Assembly (NCBI RefSeq): GCF_000299415.1
Contig: NZ_AMPG01000002.1
Coordinates: 186,001-250,000, forward strand
Direction of reading: 5' to 3'
DNA: 64,000 bases
From: Candidatus Microthrix parvicella Bio17-1
Lineage (GTDB): Bacteria; Actinomycetota; Acidimicrobiia; Acidimicrobiales; Microtrichaceae
The position numbers and the translations under genes are program-made. The notes under the pieces are model-generated. The model saw only the letters and a program-made list of their open reading frames with translations, made no database searches and was not told where the DNA came from. This document shows positions 1 through 64,000 of the stretch, in pieces (within the stretch, counting starts at the first letter, position 1; the number at the start of each line of letters is the position of its first letter).

Positions 1-162
1 CAGGTTGCGCAGATCACACGGTCCTGGGCGGGCATGACGAAGGAGGTGTTCACCAAGGCCGACAACTACGTATTGCAATTCCGTCGGCCACTCGAGGAAC
101 CCCTGCGCTCCCTCGTGATCGCCGGCGCCGTTGCCTTCGACACAGCCTTCAGGCAGAAATAG
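1..162 (+). CDS. C-terminal fragment of a phospholipid scramblase / LURP-one-related protein
   Basis: The window opens inside a reading frame that ends with TAG at 160-162, giving 53 residues. The tail has the pattern seen at the end of bacterial LURP-one/scramblase-like proteins: an arginine-tryptophan strand, 'KEVFTKADNYVLQF', then a hydrophobic helix (LVIAGAVAFD) before a short basic end. In that family this helix is the C-terminal one buried in a beta-barrel. Most of the protein lies outside the window, so the assignment rests on the tail alone. Its role in this organism cannot be told. Confidence 0.6.
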   Translation, partial: QVAQITRSWAGMTKEVFTKADNYVLQFRRPLEEPLRSLVIAGAVAFDTAFRQK

Positions 163-601
163 AGTCTCCCGCTCGTGGGTGCCGAGCGGGGCGAGCAGTG
201 ACCACGATACGCGGGCCGCACCTATATCGAGTGCCACGGTCGTCCGGGTCCTGAGCAACAACGATGATGCTGTCATTTGGTGGGCGCCGGTGGCGACGGC
301 TCCCTCGTCGGGCTCATCACCCGAAGGTGGCAGGTTCGAATCCTGCCCCCGCCACCAACGAGGAGGCCCGGATTCCAAGGAATTCTGGGCCAAGCGGTCA
401 GGTGCGCCAATCCGGCGACCGACCGAAACCGCCGCTGTGTCAAACAGCTGTCAAACTCCAGCAATTGCTGCGAGTCGCCCGCGAACATCCCGACCGGTAG
501 GCCGTAGGCAACACCGTGACCAGGCGCCATATACCGGTCACCTAGCAACGGGGCGGATGGGTTCAGGCCGAAACTGGACCGATACGAGAGGTAAGCGTAA
601 C
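163..601. other. Intergenic stretch with att site and candidate integrase arm sites
   Basis: No gene is supported here. The stretch holds the tRNA-Met 3'-half repeat described separately and, at 438-445 and 449-456, two direct copies of TGTCAAAC with an 11-bp period. Tandem short repeats within 100 bp of an att core are typical of tyrosine-integrase arm-binding sites, but that role is inferred. A reading frame on the plus strand through the repeat is not convincing as a gene. Confidence 0.5.
306..357 (+). repeat. tRNA-Met 3'-half duplicate, attachment-site copy 1
   Basis: The 52 bases contain the anticodon stem-loop with CAT, the variable loop, a complete T-arm, the acceptor 3' strand and CCA. 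The matching 5' half is missing: upstream bases form neither a D-arm nor an acceptor strand pairing with CCCCGCC. The last 48 bases match the copy at 13005-13056 with three substitutions, one in the anticodon loop next to CAT. This is best read as the 3' remnant left when an element integrates into a tRNA-Met gene. The intact tRNA is not in the window. Confidence 0.8.
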
Positions 602-2497
602 CTATTTACTGAGTTCGCTTGGGCTCGGCATATTCGCAGGAATCACCACCGTTATCACATATTTGGGTCGCCCCGACTCGTCGATTGACGGTATCGAGAC
701 AGTCCAGGATTGTGAAGCGATGTCGTTGTAGCGCGCCGAGTCCTCGGTGGTGTCTAGAACGATAAGAAATGCGCAGGCCGCAGTGCCGCCGGTGTACCGC
801 TCAGCCTGTCCGACGTACTTGCGGAGGGATTCCTGGTCAGCATTGGTCTTCTCGGCTTTGAACTCAAATGGAATGTGGGTGCGCCCCACCACCAGCTGTC
901 CGTCGGCCCTCCCTCCCGACATGTTGGTCCGCTCGTCAGTCCATCCACTCCCGAGAGCCGTTGTGGTCATGGCCTGTCCGATGTCATCTTGCAGATGATG
1001 TTCGAGTGGTTTCCCCACGTCTACATTCGCCAAGTCTCTGAAACCCCCGAAGGCGCGTGTCGCGTCGGTCTTGCGTCTCGCATAACTGAGGACGAAATAT
1101 GCAGACAGAGTAACGTCGGTCATCGTTTCAAGAGAGACTTGGTCGTCGCTAGAGAGTGGCTTCAGCACTTGTCCAAGTGAGGCATCGAACTCCGGCGTGC
1201 CTAACAACTTGTTGTTCTTTAGGTCCACAATGAGCCCTGCCATCGTCCCCATACCGCGATTGATGTAGTGGTCAGCGAGCTCGTCCAGAAGTTCGTCGAT
1301 AGTGGCCGGCGCCTCGTGGCCGGCCCAAGATTTTCCCAGAGACTCTTCAAACCGGTCCACTACGGCGTGAAGGTCGTCGGCAAGCGATCCGGCTGGATCC
1401 GCATCAACGATCCGTCGGGCAGCATCGATTAGAGCGTGGTTGGAGAGCAGCGTAACGTCAATCGAATTGAACCATATTTCTCCGCCAACTTCGACTGCTA
1501 GTGCAAATCGTTGAGCTTTGGTAGCGGCCTCAAGAATCTCGTAAGGCGACACTCGGTCGTGGCTGCTTCCCAACGCTTCTGCGGCCCTAGCTGCCAAGTC
1601 TGCGGCCTGAACCCACGCGACACGGGTAGAATTAGCGAGCACTGATGACGTTAATGTGTCGGAGCCGAATCGAGCGATCCGTCCAGCAGCATCCTTCAGC
1701 GCGTGGATGGTCGTCTCGAGTTCGCCGTTGTCCTCTGGACTTCGCACCAATCTAATGACATGAGTGAGGCAATGCATGAAATGTGCGTCGTCGTGCTCAT
1801 AGTCAGAATCGAGTGCCGCCGAGAAGAACGACAGCGCTTCCTCGATCGTCTGATCGACTACGCCGATGGTTGGCGCATCGGCGACACGGCTGAACGCGAG
1901 CTGGCCGAGGGCGAAGTTAGCGTCCGCCGCAAACAACGCCTCCGCCGCCATGCCCTCAAGAAACGCCTCTGCTGCGTCGGCGTAGTCTGGTCGTGTTAGG
2001 GCAATGCGTAGAACCGATCGCATGTTCACCTCACCGGCTGGCCATGTCTGGTTCTGTGGAATGAGACCCACGAGCGCCGGGGCGACTGCGGCCCACCCCA
2101 CCACCTCGGCAGTAGCGAGCGTGACCAGGAGTTCTCCCGCATATGCCGCACGGACTTGGTTGCTGCTCGCCTCCAGCGATGAAAAAAGCGCTGGGGCAAC
2201 TTGCGCGGCCTTCATTGTTGGGAGGGTGGCAATGGCCTCAACTACCTCTGAGACAACGGAATCGCCACAGGCGCGGAACGCCATTCCGAAGAACGCGAGT
2301 GCCATATCTTGTTCGGCAACCAGGTCCCAGCCGTTCGCGATGGTCAGGCAGGCCGTGCCGGCGACTTCTGAAGATGCCAGCTCGGCACCGTGGCGGAGGA
2401 GGGTCTCCTCGCCTCCGAGCTCTTCCAGGGTGGGATTTCGACCGTGAGACCGAGCCGTATTGGTCTTGGCAAGTACGTTGTCAGCGACGTCACTCAA
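602..2497 (-). CDS. 631-aa helical-repeat protein with C-terminal PD-(D/E)XK-like nuclease domain; candidate defence effector
   Basis: Residues 20-500 are almost all alpha-helical, alanine- and leucine-rich, without a recognised enzymatic motif, and could form a repeat solenoid. The C-terminal part has a restriction-endonuclease-like signature: Asp532 (RADGQLVV), a strand ending in Glu545-x-Lys547 (IPFEFKAE), then a helix with Gln564 (YVGQAERY) and a hydrophobic strand (AFLIVLD). This order fits the PD-(D/E)XK superfamily, whose members cut DNA. It is the last gene of an operon, 15 bp after the ATPase gene. Base composition is visibly lower in GC than most of the window. I infer that it is the nuclease effector of a three-gene conflict system. 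No close family is recognised. Confidence 0.6.
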   Translation of the reverse strand: MSDVADNVLAKTNTARSHGRNPTLEELGGEETLLRHGAELASSEVAGTACLTIANGWDLVAEQDMALAFFGMAFRACGDSVVSEVVEAIATLPTMKAAQVAPALFSSLEASSNQVRAAYAGELLVTLATAEVVGWAAVAPALVGLIPQNQTWPAGEVNMRSVLRIALTRPDYADAAEAFLEGMAAEALFAADANFALGQLAFSRVADAPTIGVVDQTIEEALSFFSAALDSDYEHDDAHFMHCLTHVIRLVRSPEDNGELETTIHALKDAAGRIARFGSDTLTSSVLANSTRVAWVQAADLAARAAEALGSSHDRVSPYEILEAATKAQRFALAVEVGGEIWFNSIDVTLLSNHALIDAARRIVDADPAGSLADDLHAVVDRFEESLGKSWAGHEAPATIDELLDELADHYINRGMGTMAGLIVDLKNNKLLGTPEFDASLGQVLKPLSSDDQVSLETMTDVTLSAYFVLSYARRKTDATRAFGGFRDLANVDVGKPLEHHLQDDIGQAMTTTALGSGWTDERTNMSGGRADGQLVVGRTHIPFEFKAEKTNADQESLRKYVGQAERYTGGTAACAFLIVLDTTEDSARYNDIASQSWTVSIPSIDESGRPKYVITVVIPANMPSPSELSK

Positions 2498-2512
2498 TGG
2501 GATCAGCTCGCC

Positions 2513-4387
2513 CTAGAAAATGTGTCCAGCAGCAGACGACGCTCCCACAACGGAGTCGATACCGAGCGCCTCAACTGCAATGTCGTAGCCCTTATGAGTA
2601 ACCAGGACTTGTACCCCGTGATGGCTTGCCAGTGCCTTTAGCGCACCGAGTAGTTCGCCGAGGTCGGTGTCATTCATTTCCTTATCGGCGAGCGAGTCAT
2701 ACACGATCAAGCCTGGGTGTCGACCGACATCGACGCTCAACATGGAGACAATGGTCGCAAGTCGGGCACGAGCCTTCTCGCCTTCAGAGAGATCTTTGAA
2801 GGACGTGACTACCTCGTTCGGGTACGTGACTTCGAGCCCAGCGTTGGGTAAGAGGTGCGCCTTCTCAGCATCGCGAAAGCCGAGCTGCTTCAGCAACGAA
2901 GGCAGTAGGGAGTCGATCTCTGCGAACCGCTCTACCGCTCGGTCCCGTCGAGCCGATTCGACAGCTCGTCTAATCGCCTTTAGGCGTGCTAGTTGCGCCG
3001 AGACCTCTTCAGCCTCGGCCCGGTTGCCGTAGTCCTTTGTCACGCTTGCGAGCTCACCCTCAAGGCGGGCGATTTCGACCAAGTCGGAGAGACCTCCGCT
3101 GTACAGGTCCTGGAGCGTCGATTGCGCCGTTGCCATGGCCTCGGCGTGCTCAGCCAAGTTACTCTGTGCCACCACCAACTCCTTCTGGAGCTCCACCACC
3201 GTTGACGCCAGCGCTACTACCTCCTGCTCCAACGGCCCGATTGGGTCGTCTGCTTCGACCGGAACCACTGGTTCGACGTGGGTGCATACATAGCAGTGAT
3301 CCTCCGCAGATTCCTCTGATCTTTTCACTGGCGTCGCGCACCTTGGGCAGCGCGACGGTTCGAGAGCGAAGAGCACGCGGCCTGCAGCGGCCTCGCGTTT
3401 CAGGAGTTGCAGTTCGCCAGCGGCCGCGTTGTGGTCCTCCCTGACGCTGGCGAATAGAAGCGTTGCCTCCTCGAGCTGTTGGCTGCTCTTTCGCCATCGA
3501 TCGGTCGTTCCTTTCACTGCCCCAGAGGTTGCAATGGGATCCGGAGTTGCAGCAGCTTGGTCCCGCAGATTCCGAAGTTCGAGTTCGATCTGGGCTGCAC
3601 GTTCGGCCCTTAAGTCCACGCCTGGGTCGATTGCGAGCAGCTTTGCAGTGGCTTCGGTCCTGCTTATGGCTTGGCCCAAGGCATACGATGCTTCGGCAAA
3701 CGGTACCGCTACGAACATGTTCAGTAGCCGCGTCGGTAAGTTCGCAAAGGTGGTTTCTCCGAGCAGGAGGTCCTCTTTGGCATCAGAAATCCATATAGTG
3801 CCAAGGTACGCATTCCATCCGTGTGTGACCTCGGTCCCGCCAGGCTTATTGTTGGAGAAGCTCGGAATATCGGGAAGTTCGAGTCGGGTGGAAAAGAACT
3901 GCCCCATTGTCTCGACGAACTCGGCTTGATTCGAAAATTGGCTGACTGCTGCCTCTGGTGGCACGCCGATAGTCAGCTGCCCAGTGCTTTTTCGAGGGTC
4001 AAACTCAATGGCGAACGGCAACTTGTCGACGGTCCCTTGGACAGTGATTGCCTCGAGCCATTTTCGGACGTTCTGTGATACGTCGCTGTCGGGCTCGCCT
4101 CGCAACGCCCACTTCGCGATCGCGATGACGGATGTCTTCCCGGTCAGGTTCTTGTCGCTTGCAATGGAGGTGCATCCGTCTGAAAAGGAGTGGTCGAAAT
4201 TGAAAGGCCCAGACTCGTCGGCGCTCTGCTTCGTTCCCGAAAAGCGGATCCTCCTAAGTCGGAGTGGATGTCGGCTCACCTTGTTCTCGGATACAAGATC
4301 TACGTTAAAAGGCTCCAGAAACTTCGAAATCTCGCCGGGTGTCATCGCCACTTCCCTGGCAATTTGCTCGAGTGGCGTCATATCCAT
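2513..4387 (-). CDS. SMC/Rad50-like ABC ATPase with four-cysteine zinc-ribbon insert; candidate defence ATPase
   Basis: The 624 residues begin with a short helix-turn-helix-like segment (about 1-40). A P-loop with the pattern NxxGKTS follows (80-86). Two coiled-coil stretches (about 255-345 and 385-495) flank a CxxC...CxxC insert (Cys347, 350, 365, 368). Then come an ABC signature LSEGE (533-537), a Walker B strand ending at Asp564 and an H-loop His598. The head/coiled-coil/head plan is that of SMC/Rad50 proteins and of ABC-three-component and Lamassu ATPases. The residue after the Walker B Asp is Ser565 where a catalytic Glu is usual. Its start overlaps the end of the 233-aa gene by 10 bp, so the two are probably translated together. 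Confidence 0.75.
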   Translation of the reverse strand: MDMTPLEQIAREVAMTPGEISKFLEPFNVDLVSENKVSRHPLRLRRIRFSGTKQSADESGPFNFDHSFSDGCTSIASDKNLTGKTSVIAIAKWALRGEPDSDVSQNVRKWLEAITVQGTVDKLPFAIEFDPRKSTGQLTIGVPPEAAVSQFSNQAEFVETMGQFFSTRLELPDIPSFSNNKPGGTEVTHGWNAYLGTIWISDAKEDLLLGETTFANLPTRLLNMFVAVPFAEASYALGQAISRTEATAKLLAIDPGVDLRAERAAQIELELRNLRDQAAATPDPIATSGAVKGTTDRWRKSSQQLEEATLLFASVREDHNAAAGELQLLKREAAAGRVLFALEPSRCPRCATPVKRSEESAEDHCYVCTHVEPVVPVEADDPIGPLEQEVVALASTVVELQKELVVAQSNLAEHAEAMATAQSTLQDLYSGGLSDLVEIARLEGELASVTKDYGNRAEAEEVSAQLARLKAIRRAVESARRDRAVERFAEIDSLLPSLLKQLGFRDAEKAHLLPNAGLEVTYPNEVVTSFKDLSEGEKARARLATIVSMLSVDVGRHPGLIVYDSLADKEMNDTDLGELLGALKALASHHGVQVLVTHKGYDIAVEALGIDSVVGASSAAGHIF

Positions 4388-5079
4388 TCCTCGCGGACCT
4401 TCTTCGCTCTGAGTCGCACATCCTCTAAACGCGACGGGATGGTGGACCCCTGAGTCGTGTTGGCGTACTCCTCAACAGCGTATTGCTTCACCTTCAGCTG
4501 GGTCCCTGGGGCGCTGGGGTCGATGAGGGCGGCCAGCTCCGCCCGCGTTCGGATGGCGTCGAACTCGCCGACACCTGCGAGCTCGGAGTTGATGAAGGCC
4601 TCGCCCGTCTGCGTCAGGCAGTAGCGATGCTGCGCGACCCCGTTAGCCGAGAACTTCGGAAGGTACTCAATGAGTCGGTTGCTGACCAGGATCGCGATTG
4701 CATCCGTCATCCACCAGTAGGCGCCGTTCTTCCACCGAACCATTGGCAGCCAGTCGAAGTCGATGGTTGGGTCGTCGAGCAATCGCTCCGCCTGCTCGAG
4801 GTGCTCGACCTCGCCGTTTGCAATTGCCATGTCGATGAGCTCATCAGCAAGATAGTCCGGATATCGAACCCAAAAGTCCCGCGCGAGGAAGGCGATCTGG
4901 GAGTCGATAACCTTCGTCGCGTTCTCAGGGTCTGATTCTGTAGCGGCGTGGCCGACTTCACTAAGGATCAGTAGCAGACGTACTGCGTCAGCCTGGCAGA
5001 ACCGAGATCGTCGCTCGGCCGCCCTCACGAAGAAATCCCGGATCGGAAGACTCGGGCGGCTGATTTGAGCACTCCTCAA
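4378..5079 (-). CDS. 233-aa protein, first gene of the candidate ABC-three-component operon
   Basis: No family is recognised. The protein is mostly helical at the N-terminus (residues 1-90) and contains an aromatic-rich centre (WLPMVRWKNGAYWW) followed by a helix-strand segment that resembles a winged-helix (residues about 125-165, 'YCLTQTGEAFI'). The start is TTG at 5079, because an in-frame stop lies directly upstream and the next good start is far inside. An N-terminal extension in another frame cannot be excluded. It overlaps the ATPase gene by 10 bp. By position and size it matches the small middle component of ABC-three-component or Lamassu systems, which bridges the ATPase and the effector; this is inference from context. 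Confidence 0.55.
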   Translation of the reverse strand: MRSAQISRPSLPIRDFFVRAAERRSRFCQADAVRLLLILSEVGHAATESDPENATKVIDSQIAFLARDFWVRYPDYLADELIDMAIANGEVEHLEQAERLLDDPTIDFDWLPMVRWKNGAYWWMTDAIAILVSNRLIEYLPKFSANGVAQHRYCLTQTGEAFINSELAGVGEFDAIRTRAELAALIDPSAPGTQLKVKQYAVEEYANTTQGSTIPSRLEDVRLRAKKVREEWI

Positions 5080-5238
5080 TCATAGCGCGGGCCTCTCGAC
5101 TGCTTCGCCAAATTGCGTCGGCGAGGCGAAGAGGGTCGGGATAGCGAATACGGTCGAAGACTAGACCGTCAAGCCCTCTCGGAACGCCTTGATGGCTGAT
5201 TTTTGGGTTCCCGATGGCATTCCTGGTGAAGGCGCCCG

Positions 5239-6414
5239 TTAGTTGCTGCTTGCAACCAGATCCGCAATTGCTCGCGCCGCGTCTGCCTGCATGCCGGGGA
5301 TCACGTGGGCGTATTGCTTGAGCGTGAACGCTGGGCTTTCGTGGCCGAGGCGTTCGCTGATCACCTTCGGTGGAACACCAGCTCGCAACGCAATCGTGGC
5401 GTGGGTGTGGCGGAGGCAATGGAGGTGAATCCGAGGAAGGTCGCTCTTGTCGACAAGCCGTTCGAACGCTTGCGAAAGGGTCTGCGGGTGGATCGGCTCA
5501 CCGTTCTCCTTGCAGAAGAGGAGGTCTCCATCCCGGTAGCCGTCTCCCCATTCCTCCTGTTCGGCGAGTTGGCGCTGGCGGTGAAGCCGGATCTGCTCGA
5601 CTGTGGCCGGATCGAGGTCGATGACCCTGGCCAGGTGGTTCTTTGGTGTCGACACGATGAGTTTGTAAGCGACCGAGACGAGCGCTTGCCGAACATGGAT
5701 TCGGCTGCTGTTGAGATCCAGGTCGGCCCAACGGAGGCCAAGAACCTCGCCTCGACGCATCCCAGTCATCGCAGAGACGTTCCAAGCGGCCTCGAGCCGA
5801 TGCCTGGCAACGAGGTCGAGGAACGAGCGCAGTTGCTCTGGAGCCCAGAACAGGAGCTCCTTTGGAGCAGCCGATCGAGGTCGGGGCGGCTTGGCTCGCC
5901 CAGCAGCATTTGCTGCAATCAGGCCACCGTCGACCGCGTCAGCAAGCGCCTTGTGCACCATGGTGTGGATGTAGTGCACCGTCTTGGGGCTGAGCCCGCC
6001 GGGCCCGTTGCGCCGGCCGTGCTCAAGAAGGTCGACGTACAGCGTGTTGAGCTGGCCGGGTCCGATGTCGACCAGGCTGCGTCCACCCAGGGCGGGGAGC
6101 ACGTGAAGGTGGATGTTGCGTTGGTACGAGTCGAAGGTGCTCGGCTTGACCTGCGTTCTGACGGTCGGGAGCCACTTGTCCTCGACCCACTCACGGAGGG
6201 TCAGCTTCGTGGGTTCGGTGTAGGTGCCTGCGTGGAGGTCACCGACGATCTTCGTGCGGGCGACCTCGGCTTCTTTGCGGGTCCGGTAGCCGCCGTGCCA
6301 TTTCTGGCGGCGTTTAGCGTTGGCGTCTCGTCCAAGTTCGACGACGACGTACCAGTTGACGGTCTCTTTACCCGCCTTGGTCTTGTGGGTGCGCTTGCGG
6401 ATGTGTCCCTGCAT
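5239..6414 (-). CDS. int: Tyrosine integrase of island 1
   Basis: This 391-residue protein has the layout of tRNA-targeting phage/ICE integrases: an N-terminal arm-binding domain rich in basic residues (1-65), a SAM-like core-binding domain (about 70-165) and a catalytic domain. Catalytic residues are present: Arg220 (TGMRRGE), His332-x-x-Arg335 (HCLRH), His358 (LGHES) and Tyr368. It lies upstream of, and on the same strand as, the three-gene operon. Once the IS21 insertion is removed, its start would lie only about 280 bp from the att copy at 13005. It is therefore the likely integrase of the island bounded by att copies 1 and 2, and appears intact. Confidence 0.92.
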   Translation of the reverse strand: MQGHIRKRTHKTKAGKETVNWYVVVELGRDANAKRRQKWHGGYRTRKEAEVARTKIVGDLHAGTYTEPTKLTLREWVEDKWLPTVRTQVKPSTFDSYQRNIHLHVLPALGGRSLVDIGPGQLNTLYVDLLEHGRRNGPGGLSPKTVHYIHTMVHKALADAVDGGLIAANAAGRAKPPRPRSAAPKELLFWAPEQLRSFLDLVARHRLEAAWNVSAMTGMRRGEVLGLRWADLDLNSSRIHVRQALVSVAYKLIVSTPKNHLARVIDLDPATVEQIRLHRQRQLAEQEEWGDGYRDGDLLFCKENGEPIHPQTLSQAFERLVDKSDLPRIHLHCLRHTHATIALRAGVPPKVISERLGHESPAFTLKQYAHVIPGMQADAARAIADLVASSN

Positions 6415-6448
6415 GACGCCCGCTCACGTGCTCGGCGCTGAGACGCCG

Positions 6449-6533
6449 TGTCAACGGACATGAGATGCTCCCCGTAGGTGGCCGGTAGGGGTTCCCCGGG
6501 GGCGGTCATGGGTTGTCCCCGGGTGTGGCCACG
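6449..6533 (+). repeat. Left terminal repeat region of the IS21 element
   Basis: Shares six blocks in the same order with the complement of 12673-12757, including GTAGGTGGCC and TTGTCCCCGGG. These are the expected multiple IstA binding sites at an IS21 end. Confidence 0.75.
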
Positions 6534-7014
6534 GGTTTGGCCCGTTGGTGGCCGGTATCCGTTTGTTGGTGTTCCTCCTGGGCTTGGATCGATGGCGCTG
6601 ACCTATCGATGCCGAGCACCAGGAGGAACACGCTCATGTTGTCAAAGGAGAAGATCATGGAGGTCCTTGAGGCCTATGACCTGACTGGTTCATACCGGTC
6701 AGCTGGGCAGTTGTGTGGTGTGGATCACCACACGGTGCGCCGTTATGTGAAAGCGAGAGAGGCCGGGTTGGACGTGACGGTTCCGGCGGTTCAGGCCCGG
6801 GAATCGGTGGCGGATCCGTTCATCGATCGTGTTGAGGGGTGGGTGGACCGCTCGAAGGGCAAGATCCGGGGCAATGTGGTTCATGACAAGTTGGTGGCGT
6901 TGGGTTACGAGGGTTCGGAGCGGACAACCCGGCGGGTTGTGAAGCGTGTGAAGGCGGCCTGGCGCCACGAAAACCATCGGTCGTATCGGCCGTGGCTCCC
7001 GGAGCCGGGGTTGT

Positions 7015-7044
7015 GGTTCCTATGTGGAGTTCCACATAGGAACC
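7015..7044. repeat. Perfect 30-bp palindrome at the left end of the RIT element
   Basis: Fourteen bases (GGTTCCTATGTGGA) are followed by GT and then their exact complement. The outer six bases belong to istA or the core. The inner 18 bp (7021-7038) have no copy at the right end. TATGTGG/CCACATA also recurs inside the inverted repeats, and probably marks recombinase binding. Confidence 0.8.
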
Positions 7045-7130
7045 AATATGTGGCCCCCGCGGTTATGTGGAGCGGGCCGTCTGGGTTGCTGGCGGGTGGC
7101 GGTGAACGGCTTGAGGGAGTCCACATAGTC
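7039..7130 (+). repeat. Left 92-bp inverted repeat of the RIT element
   Basis: Identical to the complement of 10331-10422. It contains three TATGTGG-type motifs in both orientations (near 7048, 7064 and 7121), presumably binding sites for the three recombinases. Confidence 0.9.
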
Positions 7131-7199
7131 GCGGTCTGACTGCGGTGGCTCGGCGGGTCGGGGGAGTCTTTCTCGGTTGGTTCCCGAGAGGAGACGAAG

Positions 7200-8411
7200 A
7201 TGGCCAAGAGACGATCGATTCCGGTGAGCGGTCCGCTTGCCGAACACGAGAACGGATATCGGGCCTGGCTGGTTGAGCTGGGCTACAAGCCAAAGTCGAT
7301 GGGGGTGCTGGTTGGGTTGGTGGGGCGACTCAGCATCTGGATGGACCACCGCGGTCTTGATGTCGGGGATCTGTGCGGGGCGGTCGTCGAGGAGTTCCTC
7401 ACCGATCTCAGGGCCGGTGGCGGTTGGTTCCAGCCGACGGTGGCGACCCTTGGGTCGTTCCTCGACTATTTGCGGGACGCCGGTGCTGTCGGGTTCGAGG
7501 TGCCACCGGTTCCGGTGACGGCGTCCGAGGAGACCATCAAGGCGTTCGGCCACTTCCTGGAGTTCGAACGCGGTCTGACCCCGGGCGCGATCCGCACCTA
7601 CGTGTGGGTGTCGACCGCGTTCTTGTCTTGGCTCCAGGACCGGGGTCGCTGTGAGCTGGCCGGGTTGACCGCCGGCGATGTTGTCGCGTTTGCCACGGAG
7701 GTGTGTCCGACCTACAGCGTTGGGCGGGCGAAGTTGACCATGACCGGTCTGCGGTCGTTCTTGGGGTTCGCTCACGTCGCGGGTTTGGTGCCGGTGGGTT
7801 TGGCCGGTGCGGTGCCGTCTGCGGCGGGATTGACCGGCACCGCGCTGCCCAAGGGCCTGTCACCGGAGGAGGTGCAACGTTTGTTGGGCAGTTGCGATCG
7901 CCGTCGAAGCAGGGGACGACGGGACCACGCGATTTTGGTGTTGTTGGTCCGGCTCGGTCTGCGAGCCGGAGAGGTCGCCGCTTTGACCCTTGATGATCTT
8001 GGGTGGCGGGCCGGTGAGATCCTCATCGGGGGCAAGGGCGGCCATGTGGAACGTCTGCCGTTACCCTCCGATGTCGGCGACGCGGTGGCCGGCTACCTGA
8101 AGCGGGGTCGCCCACAGAGCGCCCAGCGGGCTGTGTTTCTGAGGGCACACGCTCCCATCCGCGGGCTCCAACCGAGCGGGGTCGCCCAGGTGGTCCGTGA
8201 CGCGTGCATCCGCGCCGGTATCGAACCGGTCGGTCCGCACCGGCTCCGCCACACCGCAGCAACCGAGTTGCTGCGGGCCGGTGCGAGCTTGCCCGAGGTT
8301 GCCCAGGTTCTGCGCCACCACAGCATTTCGACCACTGCGATCTACGCCAAGGTCGACCATTTGGCTCTGCGGGAACTGGCCCTGCCCTGGCCCTCGAAGG
8401 TGGTGGCGTGA
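7200..8411 (+). CDS. RIT tyrosine recombinase A
   Basis: This 403-aa protein is the first of the trio. An N-terminal SAM-like core-binding domain (about 10-210) precedes a catalytic domain with Arg (LGLRAGEV), the beta-hairpin Lys region (GGKGGHVERLPL), His-x-x-Arg (HRLRH), a second His (LRHHS, where LGH is usual) and a Tyr in TTAIYAKVD. A purine-rich GAGAGGAGA precedes the ATG. Its stop overlaps the start of the second gene by one base. RIT recombinases act together, but the division of labour among the three is not established. Confidence 0.88.
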   Translation: MAKRRSIPVSGPLAEHENGYRAWLVELGYKPKSMGVLVGLVGRLSIWMDHRGLDVGDLCGAVVEEFLTDLRAGGGWFQPTVATLGSFLDYLRDAGAVGFEVPPVPVTASEETIKAFGHFLEFERGLTPGAIRTYVWVSTAFLSWLQDRGRCELAGLTAGDVVAFATEVCPTYSVGRAKLTMTGLRSFLGFAHVAGLVPVGLAGAVPSAAGLTGTALPKGLSPEEVQRLLGSCDRRRSRGRRDHAILVLLVRLGLRAGEVAALTLDDLGWRAGEILIGGKGGHVERLPLPSDVGDAVAGYLKRGRPQSAQRAVFLRAHAPIRGLQPSGVAQVVRDACIRAGIEPVGPHRLRHTAATELLRAGASLPEVAQVLRHHSISTTAIYAKVDHLALRELALPWPSKVVA

Positions 8412-9346
8412 TGGCCGACTTCGCCGCCATGGCCGACGACTACCTGCGAACCCGCCGGGCACTGGGCTACAAGCTCGTTGAGCAGGGCCGACTGCTCGGA
8501 CAGTTCGTCGAGTTCCTCGCTGTCGAACAAGCCGAGCGGGTGACCATCGACCTCGCGGTGAGATGGGCACGCCTGCCCGTGGATACCAACCCGGTCTGGT
8601 GGAACGAACGGCTCTGCATCGTCCGGGGTTTCACCCGCTACCTGAGCGCCTTTGACCCCGCCACCGAGGTGCCCCCAACCGGACTCATGCCGCCTGGCCG
8701 ACGTCGGATCACCCCGTATCTGTTCACCGAAGCGGACCTCGACGCCCTCCTCGAAGCGGCCGGGCAGCTCACCGCCGGTCTGCGGGCGGACACTTACCAG
8801 ACCCTCATCGGCCTGTTATCGGTCTCCGGGATGCGCGTCGGGGAGACCGCCGGGCTGGACCGGGCTGACATCGACTGGGACCACGCTCTGCTCACCATTC
8901 GTAACACCAAGTTCGGCAAGTCCCGCCAGATCCCTCTGCACCCAACCACCATGACCGCACTCGAGGGCTACGCCCGACGACGAGATGTTCTGCTGGCCGC
9001 GAGGGCGAAGCCAACAGGGCCGAGCTTCTTCGTGCCCAGCACCGGCACCCGTCTGATCCCGGGCCGGGTCGGCGCCAACATCGGGTCCCTCATCCGTGAG
9101 GTCGGTCTGTGGAATACGGGCACCAGCCGGCCTCCGAGGGCACACGATCTCCGCCACAGCTTCGCTGTGCGGACCCTGCTCGGCTGGTATCGCGCCGGGC
9201 TCGATGTGAACCGCCGGTTGCCGCTGCTGTCCACCTACCTCGGTCACGTCGAGCCCGCCAACACCTACTGGTATCTCCATGCCGCCCCCGAACTGATGGC
9301 CCTCGCAGCCCAACGGCGCGACCAAAACCAGGAGACCCGGCCATGA
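8411..9346 (+). CDS. RIT tyrosine recombinase B
   Basis: The middle recombinase has 311 residues. The start is ATG at 8411, sharing one base with the stop of gene A; longer frames reaching into gene A are unlikely. The core-binding domain (5-110) is followed by the catalytic domain with Arg in VSGMRVGE, a Lys hairpin (TKFGKSRQIPL), HDLRH, LGHVEPANTYWY and a tyrosine in that last segment. It ends four bases after the start of gene C (ATGA overlap), so the trio is one translation unit. Confidence 0.87.
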   Translation: MADFAAMADDYLRTRRALGYKLVEQGRLLGQFVEFLAVEQAERVTIDLAVRWARLPVDTNPVWWNERLCIVRGFTRYLSAFDPATEVPPTGLMPPGRRRITPYLFTEADLDALLEAAGQLTAGLRADTYQTLIGLLSVSGMRVGETAGLDRADIDWDHALLTIRNTKFGKSRQIPLHPTTMTALEGYARRRDVLLAARAKPTGPSFFVPSTGTRLIPGRVGANIGSLIREVGLWNTGTSRPPRAHDLRHSFAVRTLLGWYRAGLDVNRRLPLLSTYLGHVEPANTYWYLHAAPELMALAAQRRDQNQETRP

Positions 9347-10332
9347 CCCGGCTCGCCCCGCTGCTGGAGGAGTTCTTCACCGACCGCCTCATCAACCAAC
9401 GACATGTGAGCCCGAACACGATCGCCGCCTACCGCGACACGTTCCGGCTGCTGGTGGTCTTCACCCACGACACGCTCGGCACCCAACCCTGCGATCTGGA
9501 CCTCGCCGACCTCGACGCCACCGTCATCGGCGGGTTCCTCACCCACCTCGAGACCGAACGCGGAGTGGGCATCCGGACCCGCAACGCCCGGCTGACCGCC
9601 ATCCGGTCGCTGTTCCAGTTCGCCTCATACCGCCACCCCGAACACGGGGCGACCATCAGCCGTGTGCTGTCCATCCCACCCAAACGGACCGAGCGGGCCA
9701 TCGTCACGTTCCTCACCAAAGACGAGATCCAGGCCCTCCTCGACGCCCCCGACCCCAGCACCCGGCTCGGCCGACGCGACCGCGCCGTCCTCGCCCTGGA
9801 CATCCAAACAGGGCTACGTGTCTCCGAACTCGTCGGACTCACCCGCGGTGACATCGAACTCGGCACCGGAGCCCACGTTCGCTGCCACGGCAAAGGACGC
9901 AAAGACCGCATCACCCCGCTCAACGAACCCACCCGACAACTCATCGGGCACTGGCTCGACGAACACCCCGGCACACCGTCGGACCCACTCTTCACCGGCC
10001 CGGCCGGCAAAGCGCTCACCCGTGACGCCATCCGTCGGGTCCTTGACCGTCACATCACCACCGCCACCACCAACTGCCCGTCGCTGGCAGCCAAGAACAT
10101 CACCCCACACACGCTTCGTCACACCTGCGCCATGGGACTCCTCCAAGCCGGCGTCGACCTTGCCGTCATCGCCCTCTGGCTCGGCCACGAAGACATACGC
10201 ACCACCCAGATCTACCTCCACGCCGACCTCCGCCTGAAAGAACAAGCTCTCGACCGCACCACCCCACCGAACACACCCGACGGCCGCTACCAGCCCCCGG
10301 ACCCGCTCCTCGCGTTCCTCGAATCCCTGTGA
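9343..10332 (+). CDS. RIT tyrosine recombinase C
   Basis: This 329-residue XerC/D-like recombinase starts with ATG at 9343 inside the ATGA overlap with gene B. The core-binding domain spans about 1-110. The catalytic residues are Arg (TGLRVSELV), Lys (GKGRKDRITPL), His-x-x-Arg (HTLRH), His (LGHED) and Tyr (TTQIYLHAD). Its stop at 10330-10332 overlaps the first bases of the right inverted repeat. All catalytic positions are filled, so the RIT element may still be able to move. Confidence 0.88.
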   Translation: MTRLAPLLEEFFTDRLINQRHVSPNTIAAYRDTFRLLVVFTHDTLGTQPCDLDLADLDATVIGGFLTHLETERGVGIRTRNARLTAIRSLFQFASYRHPEHGATISRVLSIPPKRTERAIVTFLTKDEIQALLDAPDPSTRLGRRDRAVLALDIQTGLRVSELVGLTRGDIELGTGAHVRCHGKGRKDRITPLNEPTRQLIGHWLDEHPGTPSDPLFTGPAGKALTRDAIRRVLDRHITTATTNCPSLAAKNITPHTLRHTCAMGLLQAGVDLAVIALWLGHEDIRTTQIYLHADLRLKEQALDRTTPPNTPDGRYQPPDPLLAFLESL

Positions 10333-10422
10333 CTATGTGGACTCCCTCAAGCCGTTCACCGCCACCCGCCAGCAACCCAGACGGCCCGCTCCACATAACC
10401 GCGGGGGCCACATATTGGTTCC
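10331..10422 (-). repeat. Right 92-bp inverted repeat of the RIT element
   Basis: Exact complement of 7039-7130. Its outer end is GGTTCC, where istA coding sequence resumes at 10423. Confidence 0.9.
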
Positions 10423-11578
10423 AGTGGGATTACGGCGATGGGCCGGTCGTGTGCGGTGAGAAGTCGGTCCTGTTTTGTGGCTGGTTGGCGTGGTGTCGGT
10501 TCCGGGTGGTGATCCCGCTTCGTGACAAGCGTTTACCGACGATCATCGGGGCGTTGGATCGGGCGTTCCGGCTGTTGGGTGGCGCCCCGACCTATGCGTT
10601 GACTGACAACGAAAAGACGGTGACCGAACGCCATATCGCGGCGTTGCCTGTTCGGAACCCGAAGATCGTCTCCGCCGCGGTGTATTACGGGGTGACAATC
10701 GCGACGTGTGTCCCGTTCGACCCCGAATCGAAGGGCGGCTCGGAGGCGACCGTCAAGATCGCGAAGGCCGACCTGGTCCCCTCTGAGGCGAACCTCCGCG
10801 ACGAATACGACTCGTGGGAAGCCCTCGAGTCGGCGTGTGTGGCGTTCATGGACAAGGTCAACAACCGTGTCCACACGGTCACCCGCCGCCGTCCGGTCGA
10901 CATGCTCGCTGAGGAACAAGCCAAGTTGCATCGGATCCCTCAGGAGCCTTACACGGTCGCGTTTGGTGAATCGAGGAGCGTGTCGTGGTCCTCGACGATC
11001 CAGTTCCGTGGGGCCCGCTATTCGGTCCCCCACACCCTCTGCGACAGCCGGGTGTGGGTGCGCCTGTCTGGCGACGTGCTGGTGATCGTCCACGTTGGCG
11101 ACGACGGGCCAACCGAGGTCGCACGACACCTGGTCGTTCACGCCGGGCAGGCGTCGATCGTTGATGCTCACTATCCGGAACGCAAAGACCCGACCGACCG
11201 GCAACCGAAGGCGACGAACCGGCACGAGGAAGCGTTCCTCGCCATCGGCGAAGGCGCCAAAACATGGCTGGTTGAGGCCGCCACTGTCGGGGCACGCCAG
11301 ATCGAACCGACGATGGCCCAAGCAGTCGAGTTGTGCGCAGCAACGGACCGCACACGCGTTGACGAGGCCCTCGGTCTCGCCGGCCTCGCAGGCCGGTTCG
11401 GGATCGACGACCTCAACTCGATCCTGACCACCACCAGAAGAGAACCCCGGCGGGCCAACCCCGCCCACTCGCTTCAGAACGGCACCAGAGCCTGGTCACA
11501 ACTCGGTCAACCCCAAAGCGACCACCGCCCCAACAACCCCAACCCCAGCCTGAACGGCAACGGGAACGGGGGCCAGCC

Positions 11579-11866
11579 ATGAGGGGACCATCATCGACAT
11601 CGTCCACACCCGACGGAGATCAGGTTGTTCTCGAGGCGGCCGATGCCGCCGAGCTCGGCGGGCTCCTCGCCGGCCTCGCCGGCTGGATCGCGGATGGACA
11701 TGCGGGCTTCCAGAACATGGGCTTCCACGTCAGCATGACTCTCAACCTCGACTACACCGGAGGGCTCGGCGACCTCGACGCTGTCTTCAGAGTCCTCGAC
11801 AACTGGGTCGAGCGGCTGAACCCGCCGGCCGTGACGGTCAGAACAACACACAGGAGATGGTCATGA
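11579..11866 (+). CDS. 95-aa accessory protein between istA and istB
   Basis: An ATG overlaps the istA stop (ATGA), and the stop at 11864-11866 lies just inside istB. The small gene is therefore translationally coupled on both sides. The product has an acidic, alanine/leucine-rich N-terminal half and a central 'FHVSMTLNLDYTG' strand-like segment. No family is recognised. Classical IS21 elements carry only istA and istB, so an extra gene is unusual; coupling on both sides argues that it is translated. Function unknown. Confidence 0.6.
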   Translation: MRGPSSTSSTPDGDQVVLEAADAAELGGLLAGLAGWIADGHAGFQNMGFHVSMTLNLDYTGGLGDLDAVFRVLDNWVERLNPPAVTVRTTHRRWS

Positions 11867-12639
11867 ACGGTCCGATCCCCCAAGCGGTCACCGACGAGAT
11901 CACCGCCCTGTGCCGCCGTCTCCGGCTGCGTTACATCCGAGAGCAATCTCCCGACGTGCTCCTCACCGCGAAAGCCCAACGCTGGGACCCAGCCGAAACA
12001 CTCCGGGTCCTCCTCCAAGCAGAAGCCGAGGGACGGAACCGGTCAACCATCGAGCACCACCGCAAAGCCGCCCGGTTCCCAGCAGGGAAAACGTTCGACG
12101 CCTGGCAGGCCGAACGGTCCTCGGTTCCGGTCCCAACCCAGAACGCCCTCCAAAGCCTGGAATGGGTTGACCGTCACGAGAACCTCGTGATCTGCGGGCC
12201 GTCAGGCACCGGCAAGTCCCACCTCTGCGAAGCACTCGGACAATCTGCTGTCGACCACGGCCGCAACGTCCGCTGGTTCAACATCGAAGACCTCGGCGCG
12301 CTCGTCCGCTCACACCGCATCGATGACACCATCACCAAAGCCCTCAAACCGGTCCTCCGGGCCGATCTGATCATTGTTGATGACATCGGCCTGTTGCCGG
12401 TCTCCAGCGACGCAGCCGAAGGCCTCTACAGGCTCATCGACGCCGCCTACGAGAACACCAGCGTCGCTGTCAGCTCAAACCTTCACCCCTCAGGCTTCGA
12501 CCAGCTCATGGACGAAACGATCGCCAGCCCCCTCGTTGACCGGCTCCTCCACCACGCCCACGTCATCGTCACCCAAGGCGAATCGATCCGACTCGAAGAC
12601 GCACTCAACGGAAAGGGGGTGGAGCCCCTGACCAAATGA
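11857..12639 (+). CDS. istB: IS21 helper ATPase IstB
   Basis: IstB is the AAA+ partner of IstA, which loads on DNA and activates strand transfer. The 260-aa protein has an N-terminal helical adaptor region (1-85), Walker A in GPSGTGKSHL, Walker B in LIIVDDIGLLP and a conserved sensor segment (SVAVSSNLHP), as in the IstB/DnaC-like family. ATG at 11857 follows a GGAG; a second ATG two codons on is also possible. It is intact and full length. Confidence 0.93.
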   Translation: MVMNGPIPQAVTDEITALCRRLRLRYIREQSPDVLLTAKAQRWDPAETLRVLLQAEAEGRNRSTIEHHRKAARFPAGKTFDAWQAERSSVPVPTQNALQSLEWVDRHENLVICGPSGTGKSHLCEALGQSAVDHGRNVRWFNIEDLGALVRSHRIDDTITKALKPVLRADLIIVDDIGLLPVSSDAAEGLYRLIDAAYENTSVAVSSNLHPSGFDQLMDETIASPLVDRLLHHAHVIVTQGESIRLEDALNGKGVEPLTK

Positions 12640-12672
12640 CCGGGGAAACACCCGGCCACCCTTGGGGAATCC

Positions 12673-12757
12673 CCATGGCCGCCCCCGGGGACAACACCCG
12701 ACCGCCCACGGGGAAACCACCTGGCCACCTACAGGGAAACCCTCATGGCCATTGACA
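12673..12757 (-). repeat. Right terminal repeat region of the IS21 element
   Basis: Complement of the left end with interspersed mismatches; ends in TTGACA at 12757. Short GGGGAAAC-type blocks recur every 25-30 bp (near 12643, 12711 and 12734), as expected for repeated transposase sites. Confidence 0.75.
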
Positions 12758-13004
12758 CAAAGTCGAGACGCTCTCCCCCGTCGGTGCGGGCGGGTAACGC
12801 CAGGCCAACCCCACGCTTCGGGGTAGCCCCTCTGGAGGAGACAGGCTTGAAGGGCCGCAAAGAATCGGATCGACACTTTCGCTCGCGTTGCGACTGCGCT
12901 CGATCGGCACTTGATGCTGTCGTTCCCCCGTGAGATCCCGGATCAGATGACCGACGCCGCACGGGTTGCCTGAAAGCCTGGGACGCACCCTTGTCCCTGT
13001 AGAT

Positions 13005-13056
13005 CGTCGGGCTCATAACCCGAAGGTCGCAGGTTCAAATCCTGCCCCCGCCACCA
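13005..13056 (+). repeat. tRNA-Met 3'-half duplicate, attachment-site copy 2
   Basis: From the anticodon stem (CGTCGGG, CAT anticodon) to CCA this is a canonical elongator tRNA-Met 3' half, with all T-arm and acceptor positions standard. The upstream bases do not form a tRNA 5' half. It shares 48 bases with copy 3 (two differences) and copy 1 (three differences). Confidence 0.85.
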
Positions 13057-13127
13057 ACTGAAATCCTTGGAACGAGGCCCTTTTCGACACTTCGAGGAGG
13101 GCCTCTTCCATGCCCAGACGACCAGAT

Positions 13128-13148
13128 TTCTACTGTTTTTTCTACTGT
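13128..13148. promoter_or_regulatory. Paired TTCTACTGT repeats, probable integrase arm-type sites
   Basis: TTCTACTGT occurs at 13128-13136 and 13140-13148 (12-bp period). The same pair with the same period occurs at 21958-21978, beside att copy 3. Matching repeat pairs at both ends of one island are what arm-type sites of its integrase would look like. Confidence 0.55.
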
Positions 13149-13228
13149 GCGGTCTGGGATCCGCAACGCGGCCTCGGTACGCAGCGACACGGGACGGGAT
13201 CTCGACCCCTCGTGGTGGTGTCGCCGAG

Positions 13229-14323
13229 CTACCCGTGTCGGCGGCCTGATCGCAGTACCGGCAGCCTTGGGGGTCGATCTTCGGGTTGTGGAGGCGTATG
13301 GTCGAAAGTGCAGCGCCAGATTCCCGCCGGACGTCGCGGGATCGCCGGCCTCGTTCGCTGCTCGATGTCCCCATCCGGTTCGATCCGAAGGGGACGCTGA
13401 TGCGCGGAACCATCCAGAAGAAGGGCAAGAAGTGGTACGCCGTTGTGTACGACGGCGTGAATCCGGCGACGGGCGAGTACCGGCGCCGGTGGGTGCAGGC
13501 GGGCACGCGGCGCGGCGATGCAGAGAAGCTGCTCGCGGAGTTGGTGAAGCGCGCCCACCGGGGCGAGACCGTGGTGAGCGAGAAGCTCACGCTCGGGAAG
13601 TACCTGACCGAGCGGTGGCTGCCGGTGCAGGAGGCACGGCTTCACGCGCAGGCTGTACCAGCCGTAGTAGGCGACGTAGAGGCCGGCGACACCCAGGAGG
13701 ACTGCGGCGACGCGTTTCATGTGCGGGGTGACCCGACGCATGTGACGGACCACTGTTTCACGTGCGAGCGAGACGGCGAGAGTGAGGACGGTCAGGATCA
13801 AACCCATGCCGCAGGCGTAGGCGACGAAGTGAAGGATGCCGACTCCGATGCTGCCCGTGGTCAGGCTGGTGGTTACGGCCGCGAGGAACAACGGGATGGT
13901 GCACGTCAGTGACACGAACGCGTACGAGACTCCGAACAGGAAGACTTCTCGGTGCGCTCGTGATCGAGGGCCCCGGCGAGCCCATGGGTTGGGCATGTTC
14001 AGCTCGCGACCGCGGAACAGCCAGATGGAGAGCAGCACCATTGCGGCGCCGAGCGCGATCGACAGCCACGGCAACCGGGACACCAGGCTGCTGGCCGTGA
14101 GTTGGATCATGAGGCCGACGACGAGGAACACGGCGACGAAGCCCGCGGTCAATACGGCAACTACGGTAAGAGCACGCAGCACACCGCGGTGCGCCGTGGT
14201 GGATTCCTGATCGGAGGCAACGAAGTAGGCCACCCACGCAGGCAACATGGCGAACCCGCACGGGTTGAACACCGCCACCATGCCGAGGCCGAAGACGTAG
14301 CCGAGGGCCAGCCCGCTGTTCAC
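13229..14323 (-). CDS. ccdA: CcdA-like thiol-disulfide transmembrane protein, C-terminus replaced
   Basis: CcdA-family proteins carry electrons across the membrane to extracytoplasmic thioredoxins. From GTG at 14323 the product shows about six hydrophobic segments, a first-helix 'FNPCGFAMLPAW' and a second Cys in 'LTCTIPLFLA', the usual redox pair of the family. Authentic sequence ends near 'YVAYYGWYSLRV' (about 13650). The following 140 residues to 13229 are the antisense of an integrase gene and are not part of the family. The protein is therefore a 3'-truncated fusion at a recombination junction. CcdA genes often accompany metal-resistance operons in actinobacteria, as here. Confidence 0.8.
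   Translation of the reverse strand: MNSGLALGYVFGLGMVAVFNPCGFAMLPAWVAYFVASDQESTTAHRGVLRALTVVAVLTAGFVAVFLVVGLMIQLTASSLVSRLPWLSIALGAAMVLLSIWLFRGRELNMPNPWARRGPRSRAHREVFLFGVSYAFVSLTCTIPLFLAAVTTSLTTGSIGVGILHFVAYACGMGLILTVLTLAVSLARETVVRHMRRVTPHMKRVAAVLLGVAGLYVAYYGWYSLRVKPCLLHRQPPLGQVLPERELLAHHGLAPVGALHQLREQLLCIAAPRARLHPPAPVLARRRIHAVVHNGVPLLALLLDGSAHQRPLRIEPDGDIEQRTRPAIPRRPAGIWRCTFDHTPPQPEDRPPRLPVLRSGRRHG
13400..13642 (+). pseudogene. Truncated tyrosine integrase of island 2 (N-terminal domain only)
   Basis: About 80 codons from ATG at 13400 match the N-terminal arm-binding domain of actinobacterial phage/ICE integrases: MRGTIQKKGKKWYAVVYDG, then 'RRRWVQAGTRRGDAEKLL', then LTLGKYLTERWLP at the start of the core-binding domain. 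After about 13640 the sequence is the antisense of a ccdA gene, and the frame continues without integrase character. The catalytic domain is missing, so island 2 cannot excise using this gene. Its position next to att copy 2 and the arm-like repeats fits the original integrase of island 2. Confidence 0.8.
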
Positions 14324-14351
14324 CGCCGGGGCCGATCCGTCGCGTCCTGCG

Positions 14352-14687
14352 TCATGGGGATTCGTAGCGCGGGCACAGTTCTACGGCGTTGCCGGTGACA
14401 GCTAGCAACTGCTCTGCTGCCTGGACGACGACGAGCACCTCCGGTGTCGCTATCCGGTAGAACACTTGACGTCCTTCGGGGCGGTCCTCGACCAATCCGC
14501 ACTCCTTGAGGCATGCCAGGTGTCCGGAGATGTTGCCTTGTGATCCATCGAGGCGTCTTACGAGGTCGACGACGCGCAGCTCACCGGGGACTAGTTCGAG
14601 CAGGATGGCAAGACGCGTGCGGTCTGCGAAACCTCGGAACAGTTTCGTGGCGAGCTCAATCTCGGTGGCCTTCTCGGCGGTGGTCAT
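14352..14687 (-). CDS. CmtR-like ArsR/SmtB-family metal-sensing repressor
   Basis: The 111-aa winged-helix protein has the CmtR cysteine pattern: Cys59 and Cys63 in the recognition helix (HLACLKECGLV) and Cys105 near the C-terminus (AVELCPRY). In mycobacterial CmtR these three residues bind Cd(II) or Pb(II), which releases the operator. The start is ATG at 14687, facing a strong dyad at 14701-14736. It is followed on the same strand by the ccdA fusion 28 bp later, probably one operon. By analogy it represses its own operon and perhaps the divergent ATPase operon. Confidence 0.88.
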   Translation of the reverse strand: MTTAEKATEIELATKLFRGFADRTRLAILLELVPGELRVVDLVRRLDGSQGNISGHLACLKECGLVEDRPEGRQVFYRIATPEVLVVVQAAEQLLAVTGNAVELCPRYESP

Positions 14688-14700
14688 GACCTACCCAATT

Positions 14701-14736
14701 CATTGGTGTGGACGGATGGATCCGTGTACACCAATG
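14701..14736. promoter_or_regulatory. 36-bp nested palindrome, operator of the CmtR-like repressor
   Basis: Outer arms CATTGGTGT (14701-14709) and ACACCAATG (14728-14736) enclose inner arms ACGGAT and ATCCGT (14712-14725). Only two symmetric positions mismatch. It lies 14 bp upstream of the repressor start, as expected for an ArsR-family operator. Confidence 0.75.
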
Positions 14737-14756
14737 ATTCTAGGTCAGGTGTTGAG

Positions 14757-14987
14757 TATGGTTCGCAACAGCACTTGTGAAGTACGAACTGGATGTGTGT
14801 GGTCCCAGCCGTCCGCCATGCCTCGGTCACGGTTCGAGTAGTCGCCAGGTCTGGCGGCGCCAAGACCGCGCCTTTCGGGTTCATCGGCTCGGGCACATGC
14901 TCGAGACCACAGTTGACACCTCGGTAGTCGCCGCTATCATCGCTTGGTGCCGATAGATACCGATTCCAAGTGCAGCGAGGTGCTTTG
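14757..14987. other. Spacer between the divergent ArsR and ATPase transcription units
   Basis: No gene supported. A short cysteine-containing minus-strand frame (14684-14896) overlaps the operator and lacks any recognisable family. The stretch holds the promoter at 14913-14940 and a dyad at 14943-14970. Confidence 0.4.
14913..14940 (+). promoter_or_regulatory. Promoter of the metal ATPase operon
   Basis: TTGACA (14913-14918), 16-bp spacer, TATCAT (14935-14940). It points toward the ArsR relic and the ATPase. CTTGG...CCAAG (14943-14947 and 14966-14970) directly downstream is a candidate operator. Confidence 0.6.
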
Positions 14988-15157
14988 ATGGTGGATGTCG
15001 CCGGATGTGCAGCTGGTCGCCAAGCTGTTTCGGGGGTTCGCAGGTCCGATACGTCTGGCCATCCGCGTCAGCTCGACGGCGGTGAGTTGCGGGTGACTGA
15101 TCTGCTGGCGTGTTCGGGTGACGGTCTTTCTCTGTCTCGCGAGACTGGTGGTCCGCG
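14988..15157 (+). pseudogene. Decayed second ArsR-family regulator
   Basis: The frame at about 15004-15080 reads DVQLVAKLFRGFAGPIRLAI, closely matching 'LATKLFRGFADRTRLAI' of the CmtR-like repressor 300 bp away. The match then jumps frame to 'QLDGGELRVTDLLACSGD' (from about 15070), which corresponds to the next part of the same fold. Frameshifts and loss of the recognition helix make it a relic. It sits where the original regulator of the ATPase operon would be, so that operon may now depend on the neighbouring repressor. Confidence 0.7.
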
Positions 15158-17074
15158 ATGAACAGCGCTACCGCCGATCTCGCCGATGTCGATGTGGACG
15201 ACGGGGTGGAGCATCCCTGGGAGAGCCGCGAGGTGCGCTGGTCGGCGCTCGCTGGGCTGCTGCTCGCCGTGGGGTTCCTCGCCGGTCGCGTTGAGGTCCC
15301 GACCGGTGTTGTCACTGGCATCTATGCGGCGTCGACGGTAGCGGGGCTGCGGTTCTTCGCGCTCGAAGCGATCGAAGAGCTGTGGCGCGAACGGCGGATC
15401 GGCATCGAGCTGTTGATGACGGTGGGCACCCTTGCTGCGGGCGGCCTGGGTGAGTGGGGCGAGGCCGCGACCCTCGCGTTCTTGTATTCGATCTCCGAAG
15501 CGCTCGAGGAGTTCACTGAGGACCGCACTCGCAATGCCATTCGAGCGCTGATGGACCTCGCTCCCAAGCAGGTCACCCGCGTCCGTGACGGTGTTCAGGA
15601 AGAGATCGACGTTGGGGACCTCGCAATCGGTGACCAGTTCCTGGTGCGGCCTGGTGAAGGCGTCGGGACCGACGGCACGATCGTCGACGGTTACAGCGCT
15701 CTGAACGAGGCGGCGATCACGGGTGAGTCGGTGCCGGTCGAGAAGCAGGTCGGCGACAAGGTGTTCGCGGGAACGTTGAACACCACCGGCGCGGTCGTGG
15801 TGGAAGCGACCGCGACGGCCGAGGACAACACGCTGGCCAAGATCGTGCACCTTGTCAGCGAGGCCCAAGAGCAAAAGGGCCGTGGTGAGCAGTTCATGAG
15901 CCGGTTCGCGCGCATCTACTCCCCGGCGGTGCTGCTCGTCGGTGTGCTTGTAGCGTTCGGTGGCGGCATGCTGACCGGTGACTGGTCCGAGTGGGTGGGT
16001 CGGGCGGCGACGGTGATCGTGGCGGCTGCGCCGTGCGCGCTGGTGATCTCCATTCCGATCAGTTATGTCGCCGCCATCGGCAACGCCAGCCGCAAAGGCA
16101 TACTCATCAAGGGAGGCATCTACCTGGAGGAACTGGCCCGGCTCACCGCACTGGCCATGGACAAGACCGGCACCATCACTCAAGGTGAGCCTCGCGTGGT
16201 CGACGTGGTCCCGGCTGACGGTCACGACGAACGGTCTGTGCTCACTGCCGCCGCAGTGGTCGAACAGCGCTCCGAGCATCCGCTCGCTAGCGCCGTCATG
16301 GTCCGCAGCGCCGAGCTCGACTTGTCCATCCCTTCCAGCGAAACGTTCGAAACGCTTGTTGGCGCCGGTGCCCGAGCCTCCAGCAACGGCCGTCTCTACC
16401 TCGTCGGCTCCCCGGCCCTGATGGACGATCGTGGGCTCGCACTCGACGGGCTCCGAGGCCAGATCGAGAACCTCGAACGAGCCGGACGGACCGCGATCGT
16501 CGCAGCGGTCGATGATCGAGTCGTCGGTGTGGTCGGGATCGCTGATGTGGTGCGCCCTCAAGCCCGTGACGCAATCAGTGAACTGCGCCGTAACGGTGTC
16601 GACCACATCGTCATGCTGACCGGAGACAACGCCCGCACCGGTGAAGCCATCGCCTCGGAGGTCGGGATCGACGATGTGCGAGCCCACCTCAAGCCCGAGG
16701 ACAAGTCCCGGCTTGTCGCCGAGCTCGCTGCTCATGGTCATGTCGGCATGGTCGGCGACGGGGTCAACGACGCACCCGCGCTCGCCGCTGCGTCGGTCGG
16801 TATCGCCATGGGTACCGCCGGCAGCGACGTCGCCCTCGAAACCGCCGACGTTGCGCTCATGGCCGACGACCTGTCCAAGCTCACCGAAGCGGTCCGGATC
16901 GGGCGACGCACCCGCCGCATAGTCGCCCAGAACATCGCGCTAGGCCTCGTGATCCCGGCAATCCTCGTCCCGGGTGCCCTGATCGGCGTCTTCACCTTGC
17001 CCATTGCTGTGCTGGCCCACGAGCTCTCCGAGCTGGCCGTGATCGCCAACGGCCTCCGACTGGCCCGCAGGTGA
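15158..17074 (+). CDS. P1B-type heavy-metal-exporting ATPase
   Basis: The 638-aa integral membrane pump has an actuator motif TGES (188-191), phosphorylation site DKTGT (Asp335), SEHP in the nucleotide-binding domain and GDGVNDAP near the end. The transmembrane metal site reads APC (291-293) where Cd/Zn/Pb/Cu pumps usually have CPC. The N-terminus has no heavy-metal-associated domain, only an acidic, His-poor leader. Two N-terminal and four later hydrophobic hairpins fit P1B topology. Its stop overlaps lspA (ATGA). The ArsR context suggests Cd, Pb or Zn export, but the altered site leaves the metal open. Confidence 0.9.
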   Translation: MNSATADLADVDVDDGVEHPWESREVRWSALAGLLLAVGFLAGRVEVPTGVVTGIYAASTVAGLRFFALEAIEELWRERRIGIELLMTVGTLAAGGLGEWGEAATLAFLYSISEALEEFTEDRTRNAIRALMDLAPKQVTRVRDGVQEEIDVGDLAIGDQFLVRPGEGVGTDGTIVDGYSALNEAAITGESVPVEKQVGDKVFAGTLNTTGAVVVEATATAEDNTLAKIVHLVSEAQEQKGRGEQFMSRFARIYSPAVLLVGVLVAFGGGMLTGDWSEWVGRAATVIVAAAPCALVISIPISYVAAIGNASRKGILIKGGIYLEELARLTALAMDKTGTITQGEPRVVDVVPADGHDERSVLTAAAVVEQRSEHPLASAVMVRSAELDLSIPSSETFETLVGAGARASSNGRLYLVGSPALMDDRGLALDGLRGQIENLERAGRTAIVAAVDDRVVGVVGIADVVRPQARDAISELRRNGVDHIVMLTGDNARTGEAIASEVGIDDVRAHLKPEDKSRLVAELAAHGHVGMVGDGVNDAPALAAASVGIAMGTAGSDVALETADVALMADDLSKLTEAVRIGRRTRRIVAQNIALGLVIPAILVPGALIGVFTLPIAVLAHELSELAVIANGLRLARR

Positions 17075-17550
17075 TGAACCCCACCGGATCCGATCTCGGA
17101 AGACAGCGTCTGCGCATCGTCGTTGCCGCTGGCGCAGTGGTTGCGATCGACCTGCTCTCGAAAGCCGCGTCCAGTGCCTATCTCACCGCTGAAGGCATCG
17201 ATCTGCCCGGACCGCTCGACCTACGGCTCGCGTACAACACCGGTATGGCGTTCTCGCTCGGCAACAACGCTCCCACGTGGCTCATCGTCGCCCTCACCGG
17301 CGGTGTGGCTGTGGTGATCGCGACGGTCGCGTGGAGGGGCGTGTTCGCCAGCTCCGTAGCAGCCGGCGTCGTCGTCGGCGGGGCGATTGCCAACGTCGCA
17401 GACCGCGTCCAGGCGGGCACTGTCGTCGACATGCTCCACACCGGCTGGTGGCCCACCTTCAATCTCGCCGACGTCGCGATTGTCTGCGGTGCCGCTGCCC
17501 TCGTGCTGACGACCCTTCGCGCCCCAGCGGAACAGGCCTCGGAATCGTGA
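17071..17550 (+). CDS. lspA: Lipoprotein signal peptidase II in a metal operon
   Basis: LspA cleaves prolipoproteins in the membrane with two aspartates. The 159-aa product has four hydrophobic helices and the conserved blocks 'DLLSKA', NTGMAFSLG, GGAIANVADR (catalytic Asp) and FNLADVAI (second catalytic Asp). It overlaps the ATPase stop by four bases and its own stop overlaps the cyclase gene (GTGA). lspA copies inside cadmium/lead operons are known in several phyla, so this is probably an accessory copy, not the housekeeping enzyme. Confidence 0.9.
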   Translation: MMNPTGSDLGRQRLRIVVAAGAVVAIDLLSKAASSAYLTAEGIDLPGPLDLRLAYNTGMAFSLGNNAPTWLIVALTGGVAVVIATVAWRGVFASSVAAGVVVGGAIANVADRVQAGTVVDMLHTGWWPTFNLADVAIVCGAAALVLTTLRAPAEQASES

Positions 17551-18338
17551 GCGAGTCAGAACGAACGGTTCTCTTCATCGACTTGGTCGACTTCACAGTT
17601 GCCACGGTCACTCACGGCGACCACACCGCTGCCGATCTGGCGGAGCGGCTCGTCGAGCTCACCACCAGCTCACTCGGGTCTACCGATCAACTCGTCAAGG
17701 GACTCGGCGACGCCGTCATGATCGTGTGCCACAAGCCCCACAACGCACTCGCGCTGGCAGGACGAATCTGCGACCGCGCCGATCATGAATCCGCGTTCCC
17801 GCTCCTGCGTATGGGCCTGCACCACGGGCCAGTCGTCGAGCGCCACGACGACTGGTTCGGCACCACCGTCAACATCGCAGCTCGCCTGGCTGCCCTTGCC
17901 GGGCCAGGTGACGTTCTCACCACAGACACGGTGGTCACGGCCGCTGCCGGAGCCGGCATGAAGGTTGAGCAGCTGGGGGCTCAACGCCTTCGCGGCATCA
18001 CCGAACCCGTCGAAGTCTTCTCCGTCACTCCCTGCCCAGCCGAGCCCAACCGAGTCATCGACCCAATCTGCCGCATGGCCGTCGAACGCACGCTAGCCGC
18101 CGCGACCCGCACCCAAGGCGGGAACGAATACCACTTCTGCTCGGTGACCTGCGTCAACACGTTCGACCGTACTTACGGCGGGCAGGCCACTCACCCCCTG
18201 GCCGCCCCCGAGACAGGAGAACCCGATGAGAATGAACAGCATAGAGAAGGCCCTGATGAACAACCCGGTGAGGGCAGCCATCCAGAGAAGGTACGAGGCT
18301 CCACTCCTGAAACGTCTCGGTGGGACCGTCGACGGTGA
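17547..18338 (+). CDS. Class III nucleotidyl cyclase fused to a YHS metal-binding domain
   Basis: GTG at 17547, in the GTGA overlap with lspA, gives 263 residues. Residues 5-165 are a class III cyclase catalytic domain: metal Asp12 (LFIDLVDF), second metal Asp55 (KGLGDAVM) and transition-state Asn109/Arg113 (TVNIAARL). Residues 170-212 match a YHS domain (IDPICRM, then YHFCSVTC), with Cys175, Cys198 and Cys202 as likely metal ligands. Such domains occur in metal transport and reduction proteins. I infer a metal-responsive cyclase linking metal stress to cAMP-type signalling. Its last 113 bp overlap the methyltransferase start, beyond the YHS domain. Confidence 0.82.
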   Translation: MSESERTVLFIDLVDFTVATVTHGDHTAADLAERLVELTTSSLGSTDQLVKGLGDAVMIVCHKPHNALALAGRICDRADHESAFPLLRMGLHHGPVVERHDDWFGTTVNIAARLAALAGPGDVLTTDTVVTAAAGAGMKVEQLGAQRLRGITEPVEVFSVTPCPAEPNRVIDPICRMAVERTLAAATRTQGGNEYHFCSVTCVNTFDRTYGGQATHPLAAPETGEPDENEQHREGPDEQPGEGSHPEKVRGSTPETSRWDRRR

Positions 18339-18831
18339 ACATGTGCTCGAGATCGGGTGCGGCCAGGGCGTCGGCACGCAGATCATCCTCGAACAGTTCG
18401 GCGCCGCCCACGTCACAGCGATCGACCTCGACCCCGCCATGATCGATCGCGCCCGAGAGCGTCTTCGCGATCACGGCGACAAGGTGGCTCTGAGAACCGG
18501 CGACGCCGAACACATCGATGCTCCCGACGACTCCTTCGACGCCGTATTCGACTTCGGGATCATCCACCACATCCCCAACTGGCGCGCATCCATCGAAGAA
18601 GTGCACCGAGTGATTCGCCCCAGCGGCCGCTTCTACTTCGAAGAGGTCACCAGCCATGCGCTAGCCCGCTGGAGCTACCGCACCTTCCTCGAACACCCAG
18701 AGCACGACCGATTCGGAGCATTCGGCTTCGTGCACGAACTCGAAACCCAACACCTGCATGTGGGCGACCGCGCCACCACACGATTCTTCGGCGACTTCGT
18801 CATCGGCGTCGCCACAAACCACGACAGCTGA
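18226..18831 (+). CDS. Class I SAM-dependent methyltransferase
   Basis: The 201-aa protein has the Rossmann SAM-binding motif I (VLEIGCGQGVG), an acidic end of strand 2 (AIDLDPAM), motif with GDAEH before DDSFDAVFDF, and the post-strand-4 segment IHHIPNW. It is followed by a C-terminal substrate region with no metal-specific cysteines. ATG at 18226 is preceded by AGGAGA. It lies at the end of the ATPase-lspA-cyclase operon. Arsenite methyltransferases have a similar size but a conserved cysteine triad not seen here, so the substrate is unknown. Confidence 0.85.
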   Translation: MRMNSIEKALMNNPVRAAIQRRYEAPLLKRLGGTVDGEHVLEIGCGQGVGTQIILEQFGAAHVTAIDLDPAMIDRARERLRDHGDKVALRTGDAEHIDAPDDSFDAVFDFGIIHHIPNWRASIEEVHRVIRPSGRFYFEEVTSHALARWSYRTFLEHPEHDRFGAFGFVHELETQHLHVGDRATTRFFGDFVIGVATNHDS

Positions 18832-19259
18832 GTCGAGCAGGCCGGACGTGATCGGCTGGGGCGGGAAGGGGCGCACTTCCGGGCGAACGGGTTGGCACCA
18901 TTGGAGTTCGGATCACGAAGTCGCTCACGGACACGACCCCCGGCGATCAACGCGATCGTTGGAACACCAACGCGTTACCGTGGCCGCTACTGCGTCATCG
19001 CTGGGCGGGCCGAGGAGCGCCCCATCGAGCTGTTCGATGACGAGAAGGCCATTCGGCGGCTCGACGACCCTGTTGGAGACGAGCGGCCTGGCTCCCGTCT
19101 CCTCCGGTACCACGACCTGCCGATGGTCTTCGCGTATCGCCAAGTCGGCAAAGGAGGCCGGCTGCTAGTGGTCAAAAGGCCATCGCCCTCCACGCCCTGT
19201 ATGAGGTGGGTGAATCGGAAGTGTGGGCCAATCTACGCCAGCGCCCTCTCCCCACGGCT
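18832..19259. other. Gap between methyltransferase and reductase genes
   Basis: A plus-strand frame (18892-19332, 146 codons) contains a plausible stretch (TPTRYRGRYCVIAGRAEERP) but no known domain, and runs antisense into the reductase C-terminus. It may be a decayed gene. Nothing else is seen. Confidence 0.3.
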
Positions 19260-20714
19260 TCAGGGCTTCGTATCGGGAGTCGGTGCCGGTGGGAGTTCGA
19301 CTACAAGGCGATCGACACGTTCGCACGATTGAGCGGTGCGTACTCGTTGTTGGTCACTCGCGCACAGCATCGAGCCGAGGTCGGAGCTGACGCTGGGGTA
19401 GCTGGCCGTCATCGATTTCAGTTGGCGGCTGGTGAGGTCGGCTTTCATGGCGAGCCCGAGGATGTTGATCAGTTCTGCGTAACCTGGGCCGAGGAGGTGG
19501 GCGCCGACGATGCGGTCGGTTGAGCGGTCGATGAGGATCTTTGCCGCGGCGGTGGTTTCGCCGATCCGGTAGTTCGAGTACCAGCCGCTGGTGTCGTTGT
19601 AGCGGACGTCAACGTCGATGTCTCTCGCTACGGCTTCGTGTTCGAGGAGGCCGACGCGGGCGAGTTCGGGGATGGTGAACACCGTGGTGGGCACGCCGGT
19701 GTAGTCGGGCACGGTCGTCGTGTCGTTGATCATGTTGGACGCGGCGACCTTGCCTTCGAACACCGCTACGGGGGTGAGCGCCAACCCGGGCGTGTCCGCA
19801 GAGTCGCCCGCGGCGAACACCGCGGGGTTGGTTGTGCTCTGCAGATGGCCGGCGACGGTGACACCTTTGGTGCTGTGCGCGATGCCGGCGGCGTCGAGAT
19901 CGAGTCGGGAGAGCTCCGGGACACGGCCTGCGCCGTGAACCACCAGATCGGTCTGGTGAATCTCGTCGTGTCCGGCTTGTTCGACGGTTACGAGGTATCC
20001 GCTGTCGGCGGGTTCGATCGAGGTGATGGCGGTTTTGCTCTTCACGGTGATGCCGGTATCGGTGCTGCGTTTGACCAGTTGCGCGACGAGGTCGGGATCG
20101 AACCCCTTGAGTGGTCGTTCGCCGCGGTCGATGATCACTGGTGCCGAACCGGCCCGCGCTGCGATGTGCGCGAACTCGAAGGAGATGAAGCCTCCACCCA
20201 CGAACAGCACACGTCGGGGCCGTTCGGCGAGGTTGAGGAACTCGGTGCTGTCGATGAGATGCTCGGCTCCCGGGAAATCCATCGGCCGTGGTTTCGCCCC
20301 GGCAGCGATCAGGAATCGCTGCGACTCGTACGCGGCGCCGTCGACGACGATCCGGTTGGGGTCGGTGAACGCCGCTGTTCCATGGAGTGTTTCCACGCCG
20401 CTGGAGCGCAGACCCCGTTCCATGGCCTGGGGAACCGGGTCGGTGAAGCCGTGCTTGTGTGTCATCAGGTCGGTCCAGTTGATGGACAGCCCGTCGTCGT
20501 CGATGCCTTTGCCGCGCATCAGTCGGGCGGCATCGATGACCTCCGCGCCGCGGCGCAGGATCTTCTTGGGGTCACATCCACGCAGCGCGCATGTGCCCCC
20601 ATACGGCAAAGCGTCGACGATCGCTACCCGCCAACCACGCGAGGCGCACTTCTCGGCGGCGGCGACACCAGCCATGCCGGCACCGATCACGATCAGGTCG
20701 AAGGTCTCACTCAT
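19260..20714 (-). CDS. MerA-like FAD-dependent disulfide oxidoreductase
   Basis: Starting at ATG 20714, this 484-aa flavoprotein has an N-terminal FAD site (VIGAGMAGVAAAEKC), a redox-active Cys42-x4-Cys47 in GGTCALRGCDPKK, an NAD(P)H site (LFVGGGFISFEFAHI), a second FAD motif (FAAGDSADT) and a dimerisation domain. The layout is shared by mercuric reductase, glutathione reductase and lipoamide dehydrogenase. The C-terminal vicinal cysteine pair that classical MerA uses to receive Hg(II) is missing. The last 30 residues are also atypical and antisense to the neighbouring frame, suggesting an altered 3' end. Context (MerR, MerT-like, thioredoxin-like) points to mercury or thiol stress. Confidence 0.8.
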   Translation of the reverse strand: MSETFDLIVIGAGMAGVAAAEKCASRGWRVAIVDALPYGGTCALRGCDPKKILRRGAEVIDAARLMRGKGIDDDGLSINWTDLMTHKHGFTDPVPQAMERGLRSSGVETLHGTAAFTDPNRIVVDGAAYESQRFLIAAGAKPRPMDFPGAEHLIDSTEFLNLAERPRRVLFVGGGFISFEFAHIAARAGSAPVIIDRGERPLKGFDPDLVAQLVKRSTDTGITVKSKTAITSIEPADSGYLVTVEQAGHDEIHQTDLVVHGAGRVPELSRLDLDAAGIAHSTKGVTVAGHLQSTTNPAVFAAGDSADTPGLALTPVAVFEGKVAASNMINDTTTVPDYTGVPTTVFTIPELARVGLLEHEAVARDIDVDVRYNDTSGWYSNYRIGETTAAAKILIDRSTDRIVGAHLLGPGYAELINILGLAMKADLTSRQLKSMTASYPSVSSDLGSMLCASDQQRVRTAQSCERVDRLVVELPPAPTPDTKP

Positions 20715-21030
20715 CTGAACGCCGACCCGCTCTCCCGGGGTGCACACCGATCCCCGCGAGGGTCAGGTGGGTCAGGTGGGTCAGGTGGTCCGGGGTGTTC
20801 GAGGATGGCGTGTCGTTGCTCTGCCGGCGGGGTGCGCGACGGTGCCACCAGCGCCAGGACTCGATCGCAACTGCGGTGACGCCGATGGCGACGAGGAACC
20901 AGCTTCGCGTCGACGAGCCTGCGATCGCTCCGAGCACACCGAGCGACGCCAGGACCGGTATGCCGCAACAGACTCCGAGCCCAACAGCGAGGAGTCCGGC
21001 CAGTGAGGCAGGCGACGAGCGATCAGTCAT
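20707..21030 (-). CDS. MerT/MerF-like small membrane protein
   Basis: The 107-aa protein has two hydrophobic helices. The first carries a vicinal cysteine pair followed by Gly-x-Pro (GVCCGIPVLASLGVLG), the pattern by which MerT and MerF pass Hg(II) across the inner membrane; the second is 'FLVAIGVTAVAIESWRWW'. The C-terminal tail is hydrophilic and contains three HLT units from a 9-bp tandem DNA repeat. Its 3' end overlaps the reductase start by 8 bp and its 5' end overlaps the thioredoxin-like gene by 8 bp, so the three are one operon. Role as a mercury importer feeding the reductase is inferred. Confidence 0.72.
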   Translation of the reverse strand: MTDRSSPASLAGLLAVGLGVCCGIPVLASLGVLGAIAGSSTRSWFLVAIGVTAVAIESWRWWHRRAPRRQSNDTPSSNTPDHLTHLTHLTLAGIGVHPGRAGRRSDE

Positions 21031-21322
21031 CAGCGAGTGCTTCTCTGAGCTGATCGAGTGTCGGTGACCCTGCGGGTCCGGCGGGGGTCTGATACACGCG
21101 ACAGGACAGTCCGACGGCGCCGTCGGGATCGGCGAAGACGTCGACCCCTTCGAGCAGAATGCTGGGTGACCCGCGGAACCCGACCCGTTCGGCCTCTTCA
21201 GGGGTGTCGACCAGATGATGCGAGATCCTCAAGTCGGGCGCCTCCTGAGCCAGCACCCTCAAGTGACCCTCCGCGATCTTCCAGTTCGGGCAGTCCTCGA
21301 GGTAGAGCAACGTGATATCCAT
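21023..21322 (-). CDS. Thioredoxin-fold protein of the mercury-type operon
   Basis: The 99-aa protein starts with a beta strand and a single conserved cysteine (LLYLEDCPNW), then a helix, and 'GFRGSPSILLEGVDVFAD' with the cis-proline expected of a thioredoxin fold. Proteins of this type are commonly found next to MerR regulators and are often labelled alkylmercury lyase-like, though they lack the MerB catalytic set. A Cys in 'LSCRVY' may be a second ligand. It is the first gene of the operon, divergent from merR across a 54-bp spacer. Confidence 0.7.
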   Translation of the reverse strand: MDITLLYLEDCPNWKIAEGHLRVLAQEAPDLRISHHLVDTPEEAERVGFRGSPSILLEGVDVFADPDGAVGLSCRVYQTPAGPAGSPTLDQLREALADD

Positions 21323-21336
21323 GCGCTCACCGTAAA

Positions 21337-21370
21337 CCTTGATCCACGGATCAAGGTCAAGGTCTACAAT
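21337..21370. promoter_or_regulatory. MerR-type operator and divergent promoters
   Basis: CCTTGATCC-AC-GGATCAAGG (21337-21356) is a perfect dyad. On the plus strand TTGATC (21339) and TACAAT (21365-21370) are 20 bp apart, the over-long spacing that MerR proteins correct by twisting DNA. On the minus strand TTGACC and TTTACG frame the same dyad. The merR ATG follows the -10 by only 6 bp, so its mRNA is probably leaderless. Confidence 0.75.
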
Positions 21371-21376
21371 GGCGGA

Positions 21377-21778
21377 ATGCTCATCGGAGAACTCGCCGAC
21401 GCACTCGATGTGCCAACCGAGACAGTTCGGTTCTACGAACGAAGAGGACTCCTACCCGAACCAGCCCGGGCGAAGAACGGCTATCGGATCTACGACGAAC
21501 AGGCACTCGCCCGACTGCGGTTCATCCGCTCGGCCCAGACCGCAGGGCTGACCTTGGCCGAGATCGGCGGGATCGTCGCGACTCGAGACGAAGGAACCGC
21601 TCCGTGCACCCACGTCACCGAACTACTCGAGTCCAAGCTCGAAGGAGTCAAGGTTCGCCGACGTCAACTCGCCGCTCTGGAAACAGAGATCGAGGCACTC
21701 ATCGAACGCAGCCACCACCTCAACCCTGCCGACTGCACCGACACCGACATCTGCCACATCCTGAACACCGGTAGCTGA
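21377..21778 (+). CDS. merR: MerR-family metal-responsive regulator
   Basis: The 133-residue protein has the MerR N-terminal winged helix (LIGELADALDVPTETVRFYERRGLL), a long dimerisation helix and three cysteines, Cys77 (APCTHV), Cys120 and Cys126 (DCTDTDICHIL), in the positions used by Hg/Zn/Cd/Pb sensors of this family. ATG at 21377 is chosen because the winged helix starts there and the promoter -10 lies just upstream; the longer frame crosses the operator. It should activate the divergent three-gene operon when it binds metal. The exact metal cannot be fixed from cysteine spacing alone. Confidence 0.9.
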   Translation: MLIGELADALDVPTETVRFYERRGLLPEPARAKNGYRIYDEQALARLRFIRSAQTAGLTLAEIGGIVATRDEGTAPCTHVTELLESKLEGVKVRRRQLAALETEIEALIERSHHLNPADCTDTDICHILNTGS

Positions 21779-21957
21779 CAGCCCGCAGTCGTTCGATTGC
21801 GCAAAGTGACCAGCGGTCGAGAGCGCGGACAGCGCAAACCCGAAGGTCGATCTGGCCGCCGACCAAAGCACCCGGCGCACCGGCTGGACGATCGTCAGGA
21901 GCCCCGCAGTCGCGCCCTGGTCGGAACCCTGGTCTGGCCCGTACTCACCACGGGTTC

Positions 21958-21978
21958 TTCTACTGTTCCTTCTACTGT
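21958..21978. promoter_or_regulatory. Paired TTCTACTGT repeats near att copy 3
   Basis: TTCTACTGT at 21958-21966 and 21970-21978, 12-bp period, followed by GCG exactly as at 13128-13151. Probable second arm of the island-2 attachment region. Confidence 0.55.
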
Positions 21979-22092
21979 GCGACGCGGTACGGGGGTTCAC
22001 GCGACGACACGGCCGAGGTACAGTGAGGGCTCAGATCCCAACGTGGGGGCACGATCCGGGACTGGTTGGTACGGGCTGGAAGGGCGATCTGA

Positions 22093-22140
22093 GGGCTCAT
22101 AACCCGAAGGTCGCAGGTTCAAATTCTGCCCCTGCCACCA
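22093..22140 (+). repeat. tRNA-Met 3'-half duplicate, attachment-site copy 3
   Basis: GGGCTCATAACCC anticodon arm, T-arm and CCA end; two substitutions relative to copy 2, one giving a G-U pair in the T-stem and one in the acceptor strand. The tRNA 5' half is absent. It marks the right border of the metal-resistance island. Confidence 0.82.
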
Positions 22141-22302
22141 AGAGGACGCGCGCCCGGGGGCTGGGTTTGGCTGTGCGAGCCGGACGCCTTCATGAATGAT
22201 CACGATCACGCCTTGGTCGCCTGGGGCATTGATCCTGCCCGGATCGGCTTCCATGGCGTTCATTCCATCTGTACGGTCGGAATTCTCAGCGGAAGGAACG
22301 CC

Positions 22303-22712
22303 ATGGAGACGACCTCGTTCACCGGTATCAGCCACCTCGACCTGTCGGTATCCGACGTCGATGCCAGTGCCACGTGGTACGAGCGGGTGCTCGACCTTCG
22401 TCGCCTGCATCGTGTCGACCTGCCAACCCGAACGATGATCGTGCTGTTCCACGAGGCCTCGGGCCTCGTGATCGGGCTCAACCAACATCAGGGGCCCCGG
22501 ACGGACCCTTCGACGAGCGCCGGACCGGCCTCGACCATGTGGGCTTCGCAGTCGACAACCGCGAGGCGCTCGACGCCTGGCAGGCGCGCCTCGCCGACCT
22601 AGGTGTCGAGCATTCCCCGGTTGAAGACACCGCGTCGGGCTCGGCGCTCGTCTTCCGTGACCCCGACCAGATCCAGCTCGAGATGTGGTGGACCAAACCG
22701 AGGGTGGGCTGA
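22303..22712 (+). pseudogene. VOC (glyoxalase-like) family protein with a frameshift
   Basis: ATG at 22303 follows GGAAGGAAC. The first frame encodes one half of a vicinal-oxygen-chelate fold ('FTGISHLDLSVSDVDASATW' to LVIGLNQHQG). The second half (FDERRTGLDHVGFAV to DPDQIQLEMWW) continues in the next frame from about 22500. The switch is at GGGGCCCC, so one base has been lost or gained, either truly or as a consensus error. Metal-binding His and Glu residues of the fold are present in both halves (SHLDL, LDHVG, LEMWW). If repaired it would be a dioxygenase/isomerase-type protein of about 137 residues. Confidence 0.78.
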
Positions 22713-22755
22713 GCGCGGCGACCGCCCTCCCGCGGATCCGACGGCCCCACTCGAT

Positions 22756-23364
22756 TCAGGCCGCCATCGCTGCGGCCAGCATGGCGACCAGCTCCCCGAC
22801 GTAGCGCTGGCGGTCCGTGGCCGGCCCGGGTGCGCGCTCGATGGCACGGGCCCGTTCGGCCAGGCTTGCAGTAAGGAACGTCACCAGCGAGGCCACCCGC
22901 TCGCGGGCCCGTTGACGGCCGATGCGTTCTGCGATCAGGGTCTCGAGCCGGCCCAGCTGTGCGGCGAGGGCAGTGTCTTCGATGTCGGTCGACGGTTGCG
23001 CCGCCCGGACGCCGGAGAACTCGGCCAGCTGCGCAGCGATGCGGAGGAAGTCGCGGCCCTCGGGTGAGGTGAGCAGCTCGGCGATCGGCAGCACCACCAT
23101 TTCGACCACATCGACCAGGTCGGCGTCACCCAGGGTCTCCAGCGTCTGGCTCCGTTGGGCCTCCATCGCCTCCATGTGCCGATCGACGATCGCCCGAACG
23201 AGACCGTCGCGGGAACCGAAGTGGTATCCGACCGCAGCGTCGTTGGCCTGGCCGGCGGCCCGCACGATGTCGCGCAGCGTTGCGCCGTCCACGCCGTTGC
23301 GGGCAAAGCGCTGTTCGCCTGCGCGGATCAGCTTGTTTCGGGTTTCGGTTGCGTCGCGGGCCAC
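22756..23364 (-). CDS. TetR-family transcriptional repressor
   Basis: The 202-aa protein has the TetR N-terminal helix-turn-helix (NGVDGATLRDIVRAAG, then VGYHFGSRDGL) and a helical ligand-binding domain. It is divergent from a cytochrome P450 gene across 44 bp that contain a near-perfect dyad. It is therefore likely to repress the P450 and itself, and to respond to the P450 substrate or product. The ligand is unknown. Confidence 0.9.
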   Translation of the reverse strand: MARDATETRNKLIRAGEQRFARNGVDGATLRDIVRAAGQANDAAVGYHFGSRDGLVRAIVDRHMEAMEAQRSQTLETLGDADLVDVVEMVVLPIAELLTSPEGRDFLRIAAQLAEFSGVRAAQPSTDIEDTALAAQLGRLETLIAERIGRQRARERVASLVTFLTASLAERARAIERAPGPATDRQRYVGELVAMLAAAMAA

Positions 23365-23377
23365 GGGGACGCATACT

Positions 23378-23406
23378 AACAGTCCCTGTTATTAACAAAG
23401 GCTGTT
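23378..23406. promoter_or_regulatory. TetR operator between regulator and P450
   Basis: AACAGTCCCTGTTA followed by TTAACAAAGGCTGTT is an almost perfect dyad centred near 23392. It ends two bases before the P450 start codon, so bound repressor would block initiation directly. Confidence 0.7.
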
Positions 23407-23408
23407 AC

Positions 23409-24623
23409 ATGACCCTGAGCTACGACCCAGTGGACCTCGACTTCCTTGAGGACCCCTACCCCACCTACGCCCATCTGCGCGACGAGGACCCGGTGCACCA
23501 CTACGCCGGCACCGATGAGGTTCCGTCCTTCTGGGCGCTGTCACGGTTCACCGACATCTGGGCCGCGGTGCGCAGCCAAAAGGACTTCTCCTCGGCTCAG
23601 GGCCTGACGTTCTACCCCGACGAGATCGACCAGCTGAACCTCCCGCCCAACCTGGTGATGCTCGACCCGCCGGTGCACACCCAGCGCCGGGCGCTGATCG
23701 GACGCGGGTTCACGTCGCGACGGGTGACGGAACTCGAAGACATCATCCGCAACTTCGCCCGCCGCCGGCTGACCGAGCTGGGCGAACGCGCCGCCGACGG
23801 CGAGGACGTCGACCTGCACCAGGAGTTCTCCAGCACGATCCCCACCTACGTGCTCGCCGAGCTCTTCGGCCTCGCCGAGGAGGACCGCCACCGCTTCGGG
23901 CCCTGGGTGCAGGCGCTCACCTCCATCCAGAACGACGGCCTGCGCATCGGACAGCTCGACGGCAAGGGTGCGGTGGCCGAGATGCTCGGCTACTTCAGCG
24001 AGCAGATCAAAGCACGCCGAAGCGAACCCGCCGACGACCTGATCGGCGCCCTGGTCGCCGCCGAGATCGAAGGGGAACGCCTTACCGACTGGGACATCCT
24101 CGGCTTCTGCTTCGTCGTGGTCGCCGGCGGCAGCGACACGACCGCGTCGCTCATCTCCCACGGCATCGCCCTCTTGACCGACCGTCCCGACCAGCGCGCC
24201 CTGCTCCTCGACGACCCGGCACTGATCTCCAACGCGCTCATCGAGTTCCTCCGGCTCGAGTCATCCGTGCAGGGGCTGTGCCGGACGACGATTCAGGACG
24301 TCACGATCAGAGGCACCACCATCCCTGCGGGGGAAAAGGTGATGATGCTCTACGGCTCGGCCAACCGGGACCCACGCGAGTTCGGCGACGCCGCCGACCA
24401 GCTCGACGTGCGCCGGGACATTCCCCGGCATCTGGCCTTCAGCAGCGGACCGCACTTCTGCATCGGCAGCCACCTGGCCCGCCTGCAGGCACGGGTCTCC
24501 TTCGAGGAGCTGTTGGCGCTCCACCCGGATATCAGCGTCGACGTGCCTGCCGCCGAGCGTCACCGCTCGCCGTTCGTACGCGGCTTCGTGAGCCTTCCGG
24601 CCCACGGCTTCGCTCCCGCCTAA
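23409..24623 (+). CDS. Cytochrome P450 monooxygenase
   Basis: The 404-aa soluble bacterial P450 has the I-helix oxygen-activation motif AGGSDTT, the K-helix ExxR (EFLRLE) and the heme-binding loop FSSGPHFCIG with axial Cys351. ATG at 23409 is the start that leaves the operator outside the gene; the longer frame upstream runs through the tetR promoter. It is a stand-alone class I type that needs a separate ferredoxin and reductase; none is adjacent. The substrate cannot be predicted, but the 'FEELLALHPDI' end is typical of the CYP1xx actinobacterial group. Confidence 0.93.
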   Translation: MTLSYDPVDLDFLEDPYPTYAHLRDEDPVHHYAGTDEVPSFWALSRFTDIWAAVRSQKDFSSAQGLTFYPDEIDQLNLPPNLVMLDPPVHTQRRALIGRGFTSRRVTELEDIIRNFARRRLTELGERAADGEDVDLHQEFSSTIPTYVLAELFGLAEEDRHRFGPWVQALTSIQNDGLRIGQLDGKGAVAEMLGYFSEQIKARRSEPADDLIGALVAAEIEGERLTDWDILGFCFVVVAGGSDTTASLISHGIALLTDRPDQRALLLDDPALISNALIEFLRLESSVQGLCRTTIQDVTIRGTTIPAGEKVMMLYGSANRDPREFGDAADQLDVRRDIPRHLAFSSGPHFCIGSHLARLQARVSFEELLALHPDISVDVPAAERHRSPFVRGFVSLPAHGFAPA

Positions 24624-24693
24624 TCGGTAGACGTTGAAAGCGATAACCAAACGTCAGGTCTCCTCAGCTGTGGCCGACGGTCCCAACGCGTGA

Positions 24694-25035
24694 TCAGGGA
24701 GTCCGGTCGGTGCCGAAATCAGGGTGCCGGCGTTGGTGGTAGATGGCCATAACTACGATTGACTCACCGATCGTCCGGTAGCGGATGGCGTACGGGAACG
24801 TCCAAGTGGCGACCCGCCTCTCTACGATGCCGCCGTCAGGATCTTCGATTGCCGATGTTCCGGAGTTTGGCCACTGTGCCACGTTGTCCAGCGCAGCCCT
24901 GACTGCATCAAGGAAGCGGTCGCCCAATCCCGGCTGCTGCTCTTCGTACCAGGACCAGGCTTCAGTGAGGTCATCCTCGGCAGACGGGTGGAACTCACTC
25001 CGCAGACGACGACCGGAGACCGTTAACCCGTTCAA
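24694..25035 (-). CDS. ParE/RelE-superfamily toxin
   Basis: The product of up to 113 residues matches the ParE-like fold: 'FHPSAEDDLTEAWSWYEEQQ' (strand 1 and helix 1), LGDRFLDAVRAAL, a strand 'RVATWTFPYAIRYRTIGE' and a terminal HQRRHPDF. The last His-x-x-Arg-x-Pro motif is frequent in this family. It overlaps the antitoxin gene by about 40 bp; translation may start a few codons inside the frame. ParE toxins poison gyrase and RelE toxins cleave mRNA; the sequence does not decide between them. Confidence 0.8.
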   Translation of the reverse strand: MNGLTVSGRRLRSEFHPSAEDDLTEAWSWYEEQQPGLGDRFLDAVRAALDNVAQWPNSGTSAIEDPDGGIVERRVATWTFPYAIRYRTIGESIVVMAIYHQRRHPDFGTDRTP

Positions 25036-25243
25036 CTACTTGATCCCAGCTAGCGAGGTTCACGCTAGTGGCGGCGATCTGCGAGGCGCGTCGTGCAGTC
25101 TCCTCGGACCAGAGCTGCTCGACCAACGAGCCGTCCGCCACCGAGTCGTCGAGGCTTGCCAACAGCCCCGATGCGAGCTGCGCGCGCTCGGAAGGCGAGA
25201 GCTCCAAAGCTTGTTCCAGGAGCAACTCGGGTGCATCCGACAT
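24995..25243 (-). CDS. Antitoxin of the ParE/RelE-like pair
   Basis: The 82-aa protein resembles the 'addiction module component' antitoxins (LELSPSERAQLASGLLASLDD) that precede ParE-like toxins. It is acidic and helical, with a C-terminal region (SWDQVVERVNGL) that would wrap the toxin. It lies upstream of the toxin and overlaps it, the usual order for such pairs. Confidence 0.78.
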   Translation of the reverse strand: MSDAPELLLEQALELSPSERAQLASGLLASLDDSVADGSLVEQLWSEETARRASQIAATSVNLASWDQVVERVNGLRSSSAE

Positions 25244-25342
25244 GGTGCAATCGTACCCCGGCCGTGTTGCGATGACCCGGCAAACGGGGATGAGACTCGG
25301 GAGGAATGTCGGGGCGACCTTCGTCGGAGCGCCGAACCTACG

Positions 25343-26617
25343 TCACCGAGCCAGGCCGAACCCAAGGCCCGGGTTGTCCCGCTCGATGGCGAGCAGCCGG
25401 TTGTACTTGGCGACGCGCTCCCCTCGGGCGGGCGCGCCGGACTTGATCTGGCCGCACCCGGTGGCGACGGCGAGGTCGGCGATGAAGGCGTCGGTGGTCT
25501 CCCCTGACCGGTGCGAGATCATCTGCGCGTAGCCGGCCTCGCGGCAAACGGCCATGGCGGCGAGCGTCTCGGTGACGGTCCCCACCTGGTTGAGCTTGAT
25601 CAGCGCAGCGTTGGCGATGCCGCCGGCGATGGCGTCGGTGATGATCGCCGGGTTGGTGACGAAGTTGTCGTCGCCGACCAGCTGGATCCGATCGCCCAGC
25701 CGTGTGGTGAGCAGCTTCCAGCCGTCATCGTCCCCCTCGTCCAGGCCGTCCTCGATCGACCAGATCGGGTAGCGGCCGATGAGGTTCTCCCACCGGTCGA
25801 TCAGCTCGCTGCCGGTGAGGGCCGGATCGTCCAGGCTCAGCTGGTAGGTGCCGTTCTCGTTGCAGAACTCGCTCGCTGCGGGATCGAGGGCGATGGCGAC
25901 GCCATCGGTGCCGGTGCTGTAGCCGGCATCGCCGATCGCGTCGACGATGAGGTCGAGGGCATGTTCGATGGTGTGCAGCTCCGGCGCGAAGCCGCCCTCG
26001 TCGCCGAGGCCGATCGCCAGGCCCGAGGCACCGAGCCTCGATCGCAGCGCAGCGTAGATTTCGGCGCCGGCGCGCAGCGCCTCGGCGAAGCTGGGCACGC
26101 CGATCGGACAGATCATGAACTCCTGGGGTTGGAGCGCGTTGGCGGCGTGACGGCCGCCGTTGATCACGTTGAAGCAGGGCACCGGCAAACGGGGTTGCAC
26201 CCCGGCCGGTGCAAGCCACTCATGCAGGGGCACCTGGTCGGCGGTGGCCATCGCCCGCGCCGCTGCCATCGACACACCGACGATCGCGTTGGCGCCGAGG
26301 CGACCCTTGGTGTCGGTGCCGTCGAGGTCGCACAGCGCCCGGTCGAGGTCGGCCAGGCACTCAAACGACCGGCCGTCGAGCGCCGTGGCGATCTCGCCGT
26401 TGACGTTGGCCACGGCACCGAGCACGCCCTCGCCGCCGAACCGGCCGGGGTCGCCGTCTCGAAGTTCGACCGCTTCGCGGGATCCGGTCGATGCGCCCGA
26501 CGGCACTCCGGCGGTGCCCGCCGCTCCCCCGACCAAATCGACGGCGACCGACAGCGTCGGGCGGCTTCGTGAGCCGAGGATTTCCTGGGCGCTGACGGCG
26601 GCGATCTGGTGGGTCAT
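25343..26617 (-). CDS. eno: Enolase (phosphopyruvate hydratase)
   Basis: Enolase interconverts 2-phosphoglycerate and phosphoenolpyruvate. From ATG at 26617 the protein has 424 residues, a normal length. Seen are the N-terminal capping loop (GVPSGASTGSREAVEL), the general acid region (GLGDEGGFAP), metal ligands in SIEDGLDEGD and VGDDNFVTN, the catalytic Lys region LIKLNQVGTVTET and SHRSGETTD. Asn replaces the usual Leu in the GDDLF block. The longer frame to 26719 has no enolase character, so the inner start is used. Confidence 0.95.
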   Translation of the reverse strand: MTHQIAAVSAQEILGSRSRPTLSVAVDLVGGAAGTAGVPSGASTGSREAVELRDGDPGRFGGEGVLGAVANVNGEIATALDGRSFECLADLDRALCDLDGTDTKGRLGANAIVGVSMAAARAMATADQVPLHEWLAPAGVQPRLPVPCFNVINGGRHAANALQPQEFMICPIGVPSFAEALRAGAEIYAALRSRLGASGLAIGLGDEGGFAPELHTIEHALDLIVDAIGDAGYSTGTDGVAIALDPAASEFCNENGTYQLSLDDPALTGSELIDRWENLIGRYPIWSIEDGLDEGDDDGWKLLTTRLGDRIQLVGDDNFVTNPAIITDAIAGGIANAALIKLNQVGTVTETLAAMAVCREAGYAQMISHRSGETTDAFIADLAVATGCGQIKSGAPARGERVAKYNRLLAIERDNPGLGFGLAR

Positions 26618-26654
26618 GGCTGCTCCTGGGTTGATGTTGGTGTCGCTATCGGTG

Positions 26655-28232
26655 TCATTGCCGGCGAGCTTCTGTGCGCTGTTGGTGTGCCGTGGCGGCA
26701 TAGGCGGCGCCGAGCGCAACGCTCAGGCGTTGCTGCCGTTGACGATCGGCGGCGGCTCGTGCTTCGGCGCTGGTCGATTGGCGACGCGTCGCCTGCGTGG
26801 CGCGCCCGATGTCTGCGATCAGGGCCTCCACGTGGCCGCTGAGTTCGTCGACGAAGCGGCGGTGGGTGCCGGCGAGCCGCTCGCTCAACGTCGAGCGGGC
26901 CCGGCCGGCGTGCTTGTCGAGCTCCTCGACCAGGCGCCGATGCGCAGCGGCGATCAGGCGTCGCCGCAACCACCCATGAGGCAGCAGCAGGCGAAGCGCA
27001 CGCCACAACGGGGCGTCGGGCAACTCCGGCCGGAAGAACAGGTACCAAAACCGGTCGGGTTCGTCGGCGACGGCGGGAATGGGAAACGGCGCCAGGCGAG
27101 CACCGAAGGTCTCCTCGGCGATAGCTCGAATCGCATCGGCACGGGCCTGGACCCGTCCGGCGAACTCGGCCGATGCGACGCCCTGACGGGCGAGCCAGTC
27201 GGCGAGGTCGGCGGCGCGTTCGAAGCGACCGATCCGGTCGGCCAGCTCGTCTGCGGCAAGCCCGGCTATCGCCGTGGTGAGTGCGTCGGCGTCTGCCAGT
27301 TCGTCGGCAAGGCGACGCACCGCCAAGGCAAACGCCTGCTGTCGCACCGCCACCAGTTCGCGGTCGACGAAGTTCGTCAGCGCCTGGTGGAGGGCGTCGG
27401 TGCCCGCATCCCGGGCGGCTTGATCGCTGCTCGACCGGGCCTCGATGGCGCGTCGGGCCGAGGTGGCAAACACCTGGTGGTCCGATCCGGTCGCCGCCTC
27501 AACCGCATCGCTCACGAACGACACGGCCTGGTCGATCTCGGCGGTGCTCAGGTGGTCCGCACGGTTGAGCGAGAAGAACGTGGCCGAGGCACGCTCGGCA
27601 ACCACGTCAAGCAGGCGCCGCTCGGCGGCGGTCAGCGGCGCATCGGCCGACAGCACCACCAGCGCACCCTCCGCGTCGCGGATCGTCGCCATCGCCGTGG
27701 TGTCGTTGTGCTCGAAGATCGACTCGAGCCCGGGGGTGTCCACCAACGTCACGCCCGGCTCCAACAAGGGTGCCGGCGTCTCCACAAGAACCCGGGCGAC
27801 CCCCTTGGCGTTGTCGGGATTGTTGGCCTCGCTCACCCATGCCGCCAGCTCGGTGACGGCGACGGAGCGACGGGTGCCGTCGTCCAACTCGATCAGGGCG
27901 GCCGTGGCCCCGTGACGCACCTCGGTGGCGATCGAGGTCACCGGCAACACGCCGACGGGCAAGAGGTCCTCGCCGATCAGGGCGTTGATCAGCGACGACT
28001 TGCCATTGCTGAACCCGCCGCACACCGCAACGCGAAAATCGCCTTCGCTCAGGCGCTCGGCCAACTCGTCGGCACGCCGTTCGAGCACCGCATCCAGCTC
28101 GGATGCAGCTTCGCGAAGCAACCCGACCGCACCCAGTAGATCGACCGCACCGGCGCCGGAACCCGCATGGTCGCCGGAAGCGAGCGCATCATCCTCGGCG
28201 GGTTCGAGTGGATTGGGGCATGCGGCTGCCAC
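26655..28232 (-). CDS. Dynamin-like GTPase
   Basis: The 525-aa protein has an N-terminal helix bundle (25-65), then a large GTPase domain with G1 (GGFSNGKSSLINALIG), G3 (DTPGLES) and G4 (NRAD). Long helices follow, interrupted by an aromatic, hydrophobic patch (FWYLFFRPELPDAPLWRALR) that may be the membrane-binding paddle. Bacterial dynamin-like proteins remodel or repair membranes, sometimes during phage or antibiotic stress. It lies 38 bp upstream of enolase on the same strand; a functional link is not evident. Start taken at GTG 28232. Confidence 0.8.
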   Translation of the reverse strand: MAAACPNPLEPAEDDALASGDHAGSGAGAVDLLGAVGLLREAASELDAVLERRADELAERLSEGDFRVAVCGGFSNGKSSLINALIGEDLLPVGVLPVTSIATEVRHGATAALIELDDGTRRSVAVTELAAWVSEANNPDNAKGVARVLVETPAPLLEPGVTLVDTPGLESIFEHNDTTAMATIRDAEGALVVLSADAPLTAAERRLLDVVAERASATFFSLNRADHLSTAEIDQAVSFVSDAVEAATGSDHQVFATSARRAIEARSSSDQAARDAGTDALHQALTNFVDRELVAVRQQAFALAVRRLADELADADALTTAIAGLAADELADRIGRFERAADLADWLARQGVASAEFAGRVQARADAIRAIAEETFGARLAPFPIPAVADEPDRFWYLFFRPELPDAPLWRALRLLLPHGWLRRRLIAAAHRRLVEELDKHAGRARSTLSERLAGTHRRFVDELSGHVEALIADIGRATQATRRQSTSAEARAAADRQRQQRLSVALGAAYAATAHQQRTEARRQ

Positions 28233-28390
28233 GAAGACCGTCCTTTCGATCGTTCGCAGGGACCGTCAGCCGGAGGTGTCCGGCAGTTGAGGGCGAGCCC
28301 CATCGCCACCAACGGCCCAACCTACCCGGCGGCGCCATGTGGAGGCGTCGTCTCGTTACGGTGGAACTCTATGACTACTGATTGCGAAAC

Positions 28391-28804
28391 ATGAACGCCT
28401 TCAGGGCGGCTCGGGTTCTCGCCGCTGTGGTCGTCATCGGTGCCGTCGGATGTTCGATGAGCGAGGACGTCGGCTCATCGCCGAACGAACAGCTGTGCAA
28501 TGTGCTTGCTCCGACGCTCGACCAAGCGGAAGCCCCCAAGGAGTTCCTCCTCGAACCTCTCCTTGAGCGGGGCGCCAAGAAGCCGACCGATTTGCCGTTG
28601 GAATTGTTGGCGATCAATTTGGCCTACCGCACCTACGAGGACGCCTACACCCGGCTCGGCCCCTACGAAGCGGCCATCAAGTTCACCGCAAGCCTCGTCG
28701 ACTTGTCCCAGGACGGGCTGATCGGCCCATCGACGCTCAGCCCCAAGGTCGTGAAAAGCGCAGGGGACATCGACAAGGCCGTTGCGGCGGGTGCCTGCGC
28801 CTGA
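28391..28804 (+). CDS. Putative lipoprotein of unknown function
   Basis: From ATG at 28391 the protein has a basic N-terminus, a hydrophobic stretch and a lipobox-like end (VVVIGAVGC, Cys21), so it is probably lipid-anchored on the outer face of the membrane. The mature part of about 117 residues is helical with two further cysteines (QLCNVL near the start and AACA-like end 'AAGACA') that could form a disulfide. No family is recognised. A TTG three codons earlier is an alternative start. Confidence 0.65.
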   Translation: MNAFRAARVLAAVVVIGAVGCSMSEDVGSSPNEQLCNVLAPTLDQAEAPKEFLLEPLLERGAKKPTDLPLELLAINLAYRTYEDAYTRLGPYEAAIKFTASLVDLSQDGLIGPSTLSPKVVKSAGDIDKAVAAGACA

Positions 28805-28843
28805 GCGGTCACCTCGTCCGCTGGGAGCACTCCAACCGTTGGG

Positions 28844-30073
28844 CTAGTTGTGGCGGGGGCGACCTCGTCCGAACATCGCCAGTGCGGCACCGGCCACCAG
28901 CAACGCACCGCCGAAGAGTGCAAGCACCACGGTGGAGGAGCCCGTCCGGGCGAGGTCCGCCGCCGGCTGCGCGTTCCGGGCAGCAACGGTCGGTAGAGAA
29001 GACGGCCCGGCCACCGGAGCCGCTGGGGCGGTCGCCGGGACAGTGGACGCCGAACTCACTGGCGCCGACGGCTCCGTCGCTATGGCGGGGGACGCCGTCG
29101 TGACCGTGGTTGTGGTTGGAGGGGAGGCTGTTGGTGGGGTCGTCGTGGCCACCGGACCCTCCGTCGTGACCGTCGTGACCGTCGTGACCGTGGTGACCGT
29201 CGTGCTGGGCGGAGGAGCATCGAACGTCCAGGCGAAGTCGACGCTGAGTGGATCGTGGTCCGACAGCGGAACGCCATCGCTGGGCCGCACGAACGTGGTG
29301 GCCTCGAACTCGTGGGTCAGCGGCTGCAGTGTCAACCCGCCACCGTTGCGGAAGAGGAACTTGTCGATCTGATCGGACCCGGGATCATCGTCAACCACCG
29401 AGCGGGTGTCGGTCAGGCCAGTGGCTGCGAGCAGGTCGGCCAGGATCTGCTGGTCAGCGTCGTCATCGCTGTGCAGGTTGAAGTCGCCCCCGACGATCAC
29501 GGCGTTTCCAGCGGACCGGTCGGCGATGTACTCCCCCAGGACCGCAAAGCCTTCGGCCCGGTACTGGCGATCCATTGAGGTGTTGCCCGCCTCTCCGTGC
29601 AGGTTGTACACGTCGACGGACACCCCAGGGGCCAGTTCCGTAGTTGCCACCGAGAACCCCTTCGTCGCCAGACAGTCGGCGGCGCCGCCATCGCTCGTGT
29701 CGCCTCCGCCGAAGCAGTCGGGCCACATCACCCGTTCCAGTGGGCCGAACGGAAAGCGCGACAGGCGGTTCAGCCCGTCAGACAGGAGCGCAGAGGGTCG
29801 GGCCGGATCGGAACCGAGGGGTACCGGCTGAGGGTTGGACCGGTAGGCATGGTCCACCTGCGAGACGAGGATCTCGTGGAAGACCGATGTCCCCTCGAGC
29901 GGCGGATCCGGGTTGGCCCAGTCCTCCTGGACCAGTACGAGGTCGTAGGCGTTGAGCAACGGGCTGATCAACGGGGTGTTGATGGCGGGCTCCGAGCTCG
30001 ACAGCACCTCGGGCAACCCGGCCACGTTGTAGCTCAGCGACCGGAACTGCCCGGAGGTCGGTGCAGCGGGCAT
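28844..30073 (-). CDS. Endonuclease/exonuclease/phosphatase-family protein with sortase-type anchor
   Basis: Residues 10-270 match the EEP fold: LSYNVAGLPE, LVLVQEDW (metal Glu), 'NLHGEAG', VGGDFNLH (catalytic Asp/Asn) and LSDHDPLSVDF (terminal Asp-His). A low-complexity Thr/Val/Pro/Ser/Ala linker follows. The C-terminus is LARTG, a hydrophobic helix and a basic tail (GRGRPRHN), the order of a sortase signal. It may be a cell-wall-anchored DNase or phospholipase/phosphatase. A credible signal peptide (VLSLTVAAVGVAGLIGA) lies in the same frame upstream of 30073, without an ATG, GTG or TTG start before a stop. The annotated start is therefore doubtful. Confidence 0.8.
   Translation of the reverse strand: MPAAPTSGQFRSLSYNVAGLPEVLSSSEPAINTPLISPLLNAYDLVLVQEDWANPDPPLEGTSVFHEILVSQVDHAYRSNPQPVPLGSDPARPSALLSDGLNRLSRFPFGPLERVMWPDCFGGGDTSDGGAADCLATKGFSVATTELAPGVSVDVYNLHGEAGNTSMDRQYRAEGFAVLGEYIADRSAGNAVIVGGDFNLHSDDDADQQILADLLAATGLTDTRSVVDDDPGSDQIDKFLFRNGGGLTLQPLTHEFEATTFVRPSDGVPLSDHDPLSVDFAWTFDAPPPSTTVTTVTTVTTVTTEGPVATTTPPTASPPTTTTVTTASPAIATEPSAPVSSASTVPATAPAAPVAGPSSLPTVAARNAQPAADLARTGSSTVVLALFGGALLVAGAALAMFGRGRPRHN
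29166..29201. repeat. 9-bp tandem repeat in the linker of the EEP protein
   Basis: Four copies of GTGACCGTC (one base differs in one copy) encode Thr-Val-Thr units in the linker on the minus strand. Such repeats vary easily in copy number by slippage. Confidence 0.75.
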
Positions 30074-30330
30074 CTGGCTTCCACTGGCAGTCCCGCCAGT
30101 CGCACCGATCAGACCGGCTACGCCGACCGCTGCAACTGTCAGGCTCAGAACTCGACGAGTGGAGATGGCATTCCCTTTGCGATGCTGGCCAACCGTTGCT
30201 GGCGGCTCAAGTAGAAACCGGCGAGTCCGGCACGGAGGCCCGCCTTGTGCAGAACTCTAGACCGGGGTCCTGGCAGCCGATCGGGTCGATCGTTTCGTCC
30301 TGCGCGTCTTTCGGGGCACACGGCTTCACG

Positions 30331-30368
30331 GGTCAGAGCAGTGTTACCAACCCGACGCTGCTCTGACC
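30331..30368. terminator. Hairpin between the EEP gene and trpD
   Basis: GGTCAGAGCAG (30331-30341) pairs exactly with CTGCTCTGACC (30358-30368) across a 16-base loop. There is no U-tract. It lies 3' of trpD (minus strand), so it most likely ends that transcript. Confidence 0.55.
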
Positions 30369-30391
30369 GCCTGGTGTGCTGTTGTGAGACG

Positions 30392-31447
30392 TCAGCCGGC
30401 GATGAGTTCTGCGGTCACCGCACGCAGCTCGGTCAGGGTGCGCTCGGCAGCGCCGGAGGCGATCGAGGTACGTGCCGCTTCCAGCGCCTCGCCCAGGTCA
30501 TCGTGGAGCCCTGACACGACCAGGCCGGCCGCAGCGTTCAATAGGATCAGCTCGGCATCCGGCCCCGGCTTCCCCGCGAGGACCTCGGTGATGATGCGGG
30601 CGTTCTCGACCGGGTCTCCCCCGCCGATCTCATCGCCGGGCACTTCGGTGATGCCCACCTCGGACGGGTGCAGCGTGCGCCGCTCGACGCGATCGGCGGT
30701 GACGTCGACGATCTGGGAAGGCGCCGACGTGCTCAGCTCGTCCAGCCCGTCCTGACCGTGAACCAGCCAGACGCGGTCCACCCCTCGTCGGCGCATCACC
30801 TCGGCGAGCAGCTCCAGCCGGGCCGGGTCGCTCACCCCGATCACCGCTCGCTTCAGCCGGGCCGGGTGAGCAATCGGGCCCAACATGTTGAACACGGTCG
30901 GAATGCCCAGCTCGGCCCGCACAGTGGCGGCATGGCGCATCGCCGGATGAAACATGCGGGCAAATGCGAAGGCGATGCCCACCTGGGCGACGCACGCCGC
31001 CACCTGGGGACCGTCGAGCTCGACGGCGATGCCCAACTCGTCGAGCACATCGGACGATCCGCTGGTCGAACTGGCCCTGCGATTGCCGTGCTTGCACACC
31101 TTGGCCCCGGCGCCCGCGGCCACGAAGCTGGCGGCGGTCGACACGTTGAGCGCCCGAGTACGGCGGCGGGGCGAGCCACCGGTGCCGACGATGTCGATCA
31201 CGTTGTGCTGGGACAGCTCGAGCGGCGCTGCAGCATCCAACATGGCGTCGACCATGCCCGACATCTCGGCCGCCGCCTCACCCTTGCCCCGCAGGCCGAG
31301 CAGGAACCCGGCCAGCTGGGCGTCGGTGGCCTCGCCGGCCAGCACGACCGCCATCGCGTCGCGGCCCTCGTCGGTGGTCAGGTCGGAGCCGTCGACCAGC
31401 CGACTCAACAGGGTCGGCCAGCCGCCGTGAATGAAGAGGTTGCTCAC
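30392..31447 (-). CDS. trpD: Anthranilate phosphoribosyltransferase
   Basis: TrpD transfers a phosphoribosyl group from PRPP to anthranilate in tryptophan synthesis. The 351-aa protein is full length and shows DIVGTGG (PRPP-binding), 'ALNVSTAASFVAAGAG', KHGNRR (anthranilate/PRPP site), 'FHPAMRH' and FNMLGPIAHPA. No other trp gene is adjacent. In KHGNRRASSTSGSSDVLDELG the usual order of residues is kept, so it should be active. Confidence 0.95.
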   Translation of the reverse strand: MSNLFIHGGWPTLLSRLVDGSDLTTDEGRDAMAVVLAGEATDAQLAGFLLGLRGKGEAAAEMSGMVDAMLDAAAPLELSQHNVIDIVGTGGSPRRRTRALNVSTAASFVAAGAGAKVCKHGNRRASSTSGSSDVLDELGIAVELDGPQVAACVAQVGIAFAFARMFHPAMRHAATVRAELGIPTVFNMLGPIAHPARLKRAVIGVSDPARLELLAEVMRRRGVDRVWLVHGQDGLDELSTSAPSQIVDVTADRVERRTLHPSEVGITEVPGDEIGGGDPVENARIITEVLAGKPGPDAELILLNAAAGLVVSGLHDDLGEALEAARTSIASGAAERTLTELRAVTAELIAG

Positions 31448-31475
31448 AGCTCAATCCTAGGAGGAACGCCGCTGA

Positions 31476-31733
31476 TCACCGGTCATAAACCTCGCGACGG
31501 TGCCCGAGGGTTACCACGACGACCAGCAGTATGTCGTCGTTGATCGTGTAGAGAATTCGATAGTCGCCCACCCGCACACGAAACCCATCGCGTCCCCGCA
31601 GCGCCGTCGCACGTGGCGGTCGAGGACCCCGTGCAAGCAGCGCGATCGCTGCCTTGATGCGAGAACGGTCTTGATGATCGGCCTTTCGCAACGCTCGAAC
31701 CGCTGCGGGCCGCAGTTCGATCCGGTAGCTCAC
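31476..31733 (-). CDS. RelE-type toxin
   Basis: The 85-aa product starts at GTG 31733, overlapping the antitoxin stop (GTGA). It has the RelE/YoeB-like core: VSYRIELRPAAVRALRK, a helix with basic residues, LRGRDGFRVRVGDYRILYTI and a final HRREVYDR, in which His, Arg and Tyr are placed as in mRNA-cleaving toxins of this superfamily. A long upstream frame overlapping the antitoxin is not coding. Confidence 0.87.
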   Translation of the reverse strand: MSYRIELRPAAVRALRKADHQDRSRIKAAIALLARGPRPPRATALRGRDGFRVRVGDYRILYTINDDILLVVVVTLGHRREVYDR

Positions 31734-31993
31734 TCCCAGCCCAGGTCGACCTTCGCCTGCTCCCACGGCAGGTTCTCGCCCTCCTCCTCCATCGCCTCGT
31801 CGAACGCGCGTGCGTCCTCGATTTCCTCCAAGGCTTCGCGCATGGCATCGAAGTGTTCGGGGCTGACCACCACTGCTTGAGCCCGGCCACGGCGGGCGAT
31901 CACCACCGGCTCGCGCTGAGCCCGCTCGATCACGCTTGCAAGGTTCTTTCGAGCTTCCGCAACGCCTACGTTCGACATACCGAGAGCGTACAT
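31730..31993 (-). CDS. Phd/YefM-type antitoxin
   Basis: The 87-aa protein has the Phd/YefM N-terminal DNA-binding fold (VGVAEARKNLASVIERAQ, then PVVIARRGRAQAVVVSP) and an acidic C-terminal half (EEIEDARAFDEAMEEEGE) that would neutralise the basic toxin. An inner ATG at 31978 fits the family start better than the one at 31993. The pair is probably self-repressing. Confidence 0.85.
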   Translation of the reverse strand: MYALGMSNVGVAEARKNLASVIERAQREPVVIARRGRAQAVVVSPEHFDAMREALEEIEDARAFDEAMEEEGENLPWEQAKVDLGWE

Positions 31994-32068
31994 CTGTGTT
32001 GGTTGACATGTACATGAGGTCGATGCCGAAGTCCATCGCGGTATGGCCCAACGATCGAGCCGGCTCGG

Positions 32069-33060
32069 TCAGTCGGTCGCTTGACCGAGCACCTCCACCG
32101 CACGGCGAAGGTCATTCCAGGGCTGATCGGCTTGGGGCGCCAGGCGGCTCCGACCCCGAGCGATTCCATCGCAATCGGGGCATGGTGAAGCTGGGATGCC
32201 GTGACCCGCACCCCGCGTTCGGCCAGTTCCCGCTGCGTACGCCCCACCGTGTCGGCGTGGGTGCCGATCGCTCCGCTCGGCGCCAGCGACACGATGCCCG
32301 AGGCCGTGGCCGGGTCGTCGATGATGCGCCATCCCGGCAACTCCCCGAGCTCGTGACGAAGCCAAACCGCCCGCTCGACGATCGCCTCGTGGGTGGCCCG
32401 CACCCCTCGAGGGCCACGCAACCACTTGCGCGACGTCCCGATCACCGCGTCTGGGTCGAGTGCAGCCAGATCGTCGTCCAGTTGCCCGAAGGACTGGCAT
32501 GCATCGAGCACCACCCACGTTTCTGTCGGGCGGCCATCCAACGCACGGACGAGTTCGGACACCGCATTGGTCGAACCGGCATGGGCGTGGGCCAGGCTGA
32601 GCCAAACCAGGCCCACCCGCCCAGCGCTCACCAGCTGCCCCAGCTGATCGATGTCGAGGCGCCCCTCCGGCGTCAGACCCAGCAACCGAATGCCCGCACC
32701 CGATCGGGCCGCCAGCCGCCGCAACAGCTCGTGGTTGGGCCCGAACTCCCTCGGGTCGGTGACGATGAAACCGCCGGACGGGCTCGAACCTGCCGTAGCC
32801 ATCGCTTGAAACAGCGACACGGTGGCGGAAGTGCCCGAGTCGCTCAGGGAGACGTTGCCGTGCTCCAGCCCGAGCAGCGACGCCACCCTCCGACGCGCCA
32901 CGACCAGCTCGGCGGCGGAGTCGTAGCCACCGACCTCGGCCTCACGTGCCAGGTGGCTGACCATCCGGTCGATCACCCCGGGGTCGGCGTCGCAGCGCCA
33001 CAGGCGGTCAGCAGCACGTCGCTCTCCGATGAAGGTGTCATAGCCAACGATACCGGGCAA
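32069..33060 (-). pseudogene. Class V aminotransferase-fold protein (EgtE-like) with a frameshift near the end
   Basis: The first 300 codons encode a PLP-dependent class V fold: 'SDSGTSATVSLFQA', WLSLAHAHAG, VVLDACQSFGQ (Asp for the PLP nitrogen) and TSRKWLRGPRG, where Lys binds PLP. This signature is shared with ergothioneine EgtE-like lyases and isopenicillin epimerase-like proteins. At about 32130 the expected C-terminal helix (WNDLRRAVEVLGQATD) appears in the adjacent frame and ends at 32069, while the original frame runs on to 31966 without homology. One base near a CCCC run has been gained or lost. No egtB, egtC or egtD is adjacent. Confidence 0.75.
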
Positions 33061-33140
33061 GGACCTGATAACCAGATGGCGAACGCATCAGCACCGCTCG
33101 CTCGGGGGAAAGCACGCTGTCGTTCCCCCAGCGGTTGAAG

Positions 33141-33383
33141 TCAGTTCTCGTAGTTCTCGACCGTCGGCGCCGGGCGTTCGCTGGCGAAGTCCGGGTCCAG
33201 GTCGAACTCCCGCCGAGCGCGACGCTGGCGGAGCAGGTCCCAGCACTGATCCAGCTCGACCTCGATCTGGGCGACCCGCTGCCGGTCGGCGTCAGTGGCG
33301 CTGCCATCGGCTTCCTTCTGGCGCAGCTTCTGCTCCTCCTCGGTGAGTGCATTGATCGCTGCAAGCTGGGTGTTCTCGGCCAT
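33141..33383 (-). CDS. DUF2630 family protein
   Basis: This 80-aa protein has the short coiled coil typical of the actinobacterial DUF2630 family, ending in the diagnostic segment VELDQCWDLLRQRRARREF, with an 'RPAPTVENY' tail. The family is widespread in actinobacteria and its function is not known. The start is ATG at 33383. No operon partner. Confidence 0.88.
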   Translation of the reverse strand: MAENTQLAAINALTEEEQKLRQKEADGSATDADRQRVAQIEVELDQCWDLLRQRRARREFDLDPDFASERPAPTVENYEN

Positions 33384-33544
33384 GACCGTCCCCCGTGTCG
33401 TCGATGGTGCCAGATGATTTTACTGATCTGCCGGTCCAACCTCCCGGCCATCCTCGACGACGCTGTCATCAGATCGTCCGGAGTTGCGAGCGCTTCGTGC
33501 CTGGCAAGCCGTGGCGCAGGCGCTCGGACGTAGGCTCGCCGGCG

Positions 33545-34183
33545 ATGGGCTATTCCAAGTCACTCGCTCTGGAGTCGTGGCTTACGTCGCGTAGAAAGTC
33601 GATTGCGCGAATCGCCGAAGCACATGTGGCTATGGGAGAGGTCGACGGACCTGGCCGTCCGCTTGAGCTCGGGCGGCCACTGGCACACTCCTACATCCTG
33701 CGTTTGGTAGCCGAGTTTCAGGGCTTCACCCGGGACTTGCACGATCTCTCTGCAGAGCACATCGTGAGTGTCGCCGCTCCTCCGCCGGAGCTGAACGCGC
33801 TGTTGACAGCTGCAATCACGCGCGGTCGTGCCATCGATTCCGGTAACGCCACCATGACAGCCCTGCGCATGGATTTCGGTCGCCTGGGCGTGCGCAACCT
33901 TGAAGGCAAACTCGGAACCATCAATGCCGCTTGGGCCAGACCGGGAGGCAAGGATCCCGGCAAGTTCGACGCGCTGGTGTCGCTTCGAAACGCGCTCGCC
34001 CACGGCAACCAACGCCAGGTAGACGAGTACCAACGCCAGGTAGACGAGTACCGACGGCAGGGTCACCTGGACACCGTCTCGTGGGCTCGCAACCAGCTAC
34101 CGGTTCTCAATCGTCTATCTCGTGCCCTCGACACGATCTTGTGGGAGCATCTACGAACACGAACAGGAGTGCCGCCGTGGTAG
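33545..34183 (+). CDS. HEPN-like protein with an RX4H motif
   Basis: The 212-aa all-helical protein contains RNALAHGN (Arg148-x4-His153) following a hydrophobic helix, the Rx4-6H motif of HEPN RNases, and resembles RiboL-PSP/MAE-type HEPN proteins. ATG at 33545 is chosen because the upstream frame has no helical character and follows the minus-strand gene. A 21-bp tandem duplication (34009-34050) repeats QRQVDEY just after the motif. The next gene overlaps its last bases. HEPN proteins act as toxins or in antiviral responses; this role is inferred. Confidence 0.65.
   Translation: MGYSKSLALESWLTSRRKSIARIAEAHVAMGEVDGPGRPLELGRPLAHSYILRLVAEFQGFTRDLHDLSAEHIVSVAAPPPELNALLTAAITRGRAIDSGNATMTALRMDFGRLGVRNLEGKLGTINAAWARPGGKDPGKFDALVSLRNALAHGNQRQVDEYQRQVDEYRRQGHLDTVSWARNQLPVLNRLSRALDTILWEHLRTRTGVPPW
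34009..34050. repeat. 21-bp tandem duplication inside the HEPN-like gene
   Basis: CAACGCCAGGTAGACGAGTAC occurs twice in direct succession, followed by a third partial copy (CGACGGCAG). It inserts seven residues directly after the RX4H motif. Confidence 0.8.
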
Positions 34184-34371
34184 GACCAAGCAGAATTTTG
34201 AAGGTCGGAGACCGCGTCACCGTTCCCTGGGGGCCGGAGGAATTGGACGGGCGGGTGGTCGCCGTTTGGGGTGAGCCCGCAACACACGTCCGGGTGGAAC
34301 TCGACCTGGGCGAAGGAGAGGAGCCGGAAGTCCTCCTGCTCAATCCGGGGATCGTTCGCCGCGCAGCGTAA
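34177..34371 (+). CDS. Small SH3-like beta protein coupled to the HEPN-like gene
   Basis: GTG at 34177 overlaps the stop of the HEPN-like gene by 7 bp. The 64-aa product (LKVGDRVTVPWGPEELDGRV, then HVRVELDL and EVLLLNPGIVRR) looks like an SH3/KOW-type small beta barrel. Translational coupling to a HEPN-like gene suggests that it could be an antitoxin or a regulatory partner. No family is recognised and the role is inference only. Confidence 0.6.
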   Translation: MVGPSRILKVGDRVTVPWGPEELDGRVVAVWGEPATHVRVELDLGEGEEPEVLLLNPGIVRRAA

Positions 34372-34419
34372 GCCACAGGGCAGCTGGAACCGTTCAGCGC
34401 TGTGCCGAACGGATGCCTC

Positions 34420-35799
34420 TTAGGCCATCCCGGCGTCCGGGCCCACCACGGCAGACGGGAGTGAGACGACGAAGCGGGCCCCTCCGAGGGGACTGTCGAC
34501 CAGCCGGACTTTGCCGTCGAGGTCACCGACGATCTCGGCGACGATGGCCAGGCCCAGCCCGGTGCCCTGGTCGGCGGTGCGGGCGGCGTCGAGACGGGTG
34601 AACGGTTCGAACACCCGGTTCCGTTCTGGTTCGGGGACGCCCGGGCCGTCGTCGTCGACCGTGATGTCGACGGTCGTGTCGCCTCGCCCCACGGTGACGT
34701 CGGTGCGCGAGCGGCGGTGCCGGGCGGCGTTGTCGAGCAGGTTGGTGAGCACCCGATCGATCTGCGCTCCGTCGACCAAGGCGATCGCCGGACCGGTGCA
34801 CGCAAACGTCACGTCGGGCTCGACCCTGCGGTCGACCACCGTCCGGGTGAGCGCTTCAAGATCGGTGGGAACACGCCGTTTGTGGGTCTCGGACCCGTCG
34901 AGCCGGGCGAGGGTCAACAGGTCGGCGACCAGCGTCTCGAGTCGCTGGTGATCGATCAGCGAGTCGCCGATGGCGGCGAGCAGGTTGTCGACCGAGCCGG
35001 GGTGCAGCGCAGCCACCTCCAGCACCGCACGCGACGACGCCAGGGGGCTGCGCATCTCGTGGGAGGCGTCGGCCACAAAGCGTTGCTGACGCGCCGACGA
35101 CGCCTCGAGCCGGGCCAGCATCTCGTTCATCGTGATGGCCAGCCGGGCGATCTCGTCGGAGCTTCCCGGCTCGGGCACCCGACGATGCAGGTCGGCCTGG
35201 GTGATGTCGGCCACCTCGTCGGTGATGGCGCCCACCGGGCGAAGCGCCAGGCCCACCAGCAACCTGGTGGTGGCGGCCACCAGCAGGATCAGCGCCGGAA
35301 CACCCCACAACAGCGTGCGCGTCAGCGTGGCCAGGGTGTCGTCGGCCGATTCGAGCGATGCGGCGGCCTGGACGGTCACCCGCTTGCCCCCGGCCACCGC
35401 CGTCGTCGCCACGATGAGGTACCGATCGTCCTCCTCCATCGGGAGGCCGGTCATGATCACGGACTCGTGGTCGCCGACGTCAGGCCGCAGCGTGCTGAGG
35501 GGGCTGTCGTCCTCGATGTTCTCGGTGGCGGCGATCACCTTCCCCTTGGCGTCGAGTACCTGGGTGGCGCCCGAGTCCTCGCCCGGAAACGACAGCGGAT
35601 TGGGCAGCGTGCCCGTGCGGGCGAGCGCGACGACATCGTCGGCCCGAACCCGGGCGGCCACGCGTTCGGCGTCGATCAGCCGGTGTCGAAGCAACCCGAC
35701 CAGCCCGAACGCCGCCAGGATGAGCGCCACCGACACCACACCGGCGGCCACCACCGTGGTTTGGTTGCGAACCGACCCAGGCAGTCGCACCCGTGTCAC
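34420..35799 (-). CDS. Sensor histidine kinase of two-component system 1
   Basis: GTG at 35799 overlaps the response regulator stop (GTGA) and gives 459 residues. Architecture: N-terminal transmembrane helix (about 17-37), an extracytoplasmic domain to about 155, a second transmembrane helix (ALILLVAATTRLLVGLAL), a HAMP domain (PVGAITDEVADIT...), the H-box ASHEMRSPL, an N-box (NLLDNAARH), DDDGPGVP and GTGLGLAIV. It is an EnvZ/MprB-type kinase. It is paralogous to the kinase at 37982-39337 along its whole length, so a local duplication is likely. Signal unknown. Confidence 0.92.
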   Translation of the reverse strand: MTRVRLPGSVRNQTTVVAAGVVSVALILAAFGLVGLLRHRLIDAERVAARVRADDVVALARTGTLPNPLSFPGEDSGATQVLDAKGKVIAATENIEDDSPLSTLRPDVGDHESVIMTGLPMEEDDRYLIVATTAVAGGKRVTVQAAASLESADDTLATLTRTLLWGVPALILLVAATTRLLVGLALRPVGAITDEVADITQADLHRRVPEPGSSDEIARLAITMNEMLARLEASSARQQRFVADASHEMRSPLASSRAVLEVAALHPGSVDNLLAAIGDSLIDHQRLETLVADLLTLARLDGSETHKRRVPTDLEALTRTVVDRRVEPDVTFACTGPAIALVDGAQIDRVLTNLLDNAARHRRSRTDVTVGRGDTTVDITVDDDGPGVPEPERNRVFEPFTRLDAARTADQGTGLGLAIVAEIVGDLDGKVRLVDSPLGGARFVVSLPSAVVGPDAGMA

Positions 35800-36467
35800 T
35801 GCCCGGCCAGCTGATACCCGGCGCCGCGGATGGTGCGGATGGTGTCGGTGCCAAAAGGAGCATCGATCTTTCGGCGCAGCGCGCTGATGTGCACCTCCAC
35901 GACGTTGAGGTCCCCGTCGTAGGCGGCATCCCATACGTGCTCGACGATGCGGGACTTGGTCACCACATCCCCCTGCGATCGCAGGAGGAACTCGAGCACC
36001 GAGAACTCCTTGGCCGTCAGCTCGATGTTGGTGTCCCCCCGGACACACGAGTGGGTCGCCGGGTCCACCACCAGGTCGCCGACGCTCAGCTTGGTCGGCC
36101 GTTCGACGGCACCGCGCCGCAACAATGCTCGGATGTGGGCGACGAGCACGACGAAGGAGAAGGGCTTCGACAGGTACCCGTCGGCCCCGGTGTCGAGCGC
36201 CTCGGCCTCGTCCCACTCCCCGTCCTTCGCGGTCAGCATGAGGATCGGCGTCCACACGCCCGCTTCCCGGAGGTGGCTGCACACGGCGTAGCCGCTCATC
36301 CCGGGCAACATGATGTCCAACACGATCACGTCGTAGGCCACCTCGGTGGCCATCCACAGGCCCTCATCGCCGGTCGAGGCGATGTCGACGGCAAATCCCT
36401 CCGCCTCCAGCCCGCGCTGCACCGCCGCCGCCAGCCGAGGTTCGTCGTCGACTACCAGCACTCTCAT
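35796..36467 (-). CDS. OmpR-family response regulator of two-component system 1
   Basis: The 223-aa protein has a receiver domain (VDDEPRL; phosphoacceptor Asp in VIVLDIMLPG; Lys in LSKPFS) and a C-terminal winged helix ending in the DNA-contacting segment 'VVEVHISALRRKID' and RGAGYQL. It heads the operon with its kinase. The region upstream carries CTGAA-N6-CTGAA boxes (36524-36539 imperfect, 36580-36595), the spacing expected for tandem OmpR binding, so it probably controls itself and the divergent PepSY gene. Confidence 0.94.
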   Translation of the reverse strand: MRVLVVDDEPRLAAAVQRGLEAEGFAVDIASTGDEGLWMATEVAYDVIVLDIMLPGMSGYAVCSHLREAGVWTPILMLTAKDGEWDEAEALDTGADGYLSKPFSFVVLVAHIRALLRRGAVERPTKLSVGDLVVDPATHSCVRGDTNIELTAKEFSVLEFLLRSQGDVVTKSRIVEHVWDAAYDGDLNVVEVHISALRRKIDAPFGTDTIRTIRGAGYQLAGQ

Positions 36468-36523
36468 GTCCTACCCAGGTTCCTGTCGTCGGCGCTCATC
36501 GATGGAGAGTGTGCCCGCTCAAC

Positions 36524-36595
36524 CTGAGGCTCGACTGAAGACGAACCGGGACGGCTGTTGCAGGCCGATCCGACCGTACCTGAAGTTGGGCTGAA
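36524..36595. promoter_or_regulatory. Two direct-repeat operators (CTGAA-N6-CTGAA) between TCS1 and the PepSY gene
   Basis: CTGAG/CTGAA at 36524-36528 and 36535-36539, and CTGAA/CTGAA at 36580-36584 and 36591-36595, each with an 11-bp period, one helical turn. The same box occurs upstream of three other genes in this cluster. OmpR-family regulators bind such head-to-tail repeats. Confidence 0.6.
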
Positions 36596-36693
36596 GCCGA
36601 CCGGGTGTTCGGGGGCAGCTTCAGCGTGGCCACAGGATGGTGCTGCAGGGTGGCGTCATCGGAACCCTCCGATGCACACCAAAGGAGCCCAAC

Positions 36694-37473
36694 GTGGCAA
36701 CCACCCACAAGTTCAGGAAGATCGCCTACTCGTCCCTCTTCGGGCTGGGCCTCACCGCCGGAGGCGTAACGATCGCCTCGGCCGCAACCACACAGCAGGC
36801 CCCTCCGACCACCGCCGAGGCGCCCGCAGCGGCCGGGAGCCAGGACAAGGCCGACACCGGGACCGACGAGCGGAACGAGCCCGACGAAAAGAACGAGGCC
36901 GACGAGAAGCCCGACTACACCAGCTCGGTGACCATCGAGGTCACCCCCGAGGGCCCTGAGGGCAGCGACGCCGACGAGGCCGACGATTCCGAGGACAAGG
37001 CCGATACGGCCGAGCAGGCCAAGCTGGAGAAGGTCGCCAAGATCGACGCCGACGCAGCGTCGAAGGCCGCCACCGACAAGGTGCCCGGCACCGTCGACGA
37101 GGTTGAGCTGGACGAGGAGGGCGGCAACGTCGTCTACGAGGTTGACGTCGTCGCACAGGACGGCACCGAGACCGAGGTGATCGTCGACGCCGGCAACGGC
37201 AAGATCCTTGCCCAGGAGGTCGACAAGGACGCCGACGAGGCCAAGGCCGATAAGGCCGAGCAGGCCAAGTTGGAGAAGCTGGCCAAGATCGACGCCAACG
37301 CTGCTTCGAAGGCCGCCACCGACAAGGTGCCCGGCACCGCCGACAAGGTCGAGTTGGACGAGGAAGACGGCAAGGTGGTCTACGAAGTTGACGTGACCGC
37401 CAAGGACGGCACCCAGAGCGAGGTGCTCATCGACGCCACCAACGGCAAGATCCTCGCCGAGCAGGCCGACTAA
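36694..37473 (+). CDS. Secreted PepSY-domain protein with duplicated domains
   Basis: GTG at 36694 follows AAAGGAG. A basic N-terminus and hydrophobic segment (IAYSSLFGLGLTAGGVTIASA) form a signal peptide. A long acidic, Asp/Glu/Lys-rich linker precedes two PepSY domains (about 105-180 and 187-259). The DNA of the two domains is a 246-bp direct repeat (from 37009 and from 37255), so the duplication is recent. PepSY domains inhibit proteases or sense signals outside the cell. It is divergent from a two-component system and shares its operator, so it may be its output or its ligand. Confidence 0.82.
   Translation: MATTHKFRKIAYSSLFGLGLTAGGVTIASAATTQQAPPTTAEAPAAAGSQDKADTGTDERNEPDEKNEADEKPDYTSSVTIEVTPEGPEGSDADEADDSEDKADTAEQAKLEKVAKIDADAASKAATDKVPGTVDEVELDEEGGNVVYEVDVVAQDGTETEVIVDAGNGKILAQEVDKDADEAKADKAEQAKLEKLAKIDANAASKAATDKVPGTADKVELDEEDGKVVYEVDVTAKDGTQSEVLIDATNGKILAEQAD
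37009..37473 (+). repeat. 246-bp direct repeat within the PepSY gene
   Basis: Segments starting GCCGAGCAGGCCAAG at 37009 and 37255 are similar over their full length, including identical GCCACCGACAAGGTGCCCGG blocks. Confidence 0.8.
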
Positions 37474-37516
37474 GCCCGCAGAAATCGGCTCGCATGGAGC
37501 CGGCAGACAAGGAACG

Positions 37517-37548
37517 GCGACCGGCCGGGCATCAGCCCGGCCGGTCGC
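37517..37548 (+). terminator. Strong hairpin after the PepSY gene
   Basis: GCGACCGGCCGGGC, loop ATCA, and an exact 14-base complement. It lies 44 bp past the stop codon; a short TTT run follows a few bases later. Probable intrinsic terminator. Confidence 0.7.
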
Positions 37549-37563
37549 CCGCGTTTGCGGCGC

Positions 37564-37579
37564 TTCAGGGGGCCTTCAG
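37564..37579. promoter_or_regulatory. TTCAG-N6-TTCAG box upstream of the lone receiver gene
   Basis: TTCAG at 37564-37568 and 37575-37579, 11-bp period, the complement of the CTGAA boxes near 36580. It ends 22 bp before the start codon of the receiver gene. Confidence 0.55.
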
Positions 37580-37601
37580 CTGCGAGGCGCATGATCAACC
37601 C

Positions 37602-37985
37602 ATGACCCCCCATGCACCCCCTCCCAACCTCACGCGGATTCTGCTCATCGAGCCCGATTCCAGCCTCGCTGCGGCGTTGACGCTGTTCCTCGAGGCGTCA
37701 GGCCACCAGGTGGACGTGGCGGACACCACCTTTGTCGATGGCGAGCAGCGAGCCACAGCCGGCTATGACGCCATCGTGTTGGACGCCGACGAGTTGAGTG
37801 AGCCCGCCGCCGCGTTCATGGCCGCGTCTCCGATCCCCGTCGTCGTCTGCACTCGCTCCACCGAACCGGCGGTGCACGAGCAGTTCTGGTCGTTCGGCGC
37901 ACGGACCGTGCTGCTGAAACCGTTCCCCATGGAGGAGCTCGGGTCGGCCATCTTTGTGGCGCTGATGGTTGGAAGCGATCGCTAG
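37602..37985 (+). CDS. Stand-alone receiver-domain protein
   Basis: From ATG at 37602 the 127-aa product is a single CheY-like receiver: strand 1 'RILLIEPDSSL' (Glu-Pro-Asp in place of the usual Asp pair), phosphoacceptor Asp in IVLDADEL, Thr/Ser-type switch in VVVCTRST and Lys in LLKPFPMEEL. No output domain follows. It lies between two OmpR-type systems and converges on the second kinase gene with a 4-bp overlap. It could act as a phosphate sink or single-domain messenger for either kinase; this is inference. Confidence 0.8.
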   Translation: MTPHAPPPNLTRILLIEPDSSLAAALTLFLEASGHQVDVADTTFVDGEQRATAGYDAIVLDADELSEPAAAFMAASPIPVVVCTRSTEPAVHEQFWSFGARTVLLKPFPMEELGSAIFVALMVGSDR

Positions 37986-39337
37986 CGGCGAGCGTCGGGG
38001 AACGTTGCAGTAAAGCGGGCGCCTCCGAGCGTCGGGCTCGTCCCGGCGTTGACGGTTCCGTCGTGATCGGCGACAACCTCGGCAACGATGGCGAGGCCGA
38101 GTCCGGACCCGCCCGCGTCGCGTGACCTCGACTCGTCGAGGCGAACGAACCGCTCGAAGACCCGTTCGCGGTCGTCTTTTGCGATGCCGGCGCCGTCGTC
38201 GTCGACCGCCAACACCACATGTCCGTCGTCGGTGCTGGTCAGCGAGATGTCGACCTGAGACTTGGCGTGGCGGAGGGCATTGTCGAGCAGGTTGCGGACC
38301 ACCCGAACGACCTGGCCCTCGTCGCAGCAAATCTGCCCGGCCGAGACGCCGGCGATGCCCACGGTTGTGTCGCTGACAACCTGCTGTACCTGGCTGAGGA
38401 TCACATCGTCCAGGTCGATCGGCTTCCAGCCGACCCGCGGGTCGGGTCCGGTGCGTCCGTCACGTCGGGCGAGCAGCAGGAGGTCCTCGACCAGGTGCTG
38501 CATGCGAAGATTCTCGTCGAGGACCTCGCCTGCGATCTCACGCAGCAACTCGGGGTTGTCGCTTCCGAGCCCAACTTCGAGTTCGTGGCGGATCACCGCG
38601 ATCGGGGTGCGCAGCTCGTGGGAGGCGTCGGAGACGAAATGGGCCTGGGCGACATCCGCCGACTCCAGCCGGTCGAGCATGGCGTTCATCGTTCTGGCGA
38701 GGCGCCCGATCTCGTCGCCGGAGGTGGGCTCGGGCACCCGGCGGTGCAGGTCGCCGCCTCCGATGTCGGCGACCTCCGAGCGGATCGCTTCCACGGGGCG
38801 CAGCGTGCGATCGACGACGAGCCAGGTGACCACTGCGATGAGTGCCAGCAGCACCGGCAGGCCGATCACCAGCGAACGGACGGTGGTGGCGGCGACGCGG
38901 TCGACGTTCTCGAGGTTGGTGCCAACGACGATCGCATACTTCGGGGTGCCCTCGGTGAGGTGAACATGGACGCGAAAGTTCTCGGGGTCGAGGCCTGCCA
39001 CCAGCATGGTGACGGTGGTGCCATCGCCTCCTGCGACGACGCGCTGCCGCCCGGCCATGTTTGCGCTGGCAGTCACCACCTCGCCGTTGGACACATCGAT
39101 GACCTGGACGAAATCGTCCTGCTCGTCCTCCACCGACAGCTGACTTGGAGGGGTGCCGTCCTCCATCAGCGATTCGATGTCCTGGACCCTTATCTCCAGG
39201 GCGGTGTCGATCGCCCTGGTCTGCGAGGTGCGCAGTTGATGAACGAGGAGGATGCCGGCCAAAGTCATGGCGATCGCGACGATCACGACGGCCCCAACGC
39301 TGGCTCGGACCCGAAGCCCAGCGAGGCGGGCCCTCAC
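37982..39337 (-). CDS. Sensor histidine kinase of two-component system 2
   Basis: The 451-aa kinase starts at GTG 39337, overlapping the response regulator stop. It has a first transmembrane helix (VGAVVIVAIAMTLAGILLV), an extracytoplasmic sensor of about 120 residues, a second transmembrane helix (LVIGLPVLLALIAVVTWLV), HAMP, ASHELRTPI (phospho-His), NLLDNALRH, DDDGAGI and GSGLGLAIV. It is paralogous to the TCS1 kinase. The sensor domains differ more than the kinase cores, so the two probably read different signals. Confidence 0.92.
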   Translation of the reverse strand: MRARLAGLRVRASVGAVVIVAIAMTLAGILLVHQLRTSQTRAIDTALEIRVQDIESLMEDGTPPSQLSVEDEQDDFVQVIDVSNGEVVTASANMAGRQRVVAGGDGTTVTMLVAGLDPENFRVHVHLTEGTPKYAIVVGTNLENVDRVAATTVRSLVIGLPVLLALIAVVTWLVVDRTLRPVEAIRSEVADIGGGDLHRRVPEPTSGDEIGRLARTMNAMLDRLESADVAQAHFVSDASHELRTPIAVIRHELEVGLGSDNPELLREIAGEVLDENLRMQHLVEDLLLLARRDGRTGPDPRVGWKPIDLDDVILSQVQQVVSDTTVGIAGVSAGQICCDEGQVVRVVRNLLDNALRHAKSQVDISLTSTDDGHVVLAVDDDGAGIAKDDRERVFERFVRLDESRSRDAGGSGLGLAIVAEVVADHDGTVNAGTSPTLGGARFTATFPDARR

Positions 39338-40011
39338 GACGTGGTGCCGACCAGGCGGTACCCGGCGCCGCGCACGGTCTGGATCGATTCGGTGCCGTAG
39401 GGGATATCGATCTTCTTGCGCAGGTGACGGACATACACCTCGACGATGTTCGGGTCACCGTCGAAGGCGTAGTCCCACACGTGGTCGAGGATCTCGGCCT
39501 TTGACCGCACCATCCCGACGTTGCTTATCAGGTACTCGAGCACTGCAAACTCGCGGGCGGTCAGTTCGATCTCGTCGTCGTCTCGCCAGGCCCGACGCTG
39601 CGACGGGTTCACCCGGAGTCCGCCAGCGCTCAGCTGCACCGCACGTTCCGTTTTACCGCGTCGCAGCAACGCACGAATGCGCGCGACGAGCACCAAGTGC
39701 GAGAACGGCTTGCGGAGGAAGTCGTCGGCGCCGGTGTCGAGCGCCTCGGTCTCGTCAAGCTCGCCGTCCTTGGCGGTGAGCATCAGGATCGGCGTCCAGT
39801 CCCCGCCGTCGCGCAGGTCGCCGCACAACTTGAAGCCGTTGATACCCGGCAACATGATGTCGAGAACGATGGCGTCGTAGGTGTTTTCGGTCGCCATCGC
39901 CTTGCCGTCGGTGCCGTCCAAGGCCACATCGACTGCGAAGCCGTCGGCCTCCAAGCCGCGCTTCAGCGAAACGGCGAGCCGCTTCTCGTCCTCAACGACC
40001 AGCAGTTTCAC
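39334..40011 (-). CDS. OmpR-family response regulator of two-component system 2
   Basis: The 225-aa regulator has receiver residues VEDEKRL, the phosphoacceptor in IVLDIMLPG and LRKPFSH, and a winged helix ending 'IVEVYVRHLRKKID' and RGAGYRL. The recognition region is close to that of the TCS1 regulator, which fits a shared DNA site. CTGAA-N6-CTGAA and TTCAG-N6-TTCAG boxes lie upstream (40088-40190), between it and the divergent prenyltransferase gene. Confidence 0.94.
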   Translation of the reverse strand: MKLLVVEDEKRLAVSLKRGLEADGFAVDVALDGTDGKAMATENTYDAIVLDIMLPGINGFKLCGDLRDGGDWTPILMLTAKDGELDETEALDTGADDFLRKPFSHLVLVARIRALLRRGKTERAVQLSAGGLRVNPSQRRAWRDDDEIELTAREFAVLEYLISNVGMVRSKAEILDHVWDYAFDGDPNIVEVYVRHLRKKIDIPYGTESIQTVRGAGYRLVGTTS

Positions 40012-40087
40012 ATTGCGCCTCGTGGTGTGGGTTCGGCCGTGCCGGCCAACACCGGTTGGGGCCTGTATAGATCATGACACCGGCGAC

Positions 40088-40190
40088 CTGAACACGGGCT
40101 GAAACTTCCCGTCCGACCCGCAGGGTGACGGGTCCGACGTTGAGCGTGGCGCGTTCAGCTGCGGTTCAGTTCGCATCAGCGTCCCTTCAG
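40088..40190. promoter_or_regulatory. Operator array between TCS2 and the prenyltransferase operon
   Basis: CTGAA at 40088-40092 and 40099-40103. In reverse orientation, TTCAG at 40154-40158 and 40165-40169, ATCAG at 40175-40179 and TTCAG at 40186-40190. All pairs keep 10-11 bp spacing. Four consecutive half-sites in one helical phase just upstream of the operon are a strong sign of cooperative OmpR-type binding. Confidence 0.62.
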
Positions 40191-40205
40191 GTTCCGAGGC
40201 GCACG

Positions 40206-40247
40206 ATGACCGCAACATCGACCTCGGGGAAAGAACCGACACCATGA
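40206..40247 (+). CDS. 13-aa leader ORF overlapping the prenyltransferase start
   Basis: ATG at 40206 encodes MTATSTSGKEPTP and stops at TGA 40245-40247, overlapping the ATG of the prenyltransferase gene (ATGA). Stop-start overlap suggests translational coupling. A chance ORF is possible given its size. Confidence 0.35.
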   Translation: MTATSTSGKEPTP

Positions 40248-41215
40248 CAGCAACCATCGCTCCGCCATCGCTCTCGGGGCAACCGCCGAAGCAACGTCCC
40301 AGCGTGATCGAGACGGAGGGGCGACACGGCGAGGCGCATCGGCACACCGACGCTCTCCGTGGCCTGCTGCGAGCGGCCCGCCCACATCAGTGGATCAAGA
40401 ACGCAACGGTCTTGATGATTCCCGGGCTGGGCTTCTACACGCTGGGTGTCGCCGGCCTGGTCGATACCTTGGTGGCCTGCTCGGCGTTCTGCCTGGCCTC
40501 GAGCAGCGTCTATCTCCTGAACGACACGTTGGATCGCGAGGCCGACCGTCACCATCCGGTGAAGCGCCATCGTCCGATCGCCTCGGGGGTTGTCTCGCCG
40601 ACGCTCGCGACCGTCGCGTCGGGCGCTGCCGCGCTGACGGCGCTGGCGCTCGGGTTCCTGGTCTCTCCAATGCTCGTTGAGATCATCGCCGCCTACCTGC
40701 TGCTGACCGCCTCCTACTCCCTGGGCCTGAAGCGCCTGGCCTGGTTGGACGTGACCGTGTTGGCAGCCGGGTTTGTGCTTCGGGTCGTCGCCGGGGCGGT
40801 CGCCGTCGGTGCCGCCGTTCCGCTGCTGCTGCTGACGGCGGTGTTCGCAGGCGCGGCGTTCGTCGCGCTGGGCAAGCGACGCTCGGAGCTGGTGCTGCTC
40901 GGTGACGACGCGTCGTCGCATCGCTCGGCGTTGGGCACCTACCGGCTTCGCACGATCGATGCCGGCCTCGCCGCCACTCAAGCGGTTGCGGTTGTGACGT
41001 TCGGGCTGTGGGTGCTGGCCCTTGAGTTCGGGCCCGCCGGAGCCGGCCTCGCCCTGCTCGGCGCTGCCGGGTTCTGGGAGGTACTCAACGCCTATCGGCG
41101 GCGGCTGATGGGCGGCGGCGGCGGAGACCCAGCCCGAGAGCTCCTCGCCAACCACACGCTGTTGCCCGGCCTGCTGGTCGTCGGACTGGTTGCGTTCTCG
41201 GCGGGGATCATCTGA
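40244..41215 (+). CDS. UbiA-family prenyltransferase (decaprenyl-phosphate phosphoribosyltransferase-like)
   Basis: The 323-aa membrane protein has eight to nine hydrophobic helices. Its first Asp-rich motif is in LNDTLDREADRHHPVKRHRP, closest in pattern to the phosphoribosyltransferase group that makes decaprenyl-phosphoryl-ribose for arabinan synthesis, and the second is GTYRLRTID-like near residue 245. A hydrophilic His-rich N-terminus of 45 residues precedes the first helix. It starts a coupled operon with a phosphodiester glycosidase and an esterase, and follows OmpR-type operator repeats. A role in cell-envelope glycan synthesis is likely; the exact acceptor is open. Confidence 0.82.
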   Translation: MTATIAPPSLSGQPPKQRPSVIETEGRHGEAHRHTDALRGLLRAARPHQWIKNATVLMIPGLGFYTLGVAGLVDTLVACSAFCLASSSVYLLNDTLDREADRHHPVKRHRPIASGVVSPTLATVASGAAALTALALGFLVSPMLVEIIAAYLLLTASYSLGLKRLAWLDVTVLAAGFVLRVVAGAVAVGAAVPLLLLTAVFAGAAFVALGKRRSELVLLGDDASSHRSALGTYRLRTIDAGLAATQAVAVVTFGLWVLALEFGPAGAGLALLGAAGFWEVLNAYRRRLMGGGGGDPARELLANHTLLPGLLVVGLVAFSAGII

Positions 41216-42618
41216 TGGCAACCACGATGACACCCTCGCCTGGCACGCCGACGGAAGCCGGTGACAAGGATGAGCATGCCCGGCCCGACGACGGTACAGA
41301 CGCGCCGCCGGGTGCCGTCACCAGCCGTCGTTCGAAGCACCGCATCCGCCGGCTCGCCTGGGTCGTCGTGGCGGCTGGCATCGCCGTTGGATGCGCCGGT
41401 GCCGCTCAGGCGCTCGGAGTGCCGGCGGTCCCGGCGGTGGTCGTCGCCGTCGCGCTCAGCGTTGGGCTGTGGGCCTGGGCGGGTCGCCGCCGGCCTCGCC
41501 CCCACCTGCTCGTGGCGGTTGGCGTAGCAATCCTTCTGCTCGGAGGCCTCGCGGCGACCAGCTGGTCGTGCACCAGCTACCTCACCGAGCCCGGGTCGGC
41601 AACCGTCACCGCCCGAACCAGCGATTGGATGCGCGACCACGGCATGAGCCCGCTGGTCGACCGCCTCGAGCAGCGGCTGTACCCCCCACCGAAGCTGACC
41701 GACGACAAGGTTGACCCCAACCAACTCCCCATGGCTGCACCCGGCCGTCCTCACTCCGCACCAGCGCTGTCGCCTCCCGCAGCCCCGGTGTCGACCCCAG
41801 CGACCGTCAAAGGCCTGCTCGACGCGCCGCTGCGCGGCGAAGGCACCTGGTCGCCGAGCACCCGCACCGTCAATGGCCGGCCGGTCACCTACACGACGTT
41901 TCTGCGGCCCGACCCCGCTCACATGGCGGTGGTGGCCTCTGCGGTCTGGCTCAACCCCGAGGTGACCAACGTGACGTATGTGCCCGGTACCAAACAGGGA
42001 ACCGGCTGGTCCTGGAACTCCGAAATTCCGGCCACCGAGCGCCCGAAGGCCGTCGCCGCCTTCAACGCCGGCTTCAAGTTCAAGGACATCCGAGGTGGCT
42101 ACATGGCCGAAGGGCGCAACCCCAGCCCGCTGGTCGACGGGCAGGCGTCCCTGGTGTTGAACGCCAACGGCAACCCTCAGCTGGGCGCTTGGGGAACCGA
42201 CGTCAAAATGGCCCCAGGCGTGACCTCGGTGGTGCAGAACCTCGACCTCATCGTCAACAACTCCAGGCCCGTCCCCGGACTGCGGTCGGGTGTGAGCAGG
42301 GACTGGGGCAAACCCAAGTGGCAGCTTCAGTACACCAACCGGTCGGGTCTCGGCATCACCAACGACGGCGCCCTCATCTACGTTGCCGGATCCAACCTGA
42401 CGACCGACTCGTTGGCCCAGGCGCTGGCCAACGTCGGGGCGGTGCGGGCGATGGAGTTGGACATCCACGCGACCAACCCGACCTTCAACTTCCTGGCGAT
42501 CACGCCGGGCAGCGGCGGATCGCTCACCGGGACGAAGCTGGTGCCGGGTTTGGCGAGCGCCGCAGACCGATACCTCCAACCAAGCCAGCGCGACTTCTTC
42601 GCAGTCACCACGAAATGA
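41215..42618 (+). CDS. Membrane-anchored phosphodiester glycosidase family protein
   Basis: The 467-aa protein starts one base inside the previous stop. After a hydrophilic N-terminus it has three hydrophobic helices (about 47-67, 70-85, 98-118), then an extracytoplasmic domain of the NAGPA/DUF2233 phosphodiester-glycosidase type: 'KAVAAFNAGFKFKDIRGGY', 'LVVNNSRPVP'-like strand, RSGLGITNDGALIYVAG and AMELDIHATNPTF. Members remove sugar-1-phosphodiester caps or act on wall glycans. With the prenyltransferase it suggests processing of a lipid-linked or wall sugar phosphate. Confidence 0.82.
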   Translation: MATTMTPSPGTPTEAGDKDEHARPDDGTDAPPGAVTSRRSKHRIRRLAWVVVAAGIAVGCAGAAQALGVPAVPAVVVAVALSVGLWAWAGRRRPRPHLLVAVGVAILLLGGLAATSWSCTSYLTEPGSATVTARTSDWMRDHGMSPLVDRLEQRLYPPPKLTDDKVDPNQLPMAAPGRPHSAPALSPPAAPVSTPATVKGLLDAPLRGEGTWSPSTRTVNGRPVTYTTFLRPDPAHMAVVASAVWLNPEVTNVTYVPGTKQGTGWSWNSEIPATERPKAVAAFNAGFKFKDIRGGYMAEGRNPSPLVDGQASLVLNANGNPQLGAWGTDVKMAPGVTSVVQNLDLIVNNSRPVPGLRSGVSRDWGKPKWQLQYTNRSGLGITNDGALIYVAGSNLTTDSLAQALANVGAVRAMELDIHATNPTFNFLAITPGSGGSLTGTKLVPGLASAADRYLQPSQRDFFAVTTK

Positions 42619-42686
42619 ACGCCCACCCCAACATGAACGCCCACCCCAACATGAACGCCGAACCCTGCCGAAGCCGACCCGAATGA
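42615..42686 (+). CDS. 23-aa repeat peptide ORF bridging two operon genes
   Basis: ATG at 42615 overlaps the glycosidase stop (ATGA) and the TGA at 42684-42686 overlaps the esterase ATG (ATGA). The peptide reads MNAHPN twice and then MNAEPCRSRPE, encoded by an 18-bp tandem repeat. The double overlap would carry ribosomes from one gene to the next. Whether the peptide itself matters is unknown. Confidence 0.45.
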   Translation: MNAHPNMNAHPNMNAEPCRSRPE

Positions 42687-43519
42687 GACGTGCCGTGGTC
42701 GTCGCAGGATTCATCGGTACGGCCTCGCTGCTGGCGTCGTGCGGCGGCCGCCCGTCGGCATCGGACCAGAAGCGTCCGACGAGCACACGTCAGACCCAGG
42801 CAGCCCCGGCCGCTCCGCCCTCGTGCCCAGACGCCCCAAAGGGAAAGGTCCTATCCAAGTCGCTGACCAGCCAAGCGACCGGTGGCACCGAGCGACTCAG
42901 GATCTACGCACCGCCGGGCTTCGAGCCGGCAGCATCCCCCTCGGTTCCTTTGCTCGTCCTGCTCCATGGAGGATCGGCTGATGAAACCCAATGGCTGGAT
43001 GTGGGGGCGGCGAGCGCCGCCGACTGCCTGATCGGATCCGGCGAGATCAAGCCAATGGTGATCGTCGCAGTCGACGGAGGACGCGTTGAAGGCCGGGGGG
43101 ACGGCTCGCCGCCGGCGATGGAACGATTCGTCGCCGATGAGCTGCTCCCCTACCTTCACAAGGAGTACCCGAGCCTCGGGGGCCGGGACGTCACCAGCAT
43201 CGGTGGCATCTCGCGAGGGGGTGGCTGGGCGCTGTTCATCGCCGCCGACCGACCGGACCTGTTCAGCGCTGCGGGTGGACACAGTCCCTCGGGGAGGCTG
43301 ACGCCGAAACAAGAACAATCGCTCGCAGCCCACGACTCCCGCATCTGGCTCGACGTTGGCGACGACGACTCGCTCCGACCGTCGACCTTCGAGCTGGCCG
43401 AGTCGCTTCGTTCCATCGGCCTCGGCGTCAGGGCGACGACCTGGCCGGGTGGCCACAACCGCCTCTACTGGAGCGACCATGTTGAGGACTACCTGCGGTT
43501 TTACGCACGGGCCTGGTGA
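42683..43519 (+). CDS. Lipoprotein alpha/beta-hydrolase esterase
   Basis: The 278-aa protein has a lipoprotein signal (FIGTASLLASC, Cys20), then an esterase-D/feruloyl-esterase-like fold: LLVLLHGGSAD (oxyanion region), nucleophile Ser in GISRGGGWAL, Asp in LDVGDDDSL and His in WPGGHNRLYW. It is thus likely to be an extracytoplasmic acyl esterase. It is the last gene of the operon. In actinobacteria related enzymes act as mycolyl- or trehalose-ester transferases, but this sequence is not close enough to name a substrate. Confidence 0.82.
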   Translation: MRRAVVVAGFIGTASLLASCGGRPSASDQKRPTSTRQTQAAPAAPPSCPDAPKGKVLSKSLTSQATGGTERLRIYAPPGFEPAASPSVPLLVLLHGGSADETQWLDVGAASAADCLIGSGEIKPMVIVAVDGGRVEGRGDGSPPAMERFVADELLPYLHKEYPSLGGRDVTSIGGISRGGGWALFIAADRPDLFSAAGGHSPSGRLTPKQEQSLAAHDSRIWLDVGDDDSLRPSTFELAESLRSIGLGVRATTWPGGHNRLYWSDHVEDYLRFYARAW

Positions 43520-43570
43520 CCGGCCGACCGCCGACTTCACCGGCGCCACGCTCCCTGTCATGATCGGGCG

Positions 43571-44926
43571 ATGCCCAAGCAACCCAACGTCCTGGTGGTG
43601 CTGTCCGATCAGCAACGACCGGACTCATGTGGCGTGTTCGGCCAGCGCCTCGACGTCACTCCCAACCTGGACGCCCTGGCCGCCGACGGCGTCGCCTTCG
43701 ACAACTCCTTCACCGTCCAGCCGCTGTGCGGACCGTCGCGGGCGGCGTTACAGACCGGGCTGATGCCCACCACCACCGGCTGCTGGCGCAACGGCAGGTC
43801 GCTCCCCCAGGATGCGACCACGTTGGCGACCGCGCTCGGGTCGGCCGGCTACTGGACCGGCTACGTCGGCAAGTGGCACCTGGCCTCCGACGGCGGCTAC
43901 CTGCCCAAGCCGGGCACCGGCGCCACACGGTTTGGCACCCGGCCGGTGCCGCCCGAGCGGCGCGGCGGCTACGAGGACCTGTGGCTGGCGGCCGACTCGC
44001 TGGAGGCGACCTCGCTCCCCTACCGGGGCCACGTCTTCGACGGCGACGGCAACAAAGTGCCGCTGAACGGCTTCCGCGTCGATGCGCTGACCGACCTGGC
44101 CGTCGACGCCTTGCACGGACGCGCCGACGAGGAGCGCCCGTTCTTCATGTTCGTGTCGTTTCTCGAACCGCACCATCAGAACAATCGATTTCGCACGATC
44201 GGCCCCAAGGGCTGGGCCAAGCGATTCGCCGACTACGACGTGCCCGCCGACCTCAAAGGCACGCTGGGCGACTGGCGCTGGAACTATGCGGAGTACCTCG
44301 CCTGCTGCGCGTCGATCGACGCCAACCTCGGCCGCCTGACCGGTGCCCTGGAGGCCGCCGGCGAGTTGGACGACACGATCGTCGTCTACTCCTCCGATCA
44401 CGGCAGCCACTTCCGCACCCGCAACGCCGAGTACAAGCGCTCCCCCCATGACGCCTCGATCCGGGTGCCGCTGGTGGTGCGCGGCCCGGGCTTTCGGGGC
44501 GGGCAGCGCAGCGACGCGCTGGTCAGCGGCCTCGACCTGTTGCCGACCCTGGTCTCGGCCGCCGGCGCGGCGCCGGTGCCCGGCGACGGCCACCCGCTCC
44601 AGGAGTTCCTCGACGGCCGAGCCACCCGCACGTCGGCCCTGGTGCAGATCAGCGAATCGCAGGTGGGGCGGGCGCTGCGCACCGAGCGCCACACGTACGC
44701 GGTGACGGGAGCGGGCCTTGGCCGCCTCGCCCGTTACCGGGACTCGGCCGCCGACGTCTACGAGGAACACCTGCTGTATGACAACGTCGAGGACCCGGCC
44801 CAGCGCCACAACCTGGCCGGCACCCCAGTGACCGCCGAACTGAGGCGAACGCTGGCCACCCAGCTCGAGGACGAGATCGAACGCATGGAGGGCAGGCGCC
44901 CGCGCATCGACGTCGCGCCGAGCTGA
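43571..44926 (+). CDS. Type I sulfatase
   Basis: The 451-aa enzyme has the N-terminal metal site (VVLSDQQRPDSCG), the formylglycine site Cys53 in LCGPSRAALQTG, the second conserved block VGKWHLAS, EPHHQNN and SSDHGSHF (metal Asp-His). The Cys-x-Pro-Ser-Arg form needs formylglycine-generating enzyme, which is not encoded nearby. It lacks a signal peptide. A short related scrap is found at 57446-57597. The next gene, a PLP lyase, starts 11 bp later. Confidence 0.93.
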   Translation: MPKQPNVLVVLSDQQRPDSCGVFGQRLDVTPNLDALAADGVAFDNSFTVQPLCGPSRAALQTGLMPTTTGCWRNGRSLPQDATTLATALGSAGYWTGYVGKWHLASDGGYLPKPGTGATRFGTRPVPPERRGGYEDLWLAADSLEATSLPYRGHVFDGDGNKVPLNGFRVDALTDLAVDALHGRADEERPFFMFVSFLEPHHQNNRFRTIGPKGWAKRFADYDVPADLKGTLGDWRWNYAEYLACCASIDANLGRLTGALEAAGELDDTIVVYSSDHGSHFRTRNAEYKRSPHDASIRVPLVVRGPGFRGGQRSDALVSGLDLLPTLVSAAGAAPVPGDGHPLQEFLDGRATRTSALVQISESQVGRALRTERHTYAVTGAGLGRLARYRDSAADVYEEHLLYDNVEDPAQRHNLAGTPVTAELRRTLATQLEDEIERMEGRRPRIDVAPS

Positions 44927-44937
44927 CAGGACCACCG

Positions 44938-46146
44938 ATGTACGCCCCCAACTCGATGCCAACCCACGGCTGGGCGCCGCTGCCCGAGGATGTGGCCACG
45001 TTGGGTGCCGCCGGGGCCGACCAGGCGGTCGCCTACCTGGCGCACCGCGAGCACAACGACCCCACGCCGCTGCACCGCCTCGACGGCCTCGCCGACGAGC
45101 TCGGGGTGGGATCGGTGTTCGTCAAGGACGAGGGATACCGGCTGGGGCTCGGCAGCTTCAAGGCGCTGGGCGGGTCCTACGTCGTGACCCGCCTGGTGCT
45201 CGAGGAGGCGGCCCGTCGTCTGGATCACCCGGTTGACGTCGGCGATCTCCAGACCGACGCCGTCCGTGCTGTGGCCGCCACGATGACGTTCGCCTGCGCC
45301 ACCGACGGCAACCACGGGCGATCGGTGGCCCAGGGCGCCCAACTGGTCGGCGCCGAGGCGGCGATCTTCATGCACGGCGGCGTCAGCGATGAACGCGTGG
45401 CGGCGATCGAGCGCTTCGGCGCCAGGATCATCCGGGTGGACGGCAGCTACGACGATTCCATCATCGAAGCGGCACGGGTGGCCGAGGCCGAGGGCTGGAC
45501 CGTGCTGTCCGACACCTCGTGGCCCGGCTACGAGGCGATCCCGGCCCTGGTGTCCCAGGGCTACACCGTGCTGGTGCGCGAGTCGCTGGATGCCATGACC
45601 AAGCCGCCGACCCACGTGCTGGTCCAGGCCGGGGTCGGCGGGTTTGCTGCGGCCGTCGCCGGGCACCTCGCCGCAGTGTTGGGGGCGGACCGTCCCCACG
45701 TGATCGTGGTCGAGCCCGAGCGGGCGGCCTGCCTGTTCGCCTCCAACGCTGCGGGCGGCATCGTCACCGTGCCCGGCACCGAGCCGACGGTGATGGCGAT
45801 GCTCGAGTGCTACGAACCGTCGCCGCTGGCATGGAGGGTGCTCGAACGTGTCGCCGACGGCTTTGTGACGTTGGGCGAGGACGAGTCGCCGGCGGCGATG
45901 AGGCGCCTGGCTCAGCCGGCGGCCGGCGACCCACCGATCGTCGCCGGCGAAAGCGGTGTGGCAGGCCTGGCCGGTTTGGTGCAGCTGACCGCCGACCCGG
46001 AGCTGCGACGCCAAACCGGGCTGGACGACCACGCCATCGTGCTGGTGATCAACACCGAGGGGGCGACCGATCCGGAGCTGTACACAACTCTGGTGGGGTC
46101 CACCCCCGAGCAGGTGCTGTCGGCGGAGGGCTCCGCCCCCTCCTGA
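44938..46146 (+). CDS. dpaL: Diaminopropionate ammonia-lyase
   Basis: This PLP enzyme splits 2,3-diaminopropionate into pyruvate and ammonia. The 402-aa protein has the PLP lysine Lys75 in GLGSFKALGGSYVV, CATDGNHGRSVA, the phosphate-binding loop QAGVGGFAAAVAGH and the terminal 'LVINTEGATDP'. These blocks match the YgeX/DpaL group in order and spacing, and the length is normal. It follows the sulfatase closely and may be co-transcribed, though no metabolic link is evident. Confidence 0.9.
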   Translation: MYAPNSMPTHGWAPLPEDVATLGAAGADQAVAYLAHREHNDPTPLHRLDGLADELGVGSVFVKDEGYRLGLGSFKALGGSYVVTRLVLEEAARRLDHPVDVGDLQTDAVRAVAATMTFACATDGNHGRSVAQGAQLVGAEAAIFMHGGVSDERVAAIERFGARIIRVDGSYDDSIIEAARVAEAEGWTVLSDTSWPGYEAIPALVSQGYTVLVRESLDAMTKPPTHVLVQAGVGGFAAAVAGHLAAVLGADRPHVIVVEPERAACLFASNAAGGIVTVPGTEPTVMAMLECYEPSPLAWRVLERVADGFVTLGEDESPAAMRRLAQPAAGDPPIVAGESGVAGLAGLVQLTADPELRRQTGLDDHAIVLVINTEGATDPELYTTLVGSTPEQVLSAEGSAPS

Positions 46147-46167
46147 GCGATGTCCCACCGGGGGCGG

Positions 46168-46935
46168 TCAGTCGGCGCTGTCCTCGCTCAGGCCGCGCGC
46201 CACCGGTTCGCCCGAGCGCAGGTCGAGCGGCACAGCGAACAGTGACCGCTCACCGCCCGTCTCGTATCCGATCTTGTCGGTGACCCAAGCGTGGTACACC
46301 ATCCATCGCCGACCGTCCGCGTCGGTGAAGTCCTCGGCGCCGCCCGGTCCGCTGGCATCGCCGTGGTTGGCCAGCCAGGGCCCATCTCGCTTGGTGCATG
46401 GCCCAACCGGCGACTCGCATTGGGCCAACCCAACCGAGTAGTCGGCGCTGTTCCAGTCGTAGGCCGAGTACAACAGCCAGTACGAGTCGCCCAGCGTGGT
46501 CATCGACGGTCCCTCGATCAGGGGGCCCTCCCAGTCCTCGGTGGTCTCGAGCAACGCAATCGCGTCGCCAACAAGCGTCATGCCGTCCGCTGAGAGCTGC
46601 TGGGTCCACAGCTGGGTGGTGATGTCGCAGCAGTTGCCGTCGTTCTTGAACAGCAGGTACGGCGTGCCGTCGTCGTCGACAAACGGGCTGGCGTCTATCG
46701 TGCCGCCGAGCTCGCGCTGGCAGACGAACGGATCGTCCGAACCGTCGACGAAGGGCCCCAGCGGTGAGGACGCCCGGGCGGCGCCGACGCACTGCAGACC
46801 GGACCGGCTGTCGAGCGACGTGTAATAGAGGACGAAGCCGTCATCGTCGGTTTGCAGTACCGACGGCGCCCACACCAGCCCGGGCTCGGTCCAGCTGGGA
46901 AGCGTGGCCATCGCGTCGCCGGCCGGCTTGGCCAC
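46168..46935 (-). CDS. Glycoside hydrolase family 43 domain, N-terminally truncated
   Basis: The 255-aa product matches the middle and C-terminal blades of a GH43 beta-propeller: 'GLVWAPSVLQTDDDGFVLYY', the segment DASPFVDDDGTPYLLFKND with the pKa-modulating Asp, EGPSMTTLGDSYWLLYS with the acid Glu, and WMVYHAWV. The first blade, which holds the catalytic base Asp, and any signal peptide are absent; the frame begins just before WTEPGLVWAPS. It is therefore probably a non-functional remnant. Confidence 0.72.
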   Translation of the reverse strand: MAKPAGDAMATLPSWTEPGLVWAPSVLQTDDDGFVLYYTSLDSRSGLQCVGAARASSPLGPFVDGSDDPFVCQRELGGTIDASPFVDDDGTPYLLFKNDGNCCDITTQLWTQQLSADGMTLVGDAIALLETTEDWEGPLIEGPSMTTLGDSYWLLYSAYDWNSADYSVGLAQCESPVGPCTKRDGPWLANHGDASGPGGAEDFTDADGRRWMVYHAWVTDKIGYETGGERSLFAVPLDLRSGEPVARGLSEDSAD

Positions 46936-46947
46936 CTCTCCCAGCGC

Positions 46948-47463
46948 TCAGGCGTCGCCGCCCGTCACCGGCCGTGGACCGACCACATAGATCGCAGATG
47001 CAACCAGGAAGCACAGCGCGCCGACGAACGTGCCGGTATCGGCCCAGCGAGCCCTCGGCGTTGGGCGCCCAGACGAAATCCGCTCTGCTGAGAGTTGCCG
47101 GGTATGAAGCGCTGCGCCGGTGCTGACGTTGAACAACACGGTGCCAAAGGACTGGGCGGCGGCGGCCAGCCACACGGCCCGAACGCCACCACGCGGCCCG
47201 ATGCGGGGCGCGCTCAGCAGCAACTGGATGAAGCCTGCCGCCGTGAAAAACCACGCGCCGACGAAGAAGGCGGTGTTGGCGCCCGTGCCGAGCCACGTCC
47301 CCAGCCCGGGCGCAGACCCCAATGCGAACAGGGAGGCGCCGATGATGAACGTCCACGACTGCATGTGCAGTGTGGGGCGAAAAACAAGCGGGGTCGTGGC
47401 CGAGGAGCCGACGTCGTCGTGAAAGCCCGAGCTCAAGGAAGTCCCCGCAGGTAGGGGGGCCAT
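46948..47463 (-). CDS. YrhK-like membrane protein
   Basis: From ATG at 47463 the 171-aa protein has four hydrophobic helices in two pairs ('WTFIIGASLFALGSAPGLG' and 'AFFVGAWFFTAAGFIQLLL', later AVWLAAAAQSFGTVLFNVST and FVGALCFLVASAIYVVG), the arrangement of YrhK-domain proteins. The first 100 codons of the longer frame overlap the glutamate decarboxylase gene and are not used. Function of the family is unknown. Confidence 0.65.
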   Translation of the reverse strand: MAPLPAGTSLSSGFHDDVGSSATTPLVFRPTLHMQSWTFIIGASLFALGSAPGLGTWLGTGANTAFFVGAWFFTAAGFIQLLLSAPRIGPRGGVRAVWLAAAAQSFGTVLFNVSTGAALHTRQLSAERISSGRPTPRARWADTGTFVGALCFLVASAIYVVGPRPVTGGDA

Positions 47464-47533
47464 GTGAACGCAACGGCGAGGGGGGGCCGGCGGCATCGCT
47501 GCCGCCAACGCCCCGTCGCTCAGCTCGTCAGCC

Positions 47534-48919
47534 TCAGTGAGCGAAGCCCGACTTGGAGGCCTGGGGCCGTGCCCCGGCCTTGAGGTGCTCGACCACCTGC
47601 TCGATGGCCAGGCCCAGCTTGTAGGCCATGTCGCGGCTGAAGCCCTCGCGCACGACGACGCGCAGCACGGCGACGTCCTCGGCATCGGCCGGCATCGTGT
47701 ACGCCGGCACCTGGAACCCGAGGGCCCGCAGCTCGTGGGAGATGTCGAACACGGTGAAGCCGAGGTCGTCATCGCAGTTGAACGAGAGCACCGGGATGGC
47801 GGTGCCGTCGGTGATCACGTTCAACCCGTCGATCGTGGCGATGTGCGCGGAGATCATCTGGGCGGTGTCGCGCAACGCCTCCATGATCCGGGTGTAGCCG
47901 GTGCGACCCAGCCTGATGAAGTTGTAGTACTGGGCCACCACCTGGTTGCCGGGGCGGGAGAAGTTGAGCGTAAACGTCGGCATGTCGCCGCCCAGGTAGT
48001 TGACGTGGAAAACGAGGTCCTCGGGCAGGTACTCCTTGGAGCGCCACACGACGAAGCCGATGCCCGGGTACGTGAGGCCGTACTTGTGGCCGCTGACGTT
48101 GATCGAGACCACCCGCGGGTTGCGGAAGTCCCACTCCAGGTCCGGCTGAAGGAAGGGCACGACGAAGCCGCCGCTGGCCCCGTCGACGTGCATGGGGACG
48201 TCCGGACCGCCGGACTTGGCCAACTCGTCGAGCATCGCCGAAATCTCGGCGACCGGCTCGAGCTCACCGGTGAACGTCGTGCCGAGAATGGCCAGCACGC
48301 CGATCGTGTTCTCATCGACCGCGTCGCGGATCTGCTCGGGGGTCACCACGTAGCGGCCCGGCTCCATCGGCAGGTACTTGGCCTCGACATCGAAGTACTT
48401 ACAGAACTTCTCCCACACCACCTGCACGTTGGTGCCCAGAATGAAGTTGGGCTTGGAGGCATCCTTGCCCTCGGCCTCGCGCTTGGCGCGCCAGCGCCAC
48501 TTCATCGCCAGTCCAGCCAGCATGACCGCCTCGGAGGAGCCGATCGTCGACACGCCGGTGGCGGACGTCGCATCGGTCTCGGACAGGTCCTCGGCGTGGA
48601 ACAGGTCCGCCACCATGTTGACGCAGCGGGTCTCGATCTCGGCGGTCGAGGGGTACTCATCCTTGTCGATCATGTTCTTGTCGAACGTCTCGGACATCAG
48701 GCGCTCGGCCTCGTCGTCCATCCACGTCGTCACGAACGTCGCCAGGTTCAGCCGCGAGTTGCCATCGAGCATCAGCTCGTCGTGGATGAAGCGGTACGCG
48801 ACCTCGGGGTTGTTCTCGTCCTTGGGCATGCGCAGGCTGGGGATGGCCTGCACGCTCAAGCGTTCGGTGAACGCCGGTTGTACGAGACCCGGATCGGCTG
48901 CTGGTTCACGGCTCTTCAC
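47534..48919 (-). CDS. gadB: Glutamate decarboxylase
   Basis: GAD converts glutamate to GABA with PLP, consuming a proton. The 461-aa protein is full length, with the PLP lysine Lys279 in VSINVSGHKYGLTYPG, the preceding HVDGASGGFVVPF, 'TGVSTIGSSEAVMLAGLAMK' and a C-terminal region rich in His and basic residues (QASKSGFAH). No glutamate/GABA antiporter is adjacent. An AT-richer stretch at 48930-48960 probably holds its promoter. With the YhgE pair upstream on the same strand it may belong to an acid- or stress-response locus. Confidence 0.95.
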   Translation of the reverse strand: MKSREPAADPGLVQPAFTERLSVQAIPSLRMPKDENNPEVAYRFIHDELMLDGNSRLNLATFVTTWMDDEAERLMSETFDKNMIDKDEYPSTAEIETRCVNMVADLFHAEDLSETDATSATGVSTIGSSEAVMLAGLAMKWRWRAKREAEGKDASKPNFILGTNVQVVWEKFCKYFDVEAKYLPMEPGRYVVTPEQIRDAVDENTIGVLAILGTTFTGELEPVAEISAMLDELAKSGGPDVPMHVDGASGGFVVPFLQPDLEWDFRNPRVVSINVSGHKYGLTYPGIGFVVWRSKEYLPEDLVFHVNYLGGDMPTFTLNFSRPGNQVVAQYYNFIRLGRTGYTRIMEALRDTAQMISAHIATIDGLNVITDGTAIPVLSFNCDDDLGFTVFDISHELRALGFQVPAYTMPADAEDVAVLRVVVREGFSRDMAYKLGLAIEQVVEHLKAGARPQASKSGFAH

Positions 48920-48975
48920 TGTTGCTTCTCCCTTGATAATGAGTTGTTGATGACCTTAGGTCCGGAGCCGGGCTC

Positions 48976-50310
48976 CTAGACGACCACCATCGAATACAGG
49001 CGGTCCATCGTGTACACCCGGTTTCGCCAGGCGGACAGGGTGGAGGCGGCCAGGCTGACGAGCAGGATGCCCACCAGCACGTCGATCGCCACCCACAGCC
49101 GCGAGTCGACCGAGACGGCCACGCTGAGCTGGCGGTACCCGTTGACCGTGTAGGTCATCGGATCGAAGATGTGCAGGGCCTGGATCGGCCCGGCGGTGGT
49201 CTGCACCGGATAGATGCCGCCGGAGGAGACCAGCTGCAGCATCAGGAACGCCAGCGTGACGACCCGGCCGACCGCCTCACCGAATATGGCGTTGAACGCC
49301 TGGATCATGGCGATGAACGTGGCGGAGACGAGCACGGCGAAGAGCCACATGCCCACCGGGTGCGTCGGTCTGAGCCCGATGACGAGGACGACCCCATACA
49401 GGATCGAGGCCTGGATGAAACCGATCACCAAGGCGGGCCAGTACGACGTGAACACCGCACGCGCCAGCCCGACCCCCGCCTCGACCGGGCGTGAGCGAAG
49501 CGGGGTGAGGATCATCCAGACGATGATACCGCGACGAACAGCGACAGCGACATGAAGAACGGCGCGAAGCCGGTCCCGAAGGTGTCCGCCTCGTTGAGCG
49601 TCTTCTCCTTCAACAGCACCGGCGTGGTCAGCGCCGATGCCACCGAGTCGCGCTGGGCCTCGGTCCGGTTGGGCACCTTGCCCAGGACGGTGGAGAAGCC
49701 CTTGTCCAGCTTCTCTGCGCCAGCCGACAGCTCCTCGATGATCGCCGCAAACTCGGCCGCGCCGTCGACCAGCTCGTCGCTTCCGCCGGCGAGCTGGTCG
49801 ACGCCCTCGTCCAAGGTGGCGATGTCCTTGCGGAGTGCGTCCGCCTGAGCACGCACCTCACCGATCGCATCGGCATCACCCTGATCGACCAGGCCGGACA
49901 GCGTTGCATTGACCTCGTTCAGCCGCCCCGAGGCCGCCTGAAGCTGTGTGGCCACCTCCTGGGCCGGTGGCAGGTCGACCGCCTGCAGCTTGGCCACTGC
50001 GTCGTTGAGCTCTGCGGTGACTTCGGCGATCTTCGCTTGGTGAGGTTGTCCCCCCGTGAGGGACGCAACCGCTGCGCTGAAGTCCTCCGGGATCACGATG
50101 ACGAAGTAGTACTTGCCGCTTTCGAGGTCGGCCATCGCCGCCTTCTCGGTCTTCACCTTCGTCCACCCCACCGAACGGGTTCCAGAAGGTCCACAGGTAG
50201 AGGGCGCCGTACAGCAGCGGCATCTGGATGACGGTGACGATGGCCAGGCGGGGAAGGGAGAAGTGGAAGTAGCGGCGGGCGTCGCTTCCGAGGGAGAGAC
50301 CGGCGATCAT
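48976..50310 (-). pseudogene. YhgE/Pip-type membrane protein, with frameshifts and internal deletion
   Basis: The N-terminus (from ATG 50310, LPRLAIVTVIQMPLLYGALY) and the extracytoplasmic start WNPFG match YhgE/Pip exporters. The match then jumps to 'MADLESGKYYFVIVIPEDFS' in another frame, skipping about 60 expected residues. A coiled-coil region follows to 49530, where the frame shifts again before 'GIIVWMILTPLRSRPVEAG' and four C-terminal helices (49515-48976). The total is about 445 codons against 600 or more for the family. At least the 5' lesion involves missing sequence, so this is a decayed gene, not only a base-calling error. Confidence 0.75.
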
Positions 50311-51082
50311 TGGCTGGCCTCCTGGCCACTGGTGCTGTAGGTGGGAACGGCCGACATGTCGCTCAAGTCGACCACTTTGATGTTCCAATCGGCCGGGGGG
50401 CGGTTGGAACAGCCGACGATGATCGACTGCCCCTTGCCCAACTCCACCAGGCGGGCAGCACCTGGGACTGGTCGTCATCGCTGGTCACATCGTCGAGTCG
50501 GCCGACGACGAGGAGGGGCGGGCGCCCGATGTTGGCGAGGGAGATCTTCAACAGCAGCTGTTGAATCACCGGCAGGTTCTCGACGAAGTCGCCCAGCCGG
50601 GGCACGGGCACGTCGCCGAACGTGCCGGAGCACAGCGCCCTCAGGGCGGCGTCGTCAGCCTTGGGAACCCACTTGAAGAACGGCGAGTTCCAACGCAGGT
50701 ACTCGGTGACGATGCTGCGCACCATCACCGCCGGGTCGATGCCGTCGATCTCGTCGAGGCAACACACCGCCGAGTCCTTGAACGTGGCGCGTGGGTCGTT
50801 GGTGTGACCCATGATCATCAAGGTTCCTGCTGACAGGTGCCTGCGTCCGCTGAGGGCCAGCAGCAAGGCCGTGCGCGGCACGCTGGCCGGCGCCAGCAGC
50901 CTCGTCACGCCGCCGCTTTCCAAGTCGAGGTCGAGGGGACCAAACATGTGGCCCCGTTCCTCGGTCAGCGCGATCTGTGCCGCGGTGACCAGGGGCCCGG
51001 CCCCCGCTGCGGGGCCCGCGTCCACCGCCGCGTCGTCATCGTCCACTGCACGGTCCTTCTTGGGGTTCTCTGAATCGTTCAT
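50308..51082 (-). pseudogene. ABC-type ATPase partner of the YhgE protein, with a frameshift
   Basis: From ATG 51082 the product has an acidic N-terminus and an ABC-like nucleotide-binding domain with degenerate motifs: the Walker A loop is LLAPASVPRTALLLAL without GKS/T, and 'GRPPLLVVGRLDDV' takes the Walker B place. At about 50460 the frame shifts; the adjacent frame continues RLVELGKGQSIIVGCSNRPP and ends at 50308, overlapping the YhgE start (ATGA). Similar degenerate ATPases accompany YhgE proteins in actinobacteria. The shift lies at CCCGCC. Degenerate motifs suggest that it was not a normal ATPase even before the shift. Confidence 0.68.
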
Positions 51083-51099
51083 GCGGTGCGCGCAGCGCT

Positions 51100-52119
51100 T
51101 CAGATGCCCATGCCGGCGAGCAGCGCCTTGGTACCGTCGCCGCCCATAGCGTCCAGCTGGCTGGTCAGCATCGCCCGGGGCTCATTGGCCTCCTCGAGCG
51201 CCGACAGGTCAAACGACGTCCAGCTGAAGGCGTCGTAAGAGCGGAAGAAGAACTGCCCACGGCTCAGGTCGGCCATGTTGGTCCACACGGTGTACTCGGT
51301 GGGGGGACCGGCGTTACCGCTGTCGATGCCTTGAGACTTCATGCCTTCGCCGCCACCGGTCGCCGGGCTGGTCGAGAGGGCGCGGGGCCGGTCGAAGTTG
51401 TTCATGATGCGCGACAGGTTGTGCATCGCCTTGTCGGGGTCGGCGACCTTCTCGGTGAAGTTGGAGTAGAAGACCGCGCGGATGAAGCGCCCAACCGAGG
51501 TGCTCGACCCGGGCAGGGCGGCGGTGGCGATGCCGGAGTCCGGCTGCTTGACGTCGAACGAGCCGGACGCTGCCGAGCTCTGGTCGACGTTGGTGAGGTG
51601 CGTCCAGTTGCCCAGGTTGGTCAGGTGCCACGGGAAGGTGGGCCCGTTGGTCATCACGCCGAGCGGGTTGTCGTAAATCTCCTGTTCACCGTCGAGCCAC
51701 TCGATGACGATCGACGCGCCGGAGCGGTCGTGCACCGACGAGCACTGGCCGAGCACGAACGAACCCAGGTCCCAGGCCCCGAGCGCCTCGAGCGTGTTGG
51801 CGACCGCATCCTCCTTGCCGCCGACCGTCGGGTAGGCCAGCAGGCTGAACGTCACGCCTTCGCTGTTCATCCCCTCGCACACCTTCAGGTCATTCTGAGT
51901 GAGCGGCTGCTCCTTGGTCGGCATGCGAGCCGGGGCAGTCACGCCGAGGAAGCCGGACCTGGTGGTGTAATGCAGCGGCTTCGAGTCGGGAGCTTCGCTT
52001 TCAAACTCCATGCCCGCCGGAACGTAAGTCAGCGCCCAGGGCTCATCGACATCGAGTTCCAGCGTCCGCCCGAAGTAACGAGCGCCGGTGCTGTCGGTGT
52101 ATTGAAGGGAGGTGCACAT
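51100..52119 (-). CDS. Linear-amide C-N hydrolase (choloylglycine hydrolase / penicillin V acylase family)
   Basis: From ATG 52119 the protein starts Met-Cys-Thr-Ser. In this Ntn family Met is removed and Cys2 becomes the nucleophile. Other family residues are FGRTLELD (Arg/Asp positions), GMNSEGVTFSLLAYP, 'IVIEWLDGEQEIYDNPLGVMTNGP' with the catalytic Asn, and GRFIRAVFYSNF. The 339-aa length is normal. Members hydrolyse bile salts, penicillin V or N-acyl homoserine lactones; the substrate cannot be told. A longer frame to 52194 would hide Cys2 and is rejected. Confidence 0.9.
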   Translation of the reverse strand: MCTSLQYTDSTGARYFGRTLELDVDEPWALTYVPAGMEFESEAPDSKPLHYTTRSGFLGVTAPARMPTKEQPLTQNDLKVCEGMNSEGVTFSLLAYPTVGGKEDAVANTLEALGAWDLGSFVLGQCSSVHDRSGASIVIEWLDGEQEIYDNPLGVMTNGPTFPWHLTNLGNWTHLTNVDQSSAASGSFDVKQPDSGIATAALPGSSTSVGRFIRAVFYSNFTEKVADPDKAMHNLSRIMNNFDRPRALSTSPATGGGEGMKSQGIDSGNAGPPTEYTVWTNMADLSRGQFFFRSYDAFSWTSFDLSALEEANEPRAMLTSQLDAMGGDGTKALLAGMGI

Positions 52120-52257
52120 GGGTTGCCCTTCTGCGGGCAGAGAGCGGTCAAGCGACCGCGGCCCGACACCACAGCAAAGCCCGCCGACAGTCAACTGTAC
52201 TCTGTACGTTATTTTTGCATTTGTCGGTTCATTTCACGGTGAGGTGCAAGCCGGCAC
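52120..52257 (-). promoter_or_regulatory. AT-rich promoter region of the amide hydrolase gene
   Basis: An AT-rich patch at 52196-52235 contrasts with the surrounding GC content. On the minus strand it contains AAAAATAACGTACAGAGTAC and then TTGAC. Assignment of -35 and -10 is uncertain. Confidence 0.4.
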
Positions 52258-53376
52258 TCAGGTACGGACCTCGAAGAAATCCCAGATGACCCTGGTGGCG
52301 TCGATCTGAGTCGAAACGGGCCCGAGCAGCCCCTCATACGCGCCCATGCCCACGCTGCCGGGCCAGCTGTGCTCGCCGCCGTCGATCACGTACAGCTCGA
52401 CGTCCATGTCGTCCCTGCAGCCCGGCCAGACCTGCAGGCTGACACCCGGCCCCACCTCCTCGGCGGTCGACTCCTCGATCGGCTCGGCGTCGCACCCCGC
52501 TCGCTTCGCCCACGCGGCCGACGAGGCGAGTGCACCAGGGCGTTCGAGCATGAACGTCAGCCCGGCGGTGGTCTCGGGGCTCAGGCCCAGGTTGGCCGGG
52601 CCCTCCCCGATGCTGCCATCGAAGGGGATGAACCGGTCGCCGGTGCCGTGAAAGGACAGCACCGGCTTGGCGACGTCCGGCGCGCATCCCTTCGGGTCGT
52701 ACAGCCCGGAGACCGTCGCCAACACGGCGATACGGTCGGACAACTCGCAGGTGACAATCGACGCGAACACCCCGCCCACGGCGAAGCCGGTGGCCAGCAC
52801 CCGCTCGGGATCGATGCACGTGGTGGCCTCCACGTCATCGAGCACGTCCGCGACAAAGGCCACGTCGTCGGTCCAGCCGTCGGTGTCGACGTAGTTCCAG
52901 GTGAGCAACGCTCCGGCACCGTTGACCGGCTCGGGAGTGACGACGACGGCGCCCACTTCGTCAGCGAGCACCGACCCGTCGGCATCGGCCTTGGTGAACC
53001 CGCTGAACTCGGTTTCCATCTCGGCCGGGGAGTAGGCCGGGAAGTCGAGCACCAACGGCGCCGCATCCCCGGCCCCCCCACCATCTCCGTCTACATCGCC
53101 CGGTCCACCACGGGGGATGTAGCGGAGGTAGGAGCGCTCCCGGCCGCCGCTGGTGATCGTTACCATCGACTCGCCCGGTTCGGGTCGCTTGGCCTCGCAC
53201 CCGCCGGACGCCGCACCCGTCGTCGCTGCGCTGGTCGAAGTGGCACTCGCTGCGCTGCTCGTTGACGGAACGGAAGCTGGATTGGATGCTGCGCCGTCGC
53301 CGCCACCACAGCCCGCAAGAGTCAGCGCAATGGCGGCCATTCCGGTAACGATTCGGCCGCCGGCGAGGGGAGTCAT
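52258..53376 (-). CDS. LpqC/PHB-depolymerase-like lipoprotein lacking the nucleophile serine
   Basis: The 372-aa protein has a lipoprotein signal (MAAIALTLAGC, Cys23), a Ser/Ala/Thr-rich linker and an alpha/beta-hydrolase domain of the LpqC/feruloyl-esterase type: strand PLVLDFPAY, the elbow RVLATGFAVGGVFA, Asp in SFHGTGDRFIPF and His in GGEHSWPGS. The elbow position normally occupied by Ser (G-x-S-x-G) is Ala199. Six or more cysteines suggest disulfides outside the cell. It is either a pseudoenzyme or uses another residue. Confidence 0.78.
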   Translation of the reverse strand: MTPLAGGRIVTGMAAIALTLAGCGGGDGAASNPASVPSTSSAASATSTSAATTGAASGGCEAKRPEPGESMVTITSGGRERSYLRYIPRGGPGDVDGDGGGAGDAAPLVLDFPAYSPAEMETEFSGFTKADADGSVLADEVGAVVVTPEPVNGAGALLTWNYVDTDGWTDDVAFVADVLDDVEATTCIDPERVLATGFAVGGVFASIVTCELSDRIAVLATVSGLYDPKGCAPDVAKPVLSFHGTGDRFIPFDGSIGEGPANLGLSPETTAGLTFMLERPGALASSAAWAKRAGCDAEPIEESTAEEVGPGVSLQVWPGCRDDMDVELYVIDGGEHSWPGSVGMGAYEGLLGPVSTQIDATRVIWDFFEVRT

Positions 53377-53825
53377 GAGAGACGACCGTACTCCCAGGTC
53401 AGAAGCTTCTCAGAGGCGCCCAGGGCGTCGAAGGTGCTGGTCGGCCCCACCCGCCCCGCTCATTCATTCTGAGAAACCTGTTCGATGACGGAACAGGCAC
53501 TGCTCAGAGAGAACAGCGCCTGCGAAATGAGAACGGGTCGTGAAACCCCATGGCTCCCCTCCTCCGCGCCGACCCGCTCCACCACACTGATACGTGGGAA
53601 ACGAGCGCAAGGACACACGCGGGACCGACGCCGAGGGGCGCTTACCGGTGGACGCGCTCGGGCGAGGAGCTCGGCGCAACCCTTGACGACGTGGAACGCC
53701 GGGCGATCAGGTGGCTGAGCCGAACAGCCACCCCTGACCCCCACGCTTGACCGCCACCGCCGCAACAACCACAGCACGCCTCGCCCGACAGGCTCGACCC
53801 ACCGCACTCCCAGACGCGGCCGACG
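53377..53825. other. Gap with one possible small ORF
   Basis: No recognised gene. A 66-codon plus-strand frame (53550-53750) ends in a plausible amphipathic stretch (TLDDVERRAIRWLSRT) but has no family or clear ribosome site. ACCTGTTCGATGACGGAACAGG (53478-53499) is an imperfect dyad. Confidence 0.3.
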
Positions 53826-54113
53826 CTAGCTCCGAGCGGCGACCAGCTCGACGCCATACCGACTGAGTACCCGGTCGGCGGTGACCAATGCCGGCACGTC
53901 CAACTGCGCCTGAGCGACGAGCATGCGCGCGAACGGATCACGATGGTGCATCGACAGTTGTCCGAGCGCAACCTTGATTCCCAGTTCCCACGGCGTGACC
54001 GCAGAGAAGAACACCTCGGAGGCCTGCTCCAGCTTGGAACGACACTCAGGCCCCATCTCGTTGTTCCTCTCGAGCCACCACAGGGCGACGTGGCTGTCGA
54101 CCAGCAGCCTCAC
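53826..54113 (-). pseudogene. PIN-domain toxin (VapC-like) with internal deletion
   Basis: GTG at 54113 starts RLLVDSHVALWWLERN (first acidic residue Asp6), followed by VFFSAVTPWELGIKVALGQL. The protein then goes directly to 'HHRDPFARMLVAQAQLDVPA' and a final LVTADRVLSRYGVEL. Family members have about 30 more residues between these blocks, including the ELPI-type strand and helix that precede HHRDPFDR. The 95-aa length against about 127 supports an in-frame internal loss. The end of a probable antitoxin (KQVVARFDESAESPLL) lies directly upstream in a GTGA overlap, its 5' part missing. Confidence 0.72.
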
Positions 54114-54170
54114 AGCAACGGAGACTCGGCGGACTCGTCGAAGCGTGCGACTACCTGCTTCGGCCTAGCG
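54110..54170 (-). pseudogene. 3' remnant of the PIN toxin's antitoxin
   Basis: About 18 codons (RPKQVVARFDESAESPLL) end with TGA overlapping the toxin start, as antitoxin-toxin pairs do. A stop lies in the frame immediately upstream, so the 5' part has been lost or mutated. Confidence 0.45.
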
Positions 54171-54270
54171 AGTCAGCTCGGATAAGCGACTCTTCGCCTC
54201 GTGCGTGTTCCGACAAGGGCCCACATGGGCAGAGCTTAGCTAAGCCTTAGCTCAGCCCGGACTGTCGGCA

Positions 54271-54425
54271 TCAGCGCGACGGCGAGGGACGCTCGGTAAC
54301 CATGCCGACCAGGCCGCGGAGAACCAGCGCCAAGCCGGGCACCAGCAGCCACAGACCGAGCACAAACCCGTTGGCGACCAACATGATCCCGACGCCGAGG
54401 ACCAACGGCCACAGCGACGATTCCA
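54271..54425 (-). pseudogene. C-terminal fragment of a small membrane protein
   Basis: The last 50 codons of a minus-strand frame read as two hydrophobic helices (LWPLVLGVGIMLVANGFVLG and WLLVPGLALVLRGLVGMV) and a short basic tail. This resembles the small subunit-IV-like proteins near cytochrome oxidase genes, but the match is weak. The upstream part of the frame is the antisense of qcrC, so the 5' end is missing at the same point (near 54425) where qcrC begins. Confidence 0.5.
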
Positions 54426-54426
54426 C

Positions 54427-54957
54427 CGCCCCGCTCCCCCCGGGCTCGGCCCCGCCGCCGACCCCGCCGCCGACCTCGACGCGCTCGTCGCCTACGTTGG
54501 CAGCCTGGTCGGGCCCGGCGGTCCCGGGCCGGCGATCCCCGAGGTCGACGTCGCCGACCCGGACCTGGCGCTGGGCGGCGAGTTGTACCGGGCCAACTGT
54601 GCGGCATGCCACAACGCCTCCGGTTCGGGTGGCGCGCTCAGCCAGGGCCGGGCTGCACCGACGCTGTGGAACGCAACGGCGACCCAACTGGTCGAGGCGA
54701 TGCGCACCGGGCCCGGACAGATGCCGGTGTTCGGCCCCGACACGCTCTCCCGCTCGGAGGCGGACAACATCGCCGCCTATGCCCTCACGCTGAGCAACCG
54801 CGAGGGCCGGGGCGGCTTCGACCTGGGGGCGATCGGGCCGGTGCCCGAGGGGTTCGTCGCCTGGGTGGCGCTGACCACGGTGCTCTTCGGCGTCATGCGC
54901 TGGATCACCCGCCGGCCCAAGCCCGCCAACTCCGACGACGATCGGGGCAAGCGGTGA
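54427..54957 (+). pseudogene. qcrC: Cytochrome c subunit of the bc1 complex, N-terminal heme domain missing
   Basis: From about 54427 the frame matches the C-terminal part of actinobacterial diheme QcrC: LDALVAYVGSLVGPGGPGP, then the second heme domain with CAACH, MPVFG (axial Met) and IAAYALTL, and a C-terminal transmembrane helix. The signal/transmembrane start and the first heme domain are absent; upstream sequence is an antisense membrane-protein fragment. No good start codon exists before the heme. It overlaps qcrA (GTGA). Unless another copy exists, the bc1-aa3 branch would lack a cytochrome c domain, so an assembly join near 54425 must also be considered. Confidence 0.78.
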
Positions 54958-55910
54958 GCGGCCACTCCGACGACAGCGAGACGAAGACCGGCGACGACCG
55001 GGGGGCCGACAGCGACGGGCCGATCGATCCGGCGCTCGTTCCCCGGGCCGAGGACGCCCACCTGATCATCGGCGGCCGGGTCACCGTGCCGGTCCTGGCC
55101 TTCGCGGTGGCGATCCTCGCCTCGATTGCGCTGGCCTGGGTGTACGCCATCGGGGGCCAACCACAGGCGGAGGGCATCTTCCTGGCGCTGGCGTTGGCCG
55201 GCATCGGCATCGGCCTGGTGTCGTGGGCGCACCGCTTCCTTCCCGCCGAGGAGGTCGAGGAGCACCGGGCGCCGCTCGCCTCGCCGGCGGCGGAGCTCGA
55301 GGCCCTGGAGGACGACCTGGACCTCGCCGACGAGGAGGTGGGCCGCCGCAAGATCCTGGTGCGCATGCTCGGCGGCGTCGCTGCCGCATTCGGCGTCGCC
55401 GTGCTGTTTCCCCTCCGGTCACTGGGCCCGCGTCCGGGTCAAGGGCTGACCACCACGCCGATGGGCAAGGGCGTGCGCCTGGTAACGCCCGAAGGTTCGC
55501 CGGTGAAGCCCGGCGACATCGCCACGTCGGGCGTGCTGACCGTCATGCCCGAGGGCCACCTCGACGATGCCAACTCCCCCACCCTGCTGATCCGCCTGAC
55601 CGCCCAGCAGTTCGGCCCCCAGACCAGCCGCGAGGGCTACGGGTTGGGCACCCTGGTGGCGTTCTCCAAGATCTGCACCCACGCCGGTTGCCTGGTCGGA
55701 CTGTACGAGTCCAACCAGGGCCTGCTGTTCTGCCCCTGCCACCAGAGCACGTTCGACGTCACCAAGGGATGCAAAGTGATCTTCGGTCCGGCCCCCCGGG
55801 ACCTGCCCCAGTTGCCGATCGGCATGGACGACGACGGATATCTCGTGGCCGAAGGCGATTTCGAACGGCCGGTCGGGCCCGGCTTCTGGACCCAGGACCG
55901 CGACTCGTGA
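54954..55910 (+). CDS. qcrA: Rieske iron-sulfur subunit of the bc1 complex
   Basis: GTG at 54954 gives a 318-aa actinobacterial-type Rieske protein with three transmembrane helices (about 43-65, 72-92, 135-155) before the soluble domain. The 2Fe-2S ligands are in CTHAGCLVG and CPCHQSTFD. It accepts electrons from menaquinol and passes them to the QcrC cytochrome. Stop-start overlaps on both sides make it part of the qcrC-qcrA-qcrB operon. It appears complete. Confidence 0.93.
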   Translation: MSGHSDDSETKTGDDRGADSDGPIDPALVPRAEDAHLIIGGRVTVPVLAFAVAILASIALAWVYAIGGQPQAEGIFLALALAGIGIGLVSWAHRFLPAEEVEEHRAPLASPAAELEALEDDLDLADEEVGRRKILVRMLGGVAAAFGVAVLFPLRSLGPRPGQGLTTTPMGKGVRLVTPEGSPVKPGDIATSGVLTVMPEGHLDDANSPTLLIRLTAQQFGPQTSREGYGLGTLVAFSKICTHAGCLVGLYESNQGLLFCPCHQSTFDVTKGCKVIFGPAPRDLPQLPIGMDDDGYLVAEGDFERPVGPGFWTQDRDS

Positions 55911-57256
55911 GCGCCCCCAAGCCGGTGCTCACCGTGCGGCTGCTCACCTGGTTCGACGAGCGGCTCGGCGGGGCGAAGTACACCAGGAAGCTGCTCGACA
56001 AGGTGTTCCCCGACCACTGGTCGTTCCTCTTCGGCGAAGTGGCGCTCTACAGCTTCGTCGTGCTGTTGCTCACCGGAACGTGGCTGTCGTTCTTCTACGA
56101 GCCGTCGTTTCAGAGCGTCGTGTACAACGGCAGCTTCGAGAAGCTGCAGGGCGTCGAGATGTCGGCGGCGTACAGGTCGGCGATCTCGCTCAGCTTCGAC
56201 GTGCGAGCCGGCCTGGTGATGCGCCAGATCCACCACTGGGCGGCGCTGATCTTCGTGGCGGCGATCGTCGTGCACATGGCCCGCATCTTCTTCACCGGCG
56301 CCTTCCGCAAGCCCCGTGAGATCAACTGGGTGGTCGGCGTCACCATGCTGCTGCTGGGCATGGTGAACGGATTCGCCGGCTATTCGCTGCTCGACGACCA
56401 GCTGTCGGCGGTCGGGCTGCGCATCGCCAACTCGATGATCCTGTCCATCCCGGTCGGCGGCACCTGGCTGTCGTCGCTGGCGTTCGGGGGCCCCTACCCG
56501 GGACCCGACACCCTGCAGCGCCTGTTCGTCGCCCACGTGCTGTTGGTGCCGGCTCTGCTCACCGGGCTGATCGGCGTGCACCTGGCGCTGCTGATCCGGT
56601 CCAAACACACCCACTTCCCGGGCAAACGGGAGCGCGAGGACAACGTGGTCGGCCAGCGCCTATGGCCCACCTACGCTGCCAAGGCGATCGGGCTGTTCTT
56701 CCTCACCGCCGCCCTCCTCGCACTGCTGGGCGGCGTCGCACAGATCAACGCCATCTGGAACTACGGGCCCTTCCGGGTGGCCAACGTGTCGTCGGCCTCC
56801 CAGCCCGACTGGTACATGGGCTGGCCGGACGGGGCGCTGAGGCTGTTCCCCAACTGGGAGATCCGCCTCGGCGGCTACACGGTGGCCAACGTGTTCTTCC
56901 CCGGGGTGCTGCTCATTGGCGCAGTGTTCACGCTGATCTACCTGTGGCCGTGGATCGAGGCGCGCAAGTTCGGCGACGACGAGACGCACAACGTGCTCGA
57001 GCGGCCCCGCGACAACCCGCTGCGCACCGGCATCGGCGTGGGAGGGCTGACGTTCCTCGGGGTGCTGCTGGTCGCCGGCAGCTCCGACGTCATCTCGATC
57101 ACGTTCGGGCTGTCGGTGAACGCCGTGATCTGGACCCTGAGGGTCCTGTTGTTTGTCCTGCCGCCGATCACCGGGCGTATCGCGGTCCAGCTGTGCCGGG
57201 AACTGCAGGCACGGGACCGGGCCGAAGCGCCGGTCGAGAGCGACTCAGCCCGCTGA
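55907..57256 (+). CDS. qcrB: Cytochrome b subunit of the bc1 complex
   Basis: GTG at 55907 (GTGA overlap) gives 449 residues with eight or more hydrophobic helices. Heme b ligands appear as pairs of histidines in the second and fourth helices (RQIHHWAALIFVAAIVVHM; FVAHVLLVP and GVHLALL). The quinol site PEWY-type segment reads QPDWYMGW, as in actinobacterial QcrB. The end at 57256 looks natural. Downstream is a clipped whiB on the other strand. Confidence 0.94.
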   Translation: MSAPKPVLTVRLLTWFDERLGGAKYTRKLLDKVFPDHWSFLFGEVALYSFVVLLLTGTWLSFFYEPSFQSVVYNGSFEKLQGVEMSAAYRSAISLSFDVRAGLVMRQIHHWAALIFVAAIVVHMARIFFTGAFRKPREINWVVGVTMLLLGMVNGFAGYSLLDDQLSAVGLRIANSMILSIPVGGTWLSSLAFGGPYPGPDTLQRLFVAHVLLVPALLTGLIGVHLALLIRSKHTHFPGKREREDNVVGQRLWPTYAAKAIGLFFLTAALLALLGGVAQINAIWNYGPFRVANVSSASQPDWYMGWPDGALRLFPNWEIRLGGYTVANVFFPGVLLIGAVFTLIYLWPWIEARKFGDDETHNVLERPRDNPLRTGIGVGGLTFLGVLLVAGSSDVISITFGLSVNAVIWTLRVLLFVLPPITGRIAVQLCRELQARDRAEAPVESDSAR

Positions 57257-57473
57257 GGCGAGGGCCGCCCCAGACGCCCTCCTTCTCGCGCACGGAGATG
57301 GCGAACTCCGGGCAATCCTGGCGCACGGGACACTCGGCACACACCGCCTTCGCCCGTCCGGACTCCTCCTCGGTGGGAGGGTAGAAGATGCTCGATTCGA
57401 GACCTGCGCACGAACGTTGGCCTCCGCCCTTGGCGCACTTGGCTAGTGGGCCGGCAACATCGGCAGTTGGCAC
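57168..57473 (-). pseudogene. Truncated WhiB-like protein
   Basis: The central part is a WhiB iron-sulfur domain: SCAGLESSIFYPP, AVCAECPVRQDCPEF and VREKEGVWGG, with all four cysteines. After VWGG the expected basic C-terminal DNA-binding tail is missing. The frame runs instead through the antisense end of qcrB. The N-terminus (to 57473) is also unlike the complete paralogue at 58131-58382, which is near identical over the shared core. It is a duplicated fragment joined to the qcrB 3' end. Confidence 0.75.
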
Positions 57474-57597
57474 CTGGCCAGCGTTGGGGGGCTACGAGCA
57501 TCTCTGGCTGGCTGCGGACTCGTTGGAGGCCACCTCGCTCCCCTCCCGGGGGCACGTCTTCGACGGCGACGGCAACCGGGTGAAACTCAACGGCTCA
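57446..57597 (+). pseudogene. Sulfatase gene fragment
   Basis: In shifting frames this stretch reads 'WHLAS' and then GGYEHLWLAADSLEATSLP and RGHVFDGDGN, nearly identical to GGYEDLWLAADSLEATSLP and RGHVFDGDGN of the intact sulfatase at 43571. About 150 bp are retained, without start, active site or end. The 30 residues separating WHLAS and GGYE in the full gene are missing. Confidence 0.8.
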
Positions 57598-57732
57598 TCG
57601 AATTGCGTCGGGCGCTCGCCGCCCAGCCGGCCGACGAGGTCCGACCTCTCACCACCTTCAAGGGTGCGATGCCTCCGAAGGTACCCGCTCGATTTCGCGA
57701 ACCTGTTCGGAAATCGAACCTATACTTCGGAT

Positions 57733-57754
57733 TCAGAATCGATTCCGATTTACG
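57733..57754. promoter_or_regulatory. Possible operator of the HxlR regulator
   Basis: TCGGATTCAGAATCGATTCCGA has matching outer arms (TCGGA/TCCGA) and lies in an AT-rich patch 58 bp upstream of the hxlR-type gene. HxlR proteins bind such dyads; assignment is tentative. Confidence 0.4.
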
Positions 57755-57811
57755 ACACCCACCACGGCCTCGGACCCACTCCTGCCGTGGTAGCCGTCCA
57801 GGAGGCCAGAC

Positions 57812-58117
57812 GTGGACCCCAATTCGCACCCGATGAACCAGACGCTCGACCTCCTTGGACGACGTTGGGTCCTTCGAATCCTGTGGGAGCTCCACCGACG
57901 CGAGGAGTTGGGGGCCGCGGCGCTGCGTGACCGGTGCGAAGGGATCTCCACCAGCGTGCTTCACTCGCGCCTCGCCGACCTGCTCGCAGCCGGCCTGGTT
58001 GAGCAGCGCGCCCCTCGCGGCAACTACCGATTGACCCGATCGGGCCAGGATCTCGATACCGCACTCGACGCCATCGAGTTCTGGACCACAAGGTGGAGCG
58101 GAACTCCCGGCCAGTGA
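57812..58117 (+). CDS. HxlR-family transcriptional regulator
   Basis: The 101-aa winged-helix protein starts at GTG 57812 and shows the HxlR signature: LLGRRWVLRILWEL, STSVLHSRLADLLAAGLVEQ and the wing YRLTRSGQDL. It lacks the usual N-terminal Cys, so a redox switch of the HypR kind is not indicated. It converges on whiB with a 13-bp gap. Target genes are unknown. Confidence 0.88.
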   Translation: MDPNSHPMNQTLDLLGRRWVLRILWELHRREELGAAALRDRCEGISTSVLHSRLADLLAAGLVEQRAPRGNYRLTRSGQDLDTALDAIEFWTTRWSGTPGQ

Positions 58118-58130
58118 ACGGATCAATGAC

Positions 58131-58382
58131 CTACCCGGTTGAGGCGAGTGCCGCACGACGCTGACGACGGCGCCGGCGCACCAGCCGCTGCCGCTCCACG
58201 GCCGTGAGGCCACCCCACACGCCTTCCTTCTCTCGCACCGTGAGGGCGAATTCCAGGCAGTCCTGACGCACCGGACACTCGGCACAGACCGCCTTGGCCC
58301 GACCGGCCTCTCGATCGGTGGGCGGGTAGAAGATGCTCGAATCGAGTCCGACGCACGAGGCGTTTCGCTGCCATGTCTGCAT
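58131..58382 (-). CDS. WhiB-family iron-sulfur transcription factor
   Basis: The 83-aa protein is complete: Cys10, Cys33, Cys36 and Cys42 ligate a [4Fe-4S] cluster, the turn GVWGG is followed by a very basic C-terminal segment (RQRLVRRRRRQRRAAL) for DNA or sigma-factor binding. WhiB proteins occur almost only in actinobacteria and act with the principal sigma factor. ATG at 58382 has an AT-rich promoter region upstream. It is the probable source of the truncated copy at 57168. Confidence 0.93.
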   Translation of the reverse strand: MQTWQRNASCVGLDSSIFYPPTDREAGRAKAVCAECPVRQDCLEFALTVREKEGVWGGLTAVERQRLVRRRRRQRRAALASTG

Positions 58383-58514
58383 AGATCAAATATTACGGTG
58401 TCGTGACGAACAACTCAAAACACCATACGCCGCAACGGCTGTGAGAATTCTCATGCATGACGATTCTGCAACCAAACGGGACCCCGACCGCATATTCCGC
58501 GGCCCTCACCCGAA

Positions 58515-59111
58515 CTACCCGTCAGCCCTCAGGTCGGCCAACAGGTCGGCCGTGGTCTCGCCACCCAGGGTCACCGACGCCTGGTATTCGGAGTGGTTGA
58601 CCGCCAGTTCCACCGGCCCGGCGGCGAATGCCTCCACCTCGGACTCGGTGAGCACAAAGCCGATGTAATGCACCGACGCCGTGATCTCCTCACGGGTCAA
58701 CTGCGCCTCGTGGTCGGCCTCGGGGATATCGACAATGACCGTGCCATCGGACAGCCGCAGCTCGATCGACTTTTCGATCCCCACCAGCTTGGGCAGCCAC
58801 GACCGCAGATCCTCGTCGGAGGTCAACTCGATGAACAACGTCGCCGAGAGGCTGCCCGGTTCGGGAATCAGCTTGTTGTACACCGCCAGCTCCCCCTCAA
58901 TGGCCGCATCGGAGTCCATCCGCTCCACTCGCGCCATCTCCTGAATCTGAAAGCGCATCGTCTCGCGATTCTCAAACACCAGCGTGACAAATTCGCCTAC
59001 GCCGATGCGCCGACGCTTCTTCAACGCAATGATGCGGGTGCGGAACTCGTCGCGCTCGTCCTCATAGGCGGCGTTGTCGACGATGTCGTCCAAGGTCAGC
59101 GATCTGGTCAT
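58515..59111 (-). CDS. DUF3501 family protein
   Basis: From ATG 59111 the 198-aa protein starts LTLDDIVDNAAYEDERDEFR and contains 'VTLVFENRETMRFQIQEMAR', the characteristic opening of DUF3501, followed by a beta-rich region (ELRLSDGTVIVDIP). DUF3501 genes are often next to rubrerythrin and Fur/PerR genes, as here, so a role in peroxide or iron handling is likely. The biochemical activity is unknown. The longer frame to 59306 overlaps the rubrerythrin gene 3' end and is rejected. Confidence 0.82.
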   Translation of the reverse strand: MTRSLTLDDIVDNAAYEDERDEFRTRIIALKKRRRIGVGEFVTLVFENRETMRFQIQEMARVERMDSDAAIEGELAVYNKLIPEPGSLSATLFIELTSDEDLRSWLPKLVGIEKSIELRLSDGTVIVDIPEADHEAQLTREEITASVHYIGFVLTESEVEAFAAGPVELAVNHSEYQASVTLGGETTADLLADLRADG

Positions 59112-59230
59112 GACGGTTCTCCTGTCAGCTTTCGATGAGTGCTGCAAAGACGGACCGCGACCGACTGAGTCGATCGCGGTCCGCGAGGATTCTGGACTGC
59201 GGCCGTCGTGGACGACCTCGGACCGGCTCG

Positions 59231-59650
<420 letters not shown>

Positions 59651-59660
59651 GGTGTGTCCC

Positions 59661-60095
59661 TCACTCCCCGGTGGATGATTTGGAGAGGCAGTCCCGGCAC
59701 CGGCCACGGAAGACCACCTCGGTTTCCTCGACCCGAAAACCGCCACGTTGATGTGACGGCACTCGAACCTCGGTTGTGTTGGCGGTGACGTCTCGAATGG
59801 CGCCGCAGTCGTCACACACCAGGTGATGGTGTGGCTCGACGTTGGGATCGAAACGGGCCGAACCAGTGCCGAGGTCGATCTTGTTGATCTCCCCCAACTC
59901 GGTCAGCTCCGCCAGCGTTTGGTACACCGTGCGCAACGACACGGTGGGCATGTCGACGACGATGTCGCCGTACACGCCCTCGGCCGTGGGATGGCGCAGG
60001 TTGTTGTCGAGGGCCCGGAAGATGCGCTGGCGCTGTGGGGTGACCTTGCGCCCCGTGCCACGAAACAGCGTCGTGAGCTCCTCCGGTGTCCTCAT
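59661..60095 (-). CDS. perR: PerR/Fur-family peroxide-sensing repressor
   Basis: The 144-aa protein (ATG 60095; an upstream ATG at 60131 is less likely) has a winged helix (VTPQRQRIFRALDNN, SLRTVYQTLAEL), the regulatory-site segment EPHHHLVCDDCG and a second CxxC (RGRCRDC), giving the structural zinc site. Asp in KIDLGTGSARFDPN corresponds to the position that favours PerR over Fur. The operator at 60142-60156 lies 47 bp upstream. It should repress itself and the rubrerythrin until peroxide oxidises its metal site. Confidence 0.88.
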   Translation of the reverse strand: MRTPEELTTLFRGTGRKVTPQRQRIFRALDNNLRHPTAEGVYGDIVVDMPTVSLRTVYQTLAELTELGEINKIDLGTGSARFDPNVEPHHHLVCDDCGAIRDVTANTTEVRVPSHQRGGFRVEETEVVFRGRCRDCLSKSSTGE

Positions 60096-60141
60096 GAACG
60101 GCAAGATAACACCGCGCTGCTGAACAGCCAAGCCTGCTTGT

Positions 60142-60156
60142 CAACAATGATTGTTG
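60142..60156. promoter_or_regulatory. PerR box
   Basis: CAACAAT-G-ATTGTTG is a perfect 15-bp dyad of the Fur/PerR 7-1-7 form, upstream of perR. Confidence 0.75.
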
Positions 60157-60308
60157 GTAAGCGCTCAAGCTTCAACCCTGCCCGCCGCAGGTGGCCCGCG
60201 CTTCGATCGTGTCCCGGCTTGAAGGAGACCGAGAGTGCCCGGCGCGTCAGGTACGGTCACGGTTCCCGCCCGTCCGCCCGACGGTGGGCGGCCACCCCGG
60301 AGGCAGCC

Positions 60309-60626
60309 ATGGTTCAGAGCGAGCGACCCCGTCACAACATGGTTGGCGAAGACGGCATCAGTTCCAACGCCGGCAGTAAGAACATGGACCGGCTGAAACG
60401 ATTTGGCCCGTCAGGTGTGCTGGGACTGCTGCTGCTGGCATTTGTGTTGGGCAACACCGACTCCACCACGGTGAGCTTTCTGTTCTTTTCCGTCGACATA
60501 CCACTGATCATCGTGTTGGTTGCCACCGCTGCGGTGGGATCGATCATGACGCTGCTTGTGCAACGCAAGAGCCGCAAGGCCAGGCGCCGTGACAGGTCGG
60601 AAGCCAAGGGCGGGCGCAGGCGCTGA
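60309..60626 (+). CDS. LapA-domain (DUF1049) membrane protein
   Basis: ATG at 60309 gives 105 residues: a hydrophilic N-terminus, two transmembrane helices ('GVLGLLLLAFVLGNTDSTTV' and IPLIIVLVATAAVGSIMTLL) joined by 'SFLFFSVD', and a basic C-terminus. The NTD...V.FLFF...P pattern is typical of LapA-like proteins. In proteobacteria LapA helps in lipopolysaccharide assembly. The role in actinobacteria is not known. Confidence 0.83.
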   Translation: MVQSERPRHNMVGEDGISSNAGSKNMDRLKRFGPSGVLGLLLLAFVLGNTDSTTVSFLFFSVDIPLIIVLVATAAVGSIMTLLVQRKSRKARRRDRSEAKGGRRR

Positions 60627-60664
60627 GCCGACGAAGCTCGCGTCGGCATCCGAAAATGGTGCCC

Positions 60665-61351
60665 TCAGCTGCGGCTGAGCACGTCGCCGCTGAGAATGAT
60701 CACGAACTCATGATCCTCGGTGAGCACGTTCAGATACCCGGGGTCGATGCTCAGCACGTACCCGGTGACCGTGCCGTTTGTGGTCTCGATCCGCTCCCGA
60801 GGTACCCATGGCGTCTGCGTGAGCAATGCGACGAGCAGCATTCCCGCCGCGAGGATCCAGCCCAGCCGCTCGATGGCCGCGGTCAGGGCCCGGCGCGGAA
60901 AGCTGTCGAGCCGAAGTTGCCGGACGAGCACCAACGCGCCGAAAACAGCTGCGGTGATCGGCAGCAGCCACCAGGCGCGGAAGCTCATGGTGAGCGACAA
61001 CAATGCACTGATCGCAAGCCCCGCGAGCAACACCACCGTCGGGCGGCGTCCGCTTGGCGACCATAAGAAGGCGGCGACCAACAGCGGCAGCATCACCACC
61101 AGCAGCGGCGCCACCACCAACCGGCCGGTCATAAACGACCCGAACAGGATCCTCAATCCGTCATCGAGGCCCAAGGTGGTGCTCACGAGGAACGCCGTGT
61201 CCCAGTTGTATCCGGAGATGGCAAAAAGTCGCACGACCAGGAACACAAAGAGCCACGCCGCAAGCGGTGCAGCGCCACCCGGGAGCTCGACCGGTCTCGT
61301 ACGCTCAACCACTCGCGAATCGTTCGCTTCCTGAGGGTCATCCACGGTCAT
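60665..61351 (-). CDS. Multi-pass membrane protein of unknown function
   Basis: The 228-aa protein has five to six hydrophobic helices (from LAAWLFVFLVVRLFAI to 'WILAAGMLLVALLTQTPWVP') and an extracytoplasmic C-terminal domain of about 45 residues ('IETTNGTVTGYVLSIDPGYL') that looks beta-rich. No family is recognised. It is convergent with the lapA-type gene and divergent from the RIC gene. The C-terminal domain probably binds something outside the cell, but nothing more can be said. Confidence 0.7.
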   Translation of the reverse strand: MTVDDPQEANDSRVVERTRPVELPGGAAPLAAWLFVFLVVRLFAISGYNWDTAFLVSTTLGLDDGLRILFGSFMTGRLVVAPLLVVMLPLLVAAFLWSPSGRRPTVVLLAGLAISALLSLTMSFRAWWLLPITAAVFGALVLVRQLRLDSFPRRALTAAIERLGWILAAGMLLVALLTQTPWVPRERIETTNGTVTGYVLSIDPGYLNVLTEDHEFVIILSGDVLSRS

Positions 61352-61551
61352 CGGCGCAACCTACCGGCGGATCGACCCTTCGTCACCGGTTGCCAGGTGA
61401 CACGGAGCAGGCACCTGAACCGTCCATCGCGGAGTTTCAACCGCATTGGGCCACGGTGGTTGGGTCGGTAACTTGCGAGAGGCGTTCGCCCGCCGAGGCG
61501 AGGCGAAACCGAAAGGTCATGCTCATCGATTGGGTGGGAGAGGAAGGCATC

Positions 61552-62583
61552 ATGCAGACATCGTTGGATCTCACCGGGGCAAATTGCCCGTACTGCTTCC
61601 AGGACACGCTTGCCGGCCTCACACGCATCGAAGGTGTCAGCAACGTCCATGGATCGATGGGGGGATCGTGCATCGTGATCGATCACGATGACGAGGTGAC
61701 CGTCGATGCACTGGTCAAATTGATTCACTGCCATCTGCATGGGGTCCAGAAGTTCTCCAACGAGATCGAAATGGTGTCGGTGGAGCTCTCGCCCCTTGCG
61801 AGATCGTGCGTGCACAGCCACGCCACCCCTCAGGCCTCGTCTGGCTCGTCGGCCTCGTCTGGCTCGTCGACAGGTTCGGAGGACGCGGTTGGGGTCGACC
61901 CGACGATGACGTTGGGTGAGATCGTGACCCTCAGGCCTTCTCTCGCTGCAGAGCTCCAAAGGAGGGGGTTCGACTTCTGCTGCCACGGTGACCGACCGCT
62001 GGCGGACGCAGCCGCAGACCTCGATCTTGATGCACAGACTGTGGCCGAGGAACTGTCGGCCATCCGTCAGGATGAACCTCCCGCAGCCTGGGCATTTCTC
62101 GGTCCCGTCGAACTGATCGATCACATCGAGTCCACCCATCACCGCTACCTGTGGGACGAACTCCCACGTCTGGGCGCACTCATCGACAAGATCGTCGCGG
62201 TCCACGGTGGCCGGCATCCTGAGCTCGCGGAGGTTCAGCGCCTCTATGTCCAACTTCGCAACGACTTCGAGCCGCACCTCACCAACGAGGAGCAGAACGT
62301 GTTCCCGGCGATGCGCGAACTGATGGGTTCTCCAGGAAACCAGCCAGGTTCTGTCGCCCCTGAGCTCCCCGGTGAGATCCGTTCCCTGATGGACGAACAT
62401 GAAGTCGTGGGTGAACTCCTTGAGGAGCTCCGGAGCATCACAAACGACTACACGGTCCCGGACGACGGGTGTGCCTCCTACGCGGAGACGTACCGGGCGC
62501 TGGGGGCACTTGAATCCGACACCCACCTTCACGTCCACAAAGAAAACAACGTGCTGTTCCCCGCCATTGACAAGCGGGATTGA
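61552..62583 (+). CDS. RIC/ScdA-type di-iron repair protein with N-terminal HMA-like domain
   Basis: ATG at 61552 after GAGGAAGG gives 343 residues. Residues 1-70 form an HMA-like ferredoxin fold with Cys12-x2-Cys15 (NCPYCFQDTLAGL). A Ser/Gly linker repeated as SGSSAS follows. Residues 115-175 are the ScdA N-terminal domain (TLGEIVTLRPSLAAELQRRG with FCCHG). Residues 185-343 are a hemerythrin-like domain with His/Glu ligands (IESTHHRYLW, HLTNEEQNVFPAM, DEHEVVGELL, HVHKENNVLFPAI). RIC proteins repair iron-sulfur clusters after NO or peroxide damage. The metal-binding fusion is unusual. Confidence 0.87.
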   Translation: MQTSLDLTGANCPYCFQDTLAGLTRIEGVSNVHGSMGGSCIVIDHDDEVTVDALVKLIHCHLHGVQKFSNEIEMVSVELSPLARSCVHSHATPQASSGSSASSGSSTGSEDAVGVDPTMTLGEIVTLRPSLAAELQRRGFDFCCHGDRPLADAAADLDLDAQTVAEELSAIRQDEPPAAWAFLGPVELIDHIESTHHRYLWDELPRLGALIDKIVAVHGGRHPELAEVQRLYVQLRNDFEPHLTNEEQNVFPAMRELMGSPGNQPGSVAPELPGEIRSLMDEHEVVGELLEELRSITNDYTVPDDGCASYAETYRALGALESDTHLHVHKENNVLFPAIDKRD

Positions 62584-62600
62584 CCGGAGCGATCTTCTGG

Positions 62601-63941
62601 TCAGCCGCGGTCGTTCTGACGGGACGAGACCGATGCAGATCGACGCTGTGGTGCACTCACCGGCGTCGATGCCGACGGCTCACCGACCTGACGGCGGCGA
62701 AACTCGAACTTCGAACCCGTGGAGAATTCGGTCAGCGTGACCGAGTCGGGCTGTGGCGCCGGCTCGATGTCGGGGTGATCGGTGATCGTCCAGGTGGCCA
62801 CTTCGCTGACGAGGCGAGCGATCCGAACAGTGCGAACCAGGCAGACGGCGGCGGCGCTCAGGATGGCGTCGCCTCCGGGGCCTGCCATCAGCGCCGCCCA
62901 GGTCAGGCCATCGACCTCGCCGACCGCAGAACACGGGCGCAACCTGACCAGCAACTGGTCGCCCGCTCCGGAGCAGCGAAGATCGAGGTCGACGTAGCTG
63001 CGGGGCAGGAACAACGGGTGCACCGCAAGCACCTCGGCCAGCCCCGCAAGGGTGGCCGGTGCGTCGAGCGCGGTGGCCAGCCGCTTGGTGCTGAGCCCGG
63101 CGATACCGGAGGCCTGGGCGATGCCGATGGCGGTGACGTCGGCAGGTCCTACCCGCTCGGCCACCTCGACGAGGAAGGCCCGGGAGAGCAGCTGGCCCTG
63201 GAGGGCCACCTCGTCGGCGATGGCCGACAGTGTGGCGGAGGAGAACCGCTCCATCACCAGGTCGACGTCGAGAGGGCCCGCATAGTCGACCCGGCCGTCG
63301 TCGTCGGGCAGCGACGGGTCGGGCACTGCCAACGGCACCTTGGCCGCGCCACTTGCGGCAAGCGCAAGCGCACCGGGCGGCACGGGCAACTCATCGTTGG
63401 CCTCGTCGATGACGACGGTCCACTCGCAGTGGGGGACGCGATCGGTCGGCACGCGAGGCGGCCGGTGCACCGGACGCATGCGGGCCCTGGGGTTGGTGGC
63501 GATGGCCGTTGCATCAAAGGTGGGGTCCTCGATGTCGTGGCACATCGTCGTGACGTACTCGTCCCCCATCGTCTCGACGTCCATCAGCGCGCCGCAGTGG
63601 CCCAGCTGAAAGCTGCCGTGGCGGTCGTCGTCGACGACAAACCGGAAGTCCATGAACTCGGGCGGCGCACCGACGTCGAGTTGGATGCCCTTGAAGATCG
63701 TCTCGACCGTGTCACCCTCGAAACCCAGCAGCGCCTGCATGCGTTTGGTGTAGATCGGGCTGGCCGCCATCCACTCCCCGATCGCCACCTCGGCCATCGG
63801 CTCCCGACCCAGGAGGGCGATCACATGGGGCATGCCTGCGCGATCGATGAGGTGACCGGCCAGCAGCAACTCCCGCACCAGTTCGGCCAGGTCGCCGTGA
63901 GACCTGCCGCTCCACGGGGTCCCGGGGACCGGCGCAGTCAT
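62601..63941 (-). CDS. Unrecognised 446-aa protein next to an amidohydrolase
   Basis: No family is recognised. The N-terminal half contains a Cys/His-containing stretch (FQLGHCGALMDVETMG, then TTMCHDIEDPTFDATA) followed by NPRARMRPVHRPPR, suggestive of a metal or substrate site. The C-terminal half is helical with 'GIAGLSTKRLATALDAPATL'. The last 35 residues are low complexity. It starts 12 bp downstream of the amidohydrolase stop on the same strand, so the two are probably co-transcribed. An enzyme acting on a small organic acid or amide is possible but unsupported. Confidence 0.6.
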   Translation of the reverse strand: MTAPVPGTPWSGRSHGDLAELVRELLLAGHLIDRAGMPHVIALLGREPMAEVAIGEWMAASPIYTKRMQALLGFEGDTVETIFKGIQLDVGAPPEFMDFRFVVDDDRHGSFQLGHCGALMDVETMGDEYVTTMCHDIEDPTFDATAIATNPRARMRPVHRPPRVPTDRVPHCEWTVVIDEANDELPVPPGALALAASGAAKVPLAVPDPSLPDDDGRVDYAGPLDVDLVMERFSSATLSAIADEVALQGQLLSRAFLVEVAERVGPADVTAIGIAQASGIAGLSTKRLATALDAPATLAGLAEVLAVHPLFLPRSYVDLDLRCSGAGDQLLVRLRPCSAVGEVDGLTWAALMAGPGGDAILSAAAVCLVRTVRIARLVSEVATWTITDHPDIEPAPQPDSVTLTEFSTGSKFEFRRRQVGEPSASTPVSAPQRRSASVSSRQNDRG

Positions 63942-63952
63942 ATCGCTGCCAT

Positions 63953-64000
63953 TCAGGGCTCGAAGTCCAGACCGAGCAGCTTGATGGCGTTACCCCGGGC
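63953..64000 (-). CDS. C-terminal end of an amidohydrolase-family protein
   Basis: Only the last 15 codons are inside the window: ARGNAIKLLGLDFEP and a stop at 63953. The 'GNAxxLLGL' ending is typical of amidohydrolase-2 family TIM-barrel enzymes. Most of the gene lies beyond the right edge. Confidence 0.55.
   Translation of the reverse strand, partial: ARGNAIKLLGLDFEP

Follow-up and report, generated by a model that had tools for sequence, protein, structure and literature searches.

The window, the whole 64-kb stretch of DNA that was analysed, contains an IS21-family element (6449..12757, forward strand) whose ends read TGTCAA...TTGACA by eye and which is bounded, according to a repeat search and the sequence, by imperfect inverted repeats at 6448-6501 and 12705-12758. 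Its istA gene is split into an N-terminal half (6636..7020, forward strand), placed by comparison of the joined reading frame, and a C-terminal half on the same strand that starts at a QWDYG motif (10423..11582); istB (11857..12639, forward strand) lies downstream, with an IS21_help_AAA match above its cut-off. The two halves of istA enclose three tyrosine recombinase genes on the forward strand, each recognized by its open reading frame, a profile match and alignment: ritA (7200..8411, 403 aa), ritB (8411..9346, 311 aa) and ritC (9343..10332, 329 aa). They run in one direction in the order A-B-C, overlap by 1 bp (ritA/ritB) and 4 bp (ritB/ritC), and are flanked by two 92-bp inverted repeats found in a repeat search (7039..7130 and 10331..10422). 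The initial annotation had described a RIT element interrupting the istA of an IS21, with three tyrosine recombinase genes in overlapping order between perfect 92-bp inverted repeats, and our analysis bears out each of these points.

RitA, RitB and RitC each match tyrosine recombinases of the Xer type in profiles and alignments, and the catalytic R, HxxR and Y are present by eye in all three when aligned to XerD/XerA chains. Where a RitA is expected to have two core-binding domains, that of the window has a single weak SAM-like match (residues 113-190), which is below its cut-off, and the roughly 110 residues ahead of this match gave no hit. Among the interpretable open reading frames of at least 80 aa between the repeats we found no gene other than ritA, ritB and ritC, and in particular none resembling TnpC/Srap or Tfp; the profile matches revealed no DDE transposase in the RIT, which encodes tyrosine recombinases only. 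The window element is an ordinary RIT (recombinase in trio) inserted in the istA of an IS21. RITs are said to have been defined in Van Houdt 2009 and Ricker 2013. According to the portions of the earlier papers on which we draw here and below, they were first described in Cupriavidus metallidurans CH34, and the known elements, like that of the window, consist of an overlapping A-B-C trio of about 3.5 kb with terminal inverted repeats; they likewise have a palindrome overlapping the repeats and insertions in radC and transposase genes (PMC3414803, PMC2864759). Insertions have been described in radC and in an IS66 gene (PMC2864759), whereas the clade of the window element occupies one codon of IS21 istA. 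Added domains have been reported for RitA and RitC (PMC8138268).

Excision of 3402 bp restores the istA frame, as previously claimed, and yields a 514-aa IstA that reads ...PGLWF^QWDYG... across the junction; eight uninterrupted IstA relatives with 47-62% identity span the insertion site. The further claim that the boundaries are known to the base was too strong. The heptamer TGGTTCC stands at 7014-7020 and again at 10416-10422, so that 7 bp are common to both junctions, the cut can be made at any of eight equal places, and 7021-10422 is one of these eight placements. The value that had been placed on a clean host-gene insertion holds for the site, but not for the exactness of its boundaries. 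Similarly, the description of the element as caught inside the IS21 is right as to the insertion in istA, but its hint of chance is not sustained, as four RITs of one clade lie at the same IstA codon. The suggested search for an empty copy of the window IS21 in its own genome assembly (13 contigs, 95% complete) returned one match only, and no second or empty copy. For a sister insertion, L086, an empty IS21 that is 98-99% identical to its host does exist (L122).

Related RITs were gathered from the element's own genome, other genomes, GTDB contigs, one viral contig and plasmids; the plasmid RITs comprise 14 regions picked by eye among 40 of 598 plasmid records matching ritB, and two of these regions (L127 and L128) were examined separately. 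Loci were screened with a trio finder and a repeat-arm finder, leaving out of the count the duplicates L064, L017 and L018. Twelve trio rows had no repeat pair and others were skipped, with sequence missing at a contig end. Both repeats were located in 39 elements, 34 of which have sufficient flank on both sides. Independence is incomplete within this first set: the three RadC RITs are near-copies, L079 and L080 are one element in one genome, and L087 and L091 are close. The geometry of the ends, including that of the palindrome described below, was initially worked out by eye on some of these elements. For this reason 20 further loci (17 with a trio, seven with both ends) were fetched as a second set once the geometry had been fixed.

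The two ends of the window RIT are unequal. The left repeat contains arms a (7047-7053) and b (7064-7070), with the sequence TATGTGG, and an inverted arm c (7121-7127), and the right repeat contains a' (10408-10414), b' (10391-10397) and c' (10334-10340). The left end is longer by an 18-bp palindrome, TATGTGG-AGTT-CCACATA (7021..7038, 8/9 pairs), which lies outside the left repeat and has no counterpart outside the right. This one-sided palindrome, and the mechanistic information in it, had been missed by the initial annotation. Across the RITs, arms a and b are TATGCCG, TATGTGG or similar and 17 bp apart, a spacing that was itself the criterion of the arm search, and the 7-4-7 palindrome is found 8 bp outside arm a on one side of the element. 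With at least 7/9 pairs on one side only, it is present in 26 of the 34 RITs (15 left, 11 right), against a background rate of 0.28% of 210,777 positions. A clear one-sided palindrome is missing from the other eight: L049 and L082 have five pairs on one side, L094 has 6/9 pairs on both sides, and L047, L058, L083, L084 and L092 have none. Three further elements with one usable flank each (L048, L061 and L069) show eight pairs on that flank. In the second set, five of the seven elements with both ends are one-sided with eight or nine pairs; L143 has eight pairs on both sides, with short flanks, and L135 has five pairs and doubtful arms.

Long inverted repeats can be misassembled, and several related RIT copies do lie at contig ends in the window's own genome. 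That the end structure is an assembly artefact is nonetheless scarcely credible, given that the same structure occurs in complete plasmids of Rhodococcus, Streptomyces, Bradyrhizobium, Sinorhizobium and Mesorhizobium and that matching empty sites exist.

To describe the junctions we use three labels, each for an 8-bp segment: F lies outside the palindrome, O outside the opposite repeat, and I between palindrome and repeat. Over spacer positions 1-8, F and O agree in 6, 16, 23, 21, 21, 24, 26 and 3 of 26 elements; position 1 follows the palindrome side (I=F in 26/26) and position 8 the repeat side (I=O in 26/26). Positions 2-7 thus form the exchanged core, whose edges are sharp. The second set gave agreements of 1, 5, 6, 5, 5, 6, 6 and 1 in six rows. 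In the window the core is TGGTTC at both the left (7014..7019, forward strand) and the right junction (10416..10421, forward strand), and all three 6-mers are identical. Within elements, F and O are the same at 5.04 of 6 core positions, compared with 1.84 between elements. Mismatches occupy 25 core positions, 18 of them in the palindrome half and none at position 7, a distribution that looks as if core pairing were checked first beside arm a. The same IS21::RIT is present on different plasmids in L086 and L127, and over the first 2350 bp of the RIT the two differ at three positions, all within the internal 6-mer (AGTTTC or GGCCTC); the confinement of the differences to this segment suggests that the internal 6-mer is exchanged as a unit. 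The base ahead of the spacer is T in 19/26, and a consensus for target arms in the 26 elements showed a weak preference only and no visible likeness to the RIT arms.

Intact targets provide the polarity of this exchange. Intact plasmid targets have exactly 8 nt between the flanks in all nine elements compared, and the empty sites, which are similar to the RIT targets, hold a single copy of the 6-bp core. The comparisons cover insertions in IS21 (L086), IS66 (L096 and L091), IS701 (L088), ISL3 (L097), an AAA ATPase gene beside a DDE integrase (L089) and radC (L059, L052 and L050); empty site and flanks agree almost completely in L086, L088, L089 and L096 and less closely in the other five. For L089, CTGACC is found in the empty site and O, and CTCACC in F and I; for L059, CGCGCT is found in the empty site and O, and TGCGCT in F and I. 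L091 (empty site ACAAGT, O ACAGGT, F GGCTGT) and L097 (empty site ATCGAT, O ATCGAC, F CTCGAC) have the same polarity. The target 6-mer is thus on the palindrome-free side in 4/4 clear unequal cases (L059, L089, L091 and L097). L050 and L052 weakly follow the same polarity, with empty sites that are too different, and in L086, L088 and L096 both copies of the 6-mer equal the target, which leaves polarity undecidable.

Equal 6-mers on the two sides, as seen in 13/26 elements, are what a 6-bp target duplication would leave, and one could imagine a conventional insertion by an enzyme acting in trans, to which the palindrome is unrelated. We reject such a duplication because the 6-mers of the other 13/26 pairs differ. 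One copy is moreover the element's own in the four clear cases, and the RIT encodes tyrosine recombinases, with nothing else seen between its repeats, all of which makes conventional insertion highly improbable.

At six sites, each occupied by two or three elements, the palindrome lies on the same half of the target gene in 16/16 elements, counting L049 with its 5/9 pairs, whereas at four of these sites (IS21, RadC, IS256 and IS110) ritABC is found in either direction. We consider it probable that the RIT moves by site-specific recombination via a circle with a symmetric joint that holds two crossover sites. In the circular form the two inverted repeats would meet around the 18-bp palindrome; the joint would thus be symmetric and contain two equivalent crossover sites, made up in each case of a palindrome arm, an 8-bp spacer with the 6-bp core, and repeat arm a. 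Use of one of the two sites would leave the palindrome on one side. What the sequence comparisons show is that the outer junctions are exchanged at exactly 6 bp, that the element's own 6-mer stays on the palindrome side and the target 6-mer lies on the other, and that either orientation of ritABC can enter the same site with the palindrome on the same target side. They support the structure of the ends, the 6-bp core and its polarity, insertion in two orientations, and the empty sites. A search for circular forms, proposed earlier, found no circle joint in 397 genomes or in the viral contigs with the exact TATGCCG-type pattern, or in 156 loci with both arm types. Circle joints are rarely expected in assemblies.

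Strand-biased copy-out would produce the same ends and the same 6-mer rule through a different intermediate: one strand would be exchanged and copied, the donor would stay filled, and the palindromic end would perhaps form a hairpin. A copy-out route has been proposed for SEs and considered for Tn554 (PMC10214605), and the fixed placement of the target 6-mer in the four clear cases is like that of SEs (PMC10214605). None of the sequences compared bears on the emptying of the donor, and a symmetric double-stranded joint is the simpler account of insertion in two orientations; we regard copy-out as rather unlikely, if a serious competitor. Judged from the four clear cases among the relatives, since all three 6-mers of the window are identical, RITs would resemble Tn554/SE elements in that a 6-bp piece of the earlier site is carried to a fixed side of the new one; Tn554 and SEs differ in their other genes (IntA, Tfp, IntB and Srap; TnpA, TnpB and TnpC), and the portion of PMC10214605 on which we draw makes no mention of a symmetric joint or of insertion in two orientations for them. 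GInts, the subject of PMC5385486, also have several recombinase genes per element but are set apart from RITs, by description, in having four conserved genes and a large cargo (PMC10214605).

Earlier authors reported variable RIT ends and an inverted repeat overlapped by a palindrome, and in 2012 they found the end repeats to be at odds with the usual core and arm sites (PMC3414803). In our analysis, by contrast, the end repeats resolve into two core sites, which would offer a reason for the variable ends and the odd palindrome (PMC3414803). The two-core model does not occur in the titles or abstract starts of the literature searched, and parts of it may already be in print. As of 2023, target specificity, the empty site and movement of RITs had not been formally tested and no laboratory transposition was known, so far as the available part of that account goes (PMC10214605). 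The comparison names the crossover, its polarity and the joint to expect experimentally, and the value of the window RIT lies in a testable mechanism together with a target rule.

A symmetric joint that offers two crossover sites would also give elements with no palindrome or with two. Each side of L094 bears a partial palindrome and abuts a C-terminal half, the two halves coming from different recombinase genes; L083 and L058 have no palindrome, and each lies between the N-terminal halves of two distinct transposase genes. Such elements could alternatively have arisen by homologous recombination between two RITs. L047, L084 and L092 have one recognizable target half, on a side that lacks the palindrome, and a second flank that was not identified.

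Targets were counted in the 36 elements with at least one readable flank, which are the 34 above plus L048 and L069. In 28 of the 36 the target is a mobile-element gene, 23 of these calls being made by Pfam (E <0.001) and five by eye (L049, L080, L072, L094 and L069); among the Pfam calls, the matches of L048 and L079 fall short of the family cut-off, and the assignment of L089, in an AAA ATPase gene, rests on its neighbour. Three RITs target radC (L050 by Pfam, L052 and L059 by the same reading; intact radC is annotated), L060 lies in a DUF222-HNH gene, L070 in a GDPD gene, and the targets of L077, L082 and L085 were not identified. That all targets are mobile genes is ruled out by these eight elements. 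Many of the sites fall on motifs that we take to be catalytic or near-catalytic: Q-x-D of IstA, VDD of IS701, GIDD of ISL3, DNG of rve, LRH of tyrosine recombinases, VDE of IstB and a reverse transcriptase motif. Targets read in the second set are DIRSFFD of a reverse transcriptase for L133 and VVDEA of an AAA_30 helicase for L137 (both by Pfam), and an IS3 orfA, judged by eye, for L136; L132 and L140 gave no Pfam match.

A tree of 38 joined Rit sequences, built from first-set elements, places the four RITs at the window's IstA codon, which reside in different IS21s, in one group with a support of 100; the three RadC RITs and the three at the IS66 TCK site likewise make up one group each (support of 100 in both cases), whereas RITs that target recombinases require three changes on the tree. 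All target labels together require 22 changes, against a minimum of 20 and a shuffled mean of 30.6, with a value as low in 0/200 shuffles; near-copies contribute to this fit. RIT target specificity appears to follow descent. The IstA of the window is only 24.9% identical to that of L122, the empty IS21 related to the L086 host, and the common feature is therefore the motif rather than the IS. The istA codons at Q(W/V)D(Y/W)G appear to be the specialised target of the window RIT's clade.

A preference for the most conserved codons of the host gene, as in RITs, is also found in group I introns, group II introns and inteins, but these are spliced out and spare the host gene, whereas a RIT breaks it. 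We put forward, tentatively and as somewhat less than an even prospect, that RITs are hyperparasites of mobile elements, each clade homing on DNA that codes for a conserved and in many cases catalytic motif of a single host family, with 6-bp end registers that record the sites an element has left. If so, part of a RIT's travel history would be readable from a single sequence. RITs may perhaps be tolerated in that they mostly break other mobile elements, at codons that are hard to change.

The Bio17-1 genome carries a second RIT, which lies at 4862-8240 of locus L009 on contig C5 and has diverged from the RIT of the window. Its target is a phage-type integrase gene, in which the insertion falls at the LRH motif. 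Copies of a third RIT are located at the start of L009, at the end of L013 and at the start of L014, which are the ends of contigs C5, C10 and C8, respectively; this position at contig ends suggests that the third RIT is multicopy and that its copies have broken the assembly. The flanks in L013 and L014 look like parts of one and the same target gene.

The RITs of loci L092, L093 and L094 are inserted at the LRH motif of recombinase genes which, by eye, are similar to ritB; RITs may thus themselves be targets of other RITs. The same IS21::RIT composite is carried by plasmids of two Rhodococcus strains (L086 and L127), with 99.3% identity across 5980 bp, and an internal 6-mer, apparently exchanged, accounts for part of the difference between them.

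In the window, an ORF read by eye as a phage-type integrase (5239-6414) adjoins the IS21, and this stretch is therefore a cluster of several mobile elements. An ORF resembling a P-type metal-transport ATPase, also by eye, is present at 15158-17074, with a small regulator-like ORF nearby (14352-14687).
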